A stretch of 64,000 bases of DNA from Paenibacillus sp. FSL R7-0273 (GTDB lineage Bacteria > Bacillota > Bacilli > Paenibacillales > Paenibacillaceae), in contig NZ_CP009283.1 of NCBI RefSeq assembly GCF_000758625.1, positions 4,723,501 to 4,787,500 on the forward strand, written 5' to 3'. Of the stretch, positions 1 through 64,000 are shown piece after piece. Positions within the stretch are counted from its first letter, which is position 1. Each line of letters opens with the position of its first letter. A model generated the notes under the pieces. The model saw only the letters and a list, made by a program, of their open reading frames with translations. It had not been told where the DNA came from and searched no databases. The position numbers and the translations under genes are program-made.

Positions 1-125
1 TCAACTATGATGATACCCAGCTCCGCAGTATTCAGGGCTTGCCCAGCCGGGAGATTGTTCCAAAGCTCGGTGAAGTTCATCGGCTTGAGGTTATACACCG
101 GGATGAATGGATAACGCTGCGTTAA
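1..125 (+). CDS. proB: Glutamate 5-kinase, C-terminal fragment (5' end outside window)
   Basis: Only the last 40 codons are present, read from base 3 to the TAA at 123-125. The translated end, with EVHRLEVIHRDEWITLR at the C-terminus, is the typical end of the PUA domain of bacterial glutamate 5-kinase. The enzyme phosphorylates L-glutamate in the first step of proline synthesis. proA follows 82 bases downstream on the same strand, and proC follows that, which supports the call. The kinase domain and any leader lie outside the window. Confidence 0.9.
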   Translation, partial: NYDDTQLRSIQGLPSREIVPKLGEVHRLEVIHRDEWITLR

Positions 126-207
126 GAGAGCTAACAGCAGACTCATAGAGCTGTCATCCGAATTGAGAAGATTATTTAACATAGACCACTATCCAGGAGG
201 GAACGTT

Positions 208-1455
208 ATGAGTGAAGTTGTAAACAAGGCATCCCGGGCTAAAGAAACTACGGGAGTACTGGCAGGACTAACCACCGGCCAGAAAAATGAGGCGCTGCTT
301 GTCATGGCCGACGCACTGCGGCAGGAGGCACAGTCCATTATTGCTGCTAACGCGGAGGATCTGGAGCGCGGTCGTCAAGCCGGAACTCCGGAGTCTATGC
401 TCGACCGCCTGGCACTGGATATCAGCCGGATCGATGCCATTGCAGAAGGCCTGCAGCAAATTGCTGTTCTGCCTGATCCGGTCGGAGATACACTTGAGAC
501 CTTTGAGCGTCCGAACGGCCTTTCGATCGAAAAAATCCGTGTACCGCTCGGCGTAATAGGCATTATCTATGAAGCCCGCCCGAATGTAACGGTAGATGCT
601 GCCGGTCTTTGCCTGAAGACAGGCAATGCCGTAGTTTTACGCGGGGGCTCTTCTGCCCTCTCCTCAAACCGGCGGATTGTTGAAGTGCTGCATACTGCTC
701 TGGCGAAAACGTCCCTGCCTCCCGGCGCCCTCCAGCTGATCGAGGATCCGAACCGTTCTTCCGTTGACGAGATGCTCAAGCTTAACGGCCTGCTGGATGT
801 AATCATTCCGCGCGGGGGCAGCTCGCTGATCCAGAATGTTGTAATGAATGCCACTGTGCCTGTAATTGAAACGGGGGCAGGCATATGCCATACTTATCTG
901 GATGCTGGATGTCAGCCGGAAATGGCCGAGCGTATCAGCCTCAATGCCAAAGCCCAGCGTCCGTCCGTCTGCAACTCTATGGAAACTCTGCTCATTCACC
1001 GTGAATACGCCGCTGAGCATCTGCCTGCGCTTGCTGAAGCCTTCCGCAAGGCGAAGGTTGAGCTGCGCGGCTGTCAGGAAACGTTAGCTCTAGTTCCATG
1101 GGCGGTACCGGTCACTGCAGCGGATTACGCAACCGAATATAATGACTATATTCTTAACATCCGGATTGTCAGCGGACTGGATGAAGCATTGGGTCACATT
1201 GCGGAGTACAGCACCAAGCATTCAGAATGTATTGTTACCGAAAATGCAGAGCACGCTGTCCGGTTCATGCAGGAGGTGGATGCCGCAGCTGTATACCATA
1301 ACGCCTCAACCCGGTTCACTGACGGCTTTGAATTCGGCTTTGGCGCCGAGATCGGCATCAGCACCCAAAAGCTGCATGCGCGCGGACCGATGGGCCTGCC
1401 TGCGCTTACTTCCTGCAAATACAAAATTTACGGGACCGGCCAAATCCGGGGATAA
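208..1455 (+). CDS. proA: Glutamate-5-semialdehyde dehydrogenase (gamma-glutamyl phosphate reductase)
   Basis: A 415-aa aldehyde dehydrogenase superfamily enzyme that reduces gamma-glutamyl phosphate to glutamate-5-semialdehyde with NADPH, the second step of proline synthesis in the cytoplasm. The catalytic cysteine lies in the VCNSMETLL motif about two thirds along, and the C-terminus has the family signature with FGAEIGIST followed by HARGPMGLPALTS. I place the start at ATG 208 because AGGAGGG lies 7 bases before it; an in-frame ATG at 163 would add 15 residues but has no good ribosome binding site. The length matches the family. It lies between proB and proC. Confidence 0.97.
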   Translation: MSEVVNKASRAKETTGVLAGLTTGQKNEALLVMADALRQEAQSIIAANAEDLERGRQAGTPESMLDRLALDISRIDAIAEGLQQIAVLPDPVGDTLETFERPNGLSIEKIRVPLGVIGIIYEARPNVTVDAAGLCLKTGNAVVLRGGSSALSSNRRIVEVLHTALAKTSLPPGALQLIEDPNRSSVDEMLKLNGLLDVIIPRGGSSLIQNVVMNATVPVIETGAGICHTYLDAGCQPEMAERISLNAKAQRPSVCNSMETLLIHREYAAEHLPALAEAFRKAKVELRGCQETLALVPWAVPVTAADYATEYNDYILNIRIVSGLDEALGHIAEYSTKHSECIVTENAEHAVRFMQEVDAAAVYHNASTRFTDGFEFGFGAEIGISTQKLHARGPMGLPALTSCKYKIYGTGQIRG

Positions 1456-1457
1456 CC

Positions 1458-1549
1458 TTCAGTGAGGTTAAGCTCACAAAACTTAGGTCTATGCTTACGA
1501 AGTGAGTTTTGTACGCAGATCATTCAGTGAGGTTAAGCTCACAAAACTT
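1458..1549 (+). repeat. 27-bp direct repeat pair in the proA-proC spacer
   Basis: The identical 27-base string starting TTCAGTGAGGTTAAGC and ending ACAAAACTT occurs at 1458-1484 and again at 1523-1549, with starts 65 bases apart. Between them AGTTTTGT at 1505-1512 is the inverse of ACAAAACT in each copy, so either copy could fold with the middle segment. The second copy runs into the AGGGGG ribosome binding site of proC. This looks like a small intergenic repeat element; whether it is dispersed in the genome cannot be seen here. Confidence 0.8.
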
Positions 1550-1565
1550 TTAGGGGGACTCATAC

Positions 1566-2441
1566 ATGTGTCAGCAACCTTCTGCTCCGCTTATTAAGGA
1601 GCGCATTGTCTTTTACGGTGCAGGCTCGATGGCTGAGGCCATCGTACGGGGCATGATTGCCCGCAGCGTTATTGCATCAGACAGCATCACTATGCTCAAC
1701 CGCAGCAGCAGCGAGCGGCTCGCCGAGCTGCGCAGCCGTTACGGCGTACAGGCCAGCAACGATCCGCAGCAAAAAACAGAAATCCTTAAGCAGGCCCAGG
1801 TCATCGTCCTGGCAATGAAACCGAAGGATGCTGCTGAAGCACTGCGCGGCCTTGCCCCGCTGCTGTCCCCGGGACAGATTATCGTCTCTGTGATTGCCGG
1901 AATTACAATCCGCACGATTCAGGGGCTGCTCGGCACACAACAGCCGGTTGTACGCACCATGCCGAACACCTCCAGCACGATCGGGCTTGGTGCAACCGGC
2001 ATCGCCTTCTCCAAGGAGGTCGATGAGGCCGGCCGCCGTCTGGGGCTGAATATATTTGAATCAGTGGGCATCACGTCCGTTATTGAGGAAGAACGGATGG
2101 AAATTCTCACCGGAATCTCCGGCAGCGGGCCTGCTTACATCTATTACATGATGGAAGCAATGACGGCTGCAGGCATCCGCGGCGGCCTGACACCTGAGCA
2201 GAGCTCGGAGCTGACTGTGCAGAGCGTACTCGGAGCTGCCCGCATGGTACAGCAGACCGGCGAGGACCCGGCTGCGCTGCGCAAAAAGGTCACTTCACCC
2301 AACGGCTCCACCCAGGCGGCGATTGAAGCGCTCGAAAAGGGTGATTTCTTCGAGACCGTTATTTCTGCAGTAAACCGCTGTGCCGAACGCTCCCGCGAGA
2401 TGGGTGCCGCAGTGGAAAAAGAGCTGTTTAAGAACCAGTAG
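1566..2441 (+). CDS. proC: Pyrroline-5-carboxylate reductase
   Basis: A 291-aa NADPH-dependent reductase that converts 1-pyrroline-5-carboxylate to L-proline, the last step of the pathway begun by ProB and ProA. The N-terminal Rossmann fold shows FYGAGSMAEAIVRGM, and the C-terminal half carries the family signature ILTGISGSGPAYIYYMMEA followed by the helical dimerisation region. The start ATG follows AGGGGG with an 8-base gap. The N-terminus is about 10 residues longer than usual for the family. It is the last + strand gene before the strand switch. Confidence 0.97.
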   Translation: MCQQPSAPLIKERIVFYGAGSMAEAIVRGMIARSVIASDSITMLNRSSSERLAELRSRYGVQASNDPQQKTEILKQAQVIVLAMKPKDAAEALRGLAPLLSPGQIIVSVIAGITIRTIQGLLGTQQPVVRTMPNTSSTIGLGATGIAFSKEVDEAGRRLGLNIFESVGITSVIEEERMEILTGISGSGPAYIYYMMEAMTAAGIRGGLTPEQSSELTVQSVLGAARMVQQTGEDPAALRKKVTSPNGSTQAAIEALEKGDFFETVISAVNRCAERSREMGAAVEKELFKNQ

Positions 2442-2564
2442 GCTTTTGACAGTCCATCTTGCCGGAACATTATCATTCGGCTGTGATGTAGACCGCGCAA
2501 CACTTTATACCCGGCATATATTTATCAGCCCGCCCGCGGGACGTTGCAGTTCTTTGAGCATAAG

Positions 2565-2750
2565 TGTATTTTGTACAACTAAAAGTAGAGATTTTCCGCT
2601 TTTGTGTCATATAACTGCACTCCATACAACTAAAACAGCCTAATTTAGCTTAAACCACTCCATTCCGGAATTATAGCTGTATAAACTACACTTAAAAGGC
2701 GGATATGCTAGAAAACAGCTGTTTTAATTGCACAAAGTACATCTAAACGG
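2565..2750. repeat. Four-copy degenerate repeat (GTACAACTAAAA-type unit)
   Basis: Four related units start at 2565, 2616, 2678 and 2729, spaced 51, 62 and 51 bases apart. Each begins TGTA or TGCA and continues into a version of TACAACTAAAA: TTTTGTACAACTAAAA, CTCCATACAACTAAAA, AAACTACACTTAAAAG and CAAAGTACATCTAAAC. The bases after each core differ more. The array is non-coding on both strands. I believe similar strings are common between genes in Paenibacillus, but that is from memory. Confidence 0.65.
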
Positions 2751-2783
2751 CAGGAGCAGCATCCTAGCCACCGCCTAACCAGC

Positions 2784-2826
2784 AACTCCCCCGTCAGCAT
2801 CCTCAAGGATGACTGGCGGGGGAGTT
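2784..2826. terminator. Long imperfect hairpin in the convergent intergenic region
   Basis: AACTCCCCCG at 2784 pairs with CGGGGGAGTT ending at 2826, with nearly continuous inner pairing around a TCAA loop. Neither side has a strong run of T, so it may be a weak bidirectional terminator for proC and the gene at 2857 or just a structured repeat. Confidence 0.5.
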
Positions 2827-2856
2827 CTTGTATGCGGGCCCTCTATTAGTGTCAAG

Positions 2857-3372
2857 TTAGACAAGCGGACCTGTGAGCGCTTCATCCAGAATCAGACGGA
2901 AATGAGCCTCTTGTGCAGCATGATTTTTGATATACACCCGGTAATCCCCGTCCTCCGGCACCGTAATTGTGATTTCCCCTGTACCACCGGGAATCACTTC
3001 ACTGTACACTTCATCGCTTGATACGGACAAAATGCCGATTTCAAGCTTATTTCCCTCGTCTGATTCTACTTTCATAACCAGAACATCACCTTGTTTTTTG
3101 TTCATAACTGCAAAGTTTGTGCCCATTCCAGCCGACAGCCTAACGGATAGATTCTGACCATCAGTTGTGTCTATTTCACCAGTTGCGATATTGCTCTCCG
3201 CTGGCGGCGTTGTTGCCGGATTACGGATTGGTTCAGTTTGTTCTACGGCAGAATTTACGGCAGCCTGCCCCGCACCGTCTTCTGAGTCTCCCATTATAAC
3301 TGCGACAATTGCGGTAATGCCGAGTACAACAGCTACAGCAGCCAATGTGATAGCTATACCTTTTATCCGCAT
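2857..3372 (-). CDS. Small membrane-anchored protein, unknown function
   Basis: A 171-aa protein not recognised as a named family. Residues 6-27 form one hydrophobic segment (a signal anchor or signal peptide without a lipobox cysteine), followed by an acidic, low-complexity linker and a roughly 100-residue C-terminal domain predicted to be mostly beta strand. The later part, with GGTGEITITVPEDGDYRVYIKN, resembles beta-sandwich secreted domains, which is only an inference. I chose ATG 3372 because GGAGGG precedes it at good distance; an ATG five codons upstream lacks one. It stands alone, convergent to proC. Confidence 0.75.
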   Translation of the reverse strand: MRIKGIAITLAAVAVVLGITAIVAVIMGDSEDGAGQAAVNSAVEQTEPIRNPATTPPAESNIATGEIDTTDGQNLSVRLSAGMGTNFAVMNKKQGDVLVMKVESDEGNKLEIGILSVSSDEVYSEVIPGGTGEITITVPEDGDYRVYIKNHAAQEAHFRLILDEALTGPLV

Positions 3373-3675
3373 AATTAGTCCCTCCATATCAGTAACGAAA
3401 AATAGTAAGCCGCAGTCAGCATAACCTGAACATCCGTTCCATTCTGCAATAGTTAAATTTTACCTTCTCCCCCTTTTCCCCGCAAGCTTGTCTTTCTTAC
3501 TTGTCCTGCGCTTTAAAAAAACAGATGGTACTTGCACCATTCTGCTTACACAATTCTGTAGGAGGAGCTACACAATTCTGGCATACTGCTTACAAAAAAT
3601 GTGGCGGGTGCTTACAAAAAACAAAAAAGCCTGCCAGCTTGGTTTCCCAAGCCAGCAGGCTTTGCATAATAACCA
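3373..3675. other. Intergenic region upstream of the small membrane protein gene
   Basis: About 300 bases without a credible gene. It contains short repeated words (CTGCTTACA near 3543, 3587 and 3610, and ACACAATTCTG near 3549 and 3571) and, at its right end, the dnaD terminator. Two short + strand frames here have no ribosome binding site. Confidence 0.6.
3621..3660 (-). terminator. Intrinsic terminator of the dnaD operon
   Basis: On the minus strand GCCTGCTGGCTTGG pairs with CCAAGCTGGCAGGC around a short loop, followed by TTTTTTGTTTT. It lies just after the dnaD stop codon. Confidence 0.85.
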
Positions 3676-4407
3676 TCATCTTCCGCCGCCCCGGAATTTC
3701 TGGTTATAGTTCTTAACGTCCTGGGCGTTCTTCACCCGGTTACGTGACCACTCCAGCAGGATTCGGTCGATATAACGGAAATGAACCTTGCCGGCAAAGA
3801 CGGATTCTTTCAGTGCCAGCAGGATAAGCTCCTCCGGATACCGGTCCTGATCAACCCAGCCGGAGATCGTCTCGCATTCCATCGGGGACAGGGGACGGCC
3901 GAATTCCTTTTCGAAGATGCTGAACAGATTGCGGCTCTCAGACTCTACAGCCGCAGCTCCAGCTGAGTTTACGCCAATCCTTGATCCAGCATACCCGGAA
4001 TGATTAGTACCGGCAGGCTTGCCGCTAGCAGCCTCTTGTGCGGCTTCAGCCAGGACAACCCCCAGCTTATTGAACAGTCCGGTAAAGTTGTACTGCTCAT
4101 AATGAAAATCTCTCAACTCGTCATTTGTTCCGTCAATGCTGATAAAGCCTTCCTTCATCAGCTTCTGCAGCTCTCCGGCAATTGCGGATATGCTCCGGCC
4201 GGTCACAGTTTGCAGATCCTCCAGCGACGGGAACTCAATGCCCTCCACCTGCCGGAAAGACAGCAGGTGGATGAGCAGCATGGCTTCTTCGCCGCTGAGA
4301 TTCAGCTTCCGGTAATATTTTAAGAGTGCATAAGGAATGACGGCCATCCCGTGCTGAAGGCCAAAAGCTGCGCCCTCACCCCAGGTATTCCATCCTTTGC
4401 CGTCCAT
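3676..4407 (-). CDS. dnaD: DnaD-like replication initiation/remodelling protein
   Basis: A 243-aa member of the DnaD family, which in Bacilli helps load the replicative helicase with DnaA, DnaB and DnaI. The N-terminal winged-helix part contains YYRKLNLSGEEAMLLIHLL and the wing helix GRSISAIAGELQKLMKEGFI. After an alanine/serine-rich linker (about residues 130-160) the C-terminal domain ends with YIDRILLEWSRN, the usual DnaD/DnaB end motif. It lies directly downstream of asnS, as in B. subtilis. The nth gene that follows dnaD in B. subtilis is absent; a terminator follows instead. The GGR-rich tail is typical. Confidence 0.92.
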   Translation of the reverse strand: MDGKGWNTWGEGAAFGLQHGMAVIPYALLKYYRKLNLSGEEAMLLIHLLSFRQVEGIEFPSLEDLQTVTGRSISAIAGELQKLMKEGFISIDGTNDELRDFHYEQYNFTGLFNKLGVVLAEAAQEAASGKPAGTNHSGYAGSRIGVNSAGAAAVESESRNLFSIFEKEFGRPLSPMECETISGWVDQDRYPEELILLALKESVFAGKVHFRYIDRILLEWSRNRVKNAQDVKNYNQKFRGGGR

Positions 4408-4429
4408 GCTTCTGCCCCTTTCACTTTAT

Positions 4430-5725
4430 TTACGGGTACAGACGGTACAGTGTACGCGGGAACGGAATGGTTTCACGTACATGATCCAGACCGCAAATCC
4501 AGGCTACAGTACGCTCAAGTCCCAGACCGAAGCCGGAGTGAGGCACGGAGCCGTAGGTGCGCAGGTCCATATACCATTTGTAAGTATCCATAGAAAGATT
4601 GTGCTCCTTGAAGCGCTGCTCCAGTAATGCAGGATCGTCGATACGCTGCGAACCGCCGATAATCTCCCCGTAGCCTTCAGGCGCGATCATATCTGCGCAG
4701 AGTACTACCTCAGGACGCTCAGGATGCGGCTTCATATAGAACGCCTTGAAGGACGCCGGGTAATGCGTAATGAACACCGGCTTGTCGTTGGCTTCAGCAA
4801 TCGCTGTCTCATGCGGTGCACCGAAGTCATCACCCCAGGCAATTTCATGGCCGTTATCGTTCAGGAACTTGATCGCATCATCATAAGTGATCCGCGGGAA
4901 CGGTGCTTTAATATTCTCCAGCTTGGAGATATCGCGGCCCACCGCCTCAAGCTCGGCGCGGCAGTTCGTCAGGACGGATTGCACGATAAAGCTGATGAAA
5001 TTCTCCTGTACTACAAGGCTCTCTTCATGATCAGTAAAAGCCATTTCCGGCTCGATCATCCAGAACTCAATCAGATGGCGGCGGGTCTTGGATTTCTCTG
5101 CACGGAAGGTTGGACCGAAGGAATACACCTTGCCAAGTGCCATAGCTGCAGCTTCCATATACAGCTGGCCGCTTTGTGTAAGGTAGGCATCCTCATCGAA
5201 ATACTTCGTATGGAACAGGTTGGTGGTTCCTTCAGCCGAGGTTGGAGTCAGGATCGGCGGATCCACCTTGGTAAAGTCATTTTCGTTAAAGAACTGCTGA
5301 ATCGCACGGATAATCTCCGCACGGATAACGAGTACCGCACGCTGCTTCGAGGAGCGAAGCCAGAGATGACGATGATCCATCAGGAAGTCAACGCCATGCT
5401 CCTTAGGGGTAATCGGATAATTCTCAGTGAGATGCAGCACTTCAATTCCGGTAACCGTCATTTCATATCCGGACTGGCTGCGCGGCTCCTCGCGGATAAT
5501 GCCTGTTACATACAGCGAGCTTTCCTGGGTGAGGCTCTTGGCATCCTCCCAGACCTGCTCAGGCACTTCTGATTTCACCACAACACCCTGGATATAGCCT
5601 GTACCATCCCGAAGCTGCAGGAATTGAATTTTACCGCTGGAGCGTTTGTTGTTCACCCAACAGCCAATGACAACACTCTCTCCGACATGTTCATTCACAT
5701 TCTTGATCACACTTTTGTTAGCCAT
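4430..5725 (-). CDS. asnS: Asparagine--tRNA ligase
   Basis: A 431-aa class IIb aminoacyl-tRNA synthetase that charges tRNA-Asn. The N-terminal OB-fold anticodon-binding domain covers about residues 1-110 ([25 protein letters not shown]). Motif 2 is [16 protein letters not shown] and motif 3 is [13 protein letters not shown] near the C-terminus. The length and the RTLYRLYP end are typical of bacterial AsnRS rather than AspRS. It lies 21 bases downstream of ackA and 22 bases upstream of dnaD, so it is probably co-transcribed with both. No T-box is visible nearby. Confidence 0.97.
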
Positions 5726-5746
5726 GCCTAAGATCTCTCCTCTAAT

Positions 5747-6955
5747 TTAGCCGTTAATTCCTTGCACCAGGCGATAGGTATCGCGGGCAATGACAAGCTC
5801 TTCGTTTGTCGGAACCACCAGCACCTGCACCTTGGAATCAGCTGTGGAGATGCGGCGCGGATCGCCGGAACGTACTTTGTTAGCCTCAGCATCCAGCTCG
5901 ATGCCCAGGAACGTCAGATTGTTCAGTACCCGTTCACGCAGCAGTGAGGCATTCTCGCCGACACCTGCTGTGAAGACGATAATATCCACACCGTTCATAG
6001 CTGCTGCATAGGAACCGATGTATTTACGCAGACGGTATTCGTACATTTCAAAAGCAAGCGTGGAATTCGCTTCGCCCTTCTCTGCACCGTCAATAATGTC
6101 ACGCATGTCGCTGCTCACGCCGGAAATAGCCAGCAGGCCGCTGTGCTTGTTCAGCATGGAGTTTACTTCGCCGACAGACAGCTCTTCCTTGTTCATAACA
6201 TAAGGAACGATAGCCGGATCGAGGTCACCGCTGCGTGTACCCATCATCAGACCTTCCAGCGGGGTCATCCCCATTGAAGTGTCAACGGATACTCCGCCCT
6301 GAACCGCAGTTACGCTGGCACCGTTACCGATGTGGCAGGTAATGATCTTCAGGTCTTCCAGCGGACGGTCCAGATACTCGGCAGCAGCTTTGCTTACGAA
6401 GTCATGGGAGGTACCGTGCGCGCCGTAGCGGCGAACCTTGTATTTGTTGTACAGCACTCTAGGAATGGCGTACATATAAGCTTTTTCAGGCATAGTCTGG
6501 TGGAACGCAGTGTCAAAAATAACAGCCTGCGGAACACCCGGCATATTGATTTCTGTTGCTGTAATCCCCATTACTGCAGCAGGGTTGTGCAGCGGAGCAA
6601 GGTCGAACAATTGACGGATCTTCGATTTAGCATCGCCGCTAACCAAAGAGGATTCCTTGAAATATTCGCCCCCGTGTACTACACGGTGTCCTACAGCATT
6701 GATTTCTTCAATAGAGCTGATTACACCATGCTCGCTGTCAGTCAGGCAGGCAAGCACCTTGCGGATAGCCGTGTTGTGCTCCAGAATTTCGCTGACCTCG
6801 GTTACTTCCTGCTTGCCGGTCGGCTTGTGGGTCAGAATGGAGGAATCCATCCCGATGCGCTCTACCAGCCCTTTGGCCAGCACAGATTCATCAGTCATAT
6901 TGTACAGCTGATATTTCAAAGAGGAACTTCCGGAGTTGATTACTAAAACGTTCAT
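5747..6955 (-). CDS. ackA: Acetate kinase
   Basis: A 402-aa ASKHA-fold kinase that interconverts acetyl phosphate + ADP and acetate + ATP in overflow metabolism. Visible family marks are LVINSGSSSLKYQLY at the N-terminus, HRVVHGGEYF, and the TCHIGNGASVTAV and DTSMGMTPLEGLMMGTRSGD region. The length is standard. Its ATG overlaps the stop codon of the upstream dehydrogenase gene by four bases (ATGA), indicating translational coupling. In B. subtilis ackA is elsewhere, so its place beside asnS-dnaD is a lineage-specific arrangement. Confidence 0.97.
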   Translation of the reverse strand: MNVLVINSGSSSLKYQLYNMTDESVLAKGLVERIGMDSSILTHKPTGKQEVTEVSEILEHNTAIRKVLACLTDSEHGVISSIEEINAVGHRVVHGGEYFKESSLVSGDAKSKIRQLFDLAPLHNPAAVMGITATEINMPGVPQAVIFDTAFHQTMPEKAYMYAIPRVLYNKYKVRRYGAHGTSHDFVSKAAAEYLDRPLEDLKIITCHIGNGASVTAVQGGVSVDTSMGMTPLEGLMMGTRSGDLDPAIVPYVMNKEELSVGEVNSMLNKHSGLLAISGVSSDMRDIIDGAEKGEANSTLAFEMYEYRLRKYIGSYAAAMNGVDIIVFTAGVGENASLLRERVLNNLTFLGIELDAEANKVRSGDPRRISTADSKVQVLVVPTNEELVIARDTYRLVQGING

Positions 6956-7824
6956 ATACGGTCACCATCCTTGTCATACTTGAAGAAGCCTTCGCCGGAT
7001 TTTGCACCCAGTTGTCCTGCACGCACCATTTTTCTGAGAATGGTGGACGGGCGGTATTTCAGCTCGCCGTATTCCCGGAACATGTTCTCAAGTGCGGCAA
7101 GTACGGAGTCCAGACCGAAGCGGTCAGCCATCTCAAGCGGCCCGTGCTGGAACTGGTAGCCGATACGCATTGCGTCATCGATATCCTCAGGAGAAGCAAC
7201 ACCCTCCTGCAGAACATGCATAGCCTCGTTAATGAACAGGCAAATTAGGCGTGAAGTTACAAATCCCGGGGATTCATAAATCATTACGCCCTTCTTCTCA
7301 ACGATTTCATCAACAAAGGTTTTGGTATCTTCAAAGGTGCTGTCAGAGGTTTTCAGACCGCGCACAATTTCAACAAGATCTACCTTGCCGACAGGATGTA
7401 TGAAATGCATGCCGATAACGCGTTCCGGATACATTGTAGAGCTGGCAAGCTCAGTCAAGCTGAGGGTAGAAGTGTTGCTGGCCAGAATAATGTGGCTTGG
7501 ACATACCTGGTCAAGCTGGTTAAACACTTTTTGTTTATCTTCCAGATCTTCAGTAATGGTTTCAATCACCATGTCGCAGGAGCTGAGCTCGGCAAAATGT
7601 GTAACTTTCTGGATACGGCTCAGAATCAGCTTCTTCTCAGCCTGTGTAATTGCCCATTTCTCCAATTGCTTGTCGAGATTTGTCTCGATCATTTCATAGG
7701 AGTAGTCCAGTCTTTCTGCGTTTTTCTCCACCAGTAATACATCAAGACCTTTGGCTGCCAGCATTTCGGCAATCCCCTGTCCCATTGTGCCACCGCCGAT
7801 GACACCGATCTTTTTAAACTTCAT
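6952..7824 (-). CDS. 3-hydroxybutyryl-CoA dehydrogenase family protein
   Basis: A 290-aa NAD-dependent 3-hydroxyacyl-CoA dehydrogenase. The N-terminal Rossmann fold has VIGGGTMGQGIAEMLA; the catalytic histidine lies in MHFIHPVGKVDLVEIV with the partner E and N in the expected positions, and the C-terminal dimerisation domain ends with SGEGFFKYDKDG. It would interconvert acetoacetyl-CoA and 3-hydroxybutyryl-CoA (Hbd/MmgB type). It is the first gene of a probable operon with ackA, asnS and dnaD. AAAGGATGGAG precedes the ATG. The exact physiological substrate cannot be told from sequence. Confidence 0.9.
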   Translation of the reverse strand: MKFKKIGVIGGGTMGQGIAEMLAAKGLDVLLVEKNAERLDYSYEMIETNLDKQLEKWAITQAEKKLILSRIQKVTHFAELSSCDMVIETITEDLEDKQKVFNQLDQVCPSHIILASNTSTLSLTELASSTMYPERVIGMHFIHPVGKVDLVEIVRGLKTSDSTFEDTKTFVDEIVEKKGVMIYESPGFVTSRLICLFINEAMHVLQEGVASPEDIDDAMRIGYQFQHGPLEMADRFGLDSVLAALENMFREYGELKYRPSTILRKMVRAGQLGAKSGEGFFKYDKDGDRI

Positions 7825-7930
7825 GTAAAAGTCTCCATCCTTTCAGGTATCTATACTTTTGTATTGTACCTTGTCTGTCGAAAAAAAATATATGGCCCGA
7901 CATATAATAATATCTTAGCATGTCTGAAAA

Positions 7931-7966
7931 GTAAAAAAAAATAACCGGCATAAATATTTATGCCGG
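7931..7966 (-). terminator. Intrinsic terminator of the FtsH-like gene, overlapping its stop codon
   Basis: A perfect 22-base palindrome at 7945-7966, with arms CCGGCATAAA and TTTATGCCGG, is followed on the minus strand by TTATTTTTTTTT. The last codons and the TAA stop of the FtsH-like gene form part of the stem. Confidence 0.9.
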
Positions 7967-9460
7967 TAATTTTACACTGTCACTAAATTGACAACGAAAT
8001 TGCTCTCCGGAGAGGACTTCTTCCTTCATCAGGATGTCGAGGGAGTATTCAAAAATACTACGCTGATTCTCAAGCAGCTCCCGGGTGCGGAGCATAAGCT
8101 CGTCCAGTATTTTACTGTTTTCCTTCATAAGCTCTTCAGTGGTAACCATTTGCAGATTGGCAATCCCGAGCGAGGTAAGACCCGACTTCATCATTGTCTC
8201 TACTATATTCAGCGCCTGGTCAAAATCACCGCGCGAGCCGGTGCTGCGTCCGCCGTAAAACATTTCCTCAGAGGCTGCACCCCCAAGAGCGATCATAATC
8301 TGGTCCTCCAGATAGTCTTTGGTATACAGATACTGCTCTGTCTGAGGATTATGCCGTACATAACCAAGTGCCTGGCCGCGCGGAGTCAGAGTCACCTGGC
8401 TTACGCTTCCCGGGCGCAGCAGCTCCGCCATAATCGCATGGCCCAGCTCGTGGATCGCCACCCGCCGCTTCTCCTCCTGGTTGGTTTCGCGGTCCGTCTT
8501 CTCGCCCATCATAACCTTGTCGATCGCCGAGGATAAATGGCGCTGCTCCACCTCGGTCAGGTTTTCACGCATCATATAAATCGCCGCTTCGTTCATCACG
8601 CTCTCCAGCTGGGCGCCGGAGAAGCCGTAAGCTTCCTCGGCAATTTTGTCCAGATCGACTGCAGCATGCAGCGGCTTGTTCTTGGCATGGAGATCAAGGA
8701 TGGACTTGCGGCCCTTCTTGTCGGGCATATCCACCTGAATATGGCGGTCAAACCGGCCCGGACGCAGCAGTGCTGAATCCAGCATTTCCTTGCGGTTCGT
8801 TGCAGCAACCAGCAGGATACGCGGCGTATCGTTATTATAGATCCCGTCCATCTCGGTCAGCAGCTGATTCAAGGTCTGGTCGTATTCCCGCTGCTGTCCG
8901 CCTTCGCGCTTGCCGCCGATAACATCAATTTCATCAATAAAAATAATGGCGCTCTGCTTATTTTCCTTAACAGCACGGGTACGGGCATCCTTGAACAAAT
9001 CACGGATACGTCCGGCCCCGACACCTACATACATTTCCACAAATTCACTGCCTGATGCTGCAACAAAGACGGAGTTGGTATAATGTGCCGCAGCCTTTGC
9101 CATCAGTGTCTTCCCTGTTCCCGGAGGGCCTGTCAGCAGAATCCCTTTAAGCGGGCGGATGCCGAACTTGCTGATCTCCTCATGCCGGATCAGGAAATCA
9201 AGCGCTTCGCGCAGCTCCTGCTTCGCGTTATCCTGACCGCCGATCTCTTCAAAGGTAAGCTTGGCCGGACCGTTCTTCTTGCGCTTCTTGTCTGCCCCGG
9301 CGTTAACAGTAAGTCCTCCGCGCAGATGGGCAATCACCAGCAGGGCCGCGACCATGCCGGCCGCAATGATGACCGGAAAGATATTAATTCCGACAAAAGC
9401 CATAAAGATCAGCAGCACCGGAGCAAAGCCGGCGAGAATTTCCTTCCAGTACTTAGGCAT
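7958..9460 (-). CDS. FtsH-like membrane AAA+ zinc metalloprotease (short paralogue)
   Basis: A 500-aa protein with two closely spaced hydrophobic segments (about residues 8-25 and 28-46), then an AAA+ module: Walker A GPPGTGKT (111-118), a pore motif with YVG instead of the usual FVG (144-146), Walker B IIFIDEID (172-179), and the second region of homology ending RPGRFDRH (233-240). The peptidase part has the zinc motif HELGH (337-341) and the third-ligand region SRGDFDQA with Asp412. FtsH proper is about 610-650 aa and has a roughly 75-residue extracytoplasmic domain between its two membrane segments; here almost nothing lies between them. It should be an active ATP-dependent membrane protease. 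Its start overlaps the upstream gene by 8 bases. Confidence 0.88.
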   Translation of the reverse strand: MPKYWKEILAGFAPVLLIFMAFVGINIFPVIIAAGMVAALLVIAHLRGGLTVNAGADKKRKKNGPAKLTFEEIGGQDNAKQELREALDFLIRHEEISKFGIRPLKGILLTGPPGTGKTLMAKAAAHYTNSVFVAASGSEFVEMYVGVGAGRIRDLFKDARTRAVKENKQSAIIFIDEIDVIGGKREGGQQREYDQTLNQLLTEMDGIYNNDTPRILLVAATNRKEMLDSALLRPGRFDRHIQVDMPDKKGRKSILDLHAKNKPLHAAVDLDKIAEEAYGFSGAQLESVMNEAAIYMMRENLTEVEQRHLSSAIDKVMMGEKTDRETNQEEKRRVAIHELGHAIMAELLRPGSVSQVTLTPRGQALGYVRHNPQTEQYLYTKDYLEDQIMIALGGAASEEMFYGGRSTGSRGDFDQALNIVETMMKSGLTSLGIANLQMVTTEELMKENSKILDELMLRTRELLENQRSIFEYSLDILMKEEVLSGEQFRCQFSDSVKLPA

Positions 9461-9995
9461 TATTCCACACTCCCATCGACCCGGGAACCCGCGGTAAAAT
9501 AATAAATTTGCTCTGTTTACCGTCGCTCAGGCTCACGTAGACGTTATTGTCATCAATTTCGGTCGTAGCTGTCACATCTTTATACTCGGTGTTTTGAGTT
9601 CTGAGTCCGTCCAGCTTAGCCGGAATCAGTGTATACTTGCGGCTTTCCATCGCTTCTGCAACAGAAAACATCGCCTTTTCCCAATAAGCATCGAGCAGGT
9701 CGCTGGAGTTCTGGTCCACATCAAGCTTCAGTGTCCGGCCGCCCATGGCCGATTTGCCTTCGGTGTTTACAAACTGTACAAGCTCACGTAATTTGGTTCC
9801 CGGCTCAAGCTCGAGTTTCAAAGTGACCTCATTGCGGTTAATACTAATATGTGATTCATTGACTCCTTCATAGGATGATACAATCTTCTGCAGCGGCTCC
9901 TGCACAGCAAACTGACGGTAGGCGTACCAGCCTCCAAACAGCAGCGCAGCAGACAACAAAGACGTTAACAGCACTGGCATAAGACGTAATTTCAA
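9453..9995 (-). CDS. Membrane-anchored protein of unknown function, partner of the FtsH-like protease
   Basis: A 180-aa protein that I do not recognise as a named family. Residues about 5-25 form one transmembrane segment, followed by a roughly 150-residue domain with alternating strands and helices and no cysteines, presumably outside the membrane. The start is probably TTG 9995: GAGGAGGA lies 6 bases upstream, and the next in-frame ATG is inside the membrane segment region. The last 8 bases overlap the start of the FtsH-like gene, so the two proteins are probably made together. A role as adaptor or inhibitor of the protease is inference. Confidence 0.75.
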   Translation of the reverse strand: MKLRLMPVLLTSLLSAALLFGGWYAYRQFAVQEPLQKIVSSYEGVNESHISINRNEVTLKLELEPGTKLRELVQFVNTEGKSAMGGRTLKLDVDQNSSDLLDAYWEKAMFSVAEAMESRKYTLIPAKLDGLRTQNTEYKDVTATTEIDDNNVYVSLSDGKQSKFIILPRVPGSMGVWNNA

Positions 9996-10216
9996 GAAAC
10001 GTCCTCCTCTCAGATGTAAGCCAATCAATATATTAAAAGTTAAGATAGCATGTCTAGCGTTCTTTCATAAGACCGGCATGCTCTTTGGCATGTCTTAAGT
10101 ACAAGCATTAGTATATCATATGTGTATATACGATTCCGCAAAAAATTGTGAATATATTTAAAATTTTTGGTACTAATTTTTGGATATTCCTGCTTGGCTT
10201 CTTTTTCATATCGGCA

Positions 10217-10252
10217 AAAAAGACATGAATGATGAGCTCATTCATGTCTTTT
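10217..10252 (-). terminator. Second, orphan intrinsic terminator upstream of the protease operon
   Basis: AAAAGACATGAATGA pairs perfectly with TCATTCATGTCTTTT around a 5-base loop. On the minus strand it ends in a run of six T; the + strand ends TTTTCTTT. It lies 150 bases beyond the ypmB terminator with no coding region between, so it may end a short RNA or act as an attenuator for the protease operon. Confidence 0.7.
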
Positions 10253-10390
10253 CTTTGTACAATCAGCCTGCTTTCCCCAGCATCACTGGAATCCGCCCGG
10301 GCATAAAGACGTATAATCTTTACATTTGGCAGCTTGCTATATTATTTATATATCATAACAGGCATATCCCGCCATATACGAATATCTGAT

Positions 10391-10437
10391 TAACAAAACA
10401 AAGCAGCAGGCAGACCATTACGTCTACCCGCTGCTTT
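10391..10437 (-). terminator. Intrinsic terminator of the ypmB-like gene
   Basis: On the minus strand AAAGCAGCGGGTAGA pairs with TCTGCCTGCTGCTTT (two G-T pairs), followed by GTTTTGTT, directly after the ypmB stop codon. Confidence 0.8.
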
Positions 10438-10453
10438 TGCCATTTGTGCCGTC

Positions 10454-10972
10454 TTATTTGCTAGGCAGGCTGTATCCTTCCCCGATTGCCGTAGCGTCGG
10501 CAAAACGGTAGAAACGGTAATAATACCGGCCATCCTGCTTGTAAAAGACCTGCCAGGCATATTCCCCGTTAAATACGCCGGGCAGAAGCCGCCGGATATT
10601 GGCACCCGGCAGCTCCGCAGCAAGCTTGTCCTGCATCTGCTGCTCTGAAGTGCCGCTGGCCAGCTCGGCAGCATAAATATCGTTGTCGCCCCCTGCCGGC
10701 TTACCGTCAAGTGTAAAGCGGACCCAGACCATCAGCTTGGTTCCGGCCTCATTGGTGCCTGTAAGCACCCAATAAGACGAGTTTTCGTCCCAGACAGACT
10801 TCTGGGCCTTGGTCACTTCAGTCAGCCCTGCACGGGCTCTGGCCACTTCCTTGGCCGCGCTGCGCTCAGCCCACTGGTCCTTCATAATATAGGCATAGAA
10901 CTGCCCGAGTCCGAACAAAAGGAGCAGTACCGCACTGACCGCCAGCGGAAGCCATTTTTTCCTTTTCCTCAA
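10454..10972 (-). CDS. YpmB-like DUF5590 membrane-anchored protein
   Basis: A 172-aa protein with a basic N-terminus, one membrane segment (about residues 9-28), and an extracytoplasmic domain with the tandem PepSY-like folds described for the DUF5590/YpmB family. The motif ENSSYWVLTGTN and later EYAWQVFYKQDGRYYYRFYRF are characteristic of this family. The start is TTG 10972 with AAAGGGAG upstream. In B. subtilis ypmB lies in the dinG-ypmA-ypmB-aspB-asnS cluster, and here it lies between dinG/rex/mtaD and asnS, which agrees. No enzymatic function is known. Confidence 0.82.
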   Translation of the reverse strand: MRKRKKWLPLAVSAVLLLLFGLGQFYAYIMKDQWAERSAAKEVARARAGLTEVTKAQKSVWDENSSYWVLTGTNEAGTKLMVWVRFTLDGKPAGGDNDIYAAELASGTSEQQMQDKLAAELPGANIRRLLPGVFNGEYAWQVFYKQDGRYYYRFYRFADATAIGEGYSLPSK

Positions 10973-11037
10973 AGCGCAGCTCCCTTTCCTCTATAAAACT
11001 CTGTACGCCAACGGATTACCCGTAGCAGCGTAATACA

Positions 11038-12339
11038 TTACCGCTTGAGCAGGCTTTCAAAGGTTTCCTGCGCCTTCCGACGGATTTCCTCTTCGTCCAG
11101 CGTCAGGCACTGGCCGTGCTTCACAACCTGCTTACCGTTAACCCAGACATGCTCTACATCCTTTGCACTGGCCGAATATACAGCATGTGAGAGCAGGTCG
11201 GAATGCGGCAGCAGGTGCGGCTGGTCAATATCAATCGCAATAAAGTCCGCCTTCATCCCTGCAGCCAGACGGCCGACATTGTTCAGGTAGATCGAGGCCG
11301 CCCCGTATTCTGTCGCCATCAGCAGCGCTTCCGGTGCAGGAACAGCCGTCGGATCACCGCTGACCCCTTTATGGATCAGTGCCGCCAGCCGCATCTCCTC
11401 AAACATATCCAGATTGTTGTTGCTGGCTGCCCCGTCGGTGCCGAGCGAGACCTTGACTCCTGCCTTCAGCAGCTCAGGCACACGGGCAACTCCGCTCGCC
11501 AGCTTCAGGTTACTGCCCGGATTATGAGATACTCCGACATTGTATTTGGCCAGAATTTCAATTTCTTCATCATTCAGATGGACGCCGTGGGCAATCAGGG
11601 AAGGGCGGGTGAACATACCCAGCTTTTCCAGATGCGCAACCGGACGAAGACCGTAATCTGCTACATTCTGTTCCACTTCATGACGTGTCTCGGACATATG
11701 GGTATGCATCGGCAGATCCAGATCATGGGCTGCCTGTACAAACTTCATGAAGAAGTCCGGCGGACAGGTGTATGGAGCATGCGGCGAGAGCATGGCTGTA
11801 ATTCTGCCGTCCGCTTTGCCGTGCCAGTTACGCGCAAACTCCACAGCTTCCGCGAGCTTCTGGTTCTGCACATCCTCAGGGCACAGGCCGATGGCGCCGC
11901 GCATAAGTACTCCGCGGATACCAGACTGCTCTGTAACCTCTGCCACCCGGTCCATGTGATCATACATGTCCAGGAAGGTTGTAGTTCCGCCCTTCAGCAT
12001 TTCAAGCACAGACAAGGCGGTTCCCCAGTACACATCATCGCCAGTAAACTTCGCTTCCATCGGCCACATCTTTTCCTGCAGCCAGCTCTGAAGCACCATA
12101 TCGTCACCATATCCGCGCAGCAGCGACATCGCCGCATGGCCATGGGTGTTGACCAGTCCCGGCATGAACAGCAGACGGCTGCCATCGACCGTCAGGACGC
12201 CTTCTCCGGCCGCAGGCTTATCTTCCCCTATGTAAGTGATCAGATCGTCCTCTATCATCATATAACCGCTCAGCACAGGCTGAATGGAGCCGGGTACCAG
12301 AAACCGCCCGCCCTCGATTATCGTTTTATTGCTGTTCAT
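11038..12339 (-). CDS. mtaD: 5-methylthioadenosine/S-adenosylhomocysteine deaminase (amidohydrolase)
   Basis: A 433-aa amidohydrolase superfamily protein of the ATZ/TRZ-MtaD type. Metal-binding motifs are visible: PGLVNTHGHAAMSLLRG, HTHMSET, HGVHL and LGTDGAASNN. The family deaminates methylthioadenosine and S-adenosylhomocysteine, feeding methionine salvage; related enzymes accept other aminopurines, so the substrate is inferred. The chosen start, ATG 12339, lies inside the end of rex (14-base overlap), with GGAAAGGAAG as ribosome binding site. The coupling to rex suggests co-transcription. Confidence 0.88.
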   Translation of the reverse strand: MNSNKTIIEGGRFLVPGSIQPVLSGYMMIEDDLITYIGEDKPAAGEGVLTVDGSRLLFMPGLVNTHGHAAMSLLRGYGDDMVLQSWLQEKMWPMEAKFTGDDVYWGTALSVLEMLKGGTTTFLDMYDHMDRVAEVTEQSGIRGVLMRGAIGLCPEDVQNQKLAEAVEFARNWHGKADGRITAMLSPHAPYTCPPDFFMKFVQAAHDLDLPMHTHMSETRHEVEQNVADYGLRPVAHLEKLGMFTRPSLIAHGVHLNDEEIEILAKYNVGVSHNPGSNLKLASGVARVPELLKAGVKVSLGTDGAASNNNLDMFEEMRLAALIHKGVSGDPTAVPAPEALLMATEYGAASIYLNNVGRLAAGMKADFIAIDIDQPHLLPHSDLLSHAVYSASAKDVEHVWVNGKQVVKHGQCLTLDEEEIRRKAQETFESLLKR

Positions 12340-12979
12340 CTTTAACTTCTTCCTTTCCGTCATGCAAATAATAGGCAAGGCTCTGCAGATCCGTTGTAAA
12401 GTCAGCCGCATGAATGCGGATGGACGACGGTGTCTTCAGAATAACCGGCGCAAAATTAAGAATGGCCTCAATGCCCGATTCCACCAGAATATCAGCAACA
12501 TTTTGCGCTTCGCTGTCCGGTACGGTTATGATGCCGATCCGGATTCCCTGCTCACGGATGGTCCGTCCAAGCTCCTCCATCGGCTGAACCGTCAGGGAGT
12601 TGATCTTCTGGCCCACCTTGGGTGCATAGGAGTCGAATACTGCAGTAATTTTCATTGTATCCTTAAGGTAAGCATTGTAATTCGAAAGGGCATGGCCCAG
12701 GTTACCGGCCCCGACCAGAGCTACGTTGATCTGCTGGTCCAGCTTGAGGATGTGACGGATTTTTTCGATCAGATAGGATACATCATAGCCGATGCCCTTC
12801 CGGCCAAAATCTCCAAAATAAGCGAGATCCTTACGGATCTGCGCCGGATTAAGATCCAGCTTCTGTCCCAGCTCCTGGGAAGAAACGGTTGCAATTTCGC
12901 GCTTCTGGAGATCATTCAGGAAACGCAGGTACACAGGGAGCCTGCGGACGACAGCCTCCGATATTTTGTCCGATTTCAT
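12326..12979 (-). CDS. rex: Redox-sensing transcriptional repressor Rex
   Basis: A 217-aa Rex protein. The N-terminal winged helix has ISEAVVRRLPVYLRFLNDL and the recognition region QELGQKLDLNPAQIRKDLAYFG; the Rossmann domain has VALVGAGNLGHALSNY. Rex binds DNA when NAD+/NADH is high and leaves it when NADH accumulates, controlling fermentative and respiratory genes. Plausible local targets are the hbd-ackA operon and qcrABC, but I found no full TTGTGA-N-TCACAA operator in front of either. AGGAGGAG precedes the ATG. mtaD overlaps its 3' end. Confidence 0.96.
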   Translation of the reverse strand: MKSDKISEAVVRRLPVYLRFLNDLQKREIATVSSQELGQKLDLNPAQIRKDLAYFGDFGRKGIGYDVSYLIEKIRHILKLDQQINVALVGAGNLGHALSNYNAYLKDTMKITAVFDSYAPKVGQKINSLTVQPMEELGRTIREQGIRIGIITVPDSEAQNVADILVESGIEAILNFAPVILKTPSSIRIHAADFTTDLQSLAYYLHDGKEEVKDEQQ

Positions 12980-13024
12980 GTCTTCTCCTCCTAAATTTTA
13001 GTATAACTCTGCTGTGTATGAAAT

Positions 13025-13066
13025 CCGCAACCATCTCCCTCATCTATTCACAGGAGGCGGTTGCGG
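13025..13066 (-). terminator. Hairpin between dinG and rex
   Basis: CCGCAACC at 13025-13032 pairs with GGTTGCGG at 13059-13066, with some inner pairing. On the minus strand it is followed only by ATTTCAT, so it is at best a weak terminator after dinG. Confidence 0.45.
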
Positions 13067-13100
13067 CACTAGACAAATATTAGATAATGACGTAAAAAGG

Positions 13101-15959
13101 TTATGAAATACCGCCTTCCAGCCATTCCTCGATTCTCGGAACCATCTGGTCGGTCAGCATATGCTCCATCTTGGGACCCGGCAGCGAATACAGGAAATAC
13201 TTCCCGTAATAAGACTCTATTACCCTGGTATCATATACAATGACAATTCCCCGATCCTGGGCGGTGCGAACCAGCCTGCCAAAGCCCTGCTTGAAGCGGA
13301 TAACCGCCTGCGGCACTGACAGCTTCATGAACGGATTCTTCTTCTGGGCCTGAAGCAGCTCCGACTTCGCTTCTGCAAGCGGATGGTTCGGCGGCTGGAA
13401 CGGCAGCCTGACTATCGCCAGGCAGGTCAGCGCATCTCCGGGAATATCCACACCCTCCCAGAAGCTGCTCGTGCCAAGCAGAACAGCTGCAGGGCTGTCC
13501 TGGAAGCGGCGGATCAGCTTGCTGCGGCTGCCCCCCTCCACTCCTTGTCCCAGCACTGCGATGTCTTCAGTAGCCAGCGCTTCCTTGAGCGGGTCGTAGA
13601 CCTGCCTCAGCATTTTGTAGGAGGTGAACAGCACCAGCATGCGCCCTTTGGTTGCCACTGCAGCCTCAGCAAGCGAGTGCACAAGCCGGTCAACAAACCT
13701 GGCATCGCCTACACTGCCCTTCACACTAGGAAAATCCCGAGGTATTACAAGCAGCGCCTGCTCGCGGTAATTAAACGGTGAAGGCAGCAGTGCGGTCATC
13801 AGCCTGTCCTGCTCTACAGCCTCTCCCAGGCCGAGATTATCTATCATGAACTGGAAGGATTTATCTACAGACAGGGTGGCCGAGGTCAGCGTTATACTCT
13901 TCTTCTTATCGAAGAACAGCTCTTTGAGCTGGGTGCTGACATCCACCGGAACAGCATACAGCTGCAGGGATTTACCGCGGTAGTTGCTACTGCCCTCCAT
14001 CCAGTACACAATATTCTCGTCATTCAGGCCCATGAAGAAGCGGATCTGCTCACGTATGGAGGCCAGGTCCTTAAACAGTCCGCCGATGTCAGTCACCAGA
14101 CTGTCCGAGGAGGACTGGCTGTCCGTATCGCGCATTTCGCTGAGCATCTTGTCGCCTCTGCGGATAATATCACTAAGGCTGAGATTCAGGGTGTTCTCCA
14201 GGGCCGCCAGCTCTTCCCAGTCCCTTGGCTTCTTGCCGGGATGCAGCCGCGACACCAGCTGTCCGGCTTCACCGGCAGCCGCATCGCTGCGGTCAGGCAG
14301 CAGTCCGAACAGCTTATCGCTGAGCACATCCCATGTCTCCTTAACGGTCAGCAGATCAGGATAGATCCGGTCAATGACACCGCTCCATTCAGAGGCCTGT
14401 TCGCTTCCTGAAGACTGCAGGGTCTGGCGCAGCGCCGGCAGCTGTCCGTTCCGGCTGTCCTTATACAGCCGTGTCAGGGTATGGGCTACCGTGAAATACT
14501 TCATCTGCATACCCAGATGCTTGCCCGCCACGTCCTCCAGATGATGGGCCTCATCTATGACAAGATGCTCATACGCGGGCAGCAGCTGATGTCCGGCCTT
14601 CACATCAGCAAACAGCTTGGAGTGATTCGTGATAACGACATCGGCAATGCCCGCTTCATGCTTGGCCCGGTGATAGTAGCATTTCCGGAACCAGGGGCAG
14701 GCTCTGCCAAGACAGGAATCCGTATCGCTGGCAACACTCTCCCAGAAATCGCCGCCCCGGCCGCTGAGGTTCAGCTCCTCATCGTCGCCGGACTGCGTCT
14801 GGGTGAGCCAGACCAGCATCTGAGCTGCCGTAAGCGATTCTTCCCTGGTGCTTACAAAGTCTTTATTGTTTATTTTATGTTCAAACTTGCGCAGACACAA
14901 ATAGTGCCCTCTTCCCTTAAAGACGGCAGCTTTGAATGCAAAGGGAACCACAGTAGTCAGCAGGGGGATGTCGCGCTCACGCAGCTGATCCTGCAGATTG
15001 ATAGTATGGGTGCTGACCATCACCTTCTGGTCTGTCCGCACACTATGGTAAATAGCCGGCAGCAGGTAGCCCAGCGATTTGCCGGTGCCGGTGCCCGCTT
15101 CAATCAGCAGATGCTTCTCCTCCTGAAGGGCTGTCTTTACTTCGCCAATCATAATCTCCTGTGCTTCCCGTGCTTCATACTGGGGTAAGGTATCCTTCAG
15201 CCTGGTCGTTACCTCGGCCATGTAATCCTCAAAGGATACATTCTCCAAAGGATTGCCGGAACCCTCCTCGCGCGGCGGAGCAAGCTCATTCCAGTCGCCG
15301 ACGGCCAGTGCCAGCTGACGGTGAAAGGTCAGCTCGCCCTCGGGCTGGAAGGTCTCCATCTCCCGTTCACGCAGCAGTCCGTCGAAATACCAGGCCAGAT
15401 CGCTGTCTTCACCAGCGAACAGCTCATTCAGCCGCTGAATGGTCAGCAGCGGCAGGCTGTACAGCTCGTCCAGACATTTAAGCAGTACAAGCGCTGTGGC
15501 CAGCGCATCACTGTCTGCCTGATGCGGCCGCTCATGCGTCAGTCCAAAATGTCCGCTGACAGCACCGAGCTGGTACGTGGACAGCGATGGAAAGCATATT
15601 TTGAGAAAATCAATCGTATCGAGAATTCTCCCCTGAAACGGCAGATAACCGCAGCGGTCCAGGGCATTCTGTAAAAAGTGAAAATCAAAAGCGACGTTAT
15701 GCCCTACAAGCACAACATCGTCCAGCAGCGGGACCAGCTCCATCATCATTTCGTCCAGCTCCGGCGCATCTGCAACATCTGCATCGGTAATGCCGGTCAA
15801 GCCTGTAATAAAAGGAGGAATCGGTGTTCCGGGCTTGACATAGGACCCATATACCCGGGAAACAGACCGGTCTTCTTCTATAATGGCAAGGCCAACCTGG
15901 ATGATCTCACCCACAGATTGGGTTCCCGTAGTTTCAAAATCAAGCACGGCAAATTTCAT
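13101..15959 (-). CDS. dinG: ATP-dependent helicase DinG with N-terminal 3'-5' exonuclease domain
   Basis: A 952-aa protein. Residues 1-165 form a DnaQ-type exonuclease with motifs DFETTG (7-12), HNVAFDFHFL (about 87-96) and HQADSDA (about 146-152). The helicase part follows, with Walker A AGTGTGKS (288-295), the DEAH box in VIDEAHHLEDV, and helicase motif VI near QGFGRLVR. The cysteines around SCLGRACPWFRKCYYH fit the XPD/DinG 4Fe-4S cluster position. B. subtilis DinG shares the exonuclease fusion. It probably acts on unusual DNA structures and R-loops. The start ATG has AAAGGGA upstream. Confidence 0.95.
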   Translation of the reverse strand: MKFAVLDFETTGTQSVGEIIQVGLAIIEEDRSVSRVYGSYVKPGTPIPPFITGLTGITDADVADAPELDEMMMELVPLLDDVVLVGHNVAFDFHFLQNALDRCGYLPFQGRILDTIDFLKICFPSLSTYQLGAVSGHFGLTHERPHQADSDALATALVLLKCLDELYSLPLLTIQRLNELFAGEDSDLAWYFDGLLREREMETFQPEGELTFHRQLALAVGDWNELAPPREEGSGNPLENVSFEDYMAEVTTRLKDTLPQYEAREAQEIMIGEVKTALQEEKHLLIEAGTGTGKSLGYLLPAIYHSVRTDQKVMVSTHTINLQDQLRERDIPLLTTVVPFAFKAAVFKGRGHYLCLRKFEHKINNKDFVSTREESLTAAQMLVWLTQTQSGDDEELNLSGRGGDFWESVASDTDSCLGRACPWFRKCYYHRAKHEAGIADVVITNHSKLFADVKAGHQLLPAYEHLVIDEAHHLEDVAGKHLGMQMKYFTVAHTLTRLYKDSRNGQLPALRQTLQSSGSEQASEWSGVIDRIYPDLLTVKETWDVLSDKLFGLLPDRSDAAAGEAGQLVSRLHPGKKPRDWEELAALENTLNLSLSDIIRRGDKMLSEMRDTDSQSSSDSLVTDIGGLFKDLASIREQIRFFMGLNDENIVYWMEGSSNYRGKSLQLYAVPVDVSTQLKELFFDKKKSITLTSATLSVDKSFQFMIDNLGLGEAVEQDRLMTALLPSPFNYREQALLVIPRDFPSVKGSVGDARFVDRLVHSLAEAAVATKGRMLVLFTSYKMLRQVYDPLKEALATEDIAVLGQGVEGGSRSKLIRRFQDSPAAVLLGTSSFWEGVDIPGDALTCLAIVRLPFQPPNHPLAEAKSELLQAQKKNPFMKLSVPQAVIRFKQGFGRLVRTAQDRGIVIVYDTRVIESYYGKYFLYSLPGPKMEHMLTDQMVPRIEEWLEGGIS

Positions 15960-16014
15960 TGTAAGTTCTATTCCCTTTCACTTGAGACTCCATATCAGCA
16001 TAACAGAAGTTACG

Positions 16015-16057
16015 TAAAAAGGCGATGCAAGCCGCTTGTCAAGTGGATGCATCGCCT
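16015..16057 (-). terminator. Intrinsic terminator of the TPR gene
   Basis: AGGCGATGCA at 16020-16029 pairs with TGCATCGCCT at 16048-16057. On the minus strand the stem is followed by TTTTTACG. It separates the TPR gene from dinG. Confidence 0.8.
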
Positions 16058-16073
16058 AAATAATGGGCTATGA

Positions 16074-16715
16074 TTACAGAAGCGAAACAAGCTGATCCCC
16101 AAACTGGAGCTTCCCGCCTTTTTTGCGGCAGACCTCAAGGTTGAGATTCGGCTCCGGCAGGGCCGGGTCGTGCTGCAGAGATAAACCAAACAGCTCACTC
16201 GCCTCAAGGAAGCGCTCCTGGGAGGCCCTGATGCAGCCGAGGGCATTATAGATCATTGCCTTGAGCTTGCTCTCCCGGATCAGGGTAAGCATATGGTTCA
16301 GGTGACTCCAGGCCGTCTCACCGTCACCCTCCTGCAAATAAGCCATTGCCAGATACAGGCGGGCAGCAAGGCTGTCCGGATACCTCCTGATTACCTCCTG
16401 AAACTGCTGGATGCATTTGCCGTACATCAGCAGCTTGTAATAGCCCTGACCCCGGACAAAGGAATCCATGGCAAGCTCAGGAGCCTCCTGCGGCGCAGCC
16501 TCTTCCTCCGGCTCAAGCTGACAATCCGTCTGCTCCCGGAACTCACTCAGCTTCTCGGCAAAGGCCAGCCATTCATCCATTACTCGGTCGCTGAGCCTGT
16601 GAAGCATGTTGTACTTGCGGATCAGATCATTCCGGTATTCCCCCTCCGCAGAGGGGTAGTCGCGGGCAATCTCCTGGAGCATCTTGTTCATCTCAGCAAA
16701 TAAATGTTGAAACAT
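16074..16715 (-). CDS. Tetratricopeptide repeat protein, unknown role
   Basis: A 213-aa cytoplasmic protein. The N-terminal half is helical and acidic; from about residue 95 it has TPR-like helices (YYKLLMYGKCIQQFQEVIRR, YPDSLAARLYLAMAYLQEG, AMIYNALGCIRASQERFLEA). It has no signal peptide. The start ATG 16715 is chosen because AAGGGGGA lies upstream; an upstream in-frame start adds a basic stretch without a better site. It follows panD by 114 bases and may be read with panBCD. The function is unknown; TPR proteins bind partner proteins. Confidence 0.75.
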   Translation of the reverse strand: MFQHLFAEMNKMLQEIARDYPSAEGEYRNDLIRKYNMLHRLSDRVMDEWLAFAEKLSEFREQTDCQLEPEEEAAPQEAPELAMDSFVRGQGYYKLLMYGKCIQQFQEVIRRYPDSLAARLYLAMAYLQEGDGETAWSHLNHMLTLIRESKLKAMIYNALGCIRASQERFLEASELFGLSLQHDPALPEPNLNLEVCRKKGGKLQFGDQLVSLL

Positions 16716-16829
16716 CGGGCCATCCCCCTTTACTGAACATGAAATCAGCCTAAGCTTGCCTGCCTTCATTTTTCGCAAAGTGGGGGCCGTTCATCCCTGC
16801 CATTGATTACATGATCCGCTGCAGCCGCC

Positions 16830-17213
16830 TCAGGCGATCGTTGCGTGAATCTCATGGTCAGCCAGCTTGACCGGCTTATTGTCACCATCTACAAATACAA
16901 CCGTCGGCTTGTGGCCGGCCAGCTCTTCTGAGGATAACATGGCATAAGAAATAATAATCACTGTATCTCCGGGCTGTACCAGACGGGCTGCTGCCCCGTT
17001 CAGACAGATGACGCCGCTGCCGCGCGGTCCGGGAATAACATACGTTTCCAGACGGGAGCCGTTGTTGTTGTCAACAATCTGCACCTTCTCGTTCTCCAGC
17101 AGGTCGGCCGCCTCCATCAGATCCTCATCAATCGTAATGCTGCCAACATAGTTAAGATTAGCCTCAGTCACTGTCGCGCGGTGGATTTTGGATTTCATCA
17201 TATGTCTAAACAA
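16830..17213 (-). CDS. panD: Aspartate 1-decarboxylase
   Basis: A 127-aa pyruvoyl enzyme that makes beta-alanine from aspartate for pantothenate synthesis. The self-cleavage site Gly24-Ser25 lies in NYVGSITID, giving the beta chain and the pyruvoyl-bearing alpha chain. The start is TTG 17213, which yields [20 protein letters not shown] and the same 127-aa length as B. subtilis PanD; GGAGGCT lies 7 bases upstream. The start lies inside the end of panC (8-base overlap), so translation is coupled. It is the last gene of panBCD. Confidence 0.96.
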
Positions 17214-18096
17214 GGGCGGGAGCCTCCTTTGGAATAAATACATTATTGTCAATCAGCCGGGTTCTGCCGAATTTGACTGCCAGCGCAATGATAATTTCAC
17301 TGCCGGAGGCAGTAAGCAGGGAGCCTGATTCCAAGGTCTCCAGATCCGGGAAGGTCAGAATTTCAACATAATCGATCACGGCTAGCGGTGCAGCCGATAT
17401 TTCAGATACTAGAAGCGCCCGGGCTTCATCCGCAGTACGCACTGTACCCTCATCCATTGCCTGGCGCACAGTCTTCAGTGAACGGGACAGCACAAGCGCC
17501 TGGCTGCGTTCTTCTGCTGACAGATAGACATTGCGTGAGCTGAGCGCCAGCCCGTCATTTTCGCGGATGATCGGACAGGCAATAATTTCTACATTCATAT
17601 TGAGGTCGGATACCATCCGGCGAAGCACTGCCACCTGCTGGGCATCCTTAAGCCCGAAGAATGCATAATCAGGCTGGACCATATTAAACAGCTTGTTAAC
17701 AACAGTGGTTACACCGTCGAAATGGCCGGGCCGGGAAGCGCCGCAGAGTCTTGTAGTCAGTGAGGAGACAGCGATCCTGGTAAGAGTCTGCTGCGGATAC
17801 ATTTCCTCCACGCTTGGAATAAAAACAATATCTGCACCTTCGCGTTCGGCAAGCTCCAGATCACGTGCTTCATCACGCGGATAGGAGGCATAATCTTCAT
17901 TCGGGCCGAATTGCAGCGGATTGACAAAAATGCTCATCACCACCGTATTGCTCTTCTCACCGGCCTTGCGCAGCAGACTGGCATGTCCTTCATGAAGATA
18001 ACCCATAGTCGGCACAAACCCGATCGGGGTATGCCCCCCCTGACGCATATAATCAAGCGCTTCGCGCAATTGCGCTACTGTTCTGACTACTCTCAT
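17206..18096 (-). CDS. panC: Pantothenate synthetase (pantoate--beta-alanine ligase)
   Basis: A 296-aa enzyme that joins pantoate and beta-alanine using ATP. The nucleotide-binding [15 protein letters not shown] (HIGH-like) motif, [19 protein letters not shown], and the [16 protein letters not shown] and [14 protein letters not shown] motifs are all present. It lies one base after the panB stop codon region and overlaps panD by 8 bases, a tight panB-panC-panD operon. GGAGTGAAG at the end of panB serves as ribosome binding site. Confidence 0.97.
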
Positions 18097-18097
18097 C

Positions 18098-18964
18098 TTA
18101 CTTCACTCCTTTTTTGGCAGCGCCGTATAAAGATTCCAGTACCTGCTCATCCGCTTTAAAAACATGGTTCTCAGCAGGGAAGGAACGCTCCTTCACTTCC
18201 TTGACGTAGCTGCTGATTCCCTCACGGATGATGCCGCCGACGTCGGCATAGGTTTTGACAAAACGCTTCTCCCGGTATGGCGAGGCATAGCGCACGAGAT
18301 CATGGAACACAAGCACCTGTCCGTCGCAGTACCTGCCCGCCCCGATGCCAATTGTCGGAATGCTGAGCGCCTTCGTAATGGCTTCCGCCACTTCTTCCGT
18401 TACCAGCTCCAGAACGATGCCGAACGCGCCGGCCGCTTCAAGCGCCTTCGCCTCATCCATCAGCCGCTGTGCATCCTCGGGGTCTTTACCCTGAATCCGG
18501 TAGCCGCCGATCATATTGACCGACTGCGGAGTCAGTCCGATATGCCCGAGAACCGGCACCCCCGCCTTCGTAACCGCAGACACGGCATCGCAGATTTCAA
18601 GCCCGCCCTCCATCTTCACAGCATGGGCACGGCCCTCCTGCATCAATCTGCGCACACCGCGCAGCGTCTCATCCACGCTTCCGTGATAGGTCATGAACGG
18701 CATATCCGCCACGATAAAAGTGTTCTGCGCCCCCCGGACGACAGAGCGGGTATGGTAGACCATATCATCGATCGTCACCGGCAGCGTCGTATCATAGCCG
18801 AGCACTACATTTCCAAGTGAATCACCGACGAGGATCAGGTCAATTCCTGCCTCCTCCGCCAGCAGTGCCGAAGGATAATCATAAGCGGTCAGCATGCTCA
18901 GCGGCACACCGTCCGCTTTCATTTTTTTCATTTTTACAATGTTTAGTGCATGTTTGTCAGCCAC
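18098..18964 (-). CDS. panB: 3-methyl-2-oxobutanoate hydroxymethyltransferase
   Basis: A 288-aa ketopantoate hydroxymethyltransferase, the committed step of pantothenate synthesis. Motifs are LTAYDYPSALLAEEAGID, LVGDSLGNVVLGYDTT, and VKMEGG with the TPQSVNMIGGY region. The start is uncertain: GTG 18964 has AAGGGG at 10 bases and gives MADKHALNIVKMKK, close to other Bacilli; ATG 18973 has the same AAGGGG only 1 base away, which is too close. Expression is probably controlled by the 250-base leader and terminator described separately. Confidence 0.93.
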   Translation of the reverse strand: MADKHALNIVKMKKMKADGVPLSMLTAYDYPSALLAEEAGIDLILVGDSLGNVVLGYDTTLPVTIDDMVYHTRSVVRGAQNTFIVADMPFMTYHGSVDETLRGVRRLMQEGRAHAVKMEGGLEICDAVSAVTKAGVPVLGHIGLTPQSVNMIGGYRIQGKDPEDAQRLMDEAKALEAAGAFGIVLELVTEEVAEAITKALSIPTIGIGAGRYCDGQVLVFHDLVRYASPYREKRFVKTYADVGGIIREGISSYVKEVKERSFPAENHVFKADEQVLESLYGAAKKGVK

Positions 18965-19218
18965 TCTCTCCATTCCCCTTTTCGCAGTTAAAATACGCGT
19001 AAACGCGCAAACAAAAAAACCCTTTAGCATAATCGGCTAAATAGGTCCGAAGGGCAAAAAAGAGTCACTCGCGATCGTCCCTTCTGTCTCGGTCCTTACG
19101 GCTCAGAGCAGAATCCAACGTAACCGTGTTGTACAGTTATGAAGGTACATCCAAAAGCAATTACTCAATTATTGAAGCCTAGCCGGAGTACAGTTCGCAG
19201 TTCAGCGATACCGTCTCT
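18965..19218 (-). promoter_or_regulatory. Structured 5' leader of panBCD, candidate riboregulator (pan-motif-like position)
   Basis: About 250 transcribed bases precede panB. On the minus strand a stem UUCUG/CAGAA (near 19114-19083) encloses a smaller stem capped by a GUAA loop and contains a bulged A. After it GAAGGG (19084-19079) can pair with CCCUUC (19054-19049), and part of the same segment, CCCUU (19054-19050), can instead pair with AAGGG (19024-19020) at the terminator. These are alternative folds of the attenuator type. The pan RNA family lies at this position in other Firmicutes and has bulged adenines, but I cannot confirm membership. A T-box is unlikely because no UGGNACC core is seen. 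Confidence 0.6.
19013..19046 (-). terminator. Attenuator-type terminator upstream of panB
   Basis: On the minus strand ACCUAUUUAGC pairs with GCUAAAGGGU around a 7-base loop with one bulged A, followed by seven T. It lies about 50 bases before the panB start, downstream of the probable promoter, so it can end transcription early. Confidence 0.75.
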
Positions 19219-19224
19219 GTCCAT

Positions 19225-19233
19225 AGTATACCA
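19225..19233 (-). promoter_or_regulatory. Extended -10 promoter of panBCD
   Basis: On the minus strand TGGTATACT is an extended -10 element (TGn-TATACT). No good -35 is seen at 17 bases. It lies just downstream of the birA terminator, giving a start near 19218 and a leader of about 250 bases. Confidence 0.55.
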
Positions 19234-19253
19234 AAACCTGACGGCAATTACAC

Positions 19254-19290
19254 GAAAAAAATATGACAAGGGATGGAACCCTTGTCATAT
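19254..19290 (-). terminator. Intrinsic terminator of the birA operon
   Basis: ATATGACAAGGG pairs perfectly with CCCTTGTCATAT (19261-19290), followed on the minus strand by ATTTTTTTCG. The stem touches the birA stop codon. Confidence 0.92.
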
Positions 19291-20090
19291 CAGATCATTT
19301 CTATCTCACCAGACAGAATGCTGGTGATATTTCCAGCCTCATCCTGCAGCAGCAGTCCGCCGTTCTCGTCCAGCCCCACCGCTCTGCCTCCAGAGCGGCC
19401 CTGGGATGCATTTAAGCTTATCTGGCGTCCGAGTGTCACCGACATGTCTTCCCAGAGCTCCTTCACCGGCCCAAAGCCCTGCTCTAAATAGAGGCCATAT
19501 AAATATTCCAGCTCAGCCAGCACAGCCCTAGTCAGCTGTTCACGGTCAACCGGAATACCTCCGCCTTCAATCAGCAGGGAAGTGCCGACCCCCTGGAGAT
19601 CATCCGGGTAGTCCTCAGGGGTCAGGTTGGCGGAAATCCCGATTCCGGCGATGGCATAATGCAACCCGCCTTCCCGGAGGGAGGATTCCAGCAGGATGCC
19701 GCAGATTTTGCGGCCGCCGGCCAGCAGATCATTCGGCCATTTAATTCCGGCCGGCACACCGGTCACCTCACGGATTGCCGTACAGACGGCAACCCCGGTG
19801 AGCAGTGTAAGCTGGGGCGTCAGGGACAGAGGCAGATCCGGACGGAGCACAATGCTCATCCAGATTCCCTTGCCCTTTGGCGAATGCCACTTCCGGCCCA
19901 TACGTCCCCGGCCGCCGGTCTGCTCCTCGGCACGGACGGCTGTTCCCTCGGGGGCACCTGCCTCGGCCAGCTTTTTGGCTTCCTCCTGAGTCGAAGTCAC
20001 CGAATCAAGCAGCTGCAGGCGGTCCTGCCAGCCGGGAACGAAGCTATCCCGGGCCGTGAGGCCGTGTGCAGGCTTTCTGTCATCGTTCAT
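19290..20090 (-). CDS. birA: Biotin--[acetyl-CoA-carboxylase] ligase without HTH domain
   Basis: A 266-aa biotin protein ligase that attaches biotin to the acetyl-CoA carboxylase carrier protein. Catalytic marks are the DSVTSTQEEAKKLAE start, TGGRGRMGRKWHSPKG, GIKWPNDLL and GIGISANL. B. subtilis BirA has about 325 residues, with an N-terminal winged helix that binds DNA; here the catalytic domain begins within about 25 residues of the start, so that helix is missing. I chose ATG 20090 (AAGGA at 9 bases) over ATG 20096. It overlaps the end of cca. It would ligate biotin but not repress genes. Confidence 0.92.
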   Translation of the reverse strand: MNDDRKPAHGLTARDSFVPGWQDRLQLLDSVTSTQEEAKKLAEAGAPEGTAVRAEEQTGGRGRMGRKWHSPKGKGIWMSIVLRPDLPLSLTPQLTLLTGVAVCTAIREVTGVPAGIKWPNDLLAGGRKICGILLESSLREGGLHYAIAGIGISANLTPEDYPDDLQGVGTSLLIEGGGIPVDREQLTRAVLAELEYLYGLYLEQGFGPVKELWEDMSVTLGRQISLNASQGRSGGRAVGLDENGGLLLQDEAGNITSILSGEIEMI

Positions 20091-21417
20091 CTGCATCCAT
20101 CCTTCTTGCTTCCTGAAGCAGCACTTGTTGATTATTCGGGCAGTCTCCTGCCGCTACAGCCAGCAGCAGCTTATTCAGCAGCGCACCAAGCCAAGGCCCC
20201 GGAGCCTTTCCAAGCAGGCCGGCCAGCTCCTTGCCGGAAACTGCCAGCTCGGCAAGCGTGCGGACCGGCATCTCCGCGGTCCATGACCGCAGGGTCGCCG
20301 GCGGGATGTACCGGATCGACGGGGCTGCGCCGCTGGTAGCGTGCAAGGCGGCCTGGCCTGCATGGGAGCGCTGTGCAGGCGGCTCCGCAAGCAGCGTCGC
20401 CCACCCTTCGGCGGCTTCCGCGCCGAAGGTCAGCACGGCGGCTATCCAGCGCCGCCGCAAATGCTCAGCAGCGCCGGGAGCATCCGGCGCTGCTGAGGCC
20501 AGAGCCGCGTCCCACGCCTCGCGGACGCGGAGCACGGCGGCGGTGCTGCTGCGCGCCGCCCCCGGGAACGTCCATGCCCGCAGGAGCTTGTCGGCCGCTT
20601 CGGCCGACTGCCCCAGGGCATGGAGGAGGAGCGCCCACCGCAGGCGGGCGCTCTCCAGTTCCCCGATCCCGGCCAGCATGGCGGCGGCAGCCGCCAGGTC
20701 TTCGCCGGTCCAGGGGAACGGGGCTTTGCCGCGCGCCAGCAGGCCGCTGCGCGCAAGCAGGCCAAGGCCGCGCACAGGGTGCGGCCCCTCGACAATCTTC
20801 GCAGTCTCGGCGCGCACGCGCTCGACGGCGATATGCGCCAGCTTGTCCCGCTGGCGCAGCAGCCCCCGCCACGTATTCTTGGCGATGGCAAAATCCAGCA
20901 CCGACGCGAACCGCACACAGCGCAGCATGCGCAGGGCGTCCTCGTCGAAGCGCTCCTCCGCGCTGCCTACGCAGCGGACCAGACGGGCGTCTAAATCCTG
21001 AGCACCCAGAAACGGATCAACCAGCTCCCCGTCAAGTCCGCAGCAGATGGCATTAATCGTGAAGTCCCGCCGCCGCAGATCCTCTTTAACATCGCTTACA
21101 AAAGCTACATGCTCCGGACGCCGGTGATCCGCATAGCCGCTTTCTGTACGGTAGGTGGTCACCTCAAAGCTGAAGCCGTCCTGAAGCACGGTAACCGTTC
21201 CATGCGCCAGTCCCGTCGGGACACAGCGCGGAAATACGGCCATTACCTCCTCAGGCAGCGCCGAGGTAGTCAGGTCTATATCATGCACCGGACGGCCAAG
21301 CAGCTCATCACGGATACAGCCGCCGACAAAATAGGCTTCCCGGCCGCTCTCCAGCAGGCCGGTAATCACCTTGCCGGCCGCCTCCGCCATGCCTTCCGGC
21401 GCCATTGTCCATTTCAT
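20080..21417 (-). CDS. cca: CCA tRNA nucleotidyltransferase
   Basis: A 445-aa enzyme that adds or repairs the CCA end of tRNAs. The N-terminal nucleotidyltransferase domain has YFVGGCIRDELLGRPVHDIDL, the EDLRRRDFTINAI motif and DPFLGAQDLDARLVRCVG; RFDEDALRMLRCVRFAS follows. The C-terminal half (after about residue 170) is alanine- and leucine-rich, with GC content well above that of its neighbours. The start is ATG 21417 with GGAG 6 bases upstream. It lies 10 bases downstream of bshA and overlaps birA, the same order as in B. subtilis. Confidence 0.95.
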   Translation of the reverse strand: MKWTMAPEGMAEAAGKVITGLLESGREAYFVGGCIRDELLGRPVHDIDLTTSALPEEVMAVFPRCVPTGLAHGTVTVLQDGFSFEVTTYRTESGYADHRRPEHVAFVSDVKEDLRRRDFTINAICCGLDGELVDPFLGAQDLDARLVRCVGSAEERFDEDALRMLRCVRFASVLDFAIAKNTWRGLLRQRDKLAHIAVERVRAETAKIVEGPHPVRGLGLLARSGLLARGKAPFPWTGEDLAAAAAMLAGIGELESARLRWALLLHALGQSAEAADKLLRAWTFPGAARSSTAAVLRVREAWDAALASAAPDAPGAAEHLRRRWIAAVLTFGAEAAEGWATLLAEPPAQRSHAGQAALHATSGAAPSIRYIPPATLRSWTAEMPVRTLAELAVSGKELAGLLGKAPGPWLGALLNKLLLAVAAGDCPNNQQVLLQEARRMDADER

Positions 21418-21427
21418 CCTGTACTCC

Positions 21428-22585
21428 TTACCCCCGGATTGTATCCATTCCGAGTACCTTGCGCCCAAGCACACGGTAATAAATATCTTCATATTGGTTC
21501 GTGATGCTGTCACGGCTGAAGTCGTTGCAGGACCGCGCCAGACAGGCCGTCCGGAACTGCTCCGCCATTGCCTCATCCGACAAAAGCTTTATTGCATACT
21601 TAGCCATGGCCGATGTATCGCCGATAGGTGCCAGGAAGCCGGTCTTTCCGTGCTGGACCAGCTCCGGAATACCTCCGGCCTGTGAACCGATGGTCGGTAC
21701 GCCGCAGGCCATTGCCTCCAGTGCCACCAGCCCGAAGCTCTCCTTCTCCGAAGGGAGCAGCAGCAGGTCGGCCAGCGAGATGACCTGGGCGATTTCATCC
21801 TGCTTGCCAAGAAAGCGGACCTTGTGCTCCAGGCCCATCTCGTTGATCTTCGCCTGAATTTTCGGCAGCTCCGGACCTTCCCCTACAAGCAGCAGCTTGG
21901 CCGGAAGCTCACGGCTCACTTTTGCAAACACATCCACTACATCGCTTACCCGCTTAACCGGCCGGAAATTACTGATATGCATCAGAATTTTCTCATCCGG
22001 ATTGGCATAATCGCCCCGCAGATCGGTTACATCGCGCGGATAGTACACCCGCTTGTCGACAAAGTTATAGGTCAGGTCAATGTCGCGTGTAATATCCAGT
22101 ACCCGCCGGGTTTCATTAATCAGATCGAGCGAAACCGCCGTAACCGCGTCGCTCTCATTGATACCCAGCCGGATCAGATCCTTCAGCGATTCATCCTGGC
22201 CCAGCACCGTGATATCCGTACCGTGCAGAGTGGTTACAACCTTCATATCATTGCCGAGCATCTGCTTTGCCAGGAATGCGCAGACGGCATGGGGTACCGC
22301 ATAATGTACATGCAGCAGATCCAGCCCCTGCATTTTGGCTACCTGGGCCATTTTGGTCGCCAGTGCGAGATCATAAGGAGGGTAACGGAATACATAATAA
22401 TCGTTAACCTCAACCTCATGATAAAATATATTCTTCTGAAACGTTCCAAGCCGGAACGGGATACTGTGTGTTATAAAATGGACTTCATGGCCCTTTTCTG
22501 CCAGAAGCTTGCCCAGTTCAGTCGCCACTACGCCCGAGCCGCCGAGAGACGGATAACAGGTGATGCCTATTTTTAGCCGGTTCAT
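21428..22585 (-). CDS. bshA: N-acetyl-alpha-D-glucosaminyl L-malate synthase (bacillithiol step 1)
   Basis: A 385-aa GT4-family glycosyltransferase that joins N-acetylglucosamine from UDP-GlcNAc to L-malate, the first step of bacillithiol synthesis. Family features are the N-terminal [43 protein letters not shown] and the GT4 donor-site stretch with [19 protein letters not shown]. It lies between bshB1 and cca, as in B. subtilis. GGAGACGGAG precedes the ATG. Confidence 0.95.
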
Positions 22586-22668
22586 AGCTCCGTCTCCTTC
22601 GTAGACTTATCTCTTACTTTAAGTAATGTCATGGATTTATTATAGTTGCATCACACAACAAAATAAAG

Positions 22669-23379
22669 CTATTCTGCTCTGCCCCCGCTAAGGAACAGGT
22701 CAACGGCATGGGGAACCCTCGTGGCAAAGCCTTCGGCAAAGGGGATGAGCCTGCGCTGGCCCAGCAGCATATCCCGCGAGCGGACGCGTTCAATATACCC
22801 CTCATTAAGCGGAGTGGACACGACATCCTCACCCGGAGCCTTTTCGAACTGGGAACGGTAGCAGGACAGCGCCTGCTCCTTCACAGCGTATTGCTCCGTT
22901 ACATCCACAATAAGATCGGTACGGCCCAGATCATTGATGAAATAAAAATAAAGCAGCGGCGCAGGCACCGCAGGCTTGTCCGGCATATATTTCCGCAGCT
23001 TGGCGTTAAATACAGCCTCTTCCACCAGCTTGCTGCAGGCGATATGATCGGGATGCCTGTCCTCCCAATACGGCGCAAAAACGACAGCGGGAGCAAAACG
23101 GCGGATTTCCGCAGTTACTGCCGCCAGATGCTCTTCTGTCATATAAAGGCCGCGGTCCGGCAGTCCCAGATTAGTGCGCACAGCAGCACCCAGCACATCA
23201 GCTGCCTGCTGCGCCTCCTGTTTACGGCGCTCCACGGTGCCGTTTGATGACATTTCCGCAGCCGTCAGGTCGCATAAGCCAACCTTGAGCCCTGCAGCCG
23301 TATGCTTGGCGATCGTTCCCGCCATGCCGATTTCGGCGTCATCGGCATGTGCCCCGAATACAAGAATATCCAGCTTCAT
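22669..23379 (-). CDS. bshB1: N-acetylglucosaminyl-L-malate deacetylase (bacillithiol step 2)
   Basis: A 236-aa PIG-L/LmbE-type zinc deacetylase that removes the acetyl group from GlcNAc-malate. Zinc ligands are in GAHADDAEIGMAGTI near the N-terminus and in EDRHPDHIACSKL. Its ATG shares one base with the mgsA stop (TAATG). The 83-base gap to bshA shows no clear terminator, so it is probably one operon. The last enzyme, BshC, is not in this window. Confidence 0.94.
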   Translation of the reverse strand: MKLDILVFGAHADDAEIGMAGTIAKHTAAGLKVGLCDLTAAEMSSNGTVERRKQEAQQAADVLGAAVRTNLGLPDRGLYMTEEHLAAVTAEIRRFAPAVVFAPYWEDRHPDHIACSKLVEEAVFNAKLRKYMPDKPAVPAPLLYFYFINDLGRTDLIVDVTEQYAVKEQALSCYRSQFEKAPGEDVVSTPLNEGYIERVRSRDMLLGQRRLIPFAEGFATRVPHAVDLFLSGGRAE

Positions 23380-23801
23380 TATTCGCCCACACCCGGCTTG
23401 TATTTATGTACCAGCTCACGCCAGCCGAAATCCCCGCGGTCGATGGCTTTCACCAGAATCTCCGCTGTTGCAATATTGGTTGCCACCGGAATACCGTATA
23501 CATCGCACAACCGGAGCAGTGCCGTAATGTCCGGCTCGTGCGGCTGTGCCATCAGCGGATCACGCAGGAAAATAATCAGGTCCAGCTCATCCTGCGCAAC
23601 CAGAGAGCCGATCTGCTGGTCCCCGCCCAGCGGGCCGGACATGAACCGGTTAATCTGCAGCTGCGTTGCTTCCATAATCCGCTGGCCTGTTGTTCCAGTC
23701 GAGTAGAGCTCCAGCCCGGTAAAAACATTTTCATAGGCTGTAACGAAATTGACCATCTCTTCTTTTTTACGGTCATGTGCGATAAAGGCGATCTTTAGCA
23801 T
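23379..23801 (-). CDS. mgsA: Methylglyoxal synthase
   Basis: A 140-aa enzyme that converts dihydroxyacetone phosphate to methylglyoxal, a bypass of lower glycolysis. Motifs are [16 protein letters not shown] at the N-terminus, [25 protein letters not shown] and [16 protein letters not shown]. It lies between dapB and bshB1. The pairing with bacillithiol genes makes sense, since bacillithiol helps detoxify methylglyoxal in Bacilli. Confidence 0.97.
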
Positions 23802-23818
23802 GTTGATTTCTCCCCTGT

Positions 23819-24622
23819 CTATTCAATAAAATGCTCGAAGCCGTAGATCAGACCGGTATACCCCATTACCTTCTGAACTCCCATCTTAACCCCCGGCATA
23901 TAGCCCGCCCGTTCGTACGAATCATGACGGATTTTGAGCGACTGGCCGAAGCCGCCGAACACAACCTCCTCCTGGGCGAACACTCCCGGAAGACGGACGC
24001 TGTGGATACGGAAGCCGTTGTAATAGCCGCCGCGTGAGCCTTCAATAAGCTCCTCCTCCTCGGGATGGCCCTGGCGGAGCTCCTGTCTGGCTTCAGAGAT
24101 CATTTCTGCCGTCTTGATTGCTGTACCTGAAGGGGCATCGAGCTTCTGATCTCCATGATACTCGATAATTTCCAGATGCGGGAAATATTTCGCTGCCTGT
24201 GCGGCAAATTTCATCATCAGAATGGCTCCGATGGAGAAGTTCGGGGCAATCAGGCCGCCGATTCCCTGCTCCTTGCATTGCTTGTCCAGCTCGGCAATTT
24301 GCTCCGGAGTGAACCCGGTAGTTCCGATAACCGGGCGCACCCCGTATTTAATTGCAAGCGAAGTATTGGCATAAGCCGATTGCGGAATAGTAAAATCAAC
24401 CATTACATCCCCGCGGCTTCCTGCCAAGGCAGCTTCCAGATCGGAAGTAACGGTTATTCCGCATTCCTCCAGACCCACCATACGTCCGGCATCTTTCTCG
24501 CCCGCAGAACGGTCTACCGCTGCTGCCAGCTCCAGACCATCATCCTCCAGCACCAGCTTCACAACCTCTTTACCCATTCTGCCTCCTGCTCCGGAGACAA
24601 TCACTCTGATCTTGTCGCTCAC
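23819..24622 (-). CDS. dapB: 4-hydroxy-tetrahydrodipicolinate reductase
   Basis: A 267-aa NAD(P)H-dependent reductase of the lysine and diaminopimelate pathway. It has the N-terminal [18 protein letters not shown] motif, NFSIGA and the signature with [19 protein letters not shown]. The start is GTG 24622, with GAGGAGGA upstream. Diaminopimelate also supplies peptidoglycan and dipicolinate of spores. It lies upstream of mgsA in a tight gene series. Confidence 0.96.
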
Positions 24623-24656
24623 CTTTATTTCCTCCTCGCTTTCAATGGTTCCATTA

Positions 24657-25178
24657 TTAGTGAATATATTTTTGCAAAGATCTTTGCAGGTCTTTCATAA
24701 GCTGGCGCAGTCCCGTATCATCCGGATGAAGCGCAATTACCTCTTTCATGGCGGCAATCGCCTGTACATGCTCATTCATCCGGCTGTGCGCAATCGCCAG
24801 CCATACATAGGCGTCTCCATATAAGGGGTCAAGCGTTATAGCTTCTTTAAGGAGTGTAACCGGATGGTACGGATTATACGTGCCTCCCGCATCATCCTCC
24901 AGCAGGCGTTTGGCCTCCTGCACAAGCCGGAGCGCCTGCAGATGCTGAAGATGCAGCCGGTATTCAGGCTTCGTATCATCCAGCCTCACCGCTGCAACCG
25001 CATGCTCCAGCGCCTTCTCCGCCATTCCGCTCCGGGCATACGTAATGGAGCAGCGGTATCTGACCTCGGCATCATCCGGGCTTGCTGAAATTGCAGCCTC
25101 AAAAAAAGCGATTGCCTGAGCAAAATCACTGCGCAAAATGGAGCGGTATGCCGCCTTAACATAATCATTATGATCCAT
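24657..25178 (-). CDS. Small TPR protein
   Basis: A 173-aa protein made of tetratricopeptide-like repeats: helices around residues 5-33 (FAQAIAFFEAAISASPDDAE), 37-70 (YARSGMAEKALEHAVAAVRL), and a C-terminal pair (GDAYVWLAIAHSRMNEHVQA, AIAAMKEVIALHPDD). No signal peptide. It lies between the MazG-like gene and dapB. There is no counterpart between ypjD and dapB in B. subtilis as I remember it. The partner is unknown. Confidence 0.8.
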   Translation of the reverse strand: MDHNDYVKAAYRSILRSDFAQAIAFFEAAISASPDDAEVRYRCSITYARSGMAEKALEHAVAAVRLDDTKPEYRLHLQHLQALRLVQEAKRLLEDDAGGTYNPYHPVTLLKEAITLDPLYGDAYVWLAIAHSRMNEHVQAIAAMKEVIALHPDDTGLRQLMKDLQRSLQKYIH

Positions 25179-25237
25179 ATCCTCACCATCCTTACGGCTA
25201 AATCCCGTTCGTTTGGTACAGCATATGATATAGAGGC

Positions 25238-25567
25238 CTAATCGGTGTTTTTGAGGGTCCAGCGGCCGGCATCCCGGGTATTGAACTTGTGCATTACTTT
25301 ATTGTGGGCTTCTGTCAGGTCTATGCCCAGCGAATTCGCAAAGCATACCGTAATAAACAGGATGTCACCCAGCTCCAGCTCAATGGAATTATCGGCTTCA
25401 TCCGCTTTTTTTGGCTTTTCACCAAACTGATGGTTCACTTCACGCGCCAGCTCCCCCACTTCCTCGGACATCCGGGCCAGCATGGACAGCGGGCTGAAGT
25501 AGCCTTCCTTAAACTGTGAGATATAAGCGTCAACTTCACGCTGAATATCAGATAGACTTTTTTCCAT
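25238..25567 (-). CDS. MazG-like nucleotide pyrophosphohydrolase (YpjD type)
   Basis: A 109-aa all-alpha NTP pyrophosphohydrolase. The metal-binding motif EEVGELAREVNHQFGE and the second motif LELGDILFITVCFANSLGID are intact. Such proteins hydrolyse non-canonical or excess nucleoside triphosphates. In B. subtilis ypjD also precedes dapB, which supports the assignment. It is divergent from the YitT gene. Confidence 0.9.
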   Translation of the reverse strand: MEKSLSDIQREVDAYISQFKEGYFSPLSMLARMSEEVGELAREVNHQFGEKPKKADEADNSIELELGDILFITVCFANSLGIDLTEAHNKVMHKFNTRDAGRWTLKNTD

Positions 25568-25726
25568 AATTTGCAGCTGCGCCCCCCTGTATGATCTTGC
25601 CTTATGTTTGCCCCTATGTTATCGTAAAGACGTTTTGAAGACAAATCTTTTTTAAATTTGCAGCTTCACCCGATGAAAACAAATCATCTATATTCGGCCC
25701 GTTCAAGGGCTTAGGCGAGGGATCTA

Positions 25727-26596
25727 ATGAAATCATTAAACGTTATGAATATCGGCAAAACCATTGCCCCCATCATGCTCGGCACAGCTGTCTACGCCTT
25801 CGGACTGCTGTACTTTATCGTGCCTAACCAGCTGATGGAGGGCGGCGTGACCGGGATCACCATTTTGCTAAACTACGCATTCGACATTCCGATCTTCCTG
25901 ACGACACTGCTGCTTAACCTTCCTCTGTTCCTGCTGGGCTGGAAGGTACTGGGCTCCAACCAGATCGTCTATACCGGCCTAGGCATCGGGTCTCTGACCT
26001 TTTTCCTGTGGGTGTTTGAACAAGTGATTGCCAAAGGCTGGCTCGTTCCCTTCACTACGGAGCATGATTTTATTCTTGCTTCATTATATGCAGGCGTTAC
26101 ACTGGGTCTGGGACTTGGCATTGTCTTCCGTTATGGCGGCACTACCGGCGGGGTCGATATTGTGGCACGCATTCTGGGCCGTAAATTCGGCTGGAGCATG
26201 GGCCAGATCATCCTTGTTGTTGATATCATCATTATCGGCGCTTCCTTGCTCTACATACCCCGTGAAAAGATTTTGTACACCCTTGTGGCCGTGTTCATCG
26301 CTTCCCGTGTCATTGACTTCATCCAGGAGGGTGCGTACGCTGCCAAGGCCTTTACTATAATCAGCGACGATGCGCCGCAGATTGCCGATCTGATTACTGC
26401 AGAGATGGAGCGCGGCGTAACCCTTATTCCGGCCATCGGCGCATATTCCAAGCAGGCGAAGCACATGGTCTACTGCGTAGTTTCCCGCCAGGAGATCCGC
26501 CGGCTAAGCCAGCTGGTCAAATCCATTGACCCTACGGCATTCGTGATAATCAGCGATGTACATGATGTAATGGGCGAGGGCTTCCGGGAATCCTGA
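25727..26596 (+). CDS. YitT family membrane protein (YpjC-like)
   Basis: A 289-aa protein with five to six membrane helices in the first 190 residues (for example LGTAVYAFGLLYFIV and VDIIIIGASLLYI) and the family signature FRYGGTTGGVDIVARIL. The last 85 residues form a soluble DUF2179 domain (SDDAPQIADLITAEMERGVTL). The function is not established. It is the only gene on the + strand after 2.4 kb, and it is placed where ypjC lies in B. subtilis. Confidence 0.88.
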   Translation: MKSLNVMNIGKTIAPIMLGTAVYAFGLLYFIVPNQLMEGGVTGITILLNYAFDIPIFLTTLLLNLPLFLLGWKVLGSNQIVYTGLGIGSLTFFLWVFEQVIAKGWLVPFTTEHDFILASLYAGVTLGLGLGIVFRYGGTTGGVDIVARILGRKFGWSMGQIILVVDIIIIGASLLYIPREKILYTLVAVFIASRVIDFIQEGAYAAKAFTIISDDAPQIADLITAEMERGVTLIPAIGAYSKQAKHMVYCVVSRQEIRRLSQLVKSIDPTAFVIISDVHDVMGEGFRES

Positions 26597-26663
26597 GCAG
26601 CAGCGGCGATTTCACCCGGTTTAGCTGCAGAAAATACACTTTCCTCATTAAGGCACGTATCGC

Positions 26664-26707
26664 AAAAAGACTCCTCTCCCGCAGCTAACGGAAAGAGGAG
26701 TCTTTAT
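26664..26707. terminator. Bidirectional intrinsic terminator between YitT and ypjB
   Basis: AAAGACTCCTCT pairs with AGAGGAGTCTTT (26666-26705). The + strand ends TCTTTATT and the minus strand TCTTTTTGCG, so it serves both convergent genes. Confidence 0.85.
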
Positions 26708-26777
26708 TGTGGATCACTCAGGTTATAACTGCGCTCAGCCAGTTTGTACATACGCCTGGCGGAGAGTCCGCCCTCAG

Positions 26778-27662
26778 CTACACCGGCTTCAGATCCTCCC
26801 GCTCACCCCGGTATTTGCGGTAAGCAGCATAGCCCAGGGCGGAAATAATGAAGGCACCGCCCAGCAGTCCCCAGGCGCCGTATTCCCTCGGCGCTAGCGG
26901 CAGGGATAACGCCGGCTCATCCCGTTCCTTGCCGAACAGCACCCTTACGGCATCCTGGCCGTAGGAGACGATCTCCAGCAGCCTTGAGCGGCCGGGCGGC
27001 TGGGCGGAAGAGGTGATTCCTGCTGCATAGGACAGCCACGAATCGAAGGCATTTACCGTTTCCGGCCGGCTTGAGATCACAACCGCATGCCGGATAGTGT
27101 CATACCTGCTCTGCAGCCGGGAGACGGCTGTTTTCCAGCCTTCCGGCTTCCCGGCCGCAGCGCTCTGCTCCATATCGTTCAGATCCTCACGGATCAGCTT
27201 GTAATACTGCTGCCACATCGGCTGTCGGGGATGGTTCAGGCTGTTGGCGGCAAGCCGCAGCCTGGCAGCTGCCGCCTCCCATTTCTCAGGATCAATCTGT
27301 GCAGCTGCCAAAGCAGCCTTAAGATCCACAATTACTCCGGACAAGGCGTTTATTCCTTCTACCGAGGTTAAGCCTTCAAAGGAGGAGGATTCAAAAATCC
27401 GCGTAATCTCTGCGCTCTCCTGCCTTGCCTTCACCACATCACCTTCAAGAACATAGCTGTACAAGGCTTCTGCAGCCTGCTCCAGCCGTTCAGCCCCGTT
27501 CCTTCCAGTCAGCACAGGCGCTTCTGCCGCCTGTCCTGCCCCGCCGTTAGCGGCTCCGCCAGTAGCGTTCGCATCCTTTGCAAATACAATCCCGCCGTTC
27601 ATGCCGGCAAGCAGCCAGCACACAATTAAACCAGTCAGCACAATATATCGCCTGCGCGGCAT
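26778..27662 (-). CDS. ypjB: Sporulation protein YpjB-like
   Basis: A 294-aa protein with an N-terminal signal peptide (hydrophobic residues 7-27), a helical extracytoplasmic region with LEQAAEALYSYVLEGDVVKARQ and SRPETVNAFDSWLSYAAG-like stretches, one C-terminal membrane segment (about residues 260-278) and a basic tail. This matches the YpjB family, associated with sporulation in Bacilli. The ypjA gene follows, as in B. subtilis. The molecular role is unknown. Confidence 0.82.
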   Translation of the reverse strand: MPRRRYIVLTGLIVCWLLAGMNGGIVFAKDANATGGAANGGAGQAAEAPVLTGRNGAERLEQAAEALYSYVLEGDVVKARQESAEITRIFESSSFEGLTSVEGINALSGVIVDLKAALAAAQIDPEKWEAAAARLRLAANSLNHPRQPMWQQYYKLIREDLNDMEQSAAAGKPEGWKTAVSRLQSRYDTIRHAVVISSRPETVNAFDSWLSYAAGITSSAQPPGRSRLLEIVSYGQDAVRVLFGKERDEPALSLPLAPREYGAWGLLGGAFIISALGYAAYRKYRGEREDLKPV

Positions 27663-27717
27663 GAGACATCCCTCCTACCCTAATCTATGGCAGGAGGACA
27701 AGAGTTAGAACAGCCTG

Positions 27718-28365
27718 TCAGCCCCGGTCCCCGCTTGACTGCCAGGGTAGAATACGCCTGATTTTGGGGCCGGCGGCCCATGCGGCTGCGGCACTTAATA
27801 AGGTCAGCAGAATCGTAAGATTCTGCACCTCGGTAAGGTCATCGTCCAGAACGGACGGCAGCCACGGGTATACCCCGGCCGAATAATCCACCATATCATT
27901 AGCCAGCGTCCAGAGCAGAGCAACCGGCAGCATCCGCCGGAAGGCGAAGTAGCGGGCATAGATCAGCGCCTCCACTGCCATTCCGGTATGCGACACCACC
28001 AGCATCCAATCCTTCCAGGTGATAACGTCCCCCTGAGCCCCTCCGGCAAAAATAACGCCTACAGCCCATATCCCGTACTTCACAGAAGTAATCACGGCAA
28101 GCGCCTCAATCAGCTCGCGCACCAGCGTTCCCTTCAGCCCTTTCGGCGGAAATAGCAGCAGCAGAAGCGCAATCGTAAAGAACAGGCTCGCCGTCGGGCT
28201 GTCCGGGACAAACGGAAGCAGCCAGGCCGGGTAGTTCTCGGCTGTATACTTCAATTGATTGCCATACCATATGTATCCGTAAATCGTGCCGAGAAGATTG
28301 ACGATAAAGAGCAGCCATATCACTCCCCGATGCTTAAACACCTTGTCCAGCAGGTTAACCGACAT
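27718..28365 (-). CDS. ypjA: DUF1405 membrane protein (YpjA-like)
   Basis: A 215-aa protein with about six membrane helices (for example VIWLLFIVNLLGTIYGYIWY and ASLFFTIALLLLLF) and the family stretch VSHTGMAVEALIYARYF and LANDMVDYSAGVYPWLP. The function is unknown. ATG 28365 is chosen because GGGAGGG lies upstream at 11 bases; GTG 28377 is too close to it. It lies between qcrC and ypjB, as in B. subtilis. Confidence 0.87.
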   Translation of the reverse strand: MSVNLLDKVFKHRGVIWLLFIVNLLGTIYGYIWYGNQLKYTAENYPAWLLPFVPDSPTASLFFTIALLLLLFPPKGLKGTLVRELIEALAVITSVKYGIWAVGVIFAGGAQGDVITWKDWMLVVSHTGMAVEALIYARYFAFRRMLPVALLWTLANDMVDYSAGVYPWLPSVLDDDLTEVQNLTILLTLLSAAAAWAAGPKIRRILPWQSSGDRG

Positions 28366-28413
28366 ACACCATTTCACCCTCCCGAATCATAACCTCTGAC
28401 TTCTTTGACACAC

Positions 28414-28446
28414 ATAAAAACCTGACCGCAAGAATACGATCAGGTT
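28414..28446 (-). terminator. Probable terminator of the qcrABC operon
   Basis: On the minus strand AACCTGA pairs with TCAGGTT around a loop with some inner pairing, followed by TTTATG, just after the qcrC stop codon. Confidence 0.65.
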
Positions 28447-28461
28447 CGCGTTATCATTATT

Positions 28462-29340
28462 TTACTGTTCGCTTTTTTGTTTGGCAAGCCAGGCGGCCAG
28501 TGAGTCAATATCTTCATCTGACAGTCCGGCTCCCAATGCAGTTTCGTACATCGGCGGCATCTGTCCCTGGCCGTCCTTTATGATGGACAGGATCGCAGCC
28601 TGGTCGTGAGTATCCCCTACTCCCCGCAGCGACGGCCCGCCTCCGCCCTTCAGATCTACCGCATGACAGCTTACACAGGTAGCCTGCTTGAAGAGGGCCA
28701 TTGCCGGGTCATCCTTGTCCACGATGGCAATATCCCCGGTCTGGACAGCACTGGTCGTGGGCAAGCCTTTGGCCCGCTTCTCTGCCGCCTGCTCCTCTCG
28801 CTGCACATCCTCCGGTATCTGTCCGGACTCAGCCATTTCATGCTTGTATTCGGTCCAGGCCGTATTGGTTAAGTAGACGATAGCCGCAAGTGACAGGAAC
28901 ATCAGCGAGGAGGCGATCGGCCGCTTATAGAAGCGGCGTTCCCGGCCGGTATCCAGAAAGGGTGCAAGCAGCAGGGCACCGAAGGCTACGCCGGTAACAC
29001 CCAGGGTTCCAAGCACAATATAATCTCCCGATGCATAAGGCAGCTTTAGATATTGATAAAGAAACAGAAAATACCAGTCTGGAATCGGAATGACGGTCGC
29101 CCGGGCATCTGCCGGGAATCCCAGCGGTGCCGGCTCAGAAATGGTAAGCACCAGTATTCCCACCAGTACAACTACACCGACCATCCATTCCTTAAGCAGG
29201 AAGTTTGGAATGAACGCCTCCGATTTACCGGGATAGGCCGTGTAATCAGGCGGTGTAATGAACCCGCTGCCCTTCCTTACCCGGGAGTCGCCGACATAGA
29301 CAATTTTTTCATCAGAGCCGTCTTTGCCCTTATGTGCCAT
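28462..29340 (-). CDS. qcrC: Menaquinol:cytochrome c reductase, cytochrome b/c subunit
   Basis: A 292-aa subunit of the bc-type menaquinol reductase. The first two thirds resemble subunit IV of cytochrome b6f, with three membrane helices and PIPDWYFLFLYQYLKLP; the C-terminal third is a c-type cytochrome with heme motif CVSCH and distal Met in QGQMPPMYE. Like B. subtilis QcrC it is a fusion of the two. AAAAGGAGGGG precedes the ATG. It is the third gene of qcrABC. Confidence 0.96.
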   Translation of the reverse strand: MAHKGKDGSDEKIVYVGDSRVRKGSGFITPPDYTAYPGKSEAFIPNFLLKEWMVGVVVLVGILVLTISEPAPLGFPADARATVIPIPDWYFLFLYQYLKLPYASGDYIVLGTLGVTGVAFGALLLAPFLDTGRERRFYKRPIASSLMFLSLAAIVYLTNTAWTEYKHEMAESGQIPEDVQREEQAAEKRAKGLPTTSAVQTGDIAIVDKDDPAMALFKQATCVSCHAVDLKGGGGPSLRGVGDTHDQAAILSIIKDGQGQMPPMYETALGAGLSDEDIDSLAAWLAKQKSEQ

Positions 29341-29368
29341 TGCGGTGCCCCTCCTTTTGTCAATTGGC

Positions 29369-30040
29369 TTACAGCGGGCCGGATATGCCTTGCTTGCGGA
29401 TCATAATAAAGTGTCCGACCAGCAGTATAAGCAGAACGGCCGGGAGGAAGAATACATGGAGAGCGAAGAAGCGGGTAAGTGTCTCTGCACCGACAATCGT
29501 TCCGCCCTGCATCAGCTCTTTTAGCACAGGACCCATTACAGGCACGGAGTTGGCAATCTCAAGTGTGACCTTGGTAGCGAAGTAGGCTTTATTATCCCAT
29601 GGCAGCAGGTAACCGGTCAGTCCCAGGCCCAGCATGACGAAAAAGATCAGCATCCCGACCACCCAGTTCATCTCGCGCGGAGCTTTATAGGAGCCAGTAA
29701 AGAAAACCCTCATTGTATGCAGGAACATCATTACTATAACGAGACTAGCCCCCCAGTGGTGCATGCCGCGGACGATTTGCCCGAAAGCAACCTTGGTCTG
29801 CAGATATTCCACACTGGCATAGGCATTGATAATATCCGGCACATAATACATCGTCAGAAACATGCCGGACAGAATCTGAATAACGGTGATAAAAAAAGTA
29901 AGGCCGCCAAAGCAGTACACGAATGCCGAAAAGTGATGGGCCGGATTGACGTGCTCAGGCACCTCGTGGTCGGCGACATCTCTCCAGATCGGCGTAATAT
30001 CCAGACGTTCATCAATCCAGTTGTAGATGTTTTTAAACAT
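29369..30040 (-). CDS. qcrB: Menaquinol:cytochrome c reductase, cytochrome b subunit
   Basis: A 223-aa b6-type cytochrome with four membrane helices and the paired heme-ligand histidines in VRGMHHWGASLVIVMMFLHTMRVF and FFALHVFFLPAVLL (with HFSAF upstream). The motif GYLLPWDNKAYFATKV is typical. It oxidises menaquinol in the membrane and passes electrons to the Rieske protein and cytochrome c. It lies 5 bases after the qcrA stop codon. Confidence 0.97.
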   Translation of the reverse strand: MFKNIYNWIDERLDITPIWRDVADHEVPEHVNPAHHFSAFVYCFGGLTFFITVIQILSGMFLTMYYVPDIINAYASVEYLQTKVAFGQIVRGMHHWGASLVIVMMFLHTMRVFFTGSYKAPREMNWVVGMLIFFVMLGLGLTGYLLPWDNKAYFATKVTLEIANSVPVMGPVLKELMQGGTIVGAETLTRFFALHVFFLPAVLLILLVGHFIMIRKQGISGPL

Positions 30041-30045
30041 CGCTA

Positions 30046-30600
30046 TTACGCCTCCTTATTGGCTTCACTGTTAGGAACAATGTCGCCCAGGTACACCCAG
30101 CCGCCTTCAATCCTGGTCAGATACCGGTCCAGCGGCTTAGCCGCAACAGCCAGCTGTTTGCCGGACCTCGTATAGCGGGCACCATGGCAGGGACAATGGT
30201 ATTCATCCGGAAAAGCCTTATCATTGTTCCAGCCTACAGTGCAGCCGAGGTGCTTACAGACCGGTGAAAGCGCATAAATATTTCCGCCCGCATCTTTGCG
30301 GATCCAGGCTGTGAGGGTAGCCGTACTGGCATACCAGCCGTCCTGCTGCTTGAGCTCAAAGTTGAATTCCTGAGGGATATCTGTTATTTGAGAGGCTTCC
30401 ACAACTTTAATGAAATCCCCTTCACCCCGCTTATGTAAAATAGGATCTACTGCAAAACGGGCCATCGGAAGAAAGACTCCGGCTGCCATGTAGGCAGTGG
30501 CTCCGCCAAGCGTGTAGGTTAGAAACTGCCTGCGGGACATCTCCTTACGTCCGGGCGTTTGTTGAGGATTCTCTTCATGCTCTTCATTGTAGCTGCTCAT
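30046..30600 (-). CDS. qcrA: Menaquinol:cytochrome c reductase, Rieske iron-sulfur subunit
   Basis: A 184-aa Rieske protein. The twin-arginine-like MSRRQFLTYTLGG and following hydrophobic stretch form the membrane anchor (about residues 21-45); the 2Fe-2S ligands are in CKHLGC and CPCHGARY. The start is ATG 30600 with AGGGGG upstream. It is first in qcrABC and has its own promoter about 120 bases upstream. Electrons go from menaquinol through this centre to cytochrome c. Confidence 0.96.
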   Translation of the reverse strand: MSSYNEEHEENPQQTPGRKEMSRRQFLTYTLGGATAYMAAGVFLPMARFAVDPILHKRGEGDFIKVVEASQITDIPQEFNFELKQQDGWYASTATLTAWIRKDAGGNIYALSPVCKHLGCTVGWNNDKAFPDEYHCPCHGARYTRSGKQLAVAAKPLDRYLTRIEGGWVYLGDIVPNSEANKEA

Positions 30601-30717
30601 ACGGTGTGTAACCCCCTTAGAGAAAATGGAGAAGCCACCTGCAGGTAACACAGAGTCATTTAATGTAAATAATCCGTTTGCAATGACATATATCATACGT
30701 CATCTCAATTCACCCAT

Positions 30718-30746
30718 ATCATAGCTCAGGCACCATTACCCGTCAA
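30718..30746 (-). promoter_or_regulatory. Sigma-A type promoter of qcrABC
   Basis: On the minus strand TTGACG and TATGAT are separated by exactly 17 bases, about 120 bases before the qcrA start. Just upstream of the -35 lies TGTCACAAAATAGACA, with TGTC and GACA as inverted ends, a possible operator. Confidence 0.65.
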
Positions 30747-30818
30747 TAATTTTGTCTATTTTGTGACAGGCATAAATTCTAACTTTTAATAAATTGTTGA
30801 TTTTTCGTCACATTTAAC

Positions 30819-31244
30819 TCATTTTTCAGACTGCCAAACGGCCTGTATTTTCTCTTTAATACCGGACCTTAAGGCCGCGCTAGAATCGGCACAAATTTCA
30901 GGTACAGCAAGGAATAAATCGCTTTCATAAATCCCTGAACCTGAAGCCTCCGGAGCAGCTGAAACAACAATCACGTACTGGAAGTTACTGTATTTGACTT
31001 TTCGGCAAATATCATTAATCAATTCTGAATTCCATCCTGTTTCATACTGTAATGCAGGGTAGATAACGATGCGTCCCCGGAACAGCTGCTCAATCTGCTC
31101 CAGCAGGTCACGAAGCCTCTCCAGCACAGCCGCCGCCTGAGGCGGACTCTCTGTCCCCTGTAATCCTGTATAAGGAATCAGGCAGGTATCATAATAGTGT
31201 CCATTTTTATTCCATTCCTCCACAGTGAACTCACTGAATCTCAT
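30819..31244 (-). CDS. DUF2487 family protein (YpiF-like)
   Basis: A 141-aa cytoplasmic protein of the DUF2487 type: MRFSEFTVEEWNKNG at the start, DTCLIPYTGLQG, then YPALQYETGW and a Rossmann-like second half. The function is unknown. ATG 31244 is chosen for its upstream GGGGG; it lies just upstream of qcrA, the position of ypiF in B. subtilis. Confidence 0.8.
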   Translation of the reverse strand: MRFSEFTVEEWNKNGHYYDTCLIPYTGLQGTESPPQAAAVLERLRDLLEQIEQLFRGRIVIYPALQYETGWNSELINDICRKVKYSNFQYVIVVSAAPEASGSGIYESDLFLAVPEICADSSAALRSGIKEKIQAVWQSEK

Positions 31245-31270
31245 TCCGTCCAGCCCCCTGACCTTTGATC

Positions 31271-31301
31271 TCAAAAAAAGAAATGCGCTTAGCGCATTTC
31301 T
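31271..31301 (-). terminator. Intrinsic terminator after the IDEAL-type gene
   Basis: On the minus strand AGAAATGCGC pairs with GCGCATTTCT around a 3-base loop, followed by TTTTTTTGAG. It directly follows the stop codon at 31301. Confidence 0.9.
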
Positions 31302-31480
31302 TATGCCAGACTCTTCAGTTCTTCAGTCAAATAACGGAACGCCGCTTTATCTCCGGCCGCCAGCGCCGTGTCGATCTCCCGGTACAAGATGTCGGTACGA
31401 CGCTTTCGCAGCGCTTCATCCCACACCATTTCTGCCGCAAGCCCTAGCATCACTTCATAGGTAGCCTTCATTTTGTCCAT
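31301..31480 (-). CDS. Small IDEAL-domain-like protein
   Basis: A 59-aa acidic and basic helical protein ending with ILYREIDTALAAGDKAAFRYLTEELK, which fits the short IDEAL domain (as in the C-terminus of YpiB, encoded in the same place in B. subtilis). The start is ATG 31480, with GGAGGT 7 bases upstream. Only the small domain is present; the DUF2515-like part of YpiB is absent. The role is unknown. Confidence 0.72.
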   Translation of the reverse strand: MDKMKATYEVMLGLAAEMVWDEALRKRRTDILYREIDTALAAGDKAAFRYLTEELKSLA

Positions 31481-31498
31481 TCGATACACCTCCGCTGT

Positions 31499-32005
31499 TT
31501 AGAAGATTCCATATTCCTTAGCTTTAATCACATAGCTTTCACAAGTGTGCTTCATCCGGAGCAGATCCTGCTCCGTCAGTTCACGGACGACTTTTGCAGG
31601 AGAACCCAAAGACAATGTGTACGGCGGGATGATTTTGTTTTCGGTTACAATGGAACCGGCTCCTATTAAAGCATATTCACCAATTTCTGCTCCGTTCAAA
31701 ACAATTGCACCCATTCCGATTAATGTGCCTTTGCCTATCCTGCAGCCGTGGATGATGGCGGAATGCCCAACCGATATCCCGTCTCCCAGGATCAGCGGCA
31801 AGCCTTCCCCTACATGTCCAACAGCCCCGTCCTGAATATTGCAGCGTTCACCGATCATTACCGGAGCCAGATCACCCCGGAGCACGGCATTGAACCAGAT
31901 GCTAGAATGCTGCCCCACCGTCACATCGCCTACCAGCTTAGCGCCTTCCGCCACGTATACGGATTCGTCAGTCCGCGGTATGTAATTCCCGTAAGCAATC
32001 CGCAT
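31499..32005 (-). CDS. Gamma-carbonic anhydrase family protein (YtoA/PaaY-like)
   Basis: A 168-aa left-handed beta-helix hexapeptide repeat protein. The HSSIWFNAVLRGD, RCNIQDG and ISVGHSAIIHGCRIG motifs hold the zinc-binding histidines. Members may be carbonic anhydrases or thioesterase/acetyltransferase-like; activity cannot be judged by sequence. GGGGGAG precedes the ATG. It lies 11 bases downstream of the 363-aa unknown gene, so they may be co-transcribed. Confidence 0.9.
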   Translation of the reverse strand: MRIAYGNYIPRTDESVYVAEGAKLVGDVTVGQHSSIWFNAVLRGDLAPVMIGERCNIQDGAVGHVGEGLPLILGDGISVGHSAIIHGCRIGKGTLIGMGAIVLNGAEIGEYALIGAGSIVTENKIIPPYTLSLGSPAKVVRELTEQDLLRMKHTCESYVIKAKEYGIF

Positions 32006-32016
32006 GTTTCTCCCCC

Positions 32017-33108
32017 TTACTTAGGCAGCCTCCTCGGAGTGGCCGCTTCCATTCCCCATGGGGTCATTATGACTACAGGTCCGTCAGGAGTTTCCCCCAG
32101 CCGGATCATTCCCAGATGAAGCATCATCCGTATTATGCGCTGTTCCAGGATAGATGCAGCATTGTCATAGTAGAATGGTCTGACCAGCCAGCCTATTCCT
32201 TCCACCAGGGAAGAAAGGCTTACCCACTCTCCGGCACTCTTACTTATCCAGTATACGATTGATGGAAGATTGGGAACAGCACCTTTATACAGTTTTAACC
32301 AAAAGAAGAATATCTGTATCATCCTTTCACTTTTTCCTTCGGCCAGCAGTGATTCACCGGGGGCAGTCAGCTTGAGACGGTAGCCTTCTTCAGAAATAAA
32401 ACGGCGGTGTCTGGCATAATCATACAAAAGGGCCAGCCGCGGCGGGTAATGCTCACATGCTCTGCCGTAACCGAATCTCCATCCGCCTTTTCCGAGCAGC
32501 GGCTCCGGGATCTGCAGTGCATTCATCAGTCCCTGCTGATACCGTTTATACAGCGCGCCCTCCTGGTTCAGCTCAGGCTCATTCTCCTTCACATAACGCA
32601 GAAACAGCAGCAGATCCCCTTCCAGCAGATCCCCTTCGGCACGGTACACAGCAGGTTCACCGCTGCAGGTAACCTTTTCCCGGATAAAATGTCCCATCTG
32701 TTCAAGAAAGCGGCGCTTTAAATCCTCAGGCACCTGATACAGATATTTGCTTTGCTGCGAGGTGCCGCTGAACAGCCAGCCTCCGTTTTTAAAGCGGCCG
32801 ATCATTTCACGGTATCCGCCGTCTTTACCGTCAGGACGGTCGAAGGAAGCCTGTTTGGCTGCTGCCAGCAGATCCTCAGGGCTAAAGTGGCTGCGTTCAT
32901 CAAAAAGCAGTGTGTTCAGAAACCGTAATTCCTCCGGCTTACAGCTCCGGATATGGGACTCCATGAAATCCCGGCTTCCAAGCAGGATGAGGAGACTCTG
33001 GATCAAGTCATGTTTTGAGTTTCGTTTGCAATCGCACTGGTAGCGCCCCGCCATTGCGGTAAGCTGGCCAATGTCCGCGTATGTGAGCATATCCGCCAGA
33101 TTCATCAT
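32017..33108 (-). CDS. Unknown 363-aa cytoplasmic protein
   Basis: I do not recognise this family. The protein is mainly helical, rich in leucine and charged residues, with no signal peptide or membrane segment. The N-terminal part has YQCDCKRNSKHDLIQSLLILLG, which resembles SAP-like or helicase-associated N-terminal helices; the C-terminal third with RIIRMMLHLGMIRLGETPDGP looks like a winged-helix domain. It precedes the carbonic anhydrase gene in a two-gene unit. The codon use looks normal for the window. Confidence 0.7.
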   Translation of the reverse strand: MMNLADMLTYADIGQLTAMAGRYQCDCKRNSKHDLIQSLLILLGSRDFMESHIRSCKPEELRFLNTLLFDERSHFSPEDLLAAAKQASFDRPDGKDGGYREMIGRFKNGGWLFSGTSQQSKYLYQVPEDLKRRFLEQMGHFIREKVTCSGEPAVYRAEGDLLEGDLLLFLRYVKENEPELNQEGALYKRYQQGLMNALQIPEPLLGKGGWRFGYGRACEHYPPRLALLYDYARHRRFISEEGYRLKLTAPGESLLAEGKSERMIQIFFFWLKLYKGAVPNLPSIVYWISKSAGEWVSLSSLVEGIGWLVRPFYYDNAASILEQRIIRMMLHLGMIRLGETPDGPVVIMTPWGMEAATPRRLPK

Positions 33109-33169
33109 TCATCGCCTCACTGTTTTACTACCATTATGGGAAATACAGCCCTTTTTATTCCTTTTTCTC

Positions 33170-33196
33170 AAAAAAAATAACCCGAAAGCTCGGGTT
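33170..33196 (-). terminator. Intrinsic terminator of the phosphatase gene
   Basis: On the minus strand AACCCGA pairs with TCGGGTT around a 4-base loop and is followed by ATTTTTTTTGAG; the stem touches the stop codon. Confidence 0.88.
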
Positions 33197-33782
33197 AGCG
33201 CTGATTCTGCAAAATATGGCGTGTACAGTTATACAAAAGCGCGTTCCATTCCTGCTCGCTTTTCTCAATAATGGTCAGCGACAGATTTCCCAGACGTTCT
33301 GTATATTTGTCCTTGTAAAGCGCTACATAGAGCTGGGCCAGAAACCCGCCATGGGAAATGACCAGTATGTTACTGTCCGGATAACGTGCGGTAATGTCCT
33401 CCATAAAAGCAAGCCCCCGAAGCTGCAGCTGCTCATCGGATTCCTGCCCAAGCTCCAGCAGATTCCACTCCTTGCCCCATTTGGCCTCGCGCTCCAGTGC
33501 AGTCAGTCCTTCAACCTGGCCGTAGGCGCGCTCCCGGATCCGTTCATCCGGCTCAATCAGGGGAATCCCCAGCTTGGCAGCAATGATTCTACCTGTCTCT
33601 TCAGCGCGGGACAAGCCGCTCGTAACACAAAAATCCCAGCGGTAGGGCTCCTGCAGCAGCCGGTCACCGAGCATCTCAGCCTGCCTCCGGCCTTCCTCAT
33701 TAAGCGGAATATCACTTTGTCCCTGAATTCTGCCTGCTGCGTTCCAATCCGTCAGTCCATGGCGTATCAAGCCGATCAGCAT
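33195..33782 (-). CDS. Histidine phosphatase family protein (phosphoglycerate mutase-like)
   Basis: A 195-aa protein with the catalytic LIRHGLTDWNAAGRIQG at residues 5-21, the acidic partner in RERAYGQVEG and the second histidine in VISHGGFLAQLY. Such enzymes are phosphatases for varied substrates rather than glycolytic mutases; the substrate is unknown. GGAAGGA lies before the ATG. It stands alone between the unknown gene and the anti-sigma gene. A long hairpin without a T run lies about 120 bases upstream. Confidence 0.9.
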   Translation of the reverse strand: MLIGLIRHGLTDWNAAGRIQGQSDIPLNEEGRRQAEMLGDRLLQEPYRWDFCVTSGLSRAEETGRIIAAKLGIPLIEPDERIRERAYGQVEGLTALEREAKWGKEWNLLELGQESDEQLQLRGLAFMEDITARYPDSNILVISHGGFLAQLYVALYKDKYTERLGNLSLTIIEKSEQEWNALLYNCTRHILQNQR

Positions 33783-33903
33783 CGCCTATCATCCTTCCAT
33801 CCAGTATGTTTTGCTTAATAATGTATCATGAATGCAAACAAATGTCTTCTTTTTGAAGGTTTATGGGGTTTTGTGATATGGTTTCAAGTGCGGATACACA
33901 AGT

Positions 33904-33947
33904 AGAAACGGCTTCGCCGTCCTTGAGGGAAGGCGGCAGCCGTTTCT
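33904..33947. other. Long hairpin without a T run upstream of the phosphatase gene
   Basis: AGAAACGGCT at 33904-33913 pairs with AGCCGTTTCT at 33938-33947, and inside it GCCGTCCTT pairs with a GGAAGGCGG-like arm around a small loop. Neither end has a T run, so it may be a 5' UTR structure or a small repeat element rather than a terminator. Confidence 0.6.
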
Positions 33948-34000
33948 GCGAGAAATATAAGGATTATTGATAGCGTCGAACATATAAAGCTTATATTTAC

Positions 34001-34033
34001 AAAAAAGTCCGCTTTACCTGGGTAAAGGGACCT
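34001..34033 (-). terminator. Intrinsic terminator of the sigma/anti-sigma operon
   Basis: On the minus strand GTCCCTTTAC pairs with GTAAAGCGGAC (one bulged C), followed by TTTTTTG, right after the anti-sigma stop codon at 34036. Confidence 0.85.
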
Positions 34034-34035
34034 TG

Positions 34036-34629
34036 TCATTGTCTTCTGTAACGGTTAAGGCGGGTCAGCAGAAAAATCGACAGCGCCACACCCAGCGTAG
34101 ATAATACCATCCAGTACTGCGGATGTGTCGGACCCATATTTACAACCAGCGGCTCAATAATCCCGCCTCCGGTTTCTGTGGCAGGATAAGAAGATGACCA
34201 CTCCAGCGAAAGTCCGGCTACACCGGTCTCAATAATACCGCTCTGTGCGGAGCTGGTATTCGCAGAGGTCTTGAACATGGTGAAATACAGGAAGCTTGAT
34301 AAAAACACAGCCAGAAAGCAGGCGATCCACAGGCTCAGCCGGCGGCGGAACACAGTTGTGCTGCCGGCAGACTTGCCGTCCCCGGGCATCAGCCAAGGGC
34401 TTTCCAGGTAAATCCGCTCCATAACCTTCTGATTGATAGCCTCGGCACGTTCCGTGCTGATCTCTATCCGTAAATCCTGCATAAGCTCGTTGCTCTCCTG
34501 CCATAATGCCCATTCGGCAGCACAATAAGAACAGCCGGCGATATGCCTTTCCAGCTCAATCCGCTTAGGGTCTGTGGGGGGAGCGTCCCACAACAGCGGA
34601 ATGAAATCCTGCGCTTCCCTGCATTTCAT
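34036..34629 (-). CDS. Zinc-finger anti-sigma factor
   Basis: A 197-aa protein with an N-terminal ZAS domain: Cys3, then His29, Cys33 and Cys36 in HIAGCSYC. A membrane segment lies at about residues 98-119, an outer loop of about 50 residues follows, and a second membrane segment lies near 172-191. It should hold the ECF sigma factor encoded just upstream at the membrane until a signal frees it. The start lies 5 bases after the sigma gene. Confidence 0.88.
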   Translation of the reverse strand: MKCREAQDFIPLLWDAPPTDPKRIELERHIAGCSYCAAEWALWQESNELMQDLRIEISTERAEAINQKVMERIYLESPWLMPGDGKSAGSTTVFRRRLSLWIACFLAVFLSSFLYFTMFKTSANTSSAQSGIIETGVAGLSLEWSSSYPATETGGGIIEPLVVNMGPTHPQYWMVLSTLGVALSIFLLTRLNRYRRQ

Positions 34630-34634
34630 AGGCC

Positions 34635-35222
34635 TTACACCCTCTCAGCCTGCTCTTCTGCCTCAGGCTCATAAAAGTAGGATTCGAGTTGGAGCTTCAC
34701 ACTGCTCCTTGCACGGAACAACAGTGATTTCACGGAGCTGACACTCTGATCCAAAATGACGGCAATTTCCTGATAATCCATCTGGTCATATTCACGCAGA
34801 ATCAGCGCCGAACGCTGCTTCTCCGGAAGATTGTTAATGGCTTCGCGGACCAGATTCATCCGTTCCTTGCGCAGTGCAGCCTGTTCAGGAGCTACCTCTG
34901 GCGGTGCTACAGGCGTGTATCCGCTCTCTTCCAGTGATACATTTCCCGCACGGTTCTTGCGCAGCTCACTTAGCACAGTGTTGCGGGCAATAGTATACAG
35001 CCATGTAGAGAAAGAGGCATCCACTTCACGGAAGGAATGCAGGCTCCGGAACGCCTTGTAAAAGGTCTCTGAGCAAAGATCCTCTGCGATCAGCTCCATA
35101 TGCGAATTTTTGAGCATATGATACACAAAAGCCAGTATCTTTCGTTGGTATCTTCGCATCAGTTCCGAGTATAGTTCTGTGTTACCTTGCTTAATTAACT
35201 GGATCAACTGGGAATCCGTCAT
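34635..35222 (-). CDS. ECF-type RNA polymerase sigma factor
   Basis: A 195-aa sigma-70 family protein with only regions 2 and 4. Region 2 has AEDLCSETFYKAFRSLHSF and DASFSTWLYTIARNTVLSEL; region 4 has NLPEKQRSALILREYDQMDY and a helix-turn-helix with SVSSVKSLLFRARSSVK. The start is ATG 35222, with GAGGAGG about 12 bases upstream. It is co-transcribed with its anti-sigma factor. The regulon is unknown; GCAACTTTTTT near 35305 may be part of a self-controlled promoter, which is a guess. Confidence 0.93.
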   Translation of the reverse strand: MTDSQLIQLIKQGNTELYSELMRRYQRKILAFVYHMLKNSHMELIAEDLCSETFYKAFRSLHSFREVDASFSTWLYTIARNTVLSELRKNRAGNVSLEESGYTPVAPPEVAPEQAALRKERMNLVREAINNLPEKQRSALILREYDQMDYQEIAVILDQSVSSVKSLLFRARSSVKLQLESYFYEPEAEEQAERV

Positions 35223-35622
35223 GGTGAGTTCGGCCCTCCTCGCCCTTGCACGTTTATCCCCGCCCGGTCCGTATGTATATACCGGCTTGGGGTAAAAAAG
35301 TTGCGGTGATTCCTCCAAATTTGCAATATCATAAGCATGAAATAAGTTCCCTCGTGGATAAGGCAGTACTTCCTATGTATATTCAGCATCCGGGCAAATA
35401 AGATATGCTGTATGTAAATACAGAAATAAAAACGCATATTCATAAATTTCCAATAATGAAGTCTATAAACATACTTAACCAAGTATAGCATACATTCTAT
35501 CAGGATGAAATTAGTAGACTTTTGTAAAGCTGTTCTCTACCTTTGTGCAGGAAAAAGTCGAAAGCCGTAAAACGCCCTCCCGGGCCGATAAAGACACTGG
35601 TAAAATTAGTTTAAAGAAAGTG

Positions 35623-35651
35623 TTGACAAAATGTAAACGGATACATATAAT
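35623..35651 (+). promoter_or_regulatory. Perfect consensus sigma-A promoter
   Basis: TTGACA at 35623-35628 and TATAAT at 35646-35651 are separated by exactly 17 bases, matching the housekeeping consensus at all 12 positions. No protein gene follows on this strand, so it appears to drive the small RNA. Confidence 0.92.
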
Positions 35652-35655
35652 AAAA

Positions 35656-35753
35656 GTACAGTATGGTTTCTCTCCACTCCTATCCAAACACTGTACGATT
35701 CCAATATCCATTGTGAATTGTAGCCGCTTACTTTGTAAGCGGTTCTTTTTTTT
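35656..35753 (+). ncRNA. Candidate orphan small regulatory RNA, about 98 nt
   Basis: Transcription from the consensus promoter would start near 35656-35658. Hairpin 1 has the arms GTACAGT (35656-35662) and ACTGTAC (35690-35696), with a second helix GTTT/AAAC inside, and a pyrimidine-rich loop CTCTCCACTCCTATCC. The loop is complementary to AGGAG-type ribosome binding sites. A short single-stranded linker is followed by the terminator hairpin (35722-35742) and eight T. No credible protein is encoded: an ATG at 35663 opens a 17-codon frame without a ribosome binding site. I do not recognise a known RNA family. Confidence 0.75.
35722..35753 (+). terminator. Terminator of the candidate small RNA
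   Basis: AGCCGCTTAC pairs with GTAAGCGGTT around TTT, then C and eight T. It lies about 70 bases after the consensus promoter start. Confidence 0.9.
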
Positions 35754-35844
35754 GTAAAAGTGCTGGCCCTCTTAAGGAATCGCCGCCTCCCGTTTCCCTC
35801 ATTATTAGTTATTTAGAGAATAAGCTTCTTCCCCGAGATAATCC

Positions 35845-35882
35845 AAAAAAAAGCGCATACCGGCTTGAACCGGTACGCGCCT
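35845..35882 (-). terminator. Intrinsic terminator at the end of the aro/trp supraoperon
   Basis: On the minus strand GCGCGTACCGG pairs with CCGGTATGCGC around a short loop and is followed by eight T. It lies about 70 bases after tyrA. In B. subtilis aroE (EPSP synthase) follows tyrA; here the operon ends. Confidence 0.9.
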
Positions 35883-35949
35883 CGCTTCTGCAAACAGCTT
35901 AATGTGTCAGCCGCTCAATTGGATGACTTGGCAGCCGCAGCACTGCCGT

Positions 35950-37044
35950 CTATACGTAGACCGTATAATCGTTATGCTGCAGAAGCACCTTGGCCCGCTC
36001 CATGTCATTTTCCTGGCGGAAAGACAGGCGCATAATCCCCGGTACATCCTCACGGCTTTCAATAATCTGTACATTGCTTAAGTTAATGCCCTGATCCCCA
36101 AGCTCGGTAGCGATGCGGCCGATAATCCCCGGATGGTCGGGAACATCGATATGCAGATCGAACAGCGGGGTAATCATTCCTTTGCGCCGTTCCGGCAGCT
36201 GGCTGCGGAACCCGTTCGCTTCGTGGAAGGCTGCCTCTATTCCGGTACCGTCCGAGTTCTCCAGCAACTGAATAAAGGAGGAGACCTCCTCGTTCCAATC
36301 CTTAAGCAGACGCAGCATGACGGAGCGGTTATTGAGCAGAATATCGCGCCAGATGATCGGATCGCTGGAGGCAATCCGGGTTATGTCACGGAATCCTCCG
36401 GCAGCCAGAGTACTGTACAGTGAATCCTCCGTATCATAAGCATGAACCTGGTTTACAAGAGCAACAGCGATAATATGCGGCAGGTGGCTGATAGCCCCGA
36501 CAATTTCATCATGACGTTCCGGTTCAAGCCGGACGATCTGTGCTCTCGTATGTAATAACAGTGATTTCAGCGCCTCATAGGCTTCCTCAGGCACTCCTGG
36601 CGGCGGAGTCAGCACATAGTAGGCATTCTCGAACAGCAGGGATGAAGCGGCCTCCACACCCGAACGCTCCGAGCCGGCCATCGGATGGCCGCCGATAAAA
36701 TGAACGCCTGGAATATCCAGGGATACCGCGCAGGCTGCGATGCTGGCTTTGGTGCTGCCGACATCGGTGATGATGCATCCCGGCTTAAGCGGAAGTCTGC
36801 TCAGCTGCTGCAGATACTCCTCCAGCATGCCCACGGGCACGCACAGGAAGATATAATCGGCGTCCAGCGCCGCTTCCTCAACAGAAAGCGTAGCCTGATC
36901 TACCACGCCCCTGCTGACATACTTAACCGCGGATTCAGGACGGTGGGCATGGCCGACAACGGTCAGGCCCTCCTTGCCTTTGAAGCAAAGGGCCAGTGAG
37001 CCTCCGATCAGACCGACACCGAAGATTGCTATTTTTGTCGTCAT
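35950..37044 (-). CDS. tyrA: Prephenate dehydrogenase
   Basis: A 364-aa enzyme that oxidises prephenate to 4-hydroxyphenylpyruvate for tyrosine. The N-terminal NAD domain has IFGVGLIGGSLALCF; the middle has HFIGGHPMAGSERSG and the helical domain; the C-terminal 80 residues form an ACT domain (LHIDVPDHPGIIGRIATELG), probably for feedback inhibition by tyrosine. It is the last gene of the supraoperon. Confidence 0.96.
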   Translation of the reverse strand: MTTKIAIFGVGLIGGSLALCFKGKEGLTVVGHAHRPESAVKYVSRGVVDQATLSVEEAALDADYIFLCVPVGMLEEYLQQLSRLPLKPGCIITDVGSTKASIAACAVSLDIPGVHFIGGHPMAGSERSGVEAASSLLFENAYYVLTPPPGVPEEAYEALKSLLLHTRAQIVRLEPERHDEIVGAISHLPHIIAVALVNQVHAYDTEDSLYSTLAAGGFRDITRIASSDPIIWRDILLNNRSVMLRLLKDWNEEVSSFIQLLENSDGTGIEAAFHEANGFRSQLPERRKGMITPLFDLHIDVPDHPGIIGRIATELGDQGINLSNVQIIESREDVPGIMRLSFRQENDMERAKVLLQHNDYTVYV

Positions 37045-37092
37045 ATCTTTGTACTACCTGCCTTCTCTTGTTTCGTCTATGAACGTTACTGG

Positions 37093-38190
37093 TTATGCCC
37101 GTACTTCCTGTTCGGACAGTGTCTGCTCCAGCGCAGTGATAAAAGCCTTGTTCTGCTCTGCCGAGCCGACAGTTACACGGATATAAGTCGGGTACAGACG
37201 GTGGCCGGCCCGGACAATGATACCGAGACGCAGCAGTTCATCAAATACCTCTACAGCCGGCTTGCGCACATCCACCATAATGAAATTGCCGTTAGCCGGG
37301 AATGCATGCAGACCCAGGCGGCGGAATTCAGCCTGCAGCTGTACGATGCCTTCACTGTTAAGACGGCGGCACTCAGCCACATAATCCTGATCGGCCAGCG
37401 CAGCAAGCGCTCCTGCCTGTGCCAGGCGGGACGTATTAAACGGCTCGCGCACCTTGTTGATCAGGTTAATGATCTGCGGGCTGGCAACTCCATATCCGAT
37501 ACGCAGGGCAGCCAGACCGTAAATCTTGGAGAAGGTCCGCAGCACTACCAGATTCGGATACTGCTCCAGCAGCTTGATCCCATCCGAGTAGGATTCGTCT
37601 GTCACATATTCGAAGTAAGCCTCATCCAGCACCACCATTACTGAGGAAGGTACTGCATTCAGGAATGTAACCAGTGCATCGTGCGGAACAATCGTTCCGG
37701 TAGGGTTATTCGGATTACAGATCCAGATCACCTTTGTTTTGTCTGTAACGTGGGCAAGTATGCCGTCAAGATCATGGGTTCCGTCTGCCAGCGGCACTTC
37801 AATGGATACAGCACCTTCAATGTCCGCATTGCTTTTGTATACAGAGAAGGTCTGATCAGCCATAATCGTTTCGTCCCCGGGCAGGAAGAACGCGCGGCAG
37901 ATCAGGGCGATAATCTCATCGGAGCCGCAGCCAAAGATGATGTTTTCGCTCTCTACACCGAGATGTCCCGCCAAAGCGGCCGTCAAGTCAGCGGCTGAGC
38001 CGTCGGGATACAGGAACAGATTGTCCAGGTCCGCAATAATAGCAGCCTTTGCGCTCGGAGAGGCTCCGTAAGGATTTTCATTGGAAGCAAGCTTAATGAC
38101 CTCATCCAGTCCAAGCTCTTTCTTCACTTCTTCAATTGGTTTTCCCGGCTTGTAGACAGGGAGATTAACGATATTCGGTTTCGGATTCAT
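37093..38190 (-). CDS. hisC: Histidinol-phosphate aminotransferase
   Basis: A 365-aa fold-type I PLP enzyme. The PLP lysine is in TFSKIYGLAALRIGYG; NPNNPTGT and YFEYV are also present, with R near the C-terminus for substrate. In B. subtilis HisC in this operon also serves aromatic amino acid transamination, so the place between trpA and tyrA is functional. A weak hairpin lies in the trpA-hisC gap. Confidence 0.96.
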   Translation of the reverse strand: MNPKPNIVNLPVYKPGKPIEEVKKELGLDEVIKLASNENPYGASPSAKAAIIADLDNLFLYPDGSAADLTAALAGHLGVESENIIFGCGSDEIIALICRAFFLPGDETIMADQTFSVYKSNADIEGAVSIEVPLADGTHDLDGILAHVTDKTKVIWICNPNNPTGTIVPHDALVTFLNAVPSSVMVVLDEAYFEYVTDESYSDGIKLLEQYPNLVVLRTFSKIYGLAALRIGYGVASPQIINLINKVREPFNTSRLAQAGALAALADQDYVAECRRLNSEGIVQLQAEFRRLGLHAFPANGNFIMVDVRKPAVEVFDELLRLGIIVRAGHRLYPTYIRVTVGSAEQNKAFITALEQTLSEQEVRA

Positions 38191-38215
38191 CTGCAGTCCT
38201 CGCTCTCCATGAATA

Positions 38216-38243
38216 AATAACAGCCTGCTTCTGGCAGGCTTGA
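38216..38243 (-). other. Hairpin in the trpA-hisC spacer
   Basis: On the minus strand AGCCTGC pairs with GCAGGCT around a short loop, followed by GTTATTT. The T run is weak, so it may lower rather than stop read-through into hisC-tyrA. Confidence 0.55.
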
Positions 38244-38246
38244 CAG

Positions 38247-39068
38247 TTATGGTTTTAATTGTGCCACAAATTCACGAATTTGCAACAGCCCGCCGCTCCG
38301 GGTAGCCGGGTTATCCAGCAGCGGTATAACCTCCTCCACCTTGCGGACGATAGCGCTGCCCACAACGACACCGTCGCATATCTGTGCGAAGTGGGCCACC
38401 TGCTCACCGGTGGAAATTCCGAAGCCTACAGCTACAGGCAGATCCGTTGCACGGCGGACCGAAGCAATGAATTCGTCTACACCGCTGTGAAAAGAGGACC
38501 GCTCCCCTGTCACACCCAGGGAAGAGACACAATAGACAAAGCCGCTCGCTCCTGATACGATCCGTTCAATCCGCTCACTTGAGGTCGGTGCAACCAGCGG
38601 AATGAGATTCACGCCAGCTTCACGGCTGCGCCGGCGCAGGTCCTCCGACTCCTCTACAGGCAGATCGGGAATGATCAGTCCGCTGATCTCATGTGTATCC
38701 AGCTCGGCAAAAAACGTATCAAGACCCATCTGCAGCACCGGATTGTAGTAGGTGAACAGGATGAAAGGCAGCTTACTGCCATTCTGCCGCGCTTTGAGTG
38801 CGGTCTCCATACAGGTGCGGAGGTGAACCTTGCCGCGCAGCGCTCTGGATGAAGCCCGCTGAATGACCGGGCCGTCAGCCAGCGGATCGGAATAAGGAAC
38901 ACCAAGCTCCAGCACATCCGCTCCGGCAGCCTCCAGCTCGGCAATAATGTCCAGCGTGGTGTCAAGATCCGGATCGCCCACGGTCAGAAATGGGATCAGG
39001 GCTGTTTTGCCCTCCGCTTTGAGCTTCCGGAAAGCCAGATCCATCCGGTTTGTCGTTTCTGTGGTCAT
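38247..39068 (-). CDS. trpA: Tryptophan synthase alpha chain
   Basis: A 273-aa TIM-barrel subunit that splits indole-3-glycerol phosphate. It has LIPFLTVGDPDLDTTLD, the ELGVPYSDPLADGPVIQ catalytic loop and GFGISTGEQV for phosphate. The start is ATG 39068, sharing one base with the trpB stop codon; GGAAGGGGCGG is upstream. Longer upstream starts would run through trpB without need. Confidence 0.97.
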   Translation of the reverse strand: MTTETTNRMDLAFRKLKAEGKTALIPFLTVGDPDLDTTLDIIAELEAAGADVLELGVPYSDPLADGPVIQRASSRALRGKVHLRTCMETALKARQNGSKLPFILFTYYNPVLQMGLDTFFAELDTHEISGLIIPDLPVEESEDLRRRSREAGVNLIPLVAPTSSERIERIVSGASGFVYCVSSLGVTGERSSFHSGVDEFIASVRRATDLPVAVGFGISTGEQVAHFAQICDGVVVGSAIVRKVEEVIPLLDNPATRSGGLLQIREFVAQLKP

Positions 39069-40264
39069 TACAAATCCGCCCCTTCCGTATAGGCCATAAT
39101 GGACTCCACATCTTTGTCTCCCCGTCCGGAGAGGCAGATTACCACGATGTCGTCCTTGCTGAGTCCAGGGGCAATCTTCGCTGCATGGGCGATGGCATGC
39201 GCCGATTCCAGGGCTGGTATGATGCCTTCCGTTACACATAACAGCTTAAGCGCATCCAGCGCTTCCTTGTCGGTAACAGGGACGTACTTGGCGCGCTCAA
39301 TATCCTTGAGATACGAATGCTCCGGGCCAACCCCCGGGTAATCCAGACCGGCCGAGATAGAATGGGCTTCGGTAACCTGGCCGTATTCATCCTGCAGCAG
39401 ATAGCTCATTGAGCCCTGGAATACCCCGTGGGAGCCTTTGCTCATGGTTGCCGCATGGAATGGGGTATCGACGCCTTTACCGGCAGCCTCTACACCGATC
39501 ATGCCGACATTCTCGTCCTCCATGAACGGATAAAACATGCCGATGGCATTGCTGCCTCCGCCGACAGCGGCAACCAGCAGATCCGGCAGACGGCCTTCGG
39601 CCTCCAGAATCTGCCGCCGCGTTTCGTCTCCGATAACCCGCTGGAAATTACGGACCATCATCGGGTAAGGGTGGGGACCGACTGCCGAGCCCAGAATATA
39701 GAAGGTATCCTCAACATTGCTGACCCAGTAGCGCAGCGCTTCATTGCCGGCATCCTTGAGCGTCCGGGAACCCGAAGTCACCGGGATAACCTCTGCACCA
39801 AGCAGCTTCATGCGGAACACATTAAGCGCCTGGCGGCGCGTGTCCTCCTCGCCCATGAACACTTTGCATTCCATGCCCAGCAGCGCTGCCACCGTTGCGG
39901 TAGCTACCCCGTGCTGGCCGGCGCCCGTTTCAGCAATGACCTTGGTTTTGCCCATCTTTTTAGCGAGAATCCCCTGCCCGATCGCATTGTTGATCTTATG
40001 GGCTCCGGTATGGTTGAGATCCTCACGCTTCAGATAAATCTTCGCCCCGCCAAGCTGGCTGGTCAGCCGTTCTGCATAATACAGGGGGGTTTCACGCCCG
40101 GAATACTGCTTCAGCAAATACTCTATTTCTTCCTGAAAAGCCGGGTCTGCCGAAAACTTGGCATAGGACTCCTCCAGCTCAATCAGTGCATTCATCAAGG
40201 TTTCAGGAACGAAGCGGCCTCCAAAAGAACCAAAGCGCCCGTACTTGTCCGGTACTTGTATCAT
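39068..40264 (-). CDS. trpB: Tryptophan synthase beta chain
   Basis: A 398-aa PLP enzyme that condenses indole with serine. The PLP lysine is in the [18 protein letters not shown] motif; the glycine-rich phosphate loop is [15 protein letters not shown]. The start overlaps the trpF stop by four bases (ATGA). The length is standard for the TrpB1 type, so it works in complex with TrpA. Confidence 0.98.
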
Positions 40265-40944
40265 GATTGCTTCACCCTTTCCACGAAAGAAGTCATTTTG
40301 GCAATATCCTTTACTCCGCTGCTCTCCACACCGCTGGATACATCTACTCCGTCAGGGCTGTAGCCGCTGAGCAGCTCACCCACATTACCCGGATGAAGTC
40401 CCCCGGCTACAAATAGAGGCAGCCCGTGCCTGGAAGCAGCCTGCAGGAAAAAGGGAATCCTGTCCCAGTCAAAGGTACGGCCGGAGCCGCCGCTTCCCTG
40501 CGGATCATAGGTATCCAGCAGCAGGGCATCAACGCTGCCTGCATAGCTGTCTACAACACGGCTCCGCTCCCCTGCGCTGTCCGCTGGACCGCCGTCTGCT
40601 ACGGAAATAGCTTTCCAGATCTTAGCCTGCGGAAAAGCCTGCTTTACCTCTCTGCAAAACCCGGGGCTCTCCTGTCCGTGCAGCTGGATGACATCCAGCG
40701 GAACGACGGCCAGCAGCTCCTTCAGCTCCTGCAGCTCCGGATTCACGAACACTCCGGCTGCCCCGGGAGCCTTATCTGTATCCCAGCCGGGCAGCTCGGC
40801 AGCCAGCAGAGCTGCCTGTTCTGCGGTGACTCTGCGGCGGCTTGGGGCAAACACAAAGCCGATATAATCAATTGGCAATGACTTCATAGATTTTAGCACT
40901 TCAACGTCCTGAAGTCCACAGATTTTTACCAGCGCTTCAGCCAT
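40261..40944 (-). CDS. trpF: Phosphoribosylanthranilate isomerase
   Basis: A 227-aa TIM-barrel enzyme with [27 protein letters not shown] and the phosphate site with [14 protein letters not shown]. The start is ATG 40944, inside the end of trpC (8-base overlap); a GTG at 40953 is too close to the ribosome binding site. Confidence 0.96.
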
Positions 40945-41767
40945 GCAGGGCACGATCCTTTCCGGCAGTAACAGGTCCGAGCAGCCCGTATACAGCTTCT
41001 TCCACGTTATCCTGCCGCATCAGATATTCCCCGACCAGCACGCCGACAGCGCCGCTTGTGCTTAAATAATCGATATCAGCAGGACCGGCTATCCCGCTTT
41101 CGCTAATCACAGGCACTCCGGCCGGCACCAGAGCCGCCAGCTCGGCTGAGGTCTCCAGCCGTGTCTCAAACGTGCGCAGATTGCGGTTATTGATGCCGAG
41201 CAGCACGTGAGGATGCTCTATTTTCCCGGTGCCCGTTACCAGCTCCAGCTCGCTGCGGTCATGAATCTCAATCAGCACATCCAAATCCAGGGACGCTGCC
41301 AAATCGGTAAAGGAAGCCAGCTGCTCCGCCGTCAGAATGGCCGCAATCAGCAGTATGGCATCTGCCCCGAGTATCCGTGCTTCATAAATCTGGCGCTCAT
41401 CAATGATAAAATCCTTGCGAAGCAGCGGAAGGCTTACCGCTTCCCTCACCTGCTGCAGGAATGCATTACTGCCCTGGAAGTAATCCTGGTCAGTCAAGAC
41501 CGAAAGGCAATCAGCCCCGCCGGCTTCGTAGCCCCGGGCAATTGCAGCCGGATCAAAATCGGCACGGATCAGCCCCTTCGACGGGGATGCCTTCTTAACC
41601 TCGGCAATCAGCCCCATACTGCGGTTCCGGCGGTTCACCAGCGCATCCCTGAATCCTCTGGTAGCCGGCAGGCCGGATATAACCTCTTCAGCATCTTCTA
41701 TAGAGAAGCTTCTGCCCAGAGCTTCAACCTCTTTCACCTTGGTAGCGACAATTTTATCAAGATACAT
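40937..41767 (-). CDS. trpC: Indole-3-glycerol phosphate synthase
   Basis: A 276-aa TIM-barrel enzyme with the signature IAEVKKASPSKGLIRADFDP and LLRKDFIID, LGINNRNLRTFE and SESGI. The start is ATG 41767, with AAGGAG 7 bases upstream; it overlaps trpD by 11 bases. It is not fused to TrpF here. Confidence 0.97.
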   Translation of the reverse strand: MYLDKIVATKVKEVEALGRSFSIEDAEEVISGLPATRGFRDALVNRRNRSMGLIAEVKKASPSKGLIRADFDPAAIARGYEAGGADCLSVLTDQDYFQGSNAFLQQVREAVSLPLLRKDFIIDERQIYEARILGADAILLIAAILTAEQLASFTDLAASLDLDVLIEIHDRSELELVTGTGKIEHPHVLLGINNRNLRTFETRLETSAELAALVPAGVPVISESGIAGPADIDYLSTSGAVGVLVGEYLMRQDNVEEAVYGLLGPVTAGKDRALHG

Positions 41768-42797
41768 AGTCAAGCTCCTTTGTCATAGCTTTCAGCTGCT
41801 CCAGCTTGAGCAGCGCTTTGCCGGAATCAATCATCTGGCGCGCCTGCGCCACACCTTCGCTGAGGCTGTCTGCCAGTCCGGCAACATAGATACAGGCGCC
41901 GGCATTGGCCAGAACAATGTCACGGTATGGCGTGAGCGCTCCCTGCAGCACCGCAGTAATAATAGCTGCATTCTCGGCAGCATCTCCGCCCAGTACAGCC
42001 TCCAGCGGATGTCTGCTAAGACCGAGCTCTTCCGGCGTAATCTCATAAGTGGTTACTATACCGTTCTTTAACTCCGATACCTGTGTAGGTGCCGATATGC
42101 TGATTTCATCAAGGCCGTCCAGACTGCTCACGATCATAGCCCGCTTAGAGCCGAGCTCCTTCAGCACGTTAGCTACAATCTCCGTCTTATTCCGGTCGTA
42201 GATGCCCATCAGCTGCCGGTCGGCTCCAGCCGGATTGGTCAGCGGGCCCAGCATGTTGAATACAGTCCGGACCCCAAGCTCACGGCGCGGTGCGGCAGCA
42301 TGCTTCATGGACGGGTGATAGATCTGCGCGAACAGGAAGCAGATTCCGATGCTGTCCAGGCACTGGCGGGCCTGCTCCGCATTCAGATGAATGTTCACAC
42401 CCAGCGCTTCGAGCACATCCGCGCTGCCTGCTCTGCCGGAGGCGGAGCGGTTGCCGTGCTTCGCGACGCGTACAGAAGCCGCTGAAGAGATAATCGCCGA
42501 GGCAGTGGAGATATTGAATTTATGAATACCCGACCCGCCGGTACCGCAGGTATCCAGCAGCCGGGTGCGCTCTGTAAGCACCGGCGTTCCAAATCCGCGC
42601 ATTGCTTCCGCGAAGCCGGTAATCTCTTCAACGGTCTCGCCCTTGATCCGCAGCGCGGTCAGCAAGGCGCCGATCTGCGCCGCCGAGGCGGTTCCGTTCA
42701 TAATTGTTCCCATTATTTCACGGGCCTGCGCCCGGCTCAAGTCTTTTCCTTCGATCAATCCCGCAATCCCTGATTGTAATAACTGGCTCGCTTCCAT
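41757..42797 (-). CDS. trpD: Anthranilate phosphoribosyltransferase
   Basis: A 346-aa enzyme that joins anthranilate and PRPP. Family marks are the DTCGTGGSGIHKFNISTA motif for PRPP, KHGNRSASGRAGSADVLEALG, and the HHP-like AQIYHPSMKHAAAPRRELG. The start is ATG 42797 with AAGGAG 7 bases upstream; ATG 42803 is too close. It is not fused to a glutaminase. Confidence 0.97.
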   Translation of the reverse strand: MEASQLLQSGIAGLIEGKDLSRAQAREIMGTIMNGTASAAQIGALLTALRIKGETVEEITGFAEAMRGFGTPVLTERTRLLDTCGTGGSGIHKFNISTASAIISSAASVRVAKHGNRSASGRAGSADVLEALGVNIHLNAEQARQCLDSIGICFLFAQIYHPSMKHAAAPRRELGVRTVFNMLGPLTNPAGADRQLMGIYDRNKTEIVANVLKELGSKRAMIVSSLDGLDEISISAPTQVSELKNGIVTTYEITPEELGLSRHPLEAVLGGDAAENAAIITAVLQGALTPYRDIVLANAGACIYVAGLADSLSEGVAQARQMIDSGKALLKLEQLKAMTKELDYVS

Positions 42798-42869
42798 AGT
42801 CATTCTCCTTATAAAAGTAGTATGGAGCATTCTCTGCTCGGCTCATCTATTCTTCGCTGCTTCTCTCGC

Positions 42870-44423
42870 TTACGGGGTATATTCGTACATGTAATCCTGA
42901 TTGATTACCTGCGGTTCTCTGATCTCTGCCGGAAACATGGCTTCTGCCATCCGGATCGCTTTTAACATCGCCTTTGCTTTGTTAAGGGTCTCTTCGTATT
43001 CCTTCTCCGGCACCGAATCCCAGACAATCCCCGCCCCGGCCTGCACGTAAGCCCGGCCTTTGCGGAAGATGATAGTACGGATCGTGATGCAGGAATCCAT
43101 ATTACCGGAGAATCCGAGATAGCCGATAGCACCGGCATAAGCGCCTCTGGCTTCCCGTTCCAGCTCGGAGATAATTTCCATCGCCCGCAGCTTCGGCGCA
43201 CCGGAGACGGTGCCGGCCGGCAGGCAGGACAGGAAGGCATCGAAGAAATCCTTGTTTTCATCCAGTGTTCCCGACACATTGGATACCATGTGCATTACAT
43301 GGGAGTATTTCTCTATTTCCATAAAGGAGTCGCATTTCACTGTGCCAAACTTTGAGACCCGGCCCAGATCATTGCGGCCCAGGTCAACCAGCATCAGATG
43401 CTCCGCCCGCTCCTTTTCATCCTCCAGCAGCTCCTGCGCCAGTGCCCGGTCTTCCGCTTCAGTCTCCCCGCGCGGCCTGGTCCCGGCAATCGGCCGGGTC
43501 GCTACCCGGCTGCCGTCCACCTTCACCAGCGCCTCCGGAGAGGTGCCGACGATGATCTCCTCATCCATCTTGAGATAATACATGTAGGGTGAAGGGTTCA
43601 GCGTACGCAGCATCCGGTACACATGCAGCGGGGATACCTCAGTCTCAATATGCAGCCGCTGCGACAGCACTACCTGAAAAATATCTCCCGCCCGGATATA
43701 CTCTTTAGCCTGCTCGACATTGGAAATGTACTGCTCCTTGGTCAGGTTGGAATGAATCTTGCCCAGCTCAATGTCCTCCGGAATACTGCGGCGGTTGACA
43801 TTCTCCTTCGGCCCTTCCTTCTGCAGCTCCTCGGCGAAATCCTCCAGCCTGCGGTTCAGGGCATCATAGGCGGCCCGGATATCGGAATCCGTATCGCCTT
43901 CTTTGATATGCAGGTTGCCGATCAGCAGGATCTGCTGCTTCACATGATCAAATACAATGATGCGGTCACAGAACATAAAGCGGATATCATCCGTCCCGAG
44001 ATCATCCACCGCGTGCGGGGACAGCTTCTCATAGTATTGCAGCAGATCATATCCGAAGAATCCGATCGCCCCGCCGGTAAAGGGAGGCATTCCGTCCAGC
44101 TTCGGACTGCGGTACGAGCGGAGCAGCGCTTTTAGCTCCTCGATCGGTTTGCCGGTGAGCCGCTTCTGCTCTCCCCCCACCTTTACATGGATGGCGTTCT
44201 TTTTACCCGAAATGGTCAGAAACGGGTCGCTGCCGATAAAAGAATACCGCGCCCACTGAATGCCGCCCTCTACGCTTTCCAGCAGGAAAGCATGGGATTC
44301 GCCGGCAAACCGCTGGAACAGCCGGATCGGCGTCTCCATATCAGCCAGCAGTCTTTTTACTACAGGAATCAGATTATACTCCCGCGACAGCTTTACCGCT
44401 TCTTCAACGCTAGGGTTCGTCAT
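42870..44423 (-). CDS. trpE: Anthranilate synthase component I
   Basis: A 517-aa chorismate-utilising enzyme that makes anthranilate. The LLESVEGGIQWARYSFIG N-terminal region is the tryptophan feedback site; the catalytic half has IAGTRPRGETEAEDRALAQE, LVDLGRNDLGRVS and GTVSGAPKLRAMEII. No trpG lies in the operon, so the glutaminase must be encoded elsewhere (pabA in B. subtilis). Transcription is probably controlled by TRAP at the leader upstream. Confidence 0.97.
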   Translation of the reverse strand: MTNPSVEEAVKLSREYNLIPVVKRLLADMETPIRLFQRFAGESHAFLLESVEGGIQWARYSFIGSDPFLTISGKKNAIHVKVGGEQKRLTGKPIEELKALLRSYRSPKLDGMPPFTGGAIGFFGYDLLQYYEKLSPHAVDDLGTDDIRFMFCDRIIVFDHVKQQILLIGNLHIKEGDTDSDIRAAYDALNRRLEDFAEELQKEGPKENVNRRSIPEDIELGKIHSNLTKEQYISNVEQAKEYIRAGDIFQVVLSQRLHIETEVSPLHVYRMLRTLNPSPYMYYLKMDEEIIVGTSPEALVKVDGSRVATRPIAGTRPRGETEAEDRALAQELLEDEKERAEHLMLVDLGRNDLGRVSKFGTVKCDSFMEIEKYSHVMHMVSNVSGTLDENKDFFDAFLSCLPAGTVSGAPKLRAMEIISELEREARGAYAGAIGYLGFSGNMDSCITIRTIIFRKGRAYVQAGAGIVWDSVPEKEYEETLNKAKAMLKAIRMAEAMFPAEIREPQVINQDYMYEYTP

Positions 44424-44467
44424 TTCGGATACCTCCTTGGAATGGTTGGATCTATAGTCCGGAATAC

Positions 44468-44494
44468 AAAAAAACCTCTACCGGAGTAGAGGTT
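44468..44494 (-). terminator. trpE attenuator terminator
   Basis: On the minus strand AACCTCTAC pairs perfectly with GTAGAGGTT around a 4-base loop and runs into TTTTTTTG. It lies about 45 bases before the trpE start, so it can stop transcription of trpEDCFBA. Confidence 0.92.
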
Positions 44495-44653
44495 GTGTAG
44501 GCAAGTATATGAAAAAGCGCACTGGATCAGGCAACTGCTCCGTAATAAACATAATCGCCCCTTAAAGGATAGACGGGTAGCACAAATAACTACCAGCTCA
44601 TAATCCGTACGGACATATGTAATAAACGGAATGCCTCGGATAAACATCCTGCA

Positions 44654-44707
44654 CTCATCTCTGCTATACTCAACTAGGCTCTAACTAAACTCAACTTCTC
44701 TCGGCTA
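44654..44707 (-). promoter_or_regulatory. TRAP (MtrB) binding site with eleven triplets
   Basis: Read on the minus strand from 44707, the triplets are TAG, GAG, AAG, GAG, TAG, GAG, TAG, GAG, TAG, GAG, GAG, each separated by 2 bases except one gap of 3. Eleven repeats match the eleven subunits of the TRAP ring. The site begins about at the expected transcription start. mtrB itself is at 54.9-55.1 kb. Confidence 0.88.
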
Positions 44708-44712
44708 ACTAC

Positions 44713-44742
44713 ACTATACATGATGACGGTGTTCATTGACAA
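44713..44742 (-). promoter_or_regulatory. Sigma-A type promoter of trpE
   Basis: On the minus strand TTGTCA and TATAGT are separated by 18 bases. Transcription would start at about 44706, at the first TRAP triplet. Read-through from the aroC promoter is also possible because aroH has no terminator before it. Confidence 0.7.
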
Positions 44743-44760
44743 CCCGCAGCGGCAAATTAA

Positions 44761-45132
44761 TTACTTGCCCTGTGAGAGATCAGGACGAAGCTTCTTAGCT
44801 TCATTAAGATATACGTGGCGGATATCACGCTGGGATTTGTCTGTATTGACCTGTACCATCAGGCGGATACACATCGGCAGCCCGCCTTTGACGGGAATCT
44901 CAACGGAGCACATGAGCGGCACCAGCTCCCAGCCTTCAATCTCGCGGATCGCCCGTGCCGGAAACGTCGCATCCAGATCTCCGGTCACAGTAATCCATAC
45001 GCTGCAGATATCCTCGGCAATTACATCATTGCGCTCAACGATTTCCCGAAGCAGCACTACTGTTTCACGCAAAATTTCATTTTCCTCATTATTGACTACG
45101 GTCGTTGCACCGCGGATTCCCCGGTTTACCAT
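44761..45132 (-). CDS. aroH: Chorismate mutase (AroH type)
   Basis: A 123-aa monofunctional chorismate mutase with the trimeric AroH fold. It has RGIRGATTVVNNEENEIL at the start, AEDICSVWITVTGDLDATFPA with active-site residues, and EGWELVPLMCSVEIPVKG. It supplies prephenate to TyrA. The start overlaps the aroB stop by 7 bases. Confidence 0.95.
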   Translation of the reverse strand: MVNRGIRGATTVVNNEENEILRETVVLLREIVERNDVIAEDICSVWITVTGDLDATFPARAIREIEGWELVPLMCSVEIPVKGGLPMCIRLMVQVNTDKSQRDIRHVYLNEAKKLRPDLSQGK

Positions 45133-46229
45133 GGGCTCCCCTCCTTCTTAAGCTGTGCGATAACCTCGCGCACGGCGCTCTGCTGCACATCATTAATGAT
45201 GCTCACAGCACCGATTGAATCAGGCACGATGAAGGTCATTTTACCTTCCTTAAACTTCTTGTCATGCATCATCGCTTCCATCAGCTGATCCGCACTGTAC
45301 TCCGCCGGAAGTCTGACGGGAAGTGACAGTGCAGACAGCATGGAGACGGTATCCTCATAAATTACGCGGTCCCGGCCCAGCTTAGCCGCCAGCAGCGCTG
45401 ACCCGGCCATGCCGATGGAAATGGCCTCCCCGTGCAGGAATACACCATAGCCGCCTACTGCTTCAATAGCATGACCGATGGTGTGTCCCAGGTTGAGAAT
45501 GGCCCGCAGGCCGTTCTCACGCTCGTCAGTACCCACAACGCTGGCTTTAACGGCACAGCCGCGCTCAATCGCATAGCCAAGCGCCTCAGCATCGAGGGCC
45601 AGCAGCTCTGAAGCGTGCTCGCGGCACCAGTAAGCAAACTCTTTATCCAGGATAAGGCCATGCTTCACCACTTCAGCCAGTCCCGAAGATACCTCACGGG
45701 GCGGCAGCGTACGCAGTGTATCCAGATCATACAGGACCATGGACGGCTGATAAAAGGCACCGATCATATTCTTCGCCAGCGGATGGTTGACGGCCACCTT
45801 GCCGCCGACGCTGCTGTCATGGGCAAGGATGGTCGTCGGAAGCTGAACGAAGCCGATCCCCCGCATATACGTGGCAGCCACATACCCGGCCAGATCTCCG
45901 ACAACACCGCCGCCAAGCGCCAGAACAGCAGAGCTGCGGTCCAGCCCGGCCTTAATGGCCGTTGTAATTACTTCTTCATATACCGCCAGTGATTTGGATG
46001 CTTCCCCCGACGGTATTACATGACTAACGACAGTATAGCCCTGTCCGCGCAGTGAGGCTTCGACCACATCCAGATAACGCGGGGCTACCTCACTGTCACT
46101 GACCACCAGCAGCGGGCTGCGTACCGGATACCCGGCTTCCCGGCAACGCTCGCCGGCTGTCTGCAGCAGGCCGCTGCCGATCAGGATCGGATAGGAGCGT
46201 TCCCCCAAATCCACAGTAATGCTGCGCAT
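45126..46229 (-). CDS. aroB: 3-dehydroquinate synthase
   Basis: A 367-aa NAD-dependent zinc enzyme of the shikimate pathway. Motifs are ALGGGVVGDLAGYVAATYMRG, QLPTTILAHDSSVGGKVAVN, and zinc histidines in VKHGLI, NLGHTIGHAIE and LHGEAISIGM. It follows aroC by two bases and overlaps aroH. Confidence 0.97.
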   Translation of the reverse strand: MRSITVDLGERSYPILIGSGLLQTAGERCREAGYPVRSPLLVVSDSEVAPRYLDVVEASLRGQGYTVVSHVIPSGEASKSLAVYEEVITTAIKAGLDRSSAVLALGGGVVGDLAGYVAATYMRGIGFVQLPTTILAHDSSVGGKVAVNHPLAKNMIGAFYQPSMVLYDLDTLRTLPPREVSSGLAEVVKHGLILDKEFAYWCREHASELLALDAEALGYAIERGCAVKASVVGTDERENGLRAILNLGHTIGHAIEAVGGYGVFLHGEAISIGMAGSALLAAKLGRDRVIYEDTVSMLSALSLPVRLPAEYSADQLMEAMMHDKKFKEGKMTFIVPDSIGAVSIINDVQQSAVREVIAQLKKEGSPW

Positions 46230-46231
46230 GA

Positions 46232-47401
46232 TCAGTAGCTCTCCAGCTGGGCCAGATAGCTGTTGTAGTTAGCTCTGACTTCCTCAATAGAGTCCCCGCC
46301 GAACTTATCGAGGAAGGCCTTGGCAAGCTCCCAGGCTACAACACTTTCCAGTACCACACAGGCAGCAGGAACCGCGCAGGCATCCGAACGCTCCACCTGG
46401 GCCGTAAACGGCTCTTTAGTGTCGATGTCCACGCTTTGCAGCGGCTTGTACAGGGTAGGGATCGGCTTCATGACGCCGCGGACCACCACCGGCATTCCGT
46501 TGGTCATACCGCCTTCGAAGCCGCCAAGCCGGTTGCTTGCTCTGTAGTATCCACGGGAAGGATCATACATGATCTCGTCGTGCACCTGTGAGCCGCGCAG
46601 GACACCCGCTTCGAAGCCGATGCCGATTTCCACGCCTTTAAATGCATTGATCGACATAACGGCACCGGCAATTGCCGCATCCAGCTTGCGGTCATATTGT
46701 ACATAGCTGCCGAGACCGATAGGCAGGCCTTCCACGACGCATTCCACAATACCGCCGATGGAGTCGCCTTCCTCCTTGATCTTGTCTATGTATGCCTCCA
46801 TCTTCTGCTCAGTTTCTTTGTCCACAACTCTGACAGATGATTCCTCGGTCTTCGCAATCAGCTCGTCGATAGGCAGATCGTTCGCAGGCGCTTCAATCTC
46901 GCCGATCCGGATAACCTGGCCGGCAATCTTCACGCCGAATTCAGCCAGCAGCTGCCGGGCTACCGCACCGACCGCCACTCTTGCCGCCGTCTCACGGGCG
47001 CTGGAGCGCTCGAGTACATTGCGCAGATCCTTATGATTATACTTGAGTCCGCCGTTCAGATCGGCATGTCCGGGACGCGGACGGTTCACACGCCGCTTCT
47101 CCTCGTCACTGCCGGGAATCGGCTCAATATTCATAATATTCTTCCAGTGTGTCCAGTCCTTGTTCTCGACTACAAGGGCAACCGGGGCACCTGTTGTATA
47201 CCCGTGGCGTACTCCGCCGACGATCTGTGCCGTATCCTTCTCGATCTGCATACGGCGTCCGCGGCCGTAGCCCTTCTGTCTGCGGTGCAGCTGAAAATTA
47301 AGCTCTTCGAAATGAAGTGTCAGATTGCTTGGCAATCCCTCGATAATGGCTGTAAGCTGGGGGCCGTGCGTTTCCCCCGCTGTCAAGTAGCGTAAACTCA
47401 T
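46232..47401 (-). CDS. aroC: Chorismate synthase
   Basis: A 389-aa FMN-dependent enzyme making chorismate, the branch point for tryptophan, tyrosine and menaquinone here. It has the start [35 protein letters not shown] and [20 protein letters not shown]. The start is ATG 47401 with AAAGGGG upstream; upstream extension lacks the family pattern and covers the promoter. It is the first gene of the supraoperon. Confidence 0.97.
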
Positions 47402-47462
47402 GCTGCGTTCCCCTTTCACACTTTTAAACTGTAAACCGCTAAAATATAAAAACTCTTGCCTC

Positions 47463-47491
47463 ATTATAGTATAGGCTACACGCTTTGACAA
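47463..47491 (-). promoter_or_regulatory. Sigma-A type promoter of the aroC supraoperon
   Basis: On the minus strand TTGTCA and TATAAT lie exactly 17 bases apart, about 60 bases before the aroC start codon. Confidence 0.85.
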
Positions 47492-47534
47492 GAAAGGATA
47501 GCTTCAGGACGGACAGCTTCCATACATATAAGAA

Positions 47535-47571
47535 CAGCGCCGCCCCGCTCTTTCGAGCTTAGGCGGCGCTG
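47535..47571 (-). terminator. Hairpin after the small 53-aa gene
   Basis: AGCGCCGCC at 47536-47544 pairs with GGCGGCGCT at 47562-47570, with an inner GCTC/GAGC helix. The minus strand ends with GTTCTTAT, a weak T run. Confidence 0.6.
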
Positions 47572-47600
47572 CCTGCACCTCACGGTTCCGTGCTCCGAAT

Positions 47601-47762
47601 CTAGCTTCCCATTCTCCGCTGCGCCGGCGGGACGTTCTGTCTGCCCTCCTCCTGCCTAAGCAGGCTCTGCAGCTGAAGCTCCTCGACGCCAAGAATTTGC
47701 CCGCACTCGCGGACGGTCAGAAACCCGCGTCTGTACGCGGCAATGACCTTGCTTTTGTCCAT
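47601..47762 (-). CDS. Small hypothetical protein (53 aa)
   Basis: A short frame giving MDKSKVIAAYRRGFLTVREC and a C-terminus rich in Gln, Arg and Pro. The AAYRRGFLTVRECGQILGV stretch looks like a small helix-turn-helix of the type seen in sigma-dependent or anti-repressor proteins, a guess. The start is ATG 47762 with a modest AAAGG upstream. It is followed by a hairpin, in support of a real gene. The function is unknown. Confidence 0.5.
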   Translation of the reverse strand: MDKSKVIAAYRRGFLTVRECGQILGVEELQLQSLLRQEEGRQNVPPAQRRMGS

Positions 47763-47867
47763 CTGGATTACGACCTTTCGCATGACATACGGTATCTACT
47801 ATCCATTATCACTGAAAAGCGGATAAAGTATACTCTGCTGCAGGAAGAATGACAAAGGCACGCGGAG

Positions 47868-48668
47868 CTATTTTTTGCGGTAGAAGAAGGTTTCCGTTGA
47901 TTCAAATCCGTATTGTGCCGGTGTAAAAATCTGCTCTGTGCTGCCTACGAACAAATATCCGCCGGGCCGCAGGCTTGCCGAGAATTTGTGGTACAGCTTG
48001 TTCTTCGCTTCTTCGGTAAAATAGATCATTACATTGCGGCAAATAATCAGATCAAAGCCGTCATCAAATTTGTCGAGCAGCAGGTTCTGCTTGCGGAATT
48101 CGATGTTTTTCTTGAGGGTCTCACTGACCTTGAATACCGGGCCTTCGGGCGTAAAATAGCGGTCAGCCACATCCTTCGGCACATCCTTCAGCGAACGCTC
48201 CAGATAGAGCCCCTGCTTCGCTTTGGCCAGTGCCCCGTCATCAATATCCGATGCGAGAATGCCGGTCTGGGATAGCAGATTTTTGTCCGCGAGAATCATG
48301 GCGAGCGTATACGGCTCTTCTCCGGTGGAACAGGCTGCACTCCATAGCTTCAACCGGCGGCCGGATTGCTGCAGCTCTGGTAAAATAACGTCCCGCAGCA
48401 CCTCCCAGCGGTTCGGATTACGCCAGAACTCTGATACGTTAATCGTCATGCGGTCCAGAAATTCATAGAATAAGGCCTTGTCCTTCATCATAGCAGCAAA
48501 AAAATCCGTGAATGAATGATACCCGTTCTTCATCCGCAGTGTAGTCAGCCGGCGCTTCATCTGGGCTTCCTTATATTGGGCAAGGTCGATTCCCGTGCTC
48601 TGCTTAACATTATGAATAAAACCGGTGTAATCCGGGTCCGGTGCTGTTGTTTCTTCACGATCAGCCAT
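47868..48668 (-). CDS. cheR: Chemotaxis protein methyltransferase CheR
   Basis: A 266-aa SAM-dependent methyltransferase that methylates glutamates of chemoreceptors. The N-terminal helical domain has MKRRLTTLRMKNGYHSFTDF; the catalytic domain has NVSEFWRNPNRWEVL, LKLWSAACSTGEEPYTLAMI, ILASDIDDGALAKAKQG, and FDLIICRNVMIYF. It lies between ndk and aroC, as in B. subtilis. GGGAGGCAGGGGG precedes the ATG. Confidence 0.96.
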   Translation of the reverse strand: MADREETTAPDPDYTGFIHNVKQSTGIDLAQYKEAQMKRRLTTLRMKNGYHSFTDFFAAMMKDKALFYEFLDRMTINVSEFWRNPNRWEVLRDVILPELQQSGRRLKLWSAACSTGEEPYTLAMILADKNLLSQTGILASDIDDGALAKAKQGLYLERSLKDVPKDVADRYFTPEGPVFKVSETLKKNIEFRKQNLLLDKFDDGFDLIICRNVMIYFTEEAKNKLYHKFSASLRPGGYLFVGSTEQIFTPAQYGFESTETFFYRKK

Positions 48669-48695
48669 TATTAACCCCCTGCCTCCCGCCTGGAT

Positions 48696-49139
48696 CTACA
48701 TCCAGACCGCGATGTCTTTATTGTAGTCATTCAGTTCATCGGGAGCAAAGAAGTTGGCGATTTCCCGTGCCGCACTTTCCGGAGAATCCGAACCGTGAAT
48801 GAGGTTAAGCGGAGTGTGGCTGGCATAGTCACCGCGGATGGTACCCGGCAGTGCTTCACCCACCTTGGTTTTGCCAATCAGCAGACGGGACAGGGCGATC
48901 ACGTCATCACCTTCCCAGACCATCGCGAATACGGGACCTGAAGTAATGAAGCCTACCAGCTCTGCGAAGAAATCCTTGCCTTCATGCTCAGCATAATGCT
49001 TCTTGGCCTGTTCTTCGGTAACTGTAATCAGCTTAGCTGCAACCAGCTTGAAGCCCTTATCCTCCAGACGGGCGACAATACGTCCGATTAGTCCGCGCTG
49101 TACACCATCCGGTTTGATCATCAGATACGTCTTTTCCAT
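48696..49139 (-). CDS. ndk: Nucleoside diphosphate kinase
   Basis: A 147-aa kinase that balances nucleoside triphosphates. It has [19 protein letters not shown], the [21 protein letters not shown] signature with the phospho-histidine. The start is ATG 49139, with GGAG 9 bases upstream. It lies between hepT and cheR. Confidence 0.98.
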
Positions 49140-49227
49140 AGAGCCACTCTCCATTTTCGCTTTTTATTTTCTGATATTATCAGAAAGCCTGCCATCTGTG
49201 AACGCTTATTATTCCTTTCAGGAGGAG

Positions 49228-50196
49228 TTAGTAAGCCCGTCCCGTCACAAAATAGGCAATATCGCGCAAATTGCGTCTCGTTCTGTTGCTCGGAAGCTGC
49301 TCCAGCGCAGCCAGCGCCTTGTCGATATAGCGTGAGGCCAGCTCCTCTGCCCTTGTTATGCCGTCACCGGACAGAATAAGATCAACCGCACGGCCGACTC
49401 CGGCCTGCCCGCTGCGGATCAGCGCAAGCTCCTCGAGCAGCTGCGGGCGCAGACGGCTGTCCTCCAGGCTGTAAATAACCGGCAGCGTAATATTCCCCTG
49501 TCTCATGTCACTGCCGGGCGGCTTGCCGATCTGCTTCTCGGTTCCCGACAGATCCAGCAGATCGTCACGGATCTGAAACGCCATTCCGACGTTATAGCCG
49601 TAGTTATACAACAGGCGGGCCGTTTCCGGCTCGCTGTCTGCAGCCAGCGCCCCGAGCTCGCAGCTGATTGCAATCAGCAGCGCTGTTTTGCGCCGGATGC
49701 GCCGCAGATAATGGCGCACGCTCTGTCCGCTGTTGAAGAAATCGCGGATCTGTTCCATCTCGCCGACCGACATCTCCACCATCGCTTTGGACAGGATAAG
49801 ATGAATCCGCGGATTCTTGAGCTCCGAAGCCATCACGAGCGCCTTGGCATAAATGTAATCACCGGTGTACATGGCGATCTTGTTGCCCCATTTGGCCTTT
49901 ACAGTAAGCTCTCCGCGGCGCAGCTCGGCGTCGTCAATCACATCATCGTGAACCAGCGACGCGCTATGTATAAGCTCAAGCGGTATGGCGACACGCTTAA
50001 GCTTCTCCAGATCATACTGCCCGAACTTGCCTCCCATCAGGACAAATACCGGGCGCAGCCGTTTGCCGCCGGCCTTCAGCAGATGGAGTGAGGTTTCTGT
50101 AAGCAGCTCATCATCGCCCTGCACACTGCGGTATAGCTCCTTTTCAATCTGATCCATGTCTTTGCTCAGCATCCCAAAAATTTGCATTCGCTTCAT
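49228..50196 (-). CDS. hepT: Heptaprenyl diphosphate synthase component II
   Basis: A 322-aa trans-polyprenyl synthase with both aspartate-rich motifs: HSASLVHDDVIDDAELRRG and FQIRDDLLDLSGTE. Together with HepS (53.3-54.1 kb) it makes the C35 side chain of menaquinone-7. Its ATG overlaps the mqnA stop by four bases, which ties chain and ring synthesis together. Confidence 0.95.
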   Translation of the reverse strand: MKRMQIFGMLSKDMDQIEKELYRSVQGDDELLTETSLHLLKAGGKRLRPVFVLMGGKFGQYDLEKLKRVAIPLELIHSASLVHDDVIDDAELRRGELTVKAKWGNKIAMYTGDYIYAKALVMASELKNPRIHLILSKAMVEMSVGEMEQIRDFFNSGQSVRHYLRRIRRKTALLIAISCELGALAADSEPETARLLYNYGYNVGMAFQIRDDLLDLSGTEKQIGKPPGSDMRQGNITLPVIYSLEDSRLRPQLLEELALIRSGQAGVGRAVDLILSGDGITRAEELASRYIDKALAALEQLPSNRTRRNLRDIAYFVTGRAY

Positions 50197-51053
50197 TCGT
50201 TCACCCGTGTCAGCAGATTACGGCTCCATAGCTCCATTTTCACTTCCTGCGGCAGCAGGCCCATCTCATAGGCGTAGCGGAAATAGAGGTTTAGACCTTC
50301 CTGCTGCCTTTCCCCAAAGTCATAACATAAATTGCTGAAATAGCCGTTCCAGTATTCTGCTGTTCCCCCGACCCGCGAACAGGCTTCACGGATGATCGGC
50401 CCAAGATTGTTAACTCCGCGCTGCTTGCTGTCCACAAAGGCTGCGGCAATCTCGGCAACCGCCTCCGGCTTATGCCTTGCCGCCTCCCGGTTAACCGCCC
50501 AGACGGCAAAAGTCATGCTGTGCCCGGTCCATTCCTTCCATATATGTCCAAGGTCCGTAACCAGGTAGCCCTGATCCTGCCAGGCCGCCTTGATGGCATG
50601 ATCGCCGATCAGCAGACAGGCATCCGCCTGATCCATCATACTGTCAAGCTCCGGTTCAGCGGTGACATATTCAGGACTACAGCCGATAGCCTTCTCCATC
50701 AATATTTTGAGCAGATTGACTGAGGTTGCCGAGGTGTTGGTTACCGCAATCCGTCCTGTCCCGATCTGCTCTGCCGGCACTCTGGAGAAGAGCAGGATTG
50801 AATTCACCGGCCCGTCTGCACTCACAGACAGATCAGGCAGCAGCAGCAACCGGTCACTGGCCTCAGCGTAGGCAAAGGAGGACAGTGCGCCGACATGAAT
50901 TGTACCGCGGTTCATCCCCTGATTAAGAATGGCAGGCACTTCACTCACCATCTCGGCCGGATGCTTCAGGGCAGAGGGGTTAAAATTGTGAAATACCGGC
51001 CATGAGTTGGTGTAACTGATTTTTCCGATTACAGTATGCTGGTGTTCTCTCAT
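50193..51053 (-). CDS. mqnA: Chorismate dehydratase (futalosine pathway)
   Basis: A 286-aa periplasmic-binding-protein-like enzyme without a signal peptide. MqnA converts chorismate to 3-[(1-carboxyvinyl)oxy]benzoate. Family features are GKISYTNSWPVFHNF, GALSSFAYAEASDRLLLLPD and ADGPVNSILLFSRVP. The start is ATG 51053, overlapping the ubiX stop by four bases. B. subtilis uses the isochorismate (Men) route instead. The further genes mqnB, mqnC, mqnD and mqnE are not in this window. Confidence 0.93.
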   Translation of the reverse strand: MREHQHTVIGKISYTNSWPVFHNFNPSALKHPAEMVSEVPAILNQGMNRGTIHVGALSSFAYAEASDRLLLLPDLSVSADGPVNSILLFSRVPAEQIGTGRIAVTNTSATSVNLLKILMEKAIGCSPEYVTAEPELDSMMDQADACLLIGDHAIKAAWQDQGYLVTDLGHIWKEWTGHSMTFAVWAVNREAARHKPEAVAEIAAAFVDSKQRGVNNLGPIIREACSRVGGTAEYWNGYFSNLCYDFGERQQEGLNLYFRYAYEMGLLPQEVKMELWSRNLLTRVNE

Positions 51054-51658
51054 TCTTCTTCCCCCCATCTGCGAAATAGGCTGTGCTCAATGCCCAGGCT
51101 GTCAAGCACCTTACCGACCATGAAGTCTACCAGATCATCCATGCTGCGCGGGCCGAAATAAAAGGCCGGCATCGCCGGGATCAGCTTCACTCCAAGCCGT
51201 GACAGCTTCAGCATGTTCTCCAGATGAATCGCATGCAGCGGGGTCTCGCGGGGCACCAGGACAAGCGGCCGTCCTTCCTTCAGCATAACGTCAGCAGCCC
51301 GTGTCATCAAATTGTCAGAGCTTCCATGTGCTACAGCAGACAGTGTGCCCATCGAGCAAGGCATAATAATCATTCCTTCCGTCCGGAAGGAGCCGCTGGC
51401 TATGGAGGCCCCGATATCGGCTACCGGATGATAATGCAGAGAACCGGGATAGCCGCTGAACTGTCTGTTCAGAAAGCCCTCCCGGTCAGAGGCGTTAAAG
51501 CCCAGCTCTTCCTTGAACACCCGCCAGCCTGCATTACTGACCACAAGATGAACGCTATATCCCAGTGACAGCAGAGTTTCCGTCAGACGGACACCATAAA
51601 TCCCGCCGCTCGCTCCCGTAATTCCAACAACAAGGCGTTTAGGCTTCGGCTCAGTCAT
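51050..51658 (-). CDS. UbiX-like flavin prenyltransferase
   Basis: A 202-aa flavin prenyltransferase with VVGITGASGGIYGVRLTETLL, the serine motif SGSFRTEGMIIMPCSMGTLSAV and LVLVPRETPLHAIHLENML. It makes prenyl-FMN, the cofactor of UbiD-type decarboxylases. In futalosine-type menaquinone synthesis a UbiX homologue aids the late decarboxylation. Its start overlaps the ubiA-like stop by four bases. A UbiD partner is not in the window. Confidence 0.92.
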   Translation of the reverse strand: MTEPKPKRLVVGITGASGGIYGVRLTETLLSLGYSVHLVVSNAGWRVFKEELGFNASDREGFLNRQFSGYPGSLHYHPVADIGASIASGSFRTEGMIIMPCSMGTLSAVAHGSSDNLMTRAADVMLKEGRPLVLVPRETPLHAIHLENMLKLSRLGVKLIPAMPAFYFGPRSMDDLVDFMVGKVLDSLGIEHSLFRRWGEEE

Positions 51659-52527
51659 CTGAACTGCACCACCAGGTCAATCAGGGTAAAAGAGAACACA
51701 ACGATACTAAGCACACCATTCATTGTAAAGAAAGCGGTCTGAAGGCGGCTCAAATCACTAGGAGACACAATATGATGCTCGTAAAACAAAATAATGTAGG
51801 CAATGATCATCCCTGCTACATACCACCAGCTGAGATCTGTCATAAAGAGCAGGGACACGAATCCGATCCCGGTTAAAATATGAAGTCCCTTGGCAATAAC
51901 CAGCGCACGGGCAACTCCAAAGCGTACCGGAATGGAATAGAGCCCCTCCCGCTTGTCAAACTCGACATCCTGGCAGGAATAAATGATATCAAACCCTGCA
52001 GTCCAGAAAACGATCGTGAAATAAAAAATCATCGCCGTCAGGTCCACATTACCCGTTACCGCTACCCAGCCGCCCAGCGGAGCAAGCGCAATAGTCAGTC
52101 CGAGGATCAGATGACAGGTCCAGGTAAAGCGCTTCGTAAAGGAATAGAACACAAGCAGAAATACAGCAACCGGCAGCAGCTTGGCTGACAACGGATTCAG
52201 CTTAAAGGCGGCCCAGAATAATAAAAAGAAGGAAATAGCGATAAAGACCGATACTTCTCCGACCTTCAGCAGGCCGGCAGGAATGGCTCTCCCGGCTGTC
52301 CGGGGATTCTTGGCATCACTGATCCGGTCAATCAGCCGGTTCAATCCCATAGCCGCGCTGCGGGCGCCGAACATGGCAACGACGATCCAGCCGATCTGCG
52401 GCCAGGACGGCAGCTTGCCGAACATGACGACCGATCCGAGCAAAGCCCCCATAAAGGCGAACGGTAAAGCAAAAACAGTGTGTTCAAACTTAATCATTTG
52501 CAGAAAAACGCCGACTTTTTTAAACAT
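51655..52527 (-). CDS. UbiA-like prenyltransferase (MqnP type)
   Basis: A 290-aa integral membrane protein with about eight or nine helices. The first aspartate motif is in NRLIDRISDAKNPRTAGRA, and the second is YSCQDVEFDKREGL. It attaches the prenyl chain to the 1,4-dihydroxy-6-naphthoate ring in the futalosine pathway; a 4-hydroxybenzoate role is unlikely in this host. The start is ATG 52527, with AAGGAG upstream, overlapping menG by 8 bases. Confidence 0.9.
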   Translation of the reverse strand: MFKKVGVFLQMIKFEHTVFALPFAFMGALLGSVVMFGKLPSWPQIGWIVVAMFGARSAAMGLNRLIDRISDAKNPRTAGRAIPAGLLKVGEVSVFIAISFFLLFWAAFKLNPLSAKLLPVAVFLLVFYSFTKRFTWTCHLILGLTIALAPLGGWVAVTGNVDLTAMIFYFTIVFWTAGFDIIYSCQDVEFDKREGLYSIPVRFGVARALVIAKGLHILTGIGFVSLLFMTDLSWWYVAGMIIAYIILFYEHHIVSPSDLSRLQTAFFTMNGVLSIVVFSFTLIDLVVQFR

Positions 52528-53272
52528 TACAGTTCTCCTTGAACCCAATATGTAGTGCTGCGATGCCTCCGGTCAAGGGGAAGGATTCCACTTTCGTCAG
52601 TCCGGTCTCACGGAAAATCACCGCAAGCTGCTCTCTGTCCGGAAAGAGGGCCAGTGATTCGGGTAACCATTTGTACTGCTCATACCGCTTGGCAAACAGC
52701 TTGCCGAGAAGCGGAAGCACCCGCTGGAAATAAAAATAATAAATGCCCTTAAAGGGCTGCTTCATCGGCTTGGACAGCTCCAGACAGACGACCATCCCCC
52801 CTGGTTTCACCACACGCTTCATTTCGTTCAGCACTTGAACGAGATCAGGCACATTGCGAAGCCCGAAGCCTATAGTCGCATAGTCAAAGGAATTGTCGCC
52901 GAACGGCAAATCCATTGCATTGCCCTGAATCAAGGAGATTCTGTCCTGAAGCCCCTGGGCTTCCACTTTGCCGCGTCCGACTTCAAGCATCCCCGCACTA
53001 AAGTCAAGTCCTACAACAGAGCCGCTCTGGCTCGCTTCAGCCAGGGCGATGCTCCAGTCACAGGTTCCGCAGCAAAGATCCACAGCAGAATCCCCGCGCT
53101 TCATCGCCATCTTGCGCATCGTGAACTTGCGCCAGGCTTTATGGCGGCGGAAGCTCAGGATGTCGTTCATCAAATCGTATTTGCCGGCTATGCTCTCAAA
53201 TACGGAGTGCACAAACTGCTCTTTCGGCTTAACGCTCGTATCTCCCAGTGCGGAAGTTTTCTCTGTAGTCAT
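52520..53272 (-). CDS. menG: Demethylmenaquinone methyltransferase
   Basis: A 250-aa SAM-dependent methyltransferase of the UbiE/MenG type. It has YDLMNDILSFRRHKAWRKF, the CCGTCDWSIALAEA SAM loop and FGLRNVPDLVQVLNEM. It makes menaquinone from demethylmenaquinone, the last step. It lies directly downstream of hepS (3-base gap), and between hepS and hepT as menH (its older name) in B. subtilis. Confidence 0.96.
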   Translation of the reverse strand: MTTEKTSALGDTSVKPKEQFVHSVFESIAGKYDLMNDILSFRRHKAWRKFTMRKMAMKRGDSAVDLCCGTCDWSIALAEASQSGSVVGLDFSAGMLEVGRGKVEAQGLQDRISLIQGNAMDLPFGDNSFDYATIGFGLRNVPDLVQVLNEMKRVVKPGGMVVCLELSKPMKQPFKGIYYFYFQRVLPLLGKLFAKRYEQYKWLPESLALFPDREQLAVIFRETGLTKVESFPLTGGIAALHIGFKENCNV

Positions 53273-53275
53273 TCT

Positions 53276-54145
53276 TTACCCCTCCACGGCTGCTTGTCCG
53301 GAAATTTTCATCTGCAGGAGAAAACAGTCCAGAGCAGTGCTGAGCTCACTGATCAGATGCTCGTCCTTAATACCCTGTAGCAGTCCTTGAATGGACTGAA
53401 CCGACTGGTGAAGCCTGTCGGTCAGCAGGGTGTCACACTTATATTTCATTTTGAGCTTTTTCCAGTCCTTTAGGTCCAGCTCACGGCTCTGCAGCAGTAT
53501 CTTCTCTTCTTCTGCAGCACCTTCCATTATCCTCCAGTAACTATACCCGTCACGTGCCGACACCGGATCATTTCCGCGCCGCAGCTCAGAGCACACCATT
53601 TCACAAAGACTGTATTCAGCGAGCAGCTGCTCCCATACACCGGCAAGCTCCTCCCGGATAAGCGGTGTAAAAGAAAGAAACAGCCGCATGTTCAGCTGTA
53701 CCGAATGCCGCAGGTATTGTTCCGAGGAGAGCAGCTGCTCCTCCATCTTGCTGTATAGCCGCGCCTTCAGCACATTAAAATCAGCAATGGCCGAGCTGAG
53801 CGTGCCCACCATCCCGATCTGGCCGTTCTTGGCCAGGAGGTGGTAGAACCAGCTGCTGAAGTAATCGCCGGCCAGCACCTTGAGCTGCCGGGACCGCATC
53901 GGGTCGCTGGCCGGGTTATCACTCACATGCTCTATGCTCTCATGCGTGTCAAGAGCAAGCTGCACAAGTCCTGTAACCAATGTATAAAGCTCCTTGTTAC
54001 GGTCTTCACCCGCACTCCCGTAACTCAGAAAAATATATAACAAATGACTGCGCCCGTCTGAAAACGGCGGCAATTCCGTATGCCGCTGAATCATGTCGTA
54101 GTCTGTGTAGGGTTTAGCTAATTGCGGTATGCGGTACGGTTTCAT
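53276..54145 (-). CDS. hepS: Heptaprenyl diphosphate synthase component I
   Basis: A 289-aa helical protein of the HepPP synthase small-subunit family: LVQLALDTHESIEHVSDNP, then RQLKVLAGDYFSSWFYHLLA. It has no aspartate-rich catalytic motif and controls product length together with HepT. The start is ATG 54145, with GGAGG 5 bases upstream; earlier starts to 54229 have none. Confidence 0.87.
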   Translation of the reverse strand: MKPYRIPQLAKPYTDYDMIQRHTELPPFSDGRSHLLYIFLSYGSAGEDRNKELYTLVTGLVQLALDTHESIEHVSDNPASDPMRSRQLKVLAGDYFSSWFYHLLAKNGQIGMVGTLSSAIADFNVLKARLYSKMEEQLLSSEQYLRHSVQLNMRLFLSFTPLIREELAGVWEQLLAEYSLCEMVCSELRRGNDPVSARDGYSYWRIMEGAAEEEKILLQSRELDLKDWKKLKMKYKCDTLLTDRLHQSVQSIQGLLQGIKDEHLISELSTALDCFLLQMKISGQAAVEG

Positions 54146-54257
54146 TTCAGCCTCCGGAGCCATTGACGTTATTACAATATCTTTGTTCACAATCTTGTCT
54201 ATTATATCACATGTTTTTTTGTCACGCACTTGGAGTATCTAGTTTCTTTTACCCACT

Positions 54258-54791
54258 TCAGGGATAAATGAACTGCTTCCGCCACAGCTCACTTTCACTT
54301 ATCCGGAAGCCTTCCTTGAGGACGTCAGGCAGCGGCCTGTTCCCTGTCTCCTGCAGCAGCTGCTGAAGCTGCTGCGACCATTCGCCGCGGCGGATGTCAC
54401 CGGCCAGCAGCAGCCGGCGGCTGTCCAGCCACCTGTCCTCAGCAATAATCCGCAGCAGCAGCTGATTGACGTTGTCCGTATCCTCAAAGGCAAAAGAAAT
54501 GGCCAGTGCCATATTACGGTATAGCTCTTCCGGCTCATGTTCGTTACCGGTTACCTTAAGATCCAGCGAAAGCACCCCGTTTTTCCAGCCGACGCTTCCA
54601 ATAACCAGGCTGAAGGGCAGGCCGCTCATCGTATCCACGATATTATCCTCTGCAAGCGCAGCTCCTCCGCCGCCAAGCGTCACTGCCGCATGCTGCGGCA
54701 ATGCAGGCTCCAGAGCAGCCAGCTGCGGCATAATTACAGCAGAAGCAGCAGTCACCAGCAATACCGTTCCGATCAGCCAGCCCCGGTTCAT
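54258..54791 (-). CDS. Predicted secreted or membrane-anchored protein, unknown function
   Basis: A 177-aa protein with an N-terminal hydrophobic stretch (residues 5-27), which may be a signal peptide or an anchor, then a 140-residue outer part with no cysteines. GWKNGVLSLDLKVTG and the helical LEQ-type C-terminus do not remind me of a known family. ATAAGGGGGC precedes the ATG. It lies between mtrB and hepS on the same strand, where B. subtilis has nothing as I recall. Confidence 0.75.
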   Translation of the reverse strand: MNRGWLIGTVLLVTAASAVIMPQLAALEPALPQHAAVTLGGGGAALAEDNIVDTMSGLPFSLVIGSVGWKNGVLSLDLKVTGNEHEPEELYRNMALAISFAFEDTDNVNQLLLRIIAEDRWLDSRRLLLAGDIRRGEWSQQLQQLLQETGNRPLPDVLKEGFRISESELWRKQFIYP

Positions 54792-54873
54792 AGCCTGCCC
54801 CCTTATCCATAGTATCCGCCAAGCCGTGACATTATACGAATATTACTAATGGCCCATATCTAGTTATATTTTG

Positions 54874-54898
54874 AAAAAAAGCAGGCTATGCCTGCTTT
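54874..54898 (-). terminator. Intrinsic terminator after mtrB
   Basis: On the minus strand AAGCAGGC pairs with GCCTGCTT around a 3-base loop, followed by TTTTTC, directly after the mtrB stop codon. Confidence 0.88.
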
Positions 54899-55147
54899 TC
54901 AGCTTTCACTTTCAAGTTGTCCGTGCTTGCTCCAAATTTCTGCTTTACCGCGGATTTTCATTGCTGAGGTATGATCAGTAAACTGGGCAATGAGAACCTC
55001 GCCTTTATCCAGCTTCTCCGTATGGTGAAACCGTGTGTCCAGACCACGGGTGAGGCCGATTACCTGAACACCGTTTTCTTTGGCCTTTACCACAATGTAT
55101 TCACTGCCTGAAGGTGCCGGGCTCCCGCCGCTATTCTTCTCAGTCAT
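54899..55147 (-). CDS. mtrB: Tryptophan RNA-binding attenuation protein (TRAP)
   Basis: An 82-aa protein closely like B. subtilis Mtr[41 protein letters not shown] and [19 protein letters not shown] forms an 11-subunit ring that binds tryptophan and then (G/U)AG repeats in trp leader RNA. The RNA-binding lysines and arginine (KLDKGE, KIRGK) are kept. The start is ATG 55147 with AGGAGGAT upstream. In B. subtilis mtrA (folE) lies between hbs and mtrB; here no mtrA is present. Confidence 0.96.
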
Positions 55148-55193
55148 GGTTGATCCTCCTAAAAGTGTGATAACTCCGGTGAATCCTCTTCGG

Positions 55194-55223
55194 AAAAACA
55201 AATGCCGCCTTGAAGGGCGGCAT
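55194..55223 (-). terminator. Intrinsic terminator after hbs
   Basis: ATGCCGCC pairs with GGCGGCAT around a short loop (55202-55223), followed on the minus strand by TTTGTTTTT. It separates hbs from mtrB; some read-through is possible. Confidence 0.85.
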
Positions 55224-55266
55224 CGTTATGACTCGGAAAGACTATAGGATCGATATGTAGAAATCT

Positions 55267-55539
55267 CTATTTGATTCCGTCTTTGAGCGCTTTACCTGGT
55301 TTGAAAGCAGGTACTTTGCTGGAAGGAATATCGATTTCTTCACCAGTTTGCGGGTTGCGGCCTTTACGTGCGGAACGTTCGCGCACTTCAAAGTTTCCGA
55401 AGCCAACCAGCTGAACCTTGTCACCGCTCTGCAGGGCATTAGTGATTGCTTCGAAAACGGCGTCTACCGCTTTAGTAGCATCCTTCTTGGGAAGTTCAGT
55501 TGCTTCTGTAACCACGTTGATCAAATCTGATTTATTCAT
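55267..55539 (-). CDS. hbs: DNA-binding protein HU
   Basis: A 90-aa histone-like protein. The signature [27 protein letters not shown] beta arm is present, with [20 protein letters not shown] at the N-terminus and [13 protein letters not shown] at the end. It bends and compacts DNA. It lies between spoIVA and mtrB, as in B. subtilis. AGGGAGGTGAG precedes the ATG. Confidence 0.98.
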
Positions 55540-55787
55540 GTCTTCTCACCTCCCTGGGTAAATTTCCGGTATCATACACTCTTTCCGTTTCAACGCAAAA
55601 TATACGTGATAATCCCGTTAATTACTAGATACTGGCGCCTCTTTCCTAGAAGCGCAACAAACTTATAGTAATACAGCCCACCCATAATTTCAAGGCGTTA
55701 CTCAAAAAAGGAGCAGAAAGTAGCATTTCAATGGGCCTCCCACCCTGAAATGATAGACTAATAATGTTAGATTCTTCTATGGGTGCA

Positions 55788-55816
55788 CAAAAAAGAGAGC
55801 GGATCGCTCCGCCCTC
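55788..55816 (-). terminator. Intrinsic terminator of spoIVA
   Basis: On the minus strand GAGGGCGGA pairs with TCCGCTCTC around GCGA, and is followed by TTTTTTGTG. Confidence 0.88.
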
Positions 55817-55835
55817 CTGTCTGCCTATATTTATT

Positions 55836-57314
55836 CTATAAAATAATGGCGATAAGTCCGCCCGAGCCCTCATTGATGATCCGTCCAAGCGTTTCCTGCA
55901 GCTTGTAGCGGGCATTGTCCGGCATCATGGCGATCTTGCCCTGAATACCCTCACGCACAATGGAGTGCAGCGAGCGGCCGAAAATATCGGACTCCCAGAT
56001 TTTGATCGGGTCGTTCTCGAAATCCTGCATCAGGTAGCGCACCAGTTCTTCACTCTGCTTCTCCGTACCGATGATCGGCGAGAATTCCGACTCCACATCC
56101 ACACGGATCATATGAATGGACGGCGCTGTCGCTTTTAGCCGGACTCCGAAGCGGGAGCCCTGACGGATCAGCTCCGGCTCATCAAGGGCCATTTCAGCCA
56201 GCGACGGGGCAGCGATGCCGTATCCGGTTGTTTTAACCATCTCCAGCGCTTCGGAGAAGCGGTCATACTCACGCTTGGCATGCGAGAAATCCTGCATCAG
56301 CTGCAGCAGATGATCCTTGCCGCGGATCTCGACACCGACCACTTCCATCAGCACCTGGTCATACAGCTCCTCCGGTGCGTACAGGTCAATTTCCGCCACG
56401 CCCTGGCCCATGTTCATCCCGCTGAGGCCTGCACGGTCAATGAAGTCGTATTCGGTAAACTGGGCCACCAGACGGTCCACATCCCGCAGGCGGCGGATAT
56501 CTTTTACTGTATCACGGACAGAGTTCTCATAAGCACTGCGCAGCCAGTGGTTTTCTCCAAGCACCATTACCCAGCTCGGCAGATTGACATTGACTTCATG
56601 TACAGGGAACTCATAGAGCACTTCACGCAGTACACCGGTTACGTCATCCTCCGACATATTGGCGGCACTGAGCGTCATTACCGGGATATCATATTTGGCA
56701 GCCAGCTCACCGCGGAGCTGCTGGGTCTCCTCACTGCGCGGCCGGGTGGAGTTGATCACGAGCACAAACGGCTTGCCGACCTCCTTCAGCTCAGCAATTA
56801 CACGCTCTTCTGAGTCAATGTAGGAGTGCCGCGGAATTTCGGCGATCGTACCATCCGTAGTTACCACTACACCCAGAGTGGAATGCTCCTGAATGACCTT
56901 GCGGGTGCCGATTTCCGCCGCTTCCTGGAAAGGAATCGGCTCCTCAAACCACGGGGTGGAAATCATGCGCGGGCCGTTTTCATCCTCATAGCCCTTGGCG
57001 CCCTCAACAGCGTATCCTACACAGTCAACCAGCCTTACATTTACTTCAAGGCCTTCCGCAACCTTGATCTGCACCGCGTTGTTCGGCACAAATTTCGGCT
57101 CGGTTGTCATGATTGTTTTGCCTGCTGCGCTCTGAGGCAGTTCATCCACAGCTCTTACCCGGTCTGCTTCGCTCGTAATGTTCGGCAGAACAATCGTCTC
57201 CATGAAGCGCTTAATGAATGTCGATTTTCCCGTGCGAACCGCGCCGACGACGCCAAGATAAATGTCTCCGCCGGTACGCTCGGCAATGTCCTTGAAAATA
57301 TCCACTTTTTCCAA
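55836..57314 (-). CDS. spoIVA: Stage IV sporulation protein A
   Basis: A 492-aa ATPase that self-assembles on the forespore and forms the base of the spore coat. The Walker A VGAVRTGKSTFIKRFME lies near residue 24; DLYAPEELYDQVLMEVVG-like and FGRSLHSIVREGIQ regions follow, and the C-terminus ends GSGGLIAIIL as in B. subtilis. The start is TTG 57314, with GAGGAGGGGA upstream; the length of 492 is exactly that of the B. subtilis protein. Upstream in-frame codons are not conserved. Confidence 0.97.
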   Translation of the reverse strand: MEKVDIFKDIAERTGGDIYLGVVGAVRTGKSTFIKRFMETIVLPNITSEADRVRAVDELPQSAAGKTIMTTEPKFVPNNAVQIKVAEGLEVNVRLVDCVGYAVEGAKGYEDENGPRMISTPWFEEPIPFQEAAEIGTRKVIQEHSTLGVVVTTDGTIAEIPRHSYIDSEERVIAELKEVGKPFVLVINSTRPRSEETQQLRGELAAKYDIPVMTLSAANMSEDDVTGVLREVLYEFPVHEVNVNLPSWVMVLGENHWLRSAYENSVRDTVKDIRRLRDVDRLVAQFTEYDFIDRAGLSGMNMGQGVAEIDLYAPEELYDQVLMEVVGVEIRGKDHLLQLMQDFSHAKREYDRFSEALEMVKTTGYGIAAPSLAEMALDEPELIRQGSRFGVRLKATAPSIHMIRVDVESEFSPIIGTEKQSEELVRYLMQDFENDPIKIWESDIFGRSLHSIVREGIQGKIAMMPDNARYKLQETLGRIINEGSGGLIAIIL

Positions 57315-57726
57315 AAGAGATCCCCTCCTCATATTACTCCGAAGAAAAAATGCCTGAAGAGCATCGACTTCGCGTTCCGCCGGTAAACGGACCCTTGCAG
57401 GACATCCACCGGACTTTGGCATTGCCCGCCAGGGAGCCTAGCCTGCCTAAGCGGAACATTCTTGCCCCGCGCTAAACTCCGAATGCTCGGACATGCATTT
57501 GGACTAGTATCATCATATGTATCCGGAACGGATTTATGACCCGCAGCTGCGCATTTTATGCAGGAATTTCACACGCGTCAGCAATTGCGCAGAGAAAGGG
57601 CGTCACGATGCCCGGAAACCTTCTCATCCAGCATATGAACGGGATTCAGGAGATAGAACTTACCGGATTGCCTTATAGATTCGGAAAATAAAAAAGCCTC
57701 CCTGGTTAAGGAGGCCTTGGGCGCAG
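57315..57726. other. Intergenic region upstream of spoIVA
   Basis: About 410 bases. It should contain the mother-cell (sigma-E) promoter of spoIVA; GATACATATGATGATACT near 57506-57523 has matching words but no clear -35 and -10 spacing. A 27-codon + strand frame at 57608-57691 has AAAGGG upstream but nothing else. The right end holds the terminator of the YphF-like gene. Confidence 0.55.
57690..57716 (-). terminator. Intrinsic terminator after the YphF-like gene
   Basis: On the minus strand GCCTCC pairs with GGAGGC around a loop, followed by TTTTTTATT, just after the stop codon. Confidence 0.85.
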
Positions 57727-58488
57727 TTATGGATGATCCTCAGGCTGCGGAACAGGTTCGCCGCTGAGCCACAGATAAGGCAGGGATTTGACAGGCACAT
57801 AATAGGAGACGTCCTCAAGCATTGTCCGTAAATCCGCGTCTGCTCCGGGGGTGGAGCCGCTATTCCGCACAGCAGTCATAATATCAGACGCATAATCTAC
57901 AAATACATTGCCGCTATCGTCCATCATGAACTCAAGCGGCTGACCGGAATAGACACTGCTGAGTGTGATAGCAGAGATCCCCGCCGCCTTGTCTTCAACA
58001 GCATATAGCCCGGGGTACAGCTCTTCTCCTGCCGGGAGGCGGCCCCCGTGAGCAGACTTATAGCGGTTCACCTGCCGCTGGACATCATTTACCAGCTGCA
58101 CTGTGACCAGATCCATCAGCTTCACTACAGGCAATGTTTCTTCATCCAGCAGAAGGAAATAGAAATTCCCACCCTGCTCAAATGAAGCGGACGGAATTTC
58201 ATCCAGATACCCCTGACGATTGAGCTTCTCCAGGTCAATCACAAACTTCTCATAACGCGGAGTATCCGCTGTACTGTTCAGAATGGGCAATAACCCTTCC
58301 TGCTGCCGGTAATCATCAACAGCAGCCTGTACCCGTCTGACGCTCTCTCTGCTGCCGTTTCCCGGCTGCTGCTGTTCCTTTGGATACATACAGCCTGCCA
58401 TGACACATAGCAGCAATACTGCCGCCGTCAGCCGCAGACTGGCCGATGAGACATTCCCCTTCCGTCTGTTGTTACCGACTGCCTTCAC
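57727..58488 (-). CDS. YphF-like lipoprotein
   Basis: A lipoprotein of about 253 aa with a basic N-terminus, a hydrophobic stretch and a lipobox ending LLCVMAGC, then an outer domain with VDDYRQQEGLLPILN and VNRYKSAHGGRLPAGEELYP, resembling pilin-like/YphF domains. In B. subtilis yphF lies next to spoIVA and yphE. The start is uncertain: GTG 58488 is directly joined to a GGGAGG motif with too small a gap, while TTG 58521 lacks a site. The role is unknown. Confidence 0.78.
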   Translation of the reverse strand: MKAVGNNRRKGNVSSASLRLTAAVLLLCVMAGCMYPKEQQQPGNGSRESVRRVQAAVDDYRQQEGLLPILNSTADTPRYEKFVIDLEKLNRQGYLDEIPSASFEQGGNFYFLLLDEETLPVVKLMDLVTVQLVNDVQRQVNRYKSAHGGRLPAGEELYPGLYAVEDKAAGISAITLSSVYSGQPLEFMMDDSGNVFVDYASDIMTAVRNSGSTPGADADLRTMLEDVSYYVPVKSLPYLWLSGEPVPQPEDHP

Positions 58489-58549
58489 CTCCCGTTTAAT
58501 CAACAGTTGCTGTACTATCAATTCTGTTAATCCGCCGGCACTGCCCTTT

Positions 58550-58918
58550 CTACCACAGCTCGTCCATTCCGCCGCGCCGTGCAGCTTCGAGCCTGCGCCT
58601 TACGGCAGCCTTGAGCGGATCTTCCGGTACAGTGACACTCAGATCAGCCCATACCGCGGTCTGGCAAGCCAGACGTATGCCCTGCTCCAGCAGGCTGCCG
58701 AGCTTGCGGCGCTCAATGTCCTCAGGCGGGCGGACAGCTCCGGCCTCCTCTGCTCCGACGGTCACTTTGCACATCATGCAGGCGGCTTTACCGCCGCAGC
58801 GGGTCGGCAGGACTACGCCGGCTTTGCGGGCAGCCTCCAGTATGGTTGTGCCTTGCTTAACTGCAGCCTGGCGGCCGCCCGGCTGAAAAGTAACGGTAAT
58901 TCCTTTTTGCGGTTTCAT
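58550..58918 (-). CDS. 2Fe-2S ferredoxin
   Basis: A 122-aa plant-type ferredoxin with cluster ligands in PTRCGGKAACMMCKV and a fourth cysteine in RLACQTAV. The C-terminal 25 residues are basic (KAAVRRRLEAARRGG). The start is ATG 58918 with GGAAGG upstream, overlapping the nucleotidyltransferase-like gene by four bases (ATGA). The partner is unknown; the pairing with the upstream gene is unusual. Confidence 0.88.
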   Translation of the reverse strand: MKPQKGITVTFQPGGRQAAVKQGTTILEAARKAGVVLPTRCGGKAACMMCKVTVGAEEAGAVRPPEDIERRKLGSLLEQGIRLACQTAVWADLSVTVPEDPLKAAVRRRLEAARRGGMDELW

Positions 58919-59604
58919 CGTGCAGTTTCCTTCCTGAATTCTGTTTCCAGCGGCTGCCGCAGCAGTCCGTACAGCTCCGCCCGGCAGGAGGGGGCAAGCT
59001 CGTTCCGGTCTGCCAGCTCGTTCAGCAGGGGAACATGCAGCTGAAGGCTGCTGTGCATCCTGCCGGCGATAGCACGGCACCGCTCCATTCTTCCTCGCAG
59101 CATATTAAACAGCAGCTCGTGTGCTAGCGGCATAAGCCGGATCAGGCATAGACTGTCAATCCGGCTGACTGGGGCATGGTTGAGCAGCATATGTATATCC
59201 GCTGCATAACCGAAGGGCGGAATCCCCATCCGGAAGCCGCATACCAGCTCAACCTTCATCCCGTCCACCACATACCGGCTGCGCCTTGAGTAGCAATTGC
59301 CGCTGTAATCCTCTTCCGGCCCCTCATCTGCCGAATAGCAGCTAAGCGCCTGATGCAGCAGCCCTGCATCCTCCAGATCAGCGTATAGATCTATATCAGA
59401 CGGCGGTTTATCCAGCGGCACATTATGCAGCAGCAGAGCACAGCTCCCTCCCAGCAGCCAGACCGGCGGCTTCTCCAGCCCGCCCACATCCAGTGCTTCC
59501 GCAATCCTCCTGAGTGCTGACTCGTATAAGTAAGACATCCCTGCCCCCGTCATCTGAGCACGCCCCATTCCTGAGTAATCGGTAACCGATTGTTCCAGAA
59601 ACAC
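58915..59604 (-). CDS. Nucleotidyltransferase-fold protein, unknown function
   Basis: A protein of up to 229 aa. The motif VWLLGGSCALLLHNVPLDKP followed by SDIDLYADLED is the GGS-x-DxD active site of the nucleotidyltransferase superfamily (as in AbiEii or aminoglycoside-type proteins). A C-terminal helical part follows. The start is not fixed: a GTG at 59604 and several ATGs (for example MSYLYES) are possible. It is coupled to the ferredoxin gene. The substrate is unknown. Confidence 0.72.
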   Translation of the reverse strand: MFLEQSVTDYSGMGRAQMTGAGMSYLYESALRRIAEALDVGGLEKPPVWLLGGSCALLLHNVPLDKPPSDIDLYADLEDAGLLHQALSCYSADEGPEEDYSGNCYSRRSRYVVDGMKVELVCGFRMGIPPFGYAADIHMLLNHAPVSRIDSLCLIRLMPLAHELLFNMLRGRMERCRAIAGRMHSSLQLHVPLLNELADRNELAPSCRAELYGLLRQPLETEFRKETAR

Positions 59605-59630
59605 ATCTGACTGAGCCCGGTTGTAAATGC

Positions 59631-59810
59631 TTACATTATTGAAGCCGCTCCGCTGAGCAGACCGACCAGCATTACGACAAACGCGATGACGGATAACACG
59701 GCTCTGAGCAGCCCCTTAGTTCTGCTGCGCGCAAACGTGATCAGAAATACGGATACTCCCATAATCAGTATCGCAATTAGTGATAACCACATCTTCGTCA
59801 TCGGATCCAT
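59631..59810 (-). CDS. DUF2768 family small membrane protein (YphE-like)
   Basis: A 59-aa protein beginning MDPMTKMWLSLIAILIMG, with two membrane helices (about residues 7-24 and 37-56) and a basic turn RSRTKGLLRA between them. It fits the DUF2768 family, whose B. subtilis member yphE lies between gpsA and yphF, the same place. AGGAGG lies 11 bases before the ATG, and an extended -10 promoter lies upstream. The role is unknown, probably in sporulating cells. Confidence 0.8.
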   Translation of the reverse strand: MDPMTKMWLSLIAILIMGVSVFLITFARSRTKGLLRAVLSVIAFVVMLVGLLSGAASIM

Positions 59811-59850
59811 AGCCGCCCGAGCCTCCTGCCGCTTGTATTGAATTGCAAAT

Positions 59851-59859
59851 ATTATAGCA
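59851..59859 (-). promoter_or_regulatory. Extended -10 promoter of the DUF2768 gene
   Basis: On the minus strand TGCTATAAT is a perfect extended -10 element, about 40 bases before the ATG at 59810. There is no good -35. Confidence 0.6.
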
Positions 59860-59905
59860 TGAACATCAGGTCCCGAAACCTATAAAGTGCTGTCTGCAGC
59901 AAAAA

Positions 59906-59942
59906 AAAAGCAAAAAAGCCGGAATCTGCAAGACTCCGGCTT
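59906..59942 (-). terminator. Intrinsic terminator after spoVIF
   Basis: On the minus strand AAGCCGGA pairs with TCCGGCTT around a 10-base loop, followed by TTTTGCTTTTTTTT. Confidence 0.9.
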
Positions 59943-59972
59943 CTGCTCTTTGAATGCATCAAAGAGATGGCA

Positions 59973-60248
59973 CTATTTTTTCATAAGCATTTTCATTAAA
60001 GACTCCATTGTGCCGGAACCTGTGCCGCCTTTTTTGACCGTATTCACGATTTCCTGCACGGTAGCCTCAGTAACCGGCACTTTGGCCATTGCGGATACCT
60101 GCTTGATCAGCTGGCGGAGCTGGGCCTCATTCTGTGTGGTTCCCGGCTTCACCGTGCTTGCGAGCTTCTTAACAGCACCCGGTGTGATATTCTTGCCCGT
60201 TTTTTTGTTGATAGCATTCAGGGCATCCTTGGAAAAATCTCTGTTCAC
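59973..60248 (-). CDS. Stage VI sporulation protein F-like
   Basis: A 91-aa basic helical protein. INKKTGKNITPGAVKKLAS and QLRQLIKQVSAMAKVPVTEA match the layout of SpoVIF/YjcC (KKTGV... then LANS, then VIHRVSQLANR). The end SLMKMLMKK is rich in Met and Lys. The start is GTG 60248 with GAGGGAGGAAG upstream. It would act in the mother cell in coat maturation. The resemblance is moderate. Confidence 0.75.
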   Translation of the reverse strand: MNRDFSKDALNAINKKTGKNITPGAVKKLASTVKPGTTQNEAQLRQLIKQVSAMAKVPVTEATVQEIVNTVKKGGTGSGTMESLMKMLMKK

Positions 60249-60314
60249 TCTTCTTCCCTCCTCCGTCAATCCCCACTACAACATATGAGAATATCCGGCA
60301 AAAGGTGAACAATC

Positions 60315-61358
60315 TCAGGAATGCCACTGCTCCCAGGTTTCCTGCGAAATAGCTTCCATCTCCGTTTTGCGGTCACGGCCCATCAAGGCTTCCACCGCAT
60401 TGCGCGGTGTTCTGCCCTTAAACAGCACATGGTAAATCTGATCCGTTATCGGCATCTGTACGCCCAATTTCACCGAAATGGCATAGGCCGCCTCTGTCGT
60501 CCGGATTCCTTCAACAACCATGCCCATCGATTCCAGCACCTCAGCAAGCGGCTTGCCCTGTCCCAGCATCGAGCCTGCACGCCAGTTACGGCTATGACGG
60601 CTGGTTGCGGTTACCACAAGGTCACCGAGTCCGGCAAGCCCGGAGAAGGTCAGCGGATTCGCTCCTAGCTCGACTCCGACACGGGAAATCTCGGCAAGCC
60701 CGCGGGTGAGAAGTGCTGCCTTGGCATTATCACCGAAGCCCAGACCATCGGAAAGGCCTGCACCAAGAGCGATGATATTCTTGAGCGCTCCTGCCAGCTC
60801 AACACCGAGCTGATCGCGGTTGGTATACACGCGGAAATCGTTATTGATGAACAGTCCCTGTGCAGTGACCGCACGTGCTTCATCTGCAGAAGCAACAACC
60901 ACGGTTGTCGGACAGAGGCGGACGACCTCCTCAGCATGGCTCGGCCCGGAGAGGACAACGATCTCTCCCTCCTTGCAACCCAGCTCCTCGGAAATAACCG
61001 TAGACATCCGTTTCATGGTTTCCGTCTCGAAGCCTTTGGTGGCATGAATGCAGAGCATATCATCCTTCCAGTAAGGCTTCAGGCTGCGCGCTACCTGGCG
61101 CATACCGGAGGAAGGCGAAACAATGACTACCGCCTTGGAGCCGGCGGCTGCCTGTTCCATATCCGTTGTGGCAATGATATTCTCAGGCAGGCGGATGCCC
61201 GGCAAAAAGTGTTCATTCGTGTGGTGTTCATTGATCTCGGCAGCTTGTTCGGGCCTGCGTGTCCAAAGATAAACTTCCTTGTGATTAGCCGCCAGCACAG
61301 ATGCCAGTGCAGTTCCCCAGCTGCCTGCAACCAGCACAGTTACTTTATCAGACAACAC
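60315..61358 (-). CDS. gpsA: Glycerol-3-phosphate dehydrogenase [NAD(P)+]
   Basis: A 347-aa enzyme that makes sn-glycerol 3-phosphate for phospholipids. The N-terminal LVAGSWGTALASVLAANHKEVYLW lies in the Rossmann fold; the catalytic part has ALKNIIALGAGLSDGLGFGDNAKAAL-like regions. The start is GTG 61358, with AAGGAGG 6 bases upstream, within the end of plsY (11-base overlap); PlsY uses its product, so the coupling makes sense. Confidence 0.96.
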   Translation of the reverse strand: MLSDKVTVLVAGSWGTALASVLAANHKEVYLWTRRPEQAAEINEHHTNEHFLPGIRLPENIIATTDMEQAAAGSKAVVIVSPSSGMRQVARSLKPYWKDDMLCIHATKGFETETMKRMSTVISEELGCKEGEIVVLSGPSHAEEVVRLCPTTVVVASADEARAVTAQGLFINNDFRVYTNRDQLGVELAGALKNIIALGAGLSDGLGFGDNAKAALLTRGLAEISRVGVELGANPLTFSGLAGLGDLVVTATSRHSRNWRAGSMLGQGKPLAEVLESMGMVVEGIRTTEAAYAISVKLGVQMPITDQIYHVLFKGRTPRNAVEALMGRDRKTEMEAISQETWEQWHS

Positions 61359-61965
61359 GATTCCCCTCCTTGGCTTTGGAGCCGATTTTGTTCTCTTTTC
61401 CCTGTGAGAGCTTGACGATATTGCTGCGGTGCCGCCAGAAGGCAAAGACTGCGATGATTAGACTGCCCCACAGCTCGGGGGTTGTATAATCGGCAAACAG
61501 CAGAAATACCGGAGTCAGCGCTACAAAAATCAGGGAACCAAGCGATACATAACGGGTAATGACAATAGCCAGAATAGCCAGGACGCCTGCAGCCAGCGCA
61601 GGCCAGAAGAACAGTGTCGCCATGACGCCGATTGCCGTAGCAACCCCCTTGCCCCCGCGGAAGTGGAAATATACCGGCCAGTTATGTCCGATAATGGCTG
61701 CAATCCCGCAGCCGACCGCAATCCAGCTTCCCCAGCCGCCGGCCCATGTTCCAAGCCAGACCGCACCAATTCCCTTCATTACGTCCAGAACAAGTACGAG
61801 TATAGCCGGTCCTTTTCCCAGCACCCTCAGTGTATTGGTTGCACCTGCATTGCCGCTTCCGTACTGGCGGATATCAATCCCCTTAAGCAGCCGGGCAAGC
61901 AGAACACTGAAGCTGACAGAGCCAAGCAAATAGCTTACAACGATAACCAGAAGTTCAAACGCCAC
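61348..61965 (-). CDS. plsY: Glycerol-3-phosphate acyltransferase PlsY
   Basis: A 205-aa membrane protein with five or more helices that transfers acyl from acyl phosphate to glycerol 3-phosphate. Conserved parts: LLGSVSFSVLLARLLKGIDIRQYGSGNAGATN, HNWPVYFHFRGGKGVATAIG and the C-terminal IAVFAFWRHRSNIVKL. It lies between der and gpsA. GGGGAGAAG precedes the ATG. Confidence 0.96.
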   Translation of the reverse strand: MAFELLVIVVSYLLGSVSFSVLLARLLKGIDIRQYGSGNAGATNTLRVLGKGPAILVLVLDVMKGIGAVWLGTWAGGWGSWIAVGCGIAAIIGHNWPVYFHFRGGKGVATAIGVMATLFFWPALAAGVLAILAIVITRYVSLGSLIFVALTPVFLLFADYTTPELWGSLIIAVFAFWRHRSNIVKLSQGKENKIGSKAKEGNRVV

Positions 61966-61977
61966 TACACTTCTCCC

Positions 61978-63303
61978 CTAACTTTCGTTATCAGATTTAC
62001 GCCGTGTAAAGAGACGGATCGGTGTGCCTTCGAAATTGAATGCCGCGCGGATTTTGTTCTCCAGATAACGTTCATAGGAGAAGTGCATCAGCGACGGATC
62101 ATTTACAAACACCACAATCGTCGGCGGCTTCACGGCAACCTGGGTTACGTAGTTGATGCGCAGGCGGCGTCCTTTATCTGTTGGCGGCGGGTTAATCGCA
62201 ACGGCATCAGATACCACATCGTTAACCAGATGGGTGGTAATCCGCAGAGCGTGCTGCTGTGCAACATGCTGCACGACCGGCAGCAGCTTCTGCAGGCGCT
62301 GCTTCGTTAATGCAGACAGGAACACAACCGGAGCATAGCTCATGAACAGGAAGTGATCACGGATTGTATTTTCAAAGTGCTGCATGGTCTTGTCGTCCTT
62401 TTCCACGACATCCCACTTGTTCACGACAAAGATAGAAGCCTTGCCCGCATCATGCGCATAACCGGCAATGTGCTTATCCTGATCGATGATGCCTTCCTGG
62501 CCGTTGATGACAACCAGTACCACATCCGCCCGTTCTATAGCGCGCATGGCGCGCATCACGCTGTATTTCTCTGTGCTTTCATAGACCTTTCCGCGCTTGC
62601 GCATACCCGCAGTATCGATCAGGACATATTTCTGGCCATCCCGTTCAAACGGCGTATCAATTGCATCGCGTGTAGTTCCGGCTACATCACTGACAATAAC
62701 GCGCTCTTCGCCAAGAATGGCGTTGACCAGCGAGGACTTGCCTACGTTAGGCCGTCCGATCAGCGCAACGCGGATTACATCATCATCGTATTCTTCATCA
62801 GTCTTATCCGGCAGCTTCTCAACAACCGCATCCAGCAGATCGCCGACACCTGTACCATGGCTGCCGGAAATACCAATCGGATCGCCGATGCCGAGCCCGT
62901 AGAATTCATAGATATCATCTGCACGCTTCATATTGTCCACTTTATTAATGGCCAGAACAATCGGCTTGCCTGACCGGAACAGAATCTGTGCTACCTCTTC
63001 ATCGGCATTTGTCAGTCCGCTCTTGGCCTCACACATAAAGATGATTACATCCGCTTCCTCAATAGCCAGCTCGGCCTGGACGCGGATGGACTTCAGGATG
63101 AAATCCTCACCGTCTACCTCAATCCCCCCGGTATCAATAACACTGAAGGATTTGCCGTTCCAATCGGAAATTCCATAAATCCGGTCACGGGTAATACCCG
63201 GTTTATCTTCTACAATGGCCAGCTTATCACCAATCAGCCTGTTAAATATCGTCGATTTGCCGACGTTAGGCCTGCCTACAATGGCCACAACGGGTCTTGC
63301 CAT
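61978..63303 (-). CDS. der: Ribosome biogenesis GTPase Der (EngA)
   Basis: A 441-aa double GTPase needed for assembly of the large ribosomal subunit. The first G domain has GRPNVGKST (8-16), DTGGIE and NKVD; the second has GRPNVGKSS (about 184), DTAGMRKRG and NKWD. The C-terminal KH-like domain ends with PIRLFTRRK. The start is ATG 63303, with AGGAGG 7 bases upstream. It lies between the S1 gene and plsY, close to the B. subtilis order. Confidence 0.98.
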
Positions 63304-63378
63304 ATTCATTCCTCCTGTCTTACTTACGTCTCTCATCATAGCAAAAAACAATTCAATTGGCTAACTCCATACAAACAC

Positions 63379-63412
63379 AATCGGCGAACCCCCAAGTGAG
63401 GGCTCGCCGATT
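63379..63412 (-). terminator. Hairpin terminator after the S1-type gene
   Basis: AATCGGCGA pairs with TCGCCGATT, with inner CCC/GGG pairs. On the minus strand it is followed by GTGTTTGT, a weak T run. It lies about 90 bases after the S1-type stop codon. Confidence 0.65.
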
Positions 63413-63501
63413 ACTTTACCCGGTATAACACCACATATAAGAGCAGATAAGTTGCCTTATGCAGCATTCTTATATTGCAGTGTGAAGCTTAATGTAAGGG
63501 A

Positions 63502-64000
63502 TTAGTTGTTGCCCTTGAATTTATCCAGCTTGTCACCGAAACGCTCAGCCAGTGTGAAGCTGAGGCCTTCGTTGCTAAGGGATACGTTAGGATTGTTCAG
63601 AACTTCTTTAGGAGCTCTGTCCTGTCTCTCTCTGCGTTCAGGTTTAGCCGTAGGAGCCGGAGCTTCTTCGGTTTCCTTGATGCTGAGGCTAACGCGCTTC
63701 TCGGATGGATTGAAGTCCAGAACCTTAACCTGTACCTCTTGTCCTTCCTTAAGCACTTCGTGCGGAGTGCCGATGTGCTTGTGGGAAATCTGGGAGATGT
63801 GCACAAGGCCTTCAACGCCTGGCAGCAGCTCAACAAATGCACCGAAGTTTACAAGGCGTTTAACTTCGCCTGTTACTACATCGCCGATGTTGATCTTGCC
63901 GGCAGCAGAATCCCAAGGACCTGGAGCAGCAGCTTTGATGCTGAGGCTGATTTTGCCCTTTTCAGGATCTACTTTAAGTACTTTAACCGTTACCTTGTCG
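63502..64000 (-). CDS. rpsA: 30S ribosomal protein S1 homologue, C-terminal part (cut by window end)
   Basis: The last 165 codons and stop of an S1-domain protein. One full S1 domain is present (GDVVTGEVKRLVNFGAFVEL, then LPGVEGLVHISQISHKHIGT and VKVLDFNPSEKRVSLSIKE), with the end of another before it (KVLKVDPEKGKISLSIK). The tail is rich in Pro, Ala and Arg and ends LDKFKGNN. In B. subtilis ypfD lies in this position before der. The N-terminal part is beyond the window. Confidence 0.9.
   Translation of the reverse strand, partial: DKVTVKVLKVDPEKGKISLSIKAAAPGPWDSAAGKINIGDVVTGEVKRLVNFGAFVELLPGVEGLVHISQISHKHIGTPHEVLKEGQEVQVKVLDFNPSEKRVSLSIKETEEAPAPTAKPERRERQDRAPKEVLNNPNVSLSNEGLSFTLAERFGDKLDKFKGNN

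Follow-up and report, generated by a model that had tools for sequence, protein, structure and literature searches.

A tyrA-associated small RNA family of the class Bacilli, putatively under CcpA control and a possible counterpart of RoxS/RsaE

What is the role of a short stretch of Paenibacillus sp. FSL R7-0273 DNA that carries a flawless promoter and a strong terminator? The locus lies in a 64,000-nucleotide stretch of contig NZ_CP009283.1, here called the window, and all coordinates refer to it. An earlier note on this DNA had described an orphan small RNA gene of about 98 nt, with a perfect consensus promoter TTGACA-17-TATAAT, standing alone on its strand, outside the named families and next to an ECF sigma gene. 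Our reading, to which we give a probability of about two in three, is that the locus encodes a CcpA-controlled, C-rich trans-acting small RNA (sRNA) that acts in place of RoxS/RsaE.

The elements of the gene were recovered much as first described. The -35 hexamer TTGACA (35623..35628, + strand) and the -10 hexamer TATAAT (35646..35651, + strand), separated by 17 nt, match the consensus at 12 of 12 positions, which none of the five other promoter-like sites found by a 2.5-kb scan did. Within the order TTGACA is present in 58 and TATAAT exact in 47 of the 59 readable copies, own copy included and the N-masked L025 omitted. The strong terminator was likewise found, as an intrinsic terminator (35722..35753, + strand) with a 10-bp stem and a 3-nt loop (35722-35744) followed by T8. 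With the 5′ end inferred from the -10 hexamer and the 3′ end from the T-run, the predicted transcript is about 97 nt long (35657..35753, + strand), close to the length first proposed; it folds with a z-score of -5.46, and none of 200 shuffles folded equally well. One 70-codon GTG frame on this strand (35545-35757) spans promoter, RNA and terminator and was judged to be no gene, and an internal ATG frame is not conserved, in line with the claim that the strand holds no protein gene. With its own promoter, an intrinsic terminator and no conserved ORF, the locus has the features of a trans-acting sRNA, and as far as sequence can tell it is almost certainly an RNA gene.

No Rfam family was reached at the gathering threshold anywhere in the window, which supports the view of a stand-alone sRNA gene outside the named families. 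At E ≤ 5, eight sub-threshold matches were obtained between 35300 and 35960. A trpB motif over the sRNA (21.8 bits against a cut-off of 59, E 1.6) was taken as chance or a stem look-alike, as was a ctRNA_pGA1 match (29.7 bits against a cut-off of 45, E 7e-4) on the tyrA-side terminator, a strong terminator of 15 pairs (35850-35883, - strand) that faces the terminator of the sRNA. A text search of the open-access literature for the core and its complement returned irrelevant matches only, as judged by their listing, and no description of such an RNA was found there. RNA-seq of P. riograndensis gave 27 intergenic small RNAs, mostly lacking a function, and the accessible part of the main text of that paper mentions neither tyrA nor CcpA (PMC5670726).

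Comparison with other genomes contradicted the description of the gene as an orphan within the window's least conserved part. The 19-nt core was found exactly in 58 of 60 genomes of the order, and a 136-nt query matched all 60 (59 at E ≤ 6.2e-13), own genome included in both counts. Of the 23 order genomes that belong to other families, 22 showed 86-97% identity and the remaining one 77%; their main alignment stops at query position 63-75 and covers promoter, spacer and roughly the initial 30 nt of the RNA, a conservation far beyond chance. The 60 copies have a nearly constant 5′-TACAGTATGGTTTCTCTCCACTCCTATCC, followed by a small lineage-specific hairpin and a terminator of freely varying sequence. 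In the sample of the class Bacilli, a 21-nt pattern (≤2 mismatches) occurred in at least 189 of 398 genomes and 79 of 145 genera, which is a lower bound because the model R1 finds five more members (E 4e-7 to 0.009) among 74 genomes without a pattern match. These figures, like those for the order, rest on the matches listed, among which the reversed control pattern gave none in the 398 class genomes. Distant members carry UUUCUCUCCGCUCCUA, UUUCUCUUCGCUCCUA or UUUCUCUCUAUUCCUU in place of the core. In the phylum sample 9 of 398 genomes matched, seven of them from the window's own family, and outside the class there were two matches in 382, each with one mismatch and neither with promoter or terminator.

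A scan of 80 of 118 stretches among the matches listed, which yields names and no frequencies, contributed to a list of carriers that includes Paenibacillus, Cohnella, Saccharibacillus, Brevibacillus, Aneurinibacillus, Ammoniphilus, Alicyclobacillus, Melghirimyces, Thermoactinomyces, Fictibacillus, Pseudalkalibacillus, Halalkalibacter, Shouchella, Alteribacillus, Marinococcus, Caldalkalibacillus and Geomicrobium. A T-run lies 3′ of the core in 232 of 244 matches, a count that excludes target-site and duplicate loci (L002-L004, L064-L072, L139, L142-L172 and L291-L330), as do the upstream and downstream cre counts given below. The other 12 also have neither promoter nor terminator, none resembling the gene (five were inspected for these elements and seven come from non-Bacilli organisms by title); they are chance matches, one of them a candidate target site. 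Two copies in one genome, with differing flanks and terminators, were seen in the families f37 (L106/L107, L108/L109) and f32 (L117/L118, L119/L120). Phage and plasmid records contained no match to the sRNA, and such an origin was rejected; two IMG/VR contigs hold a 17-mer of the core, neither with promoter or terminator. The RNA thus forms a confirmed class-wide sRNA family, unnamed and more interesting than an orphan gene, and it is an autonomous gene of ancient inheritance within the class Bacilli.

The genomic setting is also conserved. In the window the sRNA lies between tyrA, encoding prephenate dehydrogenase (35950..37044, - strand; Pfam PDH_N, PDH_C and ACT), and the ECF sigma factor gene (34635..35318, - strand, given as the longest ORF, the true start being probably further in), whose Pfam domains Sigma70_r2 and Sigma70_r4_2 confirm the neighbour named earlier; a putative anti-sigma gene with a zf-HC2 domain adjoins it (34036..34629, - strand). 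An ECF sigma homologue was found near the sRNA in 129 of 243 loci and tyrA in 185, of which 155 are codirectional with tyrA upstream (107 with tyrA ≤250 nt from the core, 38 with 1-2 kb intervening) and 30, including the window's clade, convergent. Some of the 58 loci that gave no tyrA match are short stretches or chance hits in organisms unrelated to the carriers, and about half of the 58 show a sigma, hisC, Rieske or w32017 gene from the same block. The order tyrA - RNA - ECF sigma is retained in many loci with the sRNA in either orientation, and a FastTree phylogeny of 144 TyrA proteins gave at least seven changes of sRNA orientation beside tyrA. A fixed place combined with repeated turning round marks the sRNA as its own transcription unit, a stand-alone gene that ends the trp-hisC-tyrA block in the class Bacilli. 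In one genome (G004), two loci about 34 kb apart on the same contig (L040, 3114 onward, and L066, 2002) suggest an element inserted inside the sRNA core. This element encodes a serine recombinase of the large type, with the domains Resolvase, Recombinase and Zn_ribbon_recom, and what by eye resembles a LexA/CI-type repressor. It has CTCCACTCCTATCC at each end, the promoter-side end having a different 3′ half and its own terminator. It would thus seem that the element uses the sRNA gene for attachment.

Within the RNA, conservation is centred on a segment predicted to be single-stranded. The class-wide core UUUCUCUCCACUCCUA (35667..35682, + strand; 16 nt), common to nearly all copies compared, is the presumed seed and is complementary to ribosome-binding sites of the type AGGAGUGGAGAG. 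It lies in hairpin 1 (35658..35694, + strand), in which ACAGU/ACUGU and UGG/CCA are predicted to enclose the 17-nt loop UUUCUCUCCACUCCUAU; a second, lineage-specific hairpin is predicted at 35695..35721 (+ strand). The first hairpin of the earlier note is therefore predicted in the window's clade, but its ACAGU/ACUGU stem is lineage-specific and without a covarying pair, and in other clades UGG/CCA alone usually closes the loop. A class-wide stem 1 was rejected, RNAalifold giving three pairs with none covarying, and a contiguous stem of at least five pairs occurred in 38 of 170 unique segments compared to about 18 expected with shuffled arms. The core is predicted to be unpaired with a median probability of 0.82 (192 of the 216 predicted transcripts exceed 0.7), as is expected of the accessible, conserved seed of a trans-acting sRNA. 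The conserved feature is thus the loop sequence and not the stem. The promoter spacers of L122, L123 and L124, which lie upstream of the transcript, repeat part of the core's complement as GGAGTGGAG or AGTGGAGAG.

The promoter spacer holds a cre-like CcpA operator, ATGTAAACGGATACA (35631..35645, + strand), which abuts the -10 hexamer and has no mismatch to WTGNAANCGNWNNCA, which we take to be the cre consensus. The earlier note mentioned neither this site nor the synteny or the relation to RsaE/RoxS. Either the promoter or the terminator region carries a cre-like site (≤1 mismatch) in 200 of the 224 unique copies. In the 70 nt upstream of the core it occurs in 170 of 225 unique copies, compared to about 2.5 in mononucleotide shuffles, and downstream of the core in 54 copies, compared to about 3.6, palindromic terminators raising the chance of such matches there. 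Its position depends on the lineage: in the spacer in relatives of Paenibacillus, over the -35 hexamer in Alicyclobacillaceae, and inside the terminator in most Brevibacillus, in Fictibacillaceae and in many alkaliphiles. The 24 copies with no cre-like site in the promoter or terminator region include all those from the families f21 (three) and f58 (four) and from Thermoactinomycetaceae (two). Independent placement of the site across lineages points to real CcpA control and not to shared ancestry of one promoter, and on these sites the sRNA gene is very probably under CcpA control.

The best candidate target in the own genome is a PTS lactose/cellobiose EIIA gene, located 3′ of a PRD regulator and 5′ of EIIB, in which a 19-nt perfect complement, AGGAGUGGAGAGAAACCAU, covers the Shine-Dalgarno sequence (SD) and the ATG; the computed duplex energy is -36.9 kcal/mol. 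This site is one of two in the genome, besides the sRNA gene, with ≤3 mismatches over 19 nt. One other genome (G282) holds the full 19-nt site, and the orthologues in G001 and G027 (93 and 87% identical) keep GGAGTGGAGA / GGAGUGGAGA with altered flanks. The complementary site is thus kept in four genomes, and complementary sites show no enrichment class-wide. EIIA is an accessory gene, with a homologue (E 1e-15) in 5 of the 60 order genomes when the own one is counted, and therefore cannot account for the class-wide invariance of the core. Distant EIIA homologues of the genus (L343-L346, 42-54% identical) have ribosome-binding sites without a complementary stretch, and any control by the sRNA would thus be specific to one EIIA operon.

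Other targets were less clear. There were 59 AGGAGTGG...ATG sites in the own genome compared to 47 for a reversed control, with nothing clear beyond EIIA; 30 of the 59 were scored, the best at -27.6 kcal/mol. Within the 64-kb window the strongest score close to an ORF start, -28.5 kcal/mol, fell at 13541, where a 952-aa ORF has an internal GTG; all others were -23.5 kcal/mol or weaker. G012 and G018 each have a gene with an 18-nt complement on its SD, and in G012 that gene matches PMT_2 and YkcB_C. Genes recurring behind AGGAGTGGAGAG encode an acyl-CoA dehydrogenase (f21), an ABC ATPase (f32), a glutamate racemase (f16), a HesB-like protein and a nucleotidyltransferase (both in Paenibacillus), PTS EIIA and others, in a scan of 30 loci and 40 fetched stretches together with L002 and L142, covering part of the rows and with names given mostly by eye; recurrence inside one genus may reflect ancestry only. 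Class-wide, the real pattern lay on SDs in 87 of 398 genomes and a scrambled control (AGGAG retained, the following seven letters permuted) in 73 of 398; by hand count 11, probably 12, of the 87 match solely at the sRNA gene, leaving about 75 against 73 and no general excess. It follows that the targets are few, or are recognised in a way that the pattern missed. The idea that the pyrimidine-rich loop can pair with AGGAG-type sites is thus upheld by an accessible segment and one very strong match, EIIA, and finds no echo in a class-wide excess. Pairing with ribosome-binding sites is, in our judgement, somewhat more likely than not to be the main action of the sRNA.

The C-rich seed, which would pair with ribosome-binding sites, and the stand-alone gene of ~100-120 nt resemble RoxS/RsaE, as does the presumed regulation of central metabolism, the role described for RoxS in the accessible part of PMC8216469. 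The Rfam model of RsaE/RoxS (RF01820) gave no match at 35300-35960 (E ≤ 5) or over the own genome (E 0.01, stricter Infernal filters), and in 14 control genomes it matched B. subtilis only. None of the 53 sRNA carriers gave a hit to it, whereas 20 of the 27 genomes lacking the sRNA did, 14 of them exceeding the curated cut-off. The 80 genomes were hand-picked to cover families before the outcome was known; the carriers were chosen because they matched the pattern or gave a BLAST hit, with inspection of promoter and terminator in part of them, and the non-carriers all come from the 74 pattern-less genomes, none being among the five extra members of R1. Fisher's test of this split gives 2.5e-13 when related genomes are treated as independent, which is overstated because the genomes are related. 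Proteins from the 30-42 kb part of the window gave no tblastn match to 10 RsaE loci taken from the 20 genomes with a hit. Seed homology between the core UUUCUCUCCACUCC and the RoxS seed UUUCUCCCAUCCCC was rejected, the score being reached by 1038 of 5000 shuffles, and the core does not correspond to the RoxS seed with its UCCC motifs. With no model match, no shared neighbours at the 10 loci and a seed likeness that is often compositional, the sRNA and RoxS/RsaE are different genes, with different chromosomal places and complementary genome sets. They differ also in control, RoxS being under Rex according to excerpts of PMC8216469 and the sRNA of the window having cre-like sites.

Other known sRNAs share single traits with it. 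RsaI (RsaOG, RF01775) of S. aureus is described in the accessible part of PMC9266662 as CcpA-repressed and released on glucose loss, and as pairing with the SD of a sugar-uptake mRNA, similar to the action proposed here. It has G-rich tracts that are absent from the sRNA of the window, and is reported to be conserved in Staphylococcus and not in Bacilli (both from excerpts of PMC8216469); RF01775 gave no match in the own genome or in the 14 control genomes. RosA of B. subtilis is likewise given as a stand-alone, CcpA-repressed sRNA (PMC8216469, in part), but it is ~229 nt long, G-rich and a sponge of RoxS and FsrA, whereas the sRNA of the window is ~97 nt and C-rich. FsrA of B. subtilis, a C-rich trans-acting sRNA in the same excerpts (PMC8216469), differs in that the window has no Rfam match to it. 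RosA and RsaI belong to RoxS/RsaE lineages and carry G-rich tracts, as far as the accessible parts of PMC8216469 and PMC9266662 describe them; the predicted transcript here contains no GGG and hence no sponge tracts of the RsaI/RosA type. From the complementary distribution, and the presence of RosA and RsaI in RoxS/RsaE lineages, we read the sRNA as the counterpart of RoxS/RsaE with built-in CcpA control, a tentative reading that is nearly evenly balanced.

The alternative with most weight, unlikely in our view, is that the sRNA acts mainly on one conserved partner (a sponged sRNA, ribosomal RNA or an RNA-binding protein) and that mRNA pairing is secondary. The 16-29 near-invariant nucleotides exceed what many drifting mRNA targets would seem to need, complementary SD sites are in no excess, and the CcpA-repressed RosA and RsaI act partly as sponges of RoxS/RsaE in the accessible parts of three papers (PMC8216469, PMC9217828, PMC9266662). 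However, those two sponge via G-rich tracts that this transcript lacks, RoxS/RsaE was found in none of the 53 tested carriers, and the 19-nt EIIA match sits exactly over SD and start codon.

Other alternatives deny that there is a separate regulatory RNA. That the locus belongs to the trp-hisC-tyrA operon as a 3′ element acting in cis, as the proximity of tyrA at most loci might suggest, is very improbable in view of the sRNA's own near-consensus promoter, the repeated changes of orientation and the 38 codirectional loci in which 1-2 kb separate it from tyrA. It is slightly less credible still that the DNA is conserved as a site of regulation or recombination, with an incidental transcript: the serine-recombinase element in one genome speaks for it, but the core is entirely downstream of the promoter and the terminator stems, by eye, vary in sequence across lineages yet stay stems. 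Least credible is a small peptide, for which the window offers a 17-codon ORF beginning ATGGTTTCTCTCC (35663-35716). An ATG is present 5′ of the core in 185 of 232 copies but is missing in 47, and the frames run from 6 to 37 codons, 57 having no stop in the stretch examined; on this comparison the ORF was rejected. In addition, there is no downstream gene on the sRNA strand to attenuate, and the core has no visible third-position variation.

In the preferred reading of a CcpA-controlled trans-acting sRNA, CcpA would bind the cre-like site, which overlaps the promoter here and lies in the terminator in other lineages, and silence the gene as long as preferred sugars are available. On their exhaustion the sRNA would be made, and its unpaired UUUCUCUCCACUCCUA would pair with AGGAGUGGAGA-like ribosome-binding sites and so prevent a small number of carbon and energy genes, differing between lineages, from being translated, the cellobiose/lactose-type PTS EIIA gene being the best candidate in the own genome. 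The mechanism is probable and the target evidence weak. Its probable role is to adjust sugar and energy metabolism in those lineages from which the well-studied regulator RoxS/RsaE is missing. More speculative, and on balance doubtful as a whole, is the idea that Bacilli use one of two C-rich master sRNAs. The tyrA-anchored, CcpA-wired one would be ancestral in Paenibacillus, Brevibacillus, Alicyclobacillus, Thermoactinomycetaceae and alkaliphilic Bacillaceae; RoxS/RsaE would have replaced it at least once in the Bacillus-Staphylococcus lineages, the CcpA input being re-created via RosA and RsaI.

A family that is conserved in sequence and not in structure can escape Rfam 15 despite its presence in at least 189 of 398 class genomes. 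The complementary distribution with RoxS/RsaE makes the evolutionary replacement of global sRNA regulators testable. Paenibacillus, Brevibacillus and Alicyclobacillus are of agricultural and industrial use, and no central-metabolism sRNA was found described for them in the open-access literature. The RNA described here, almost invariant across the class, constant in its neighbours and with CcpA as its likely switch, offers a defined entry point.
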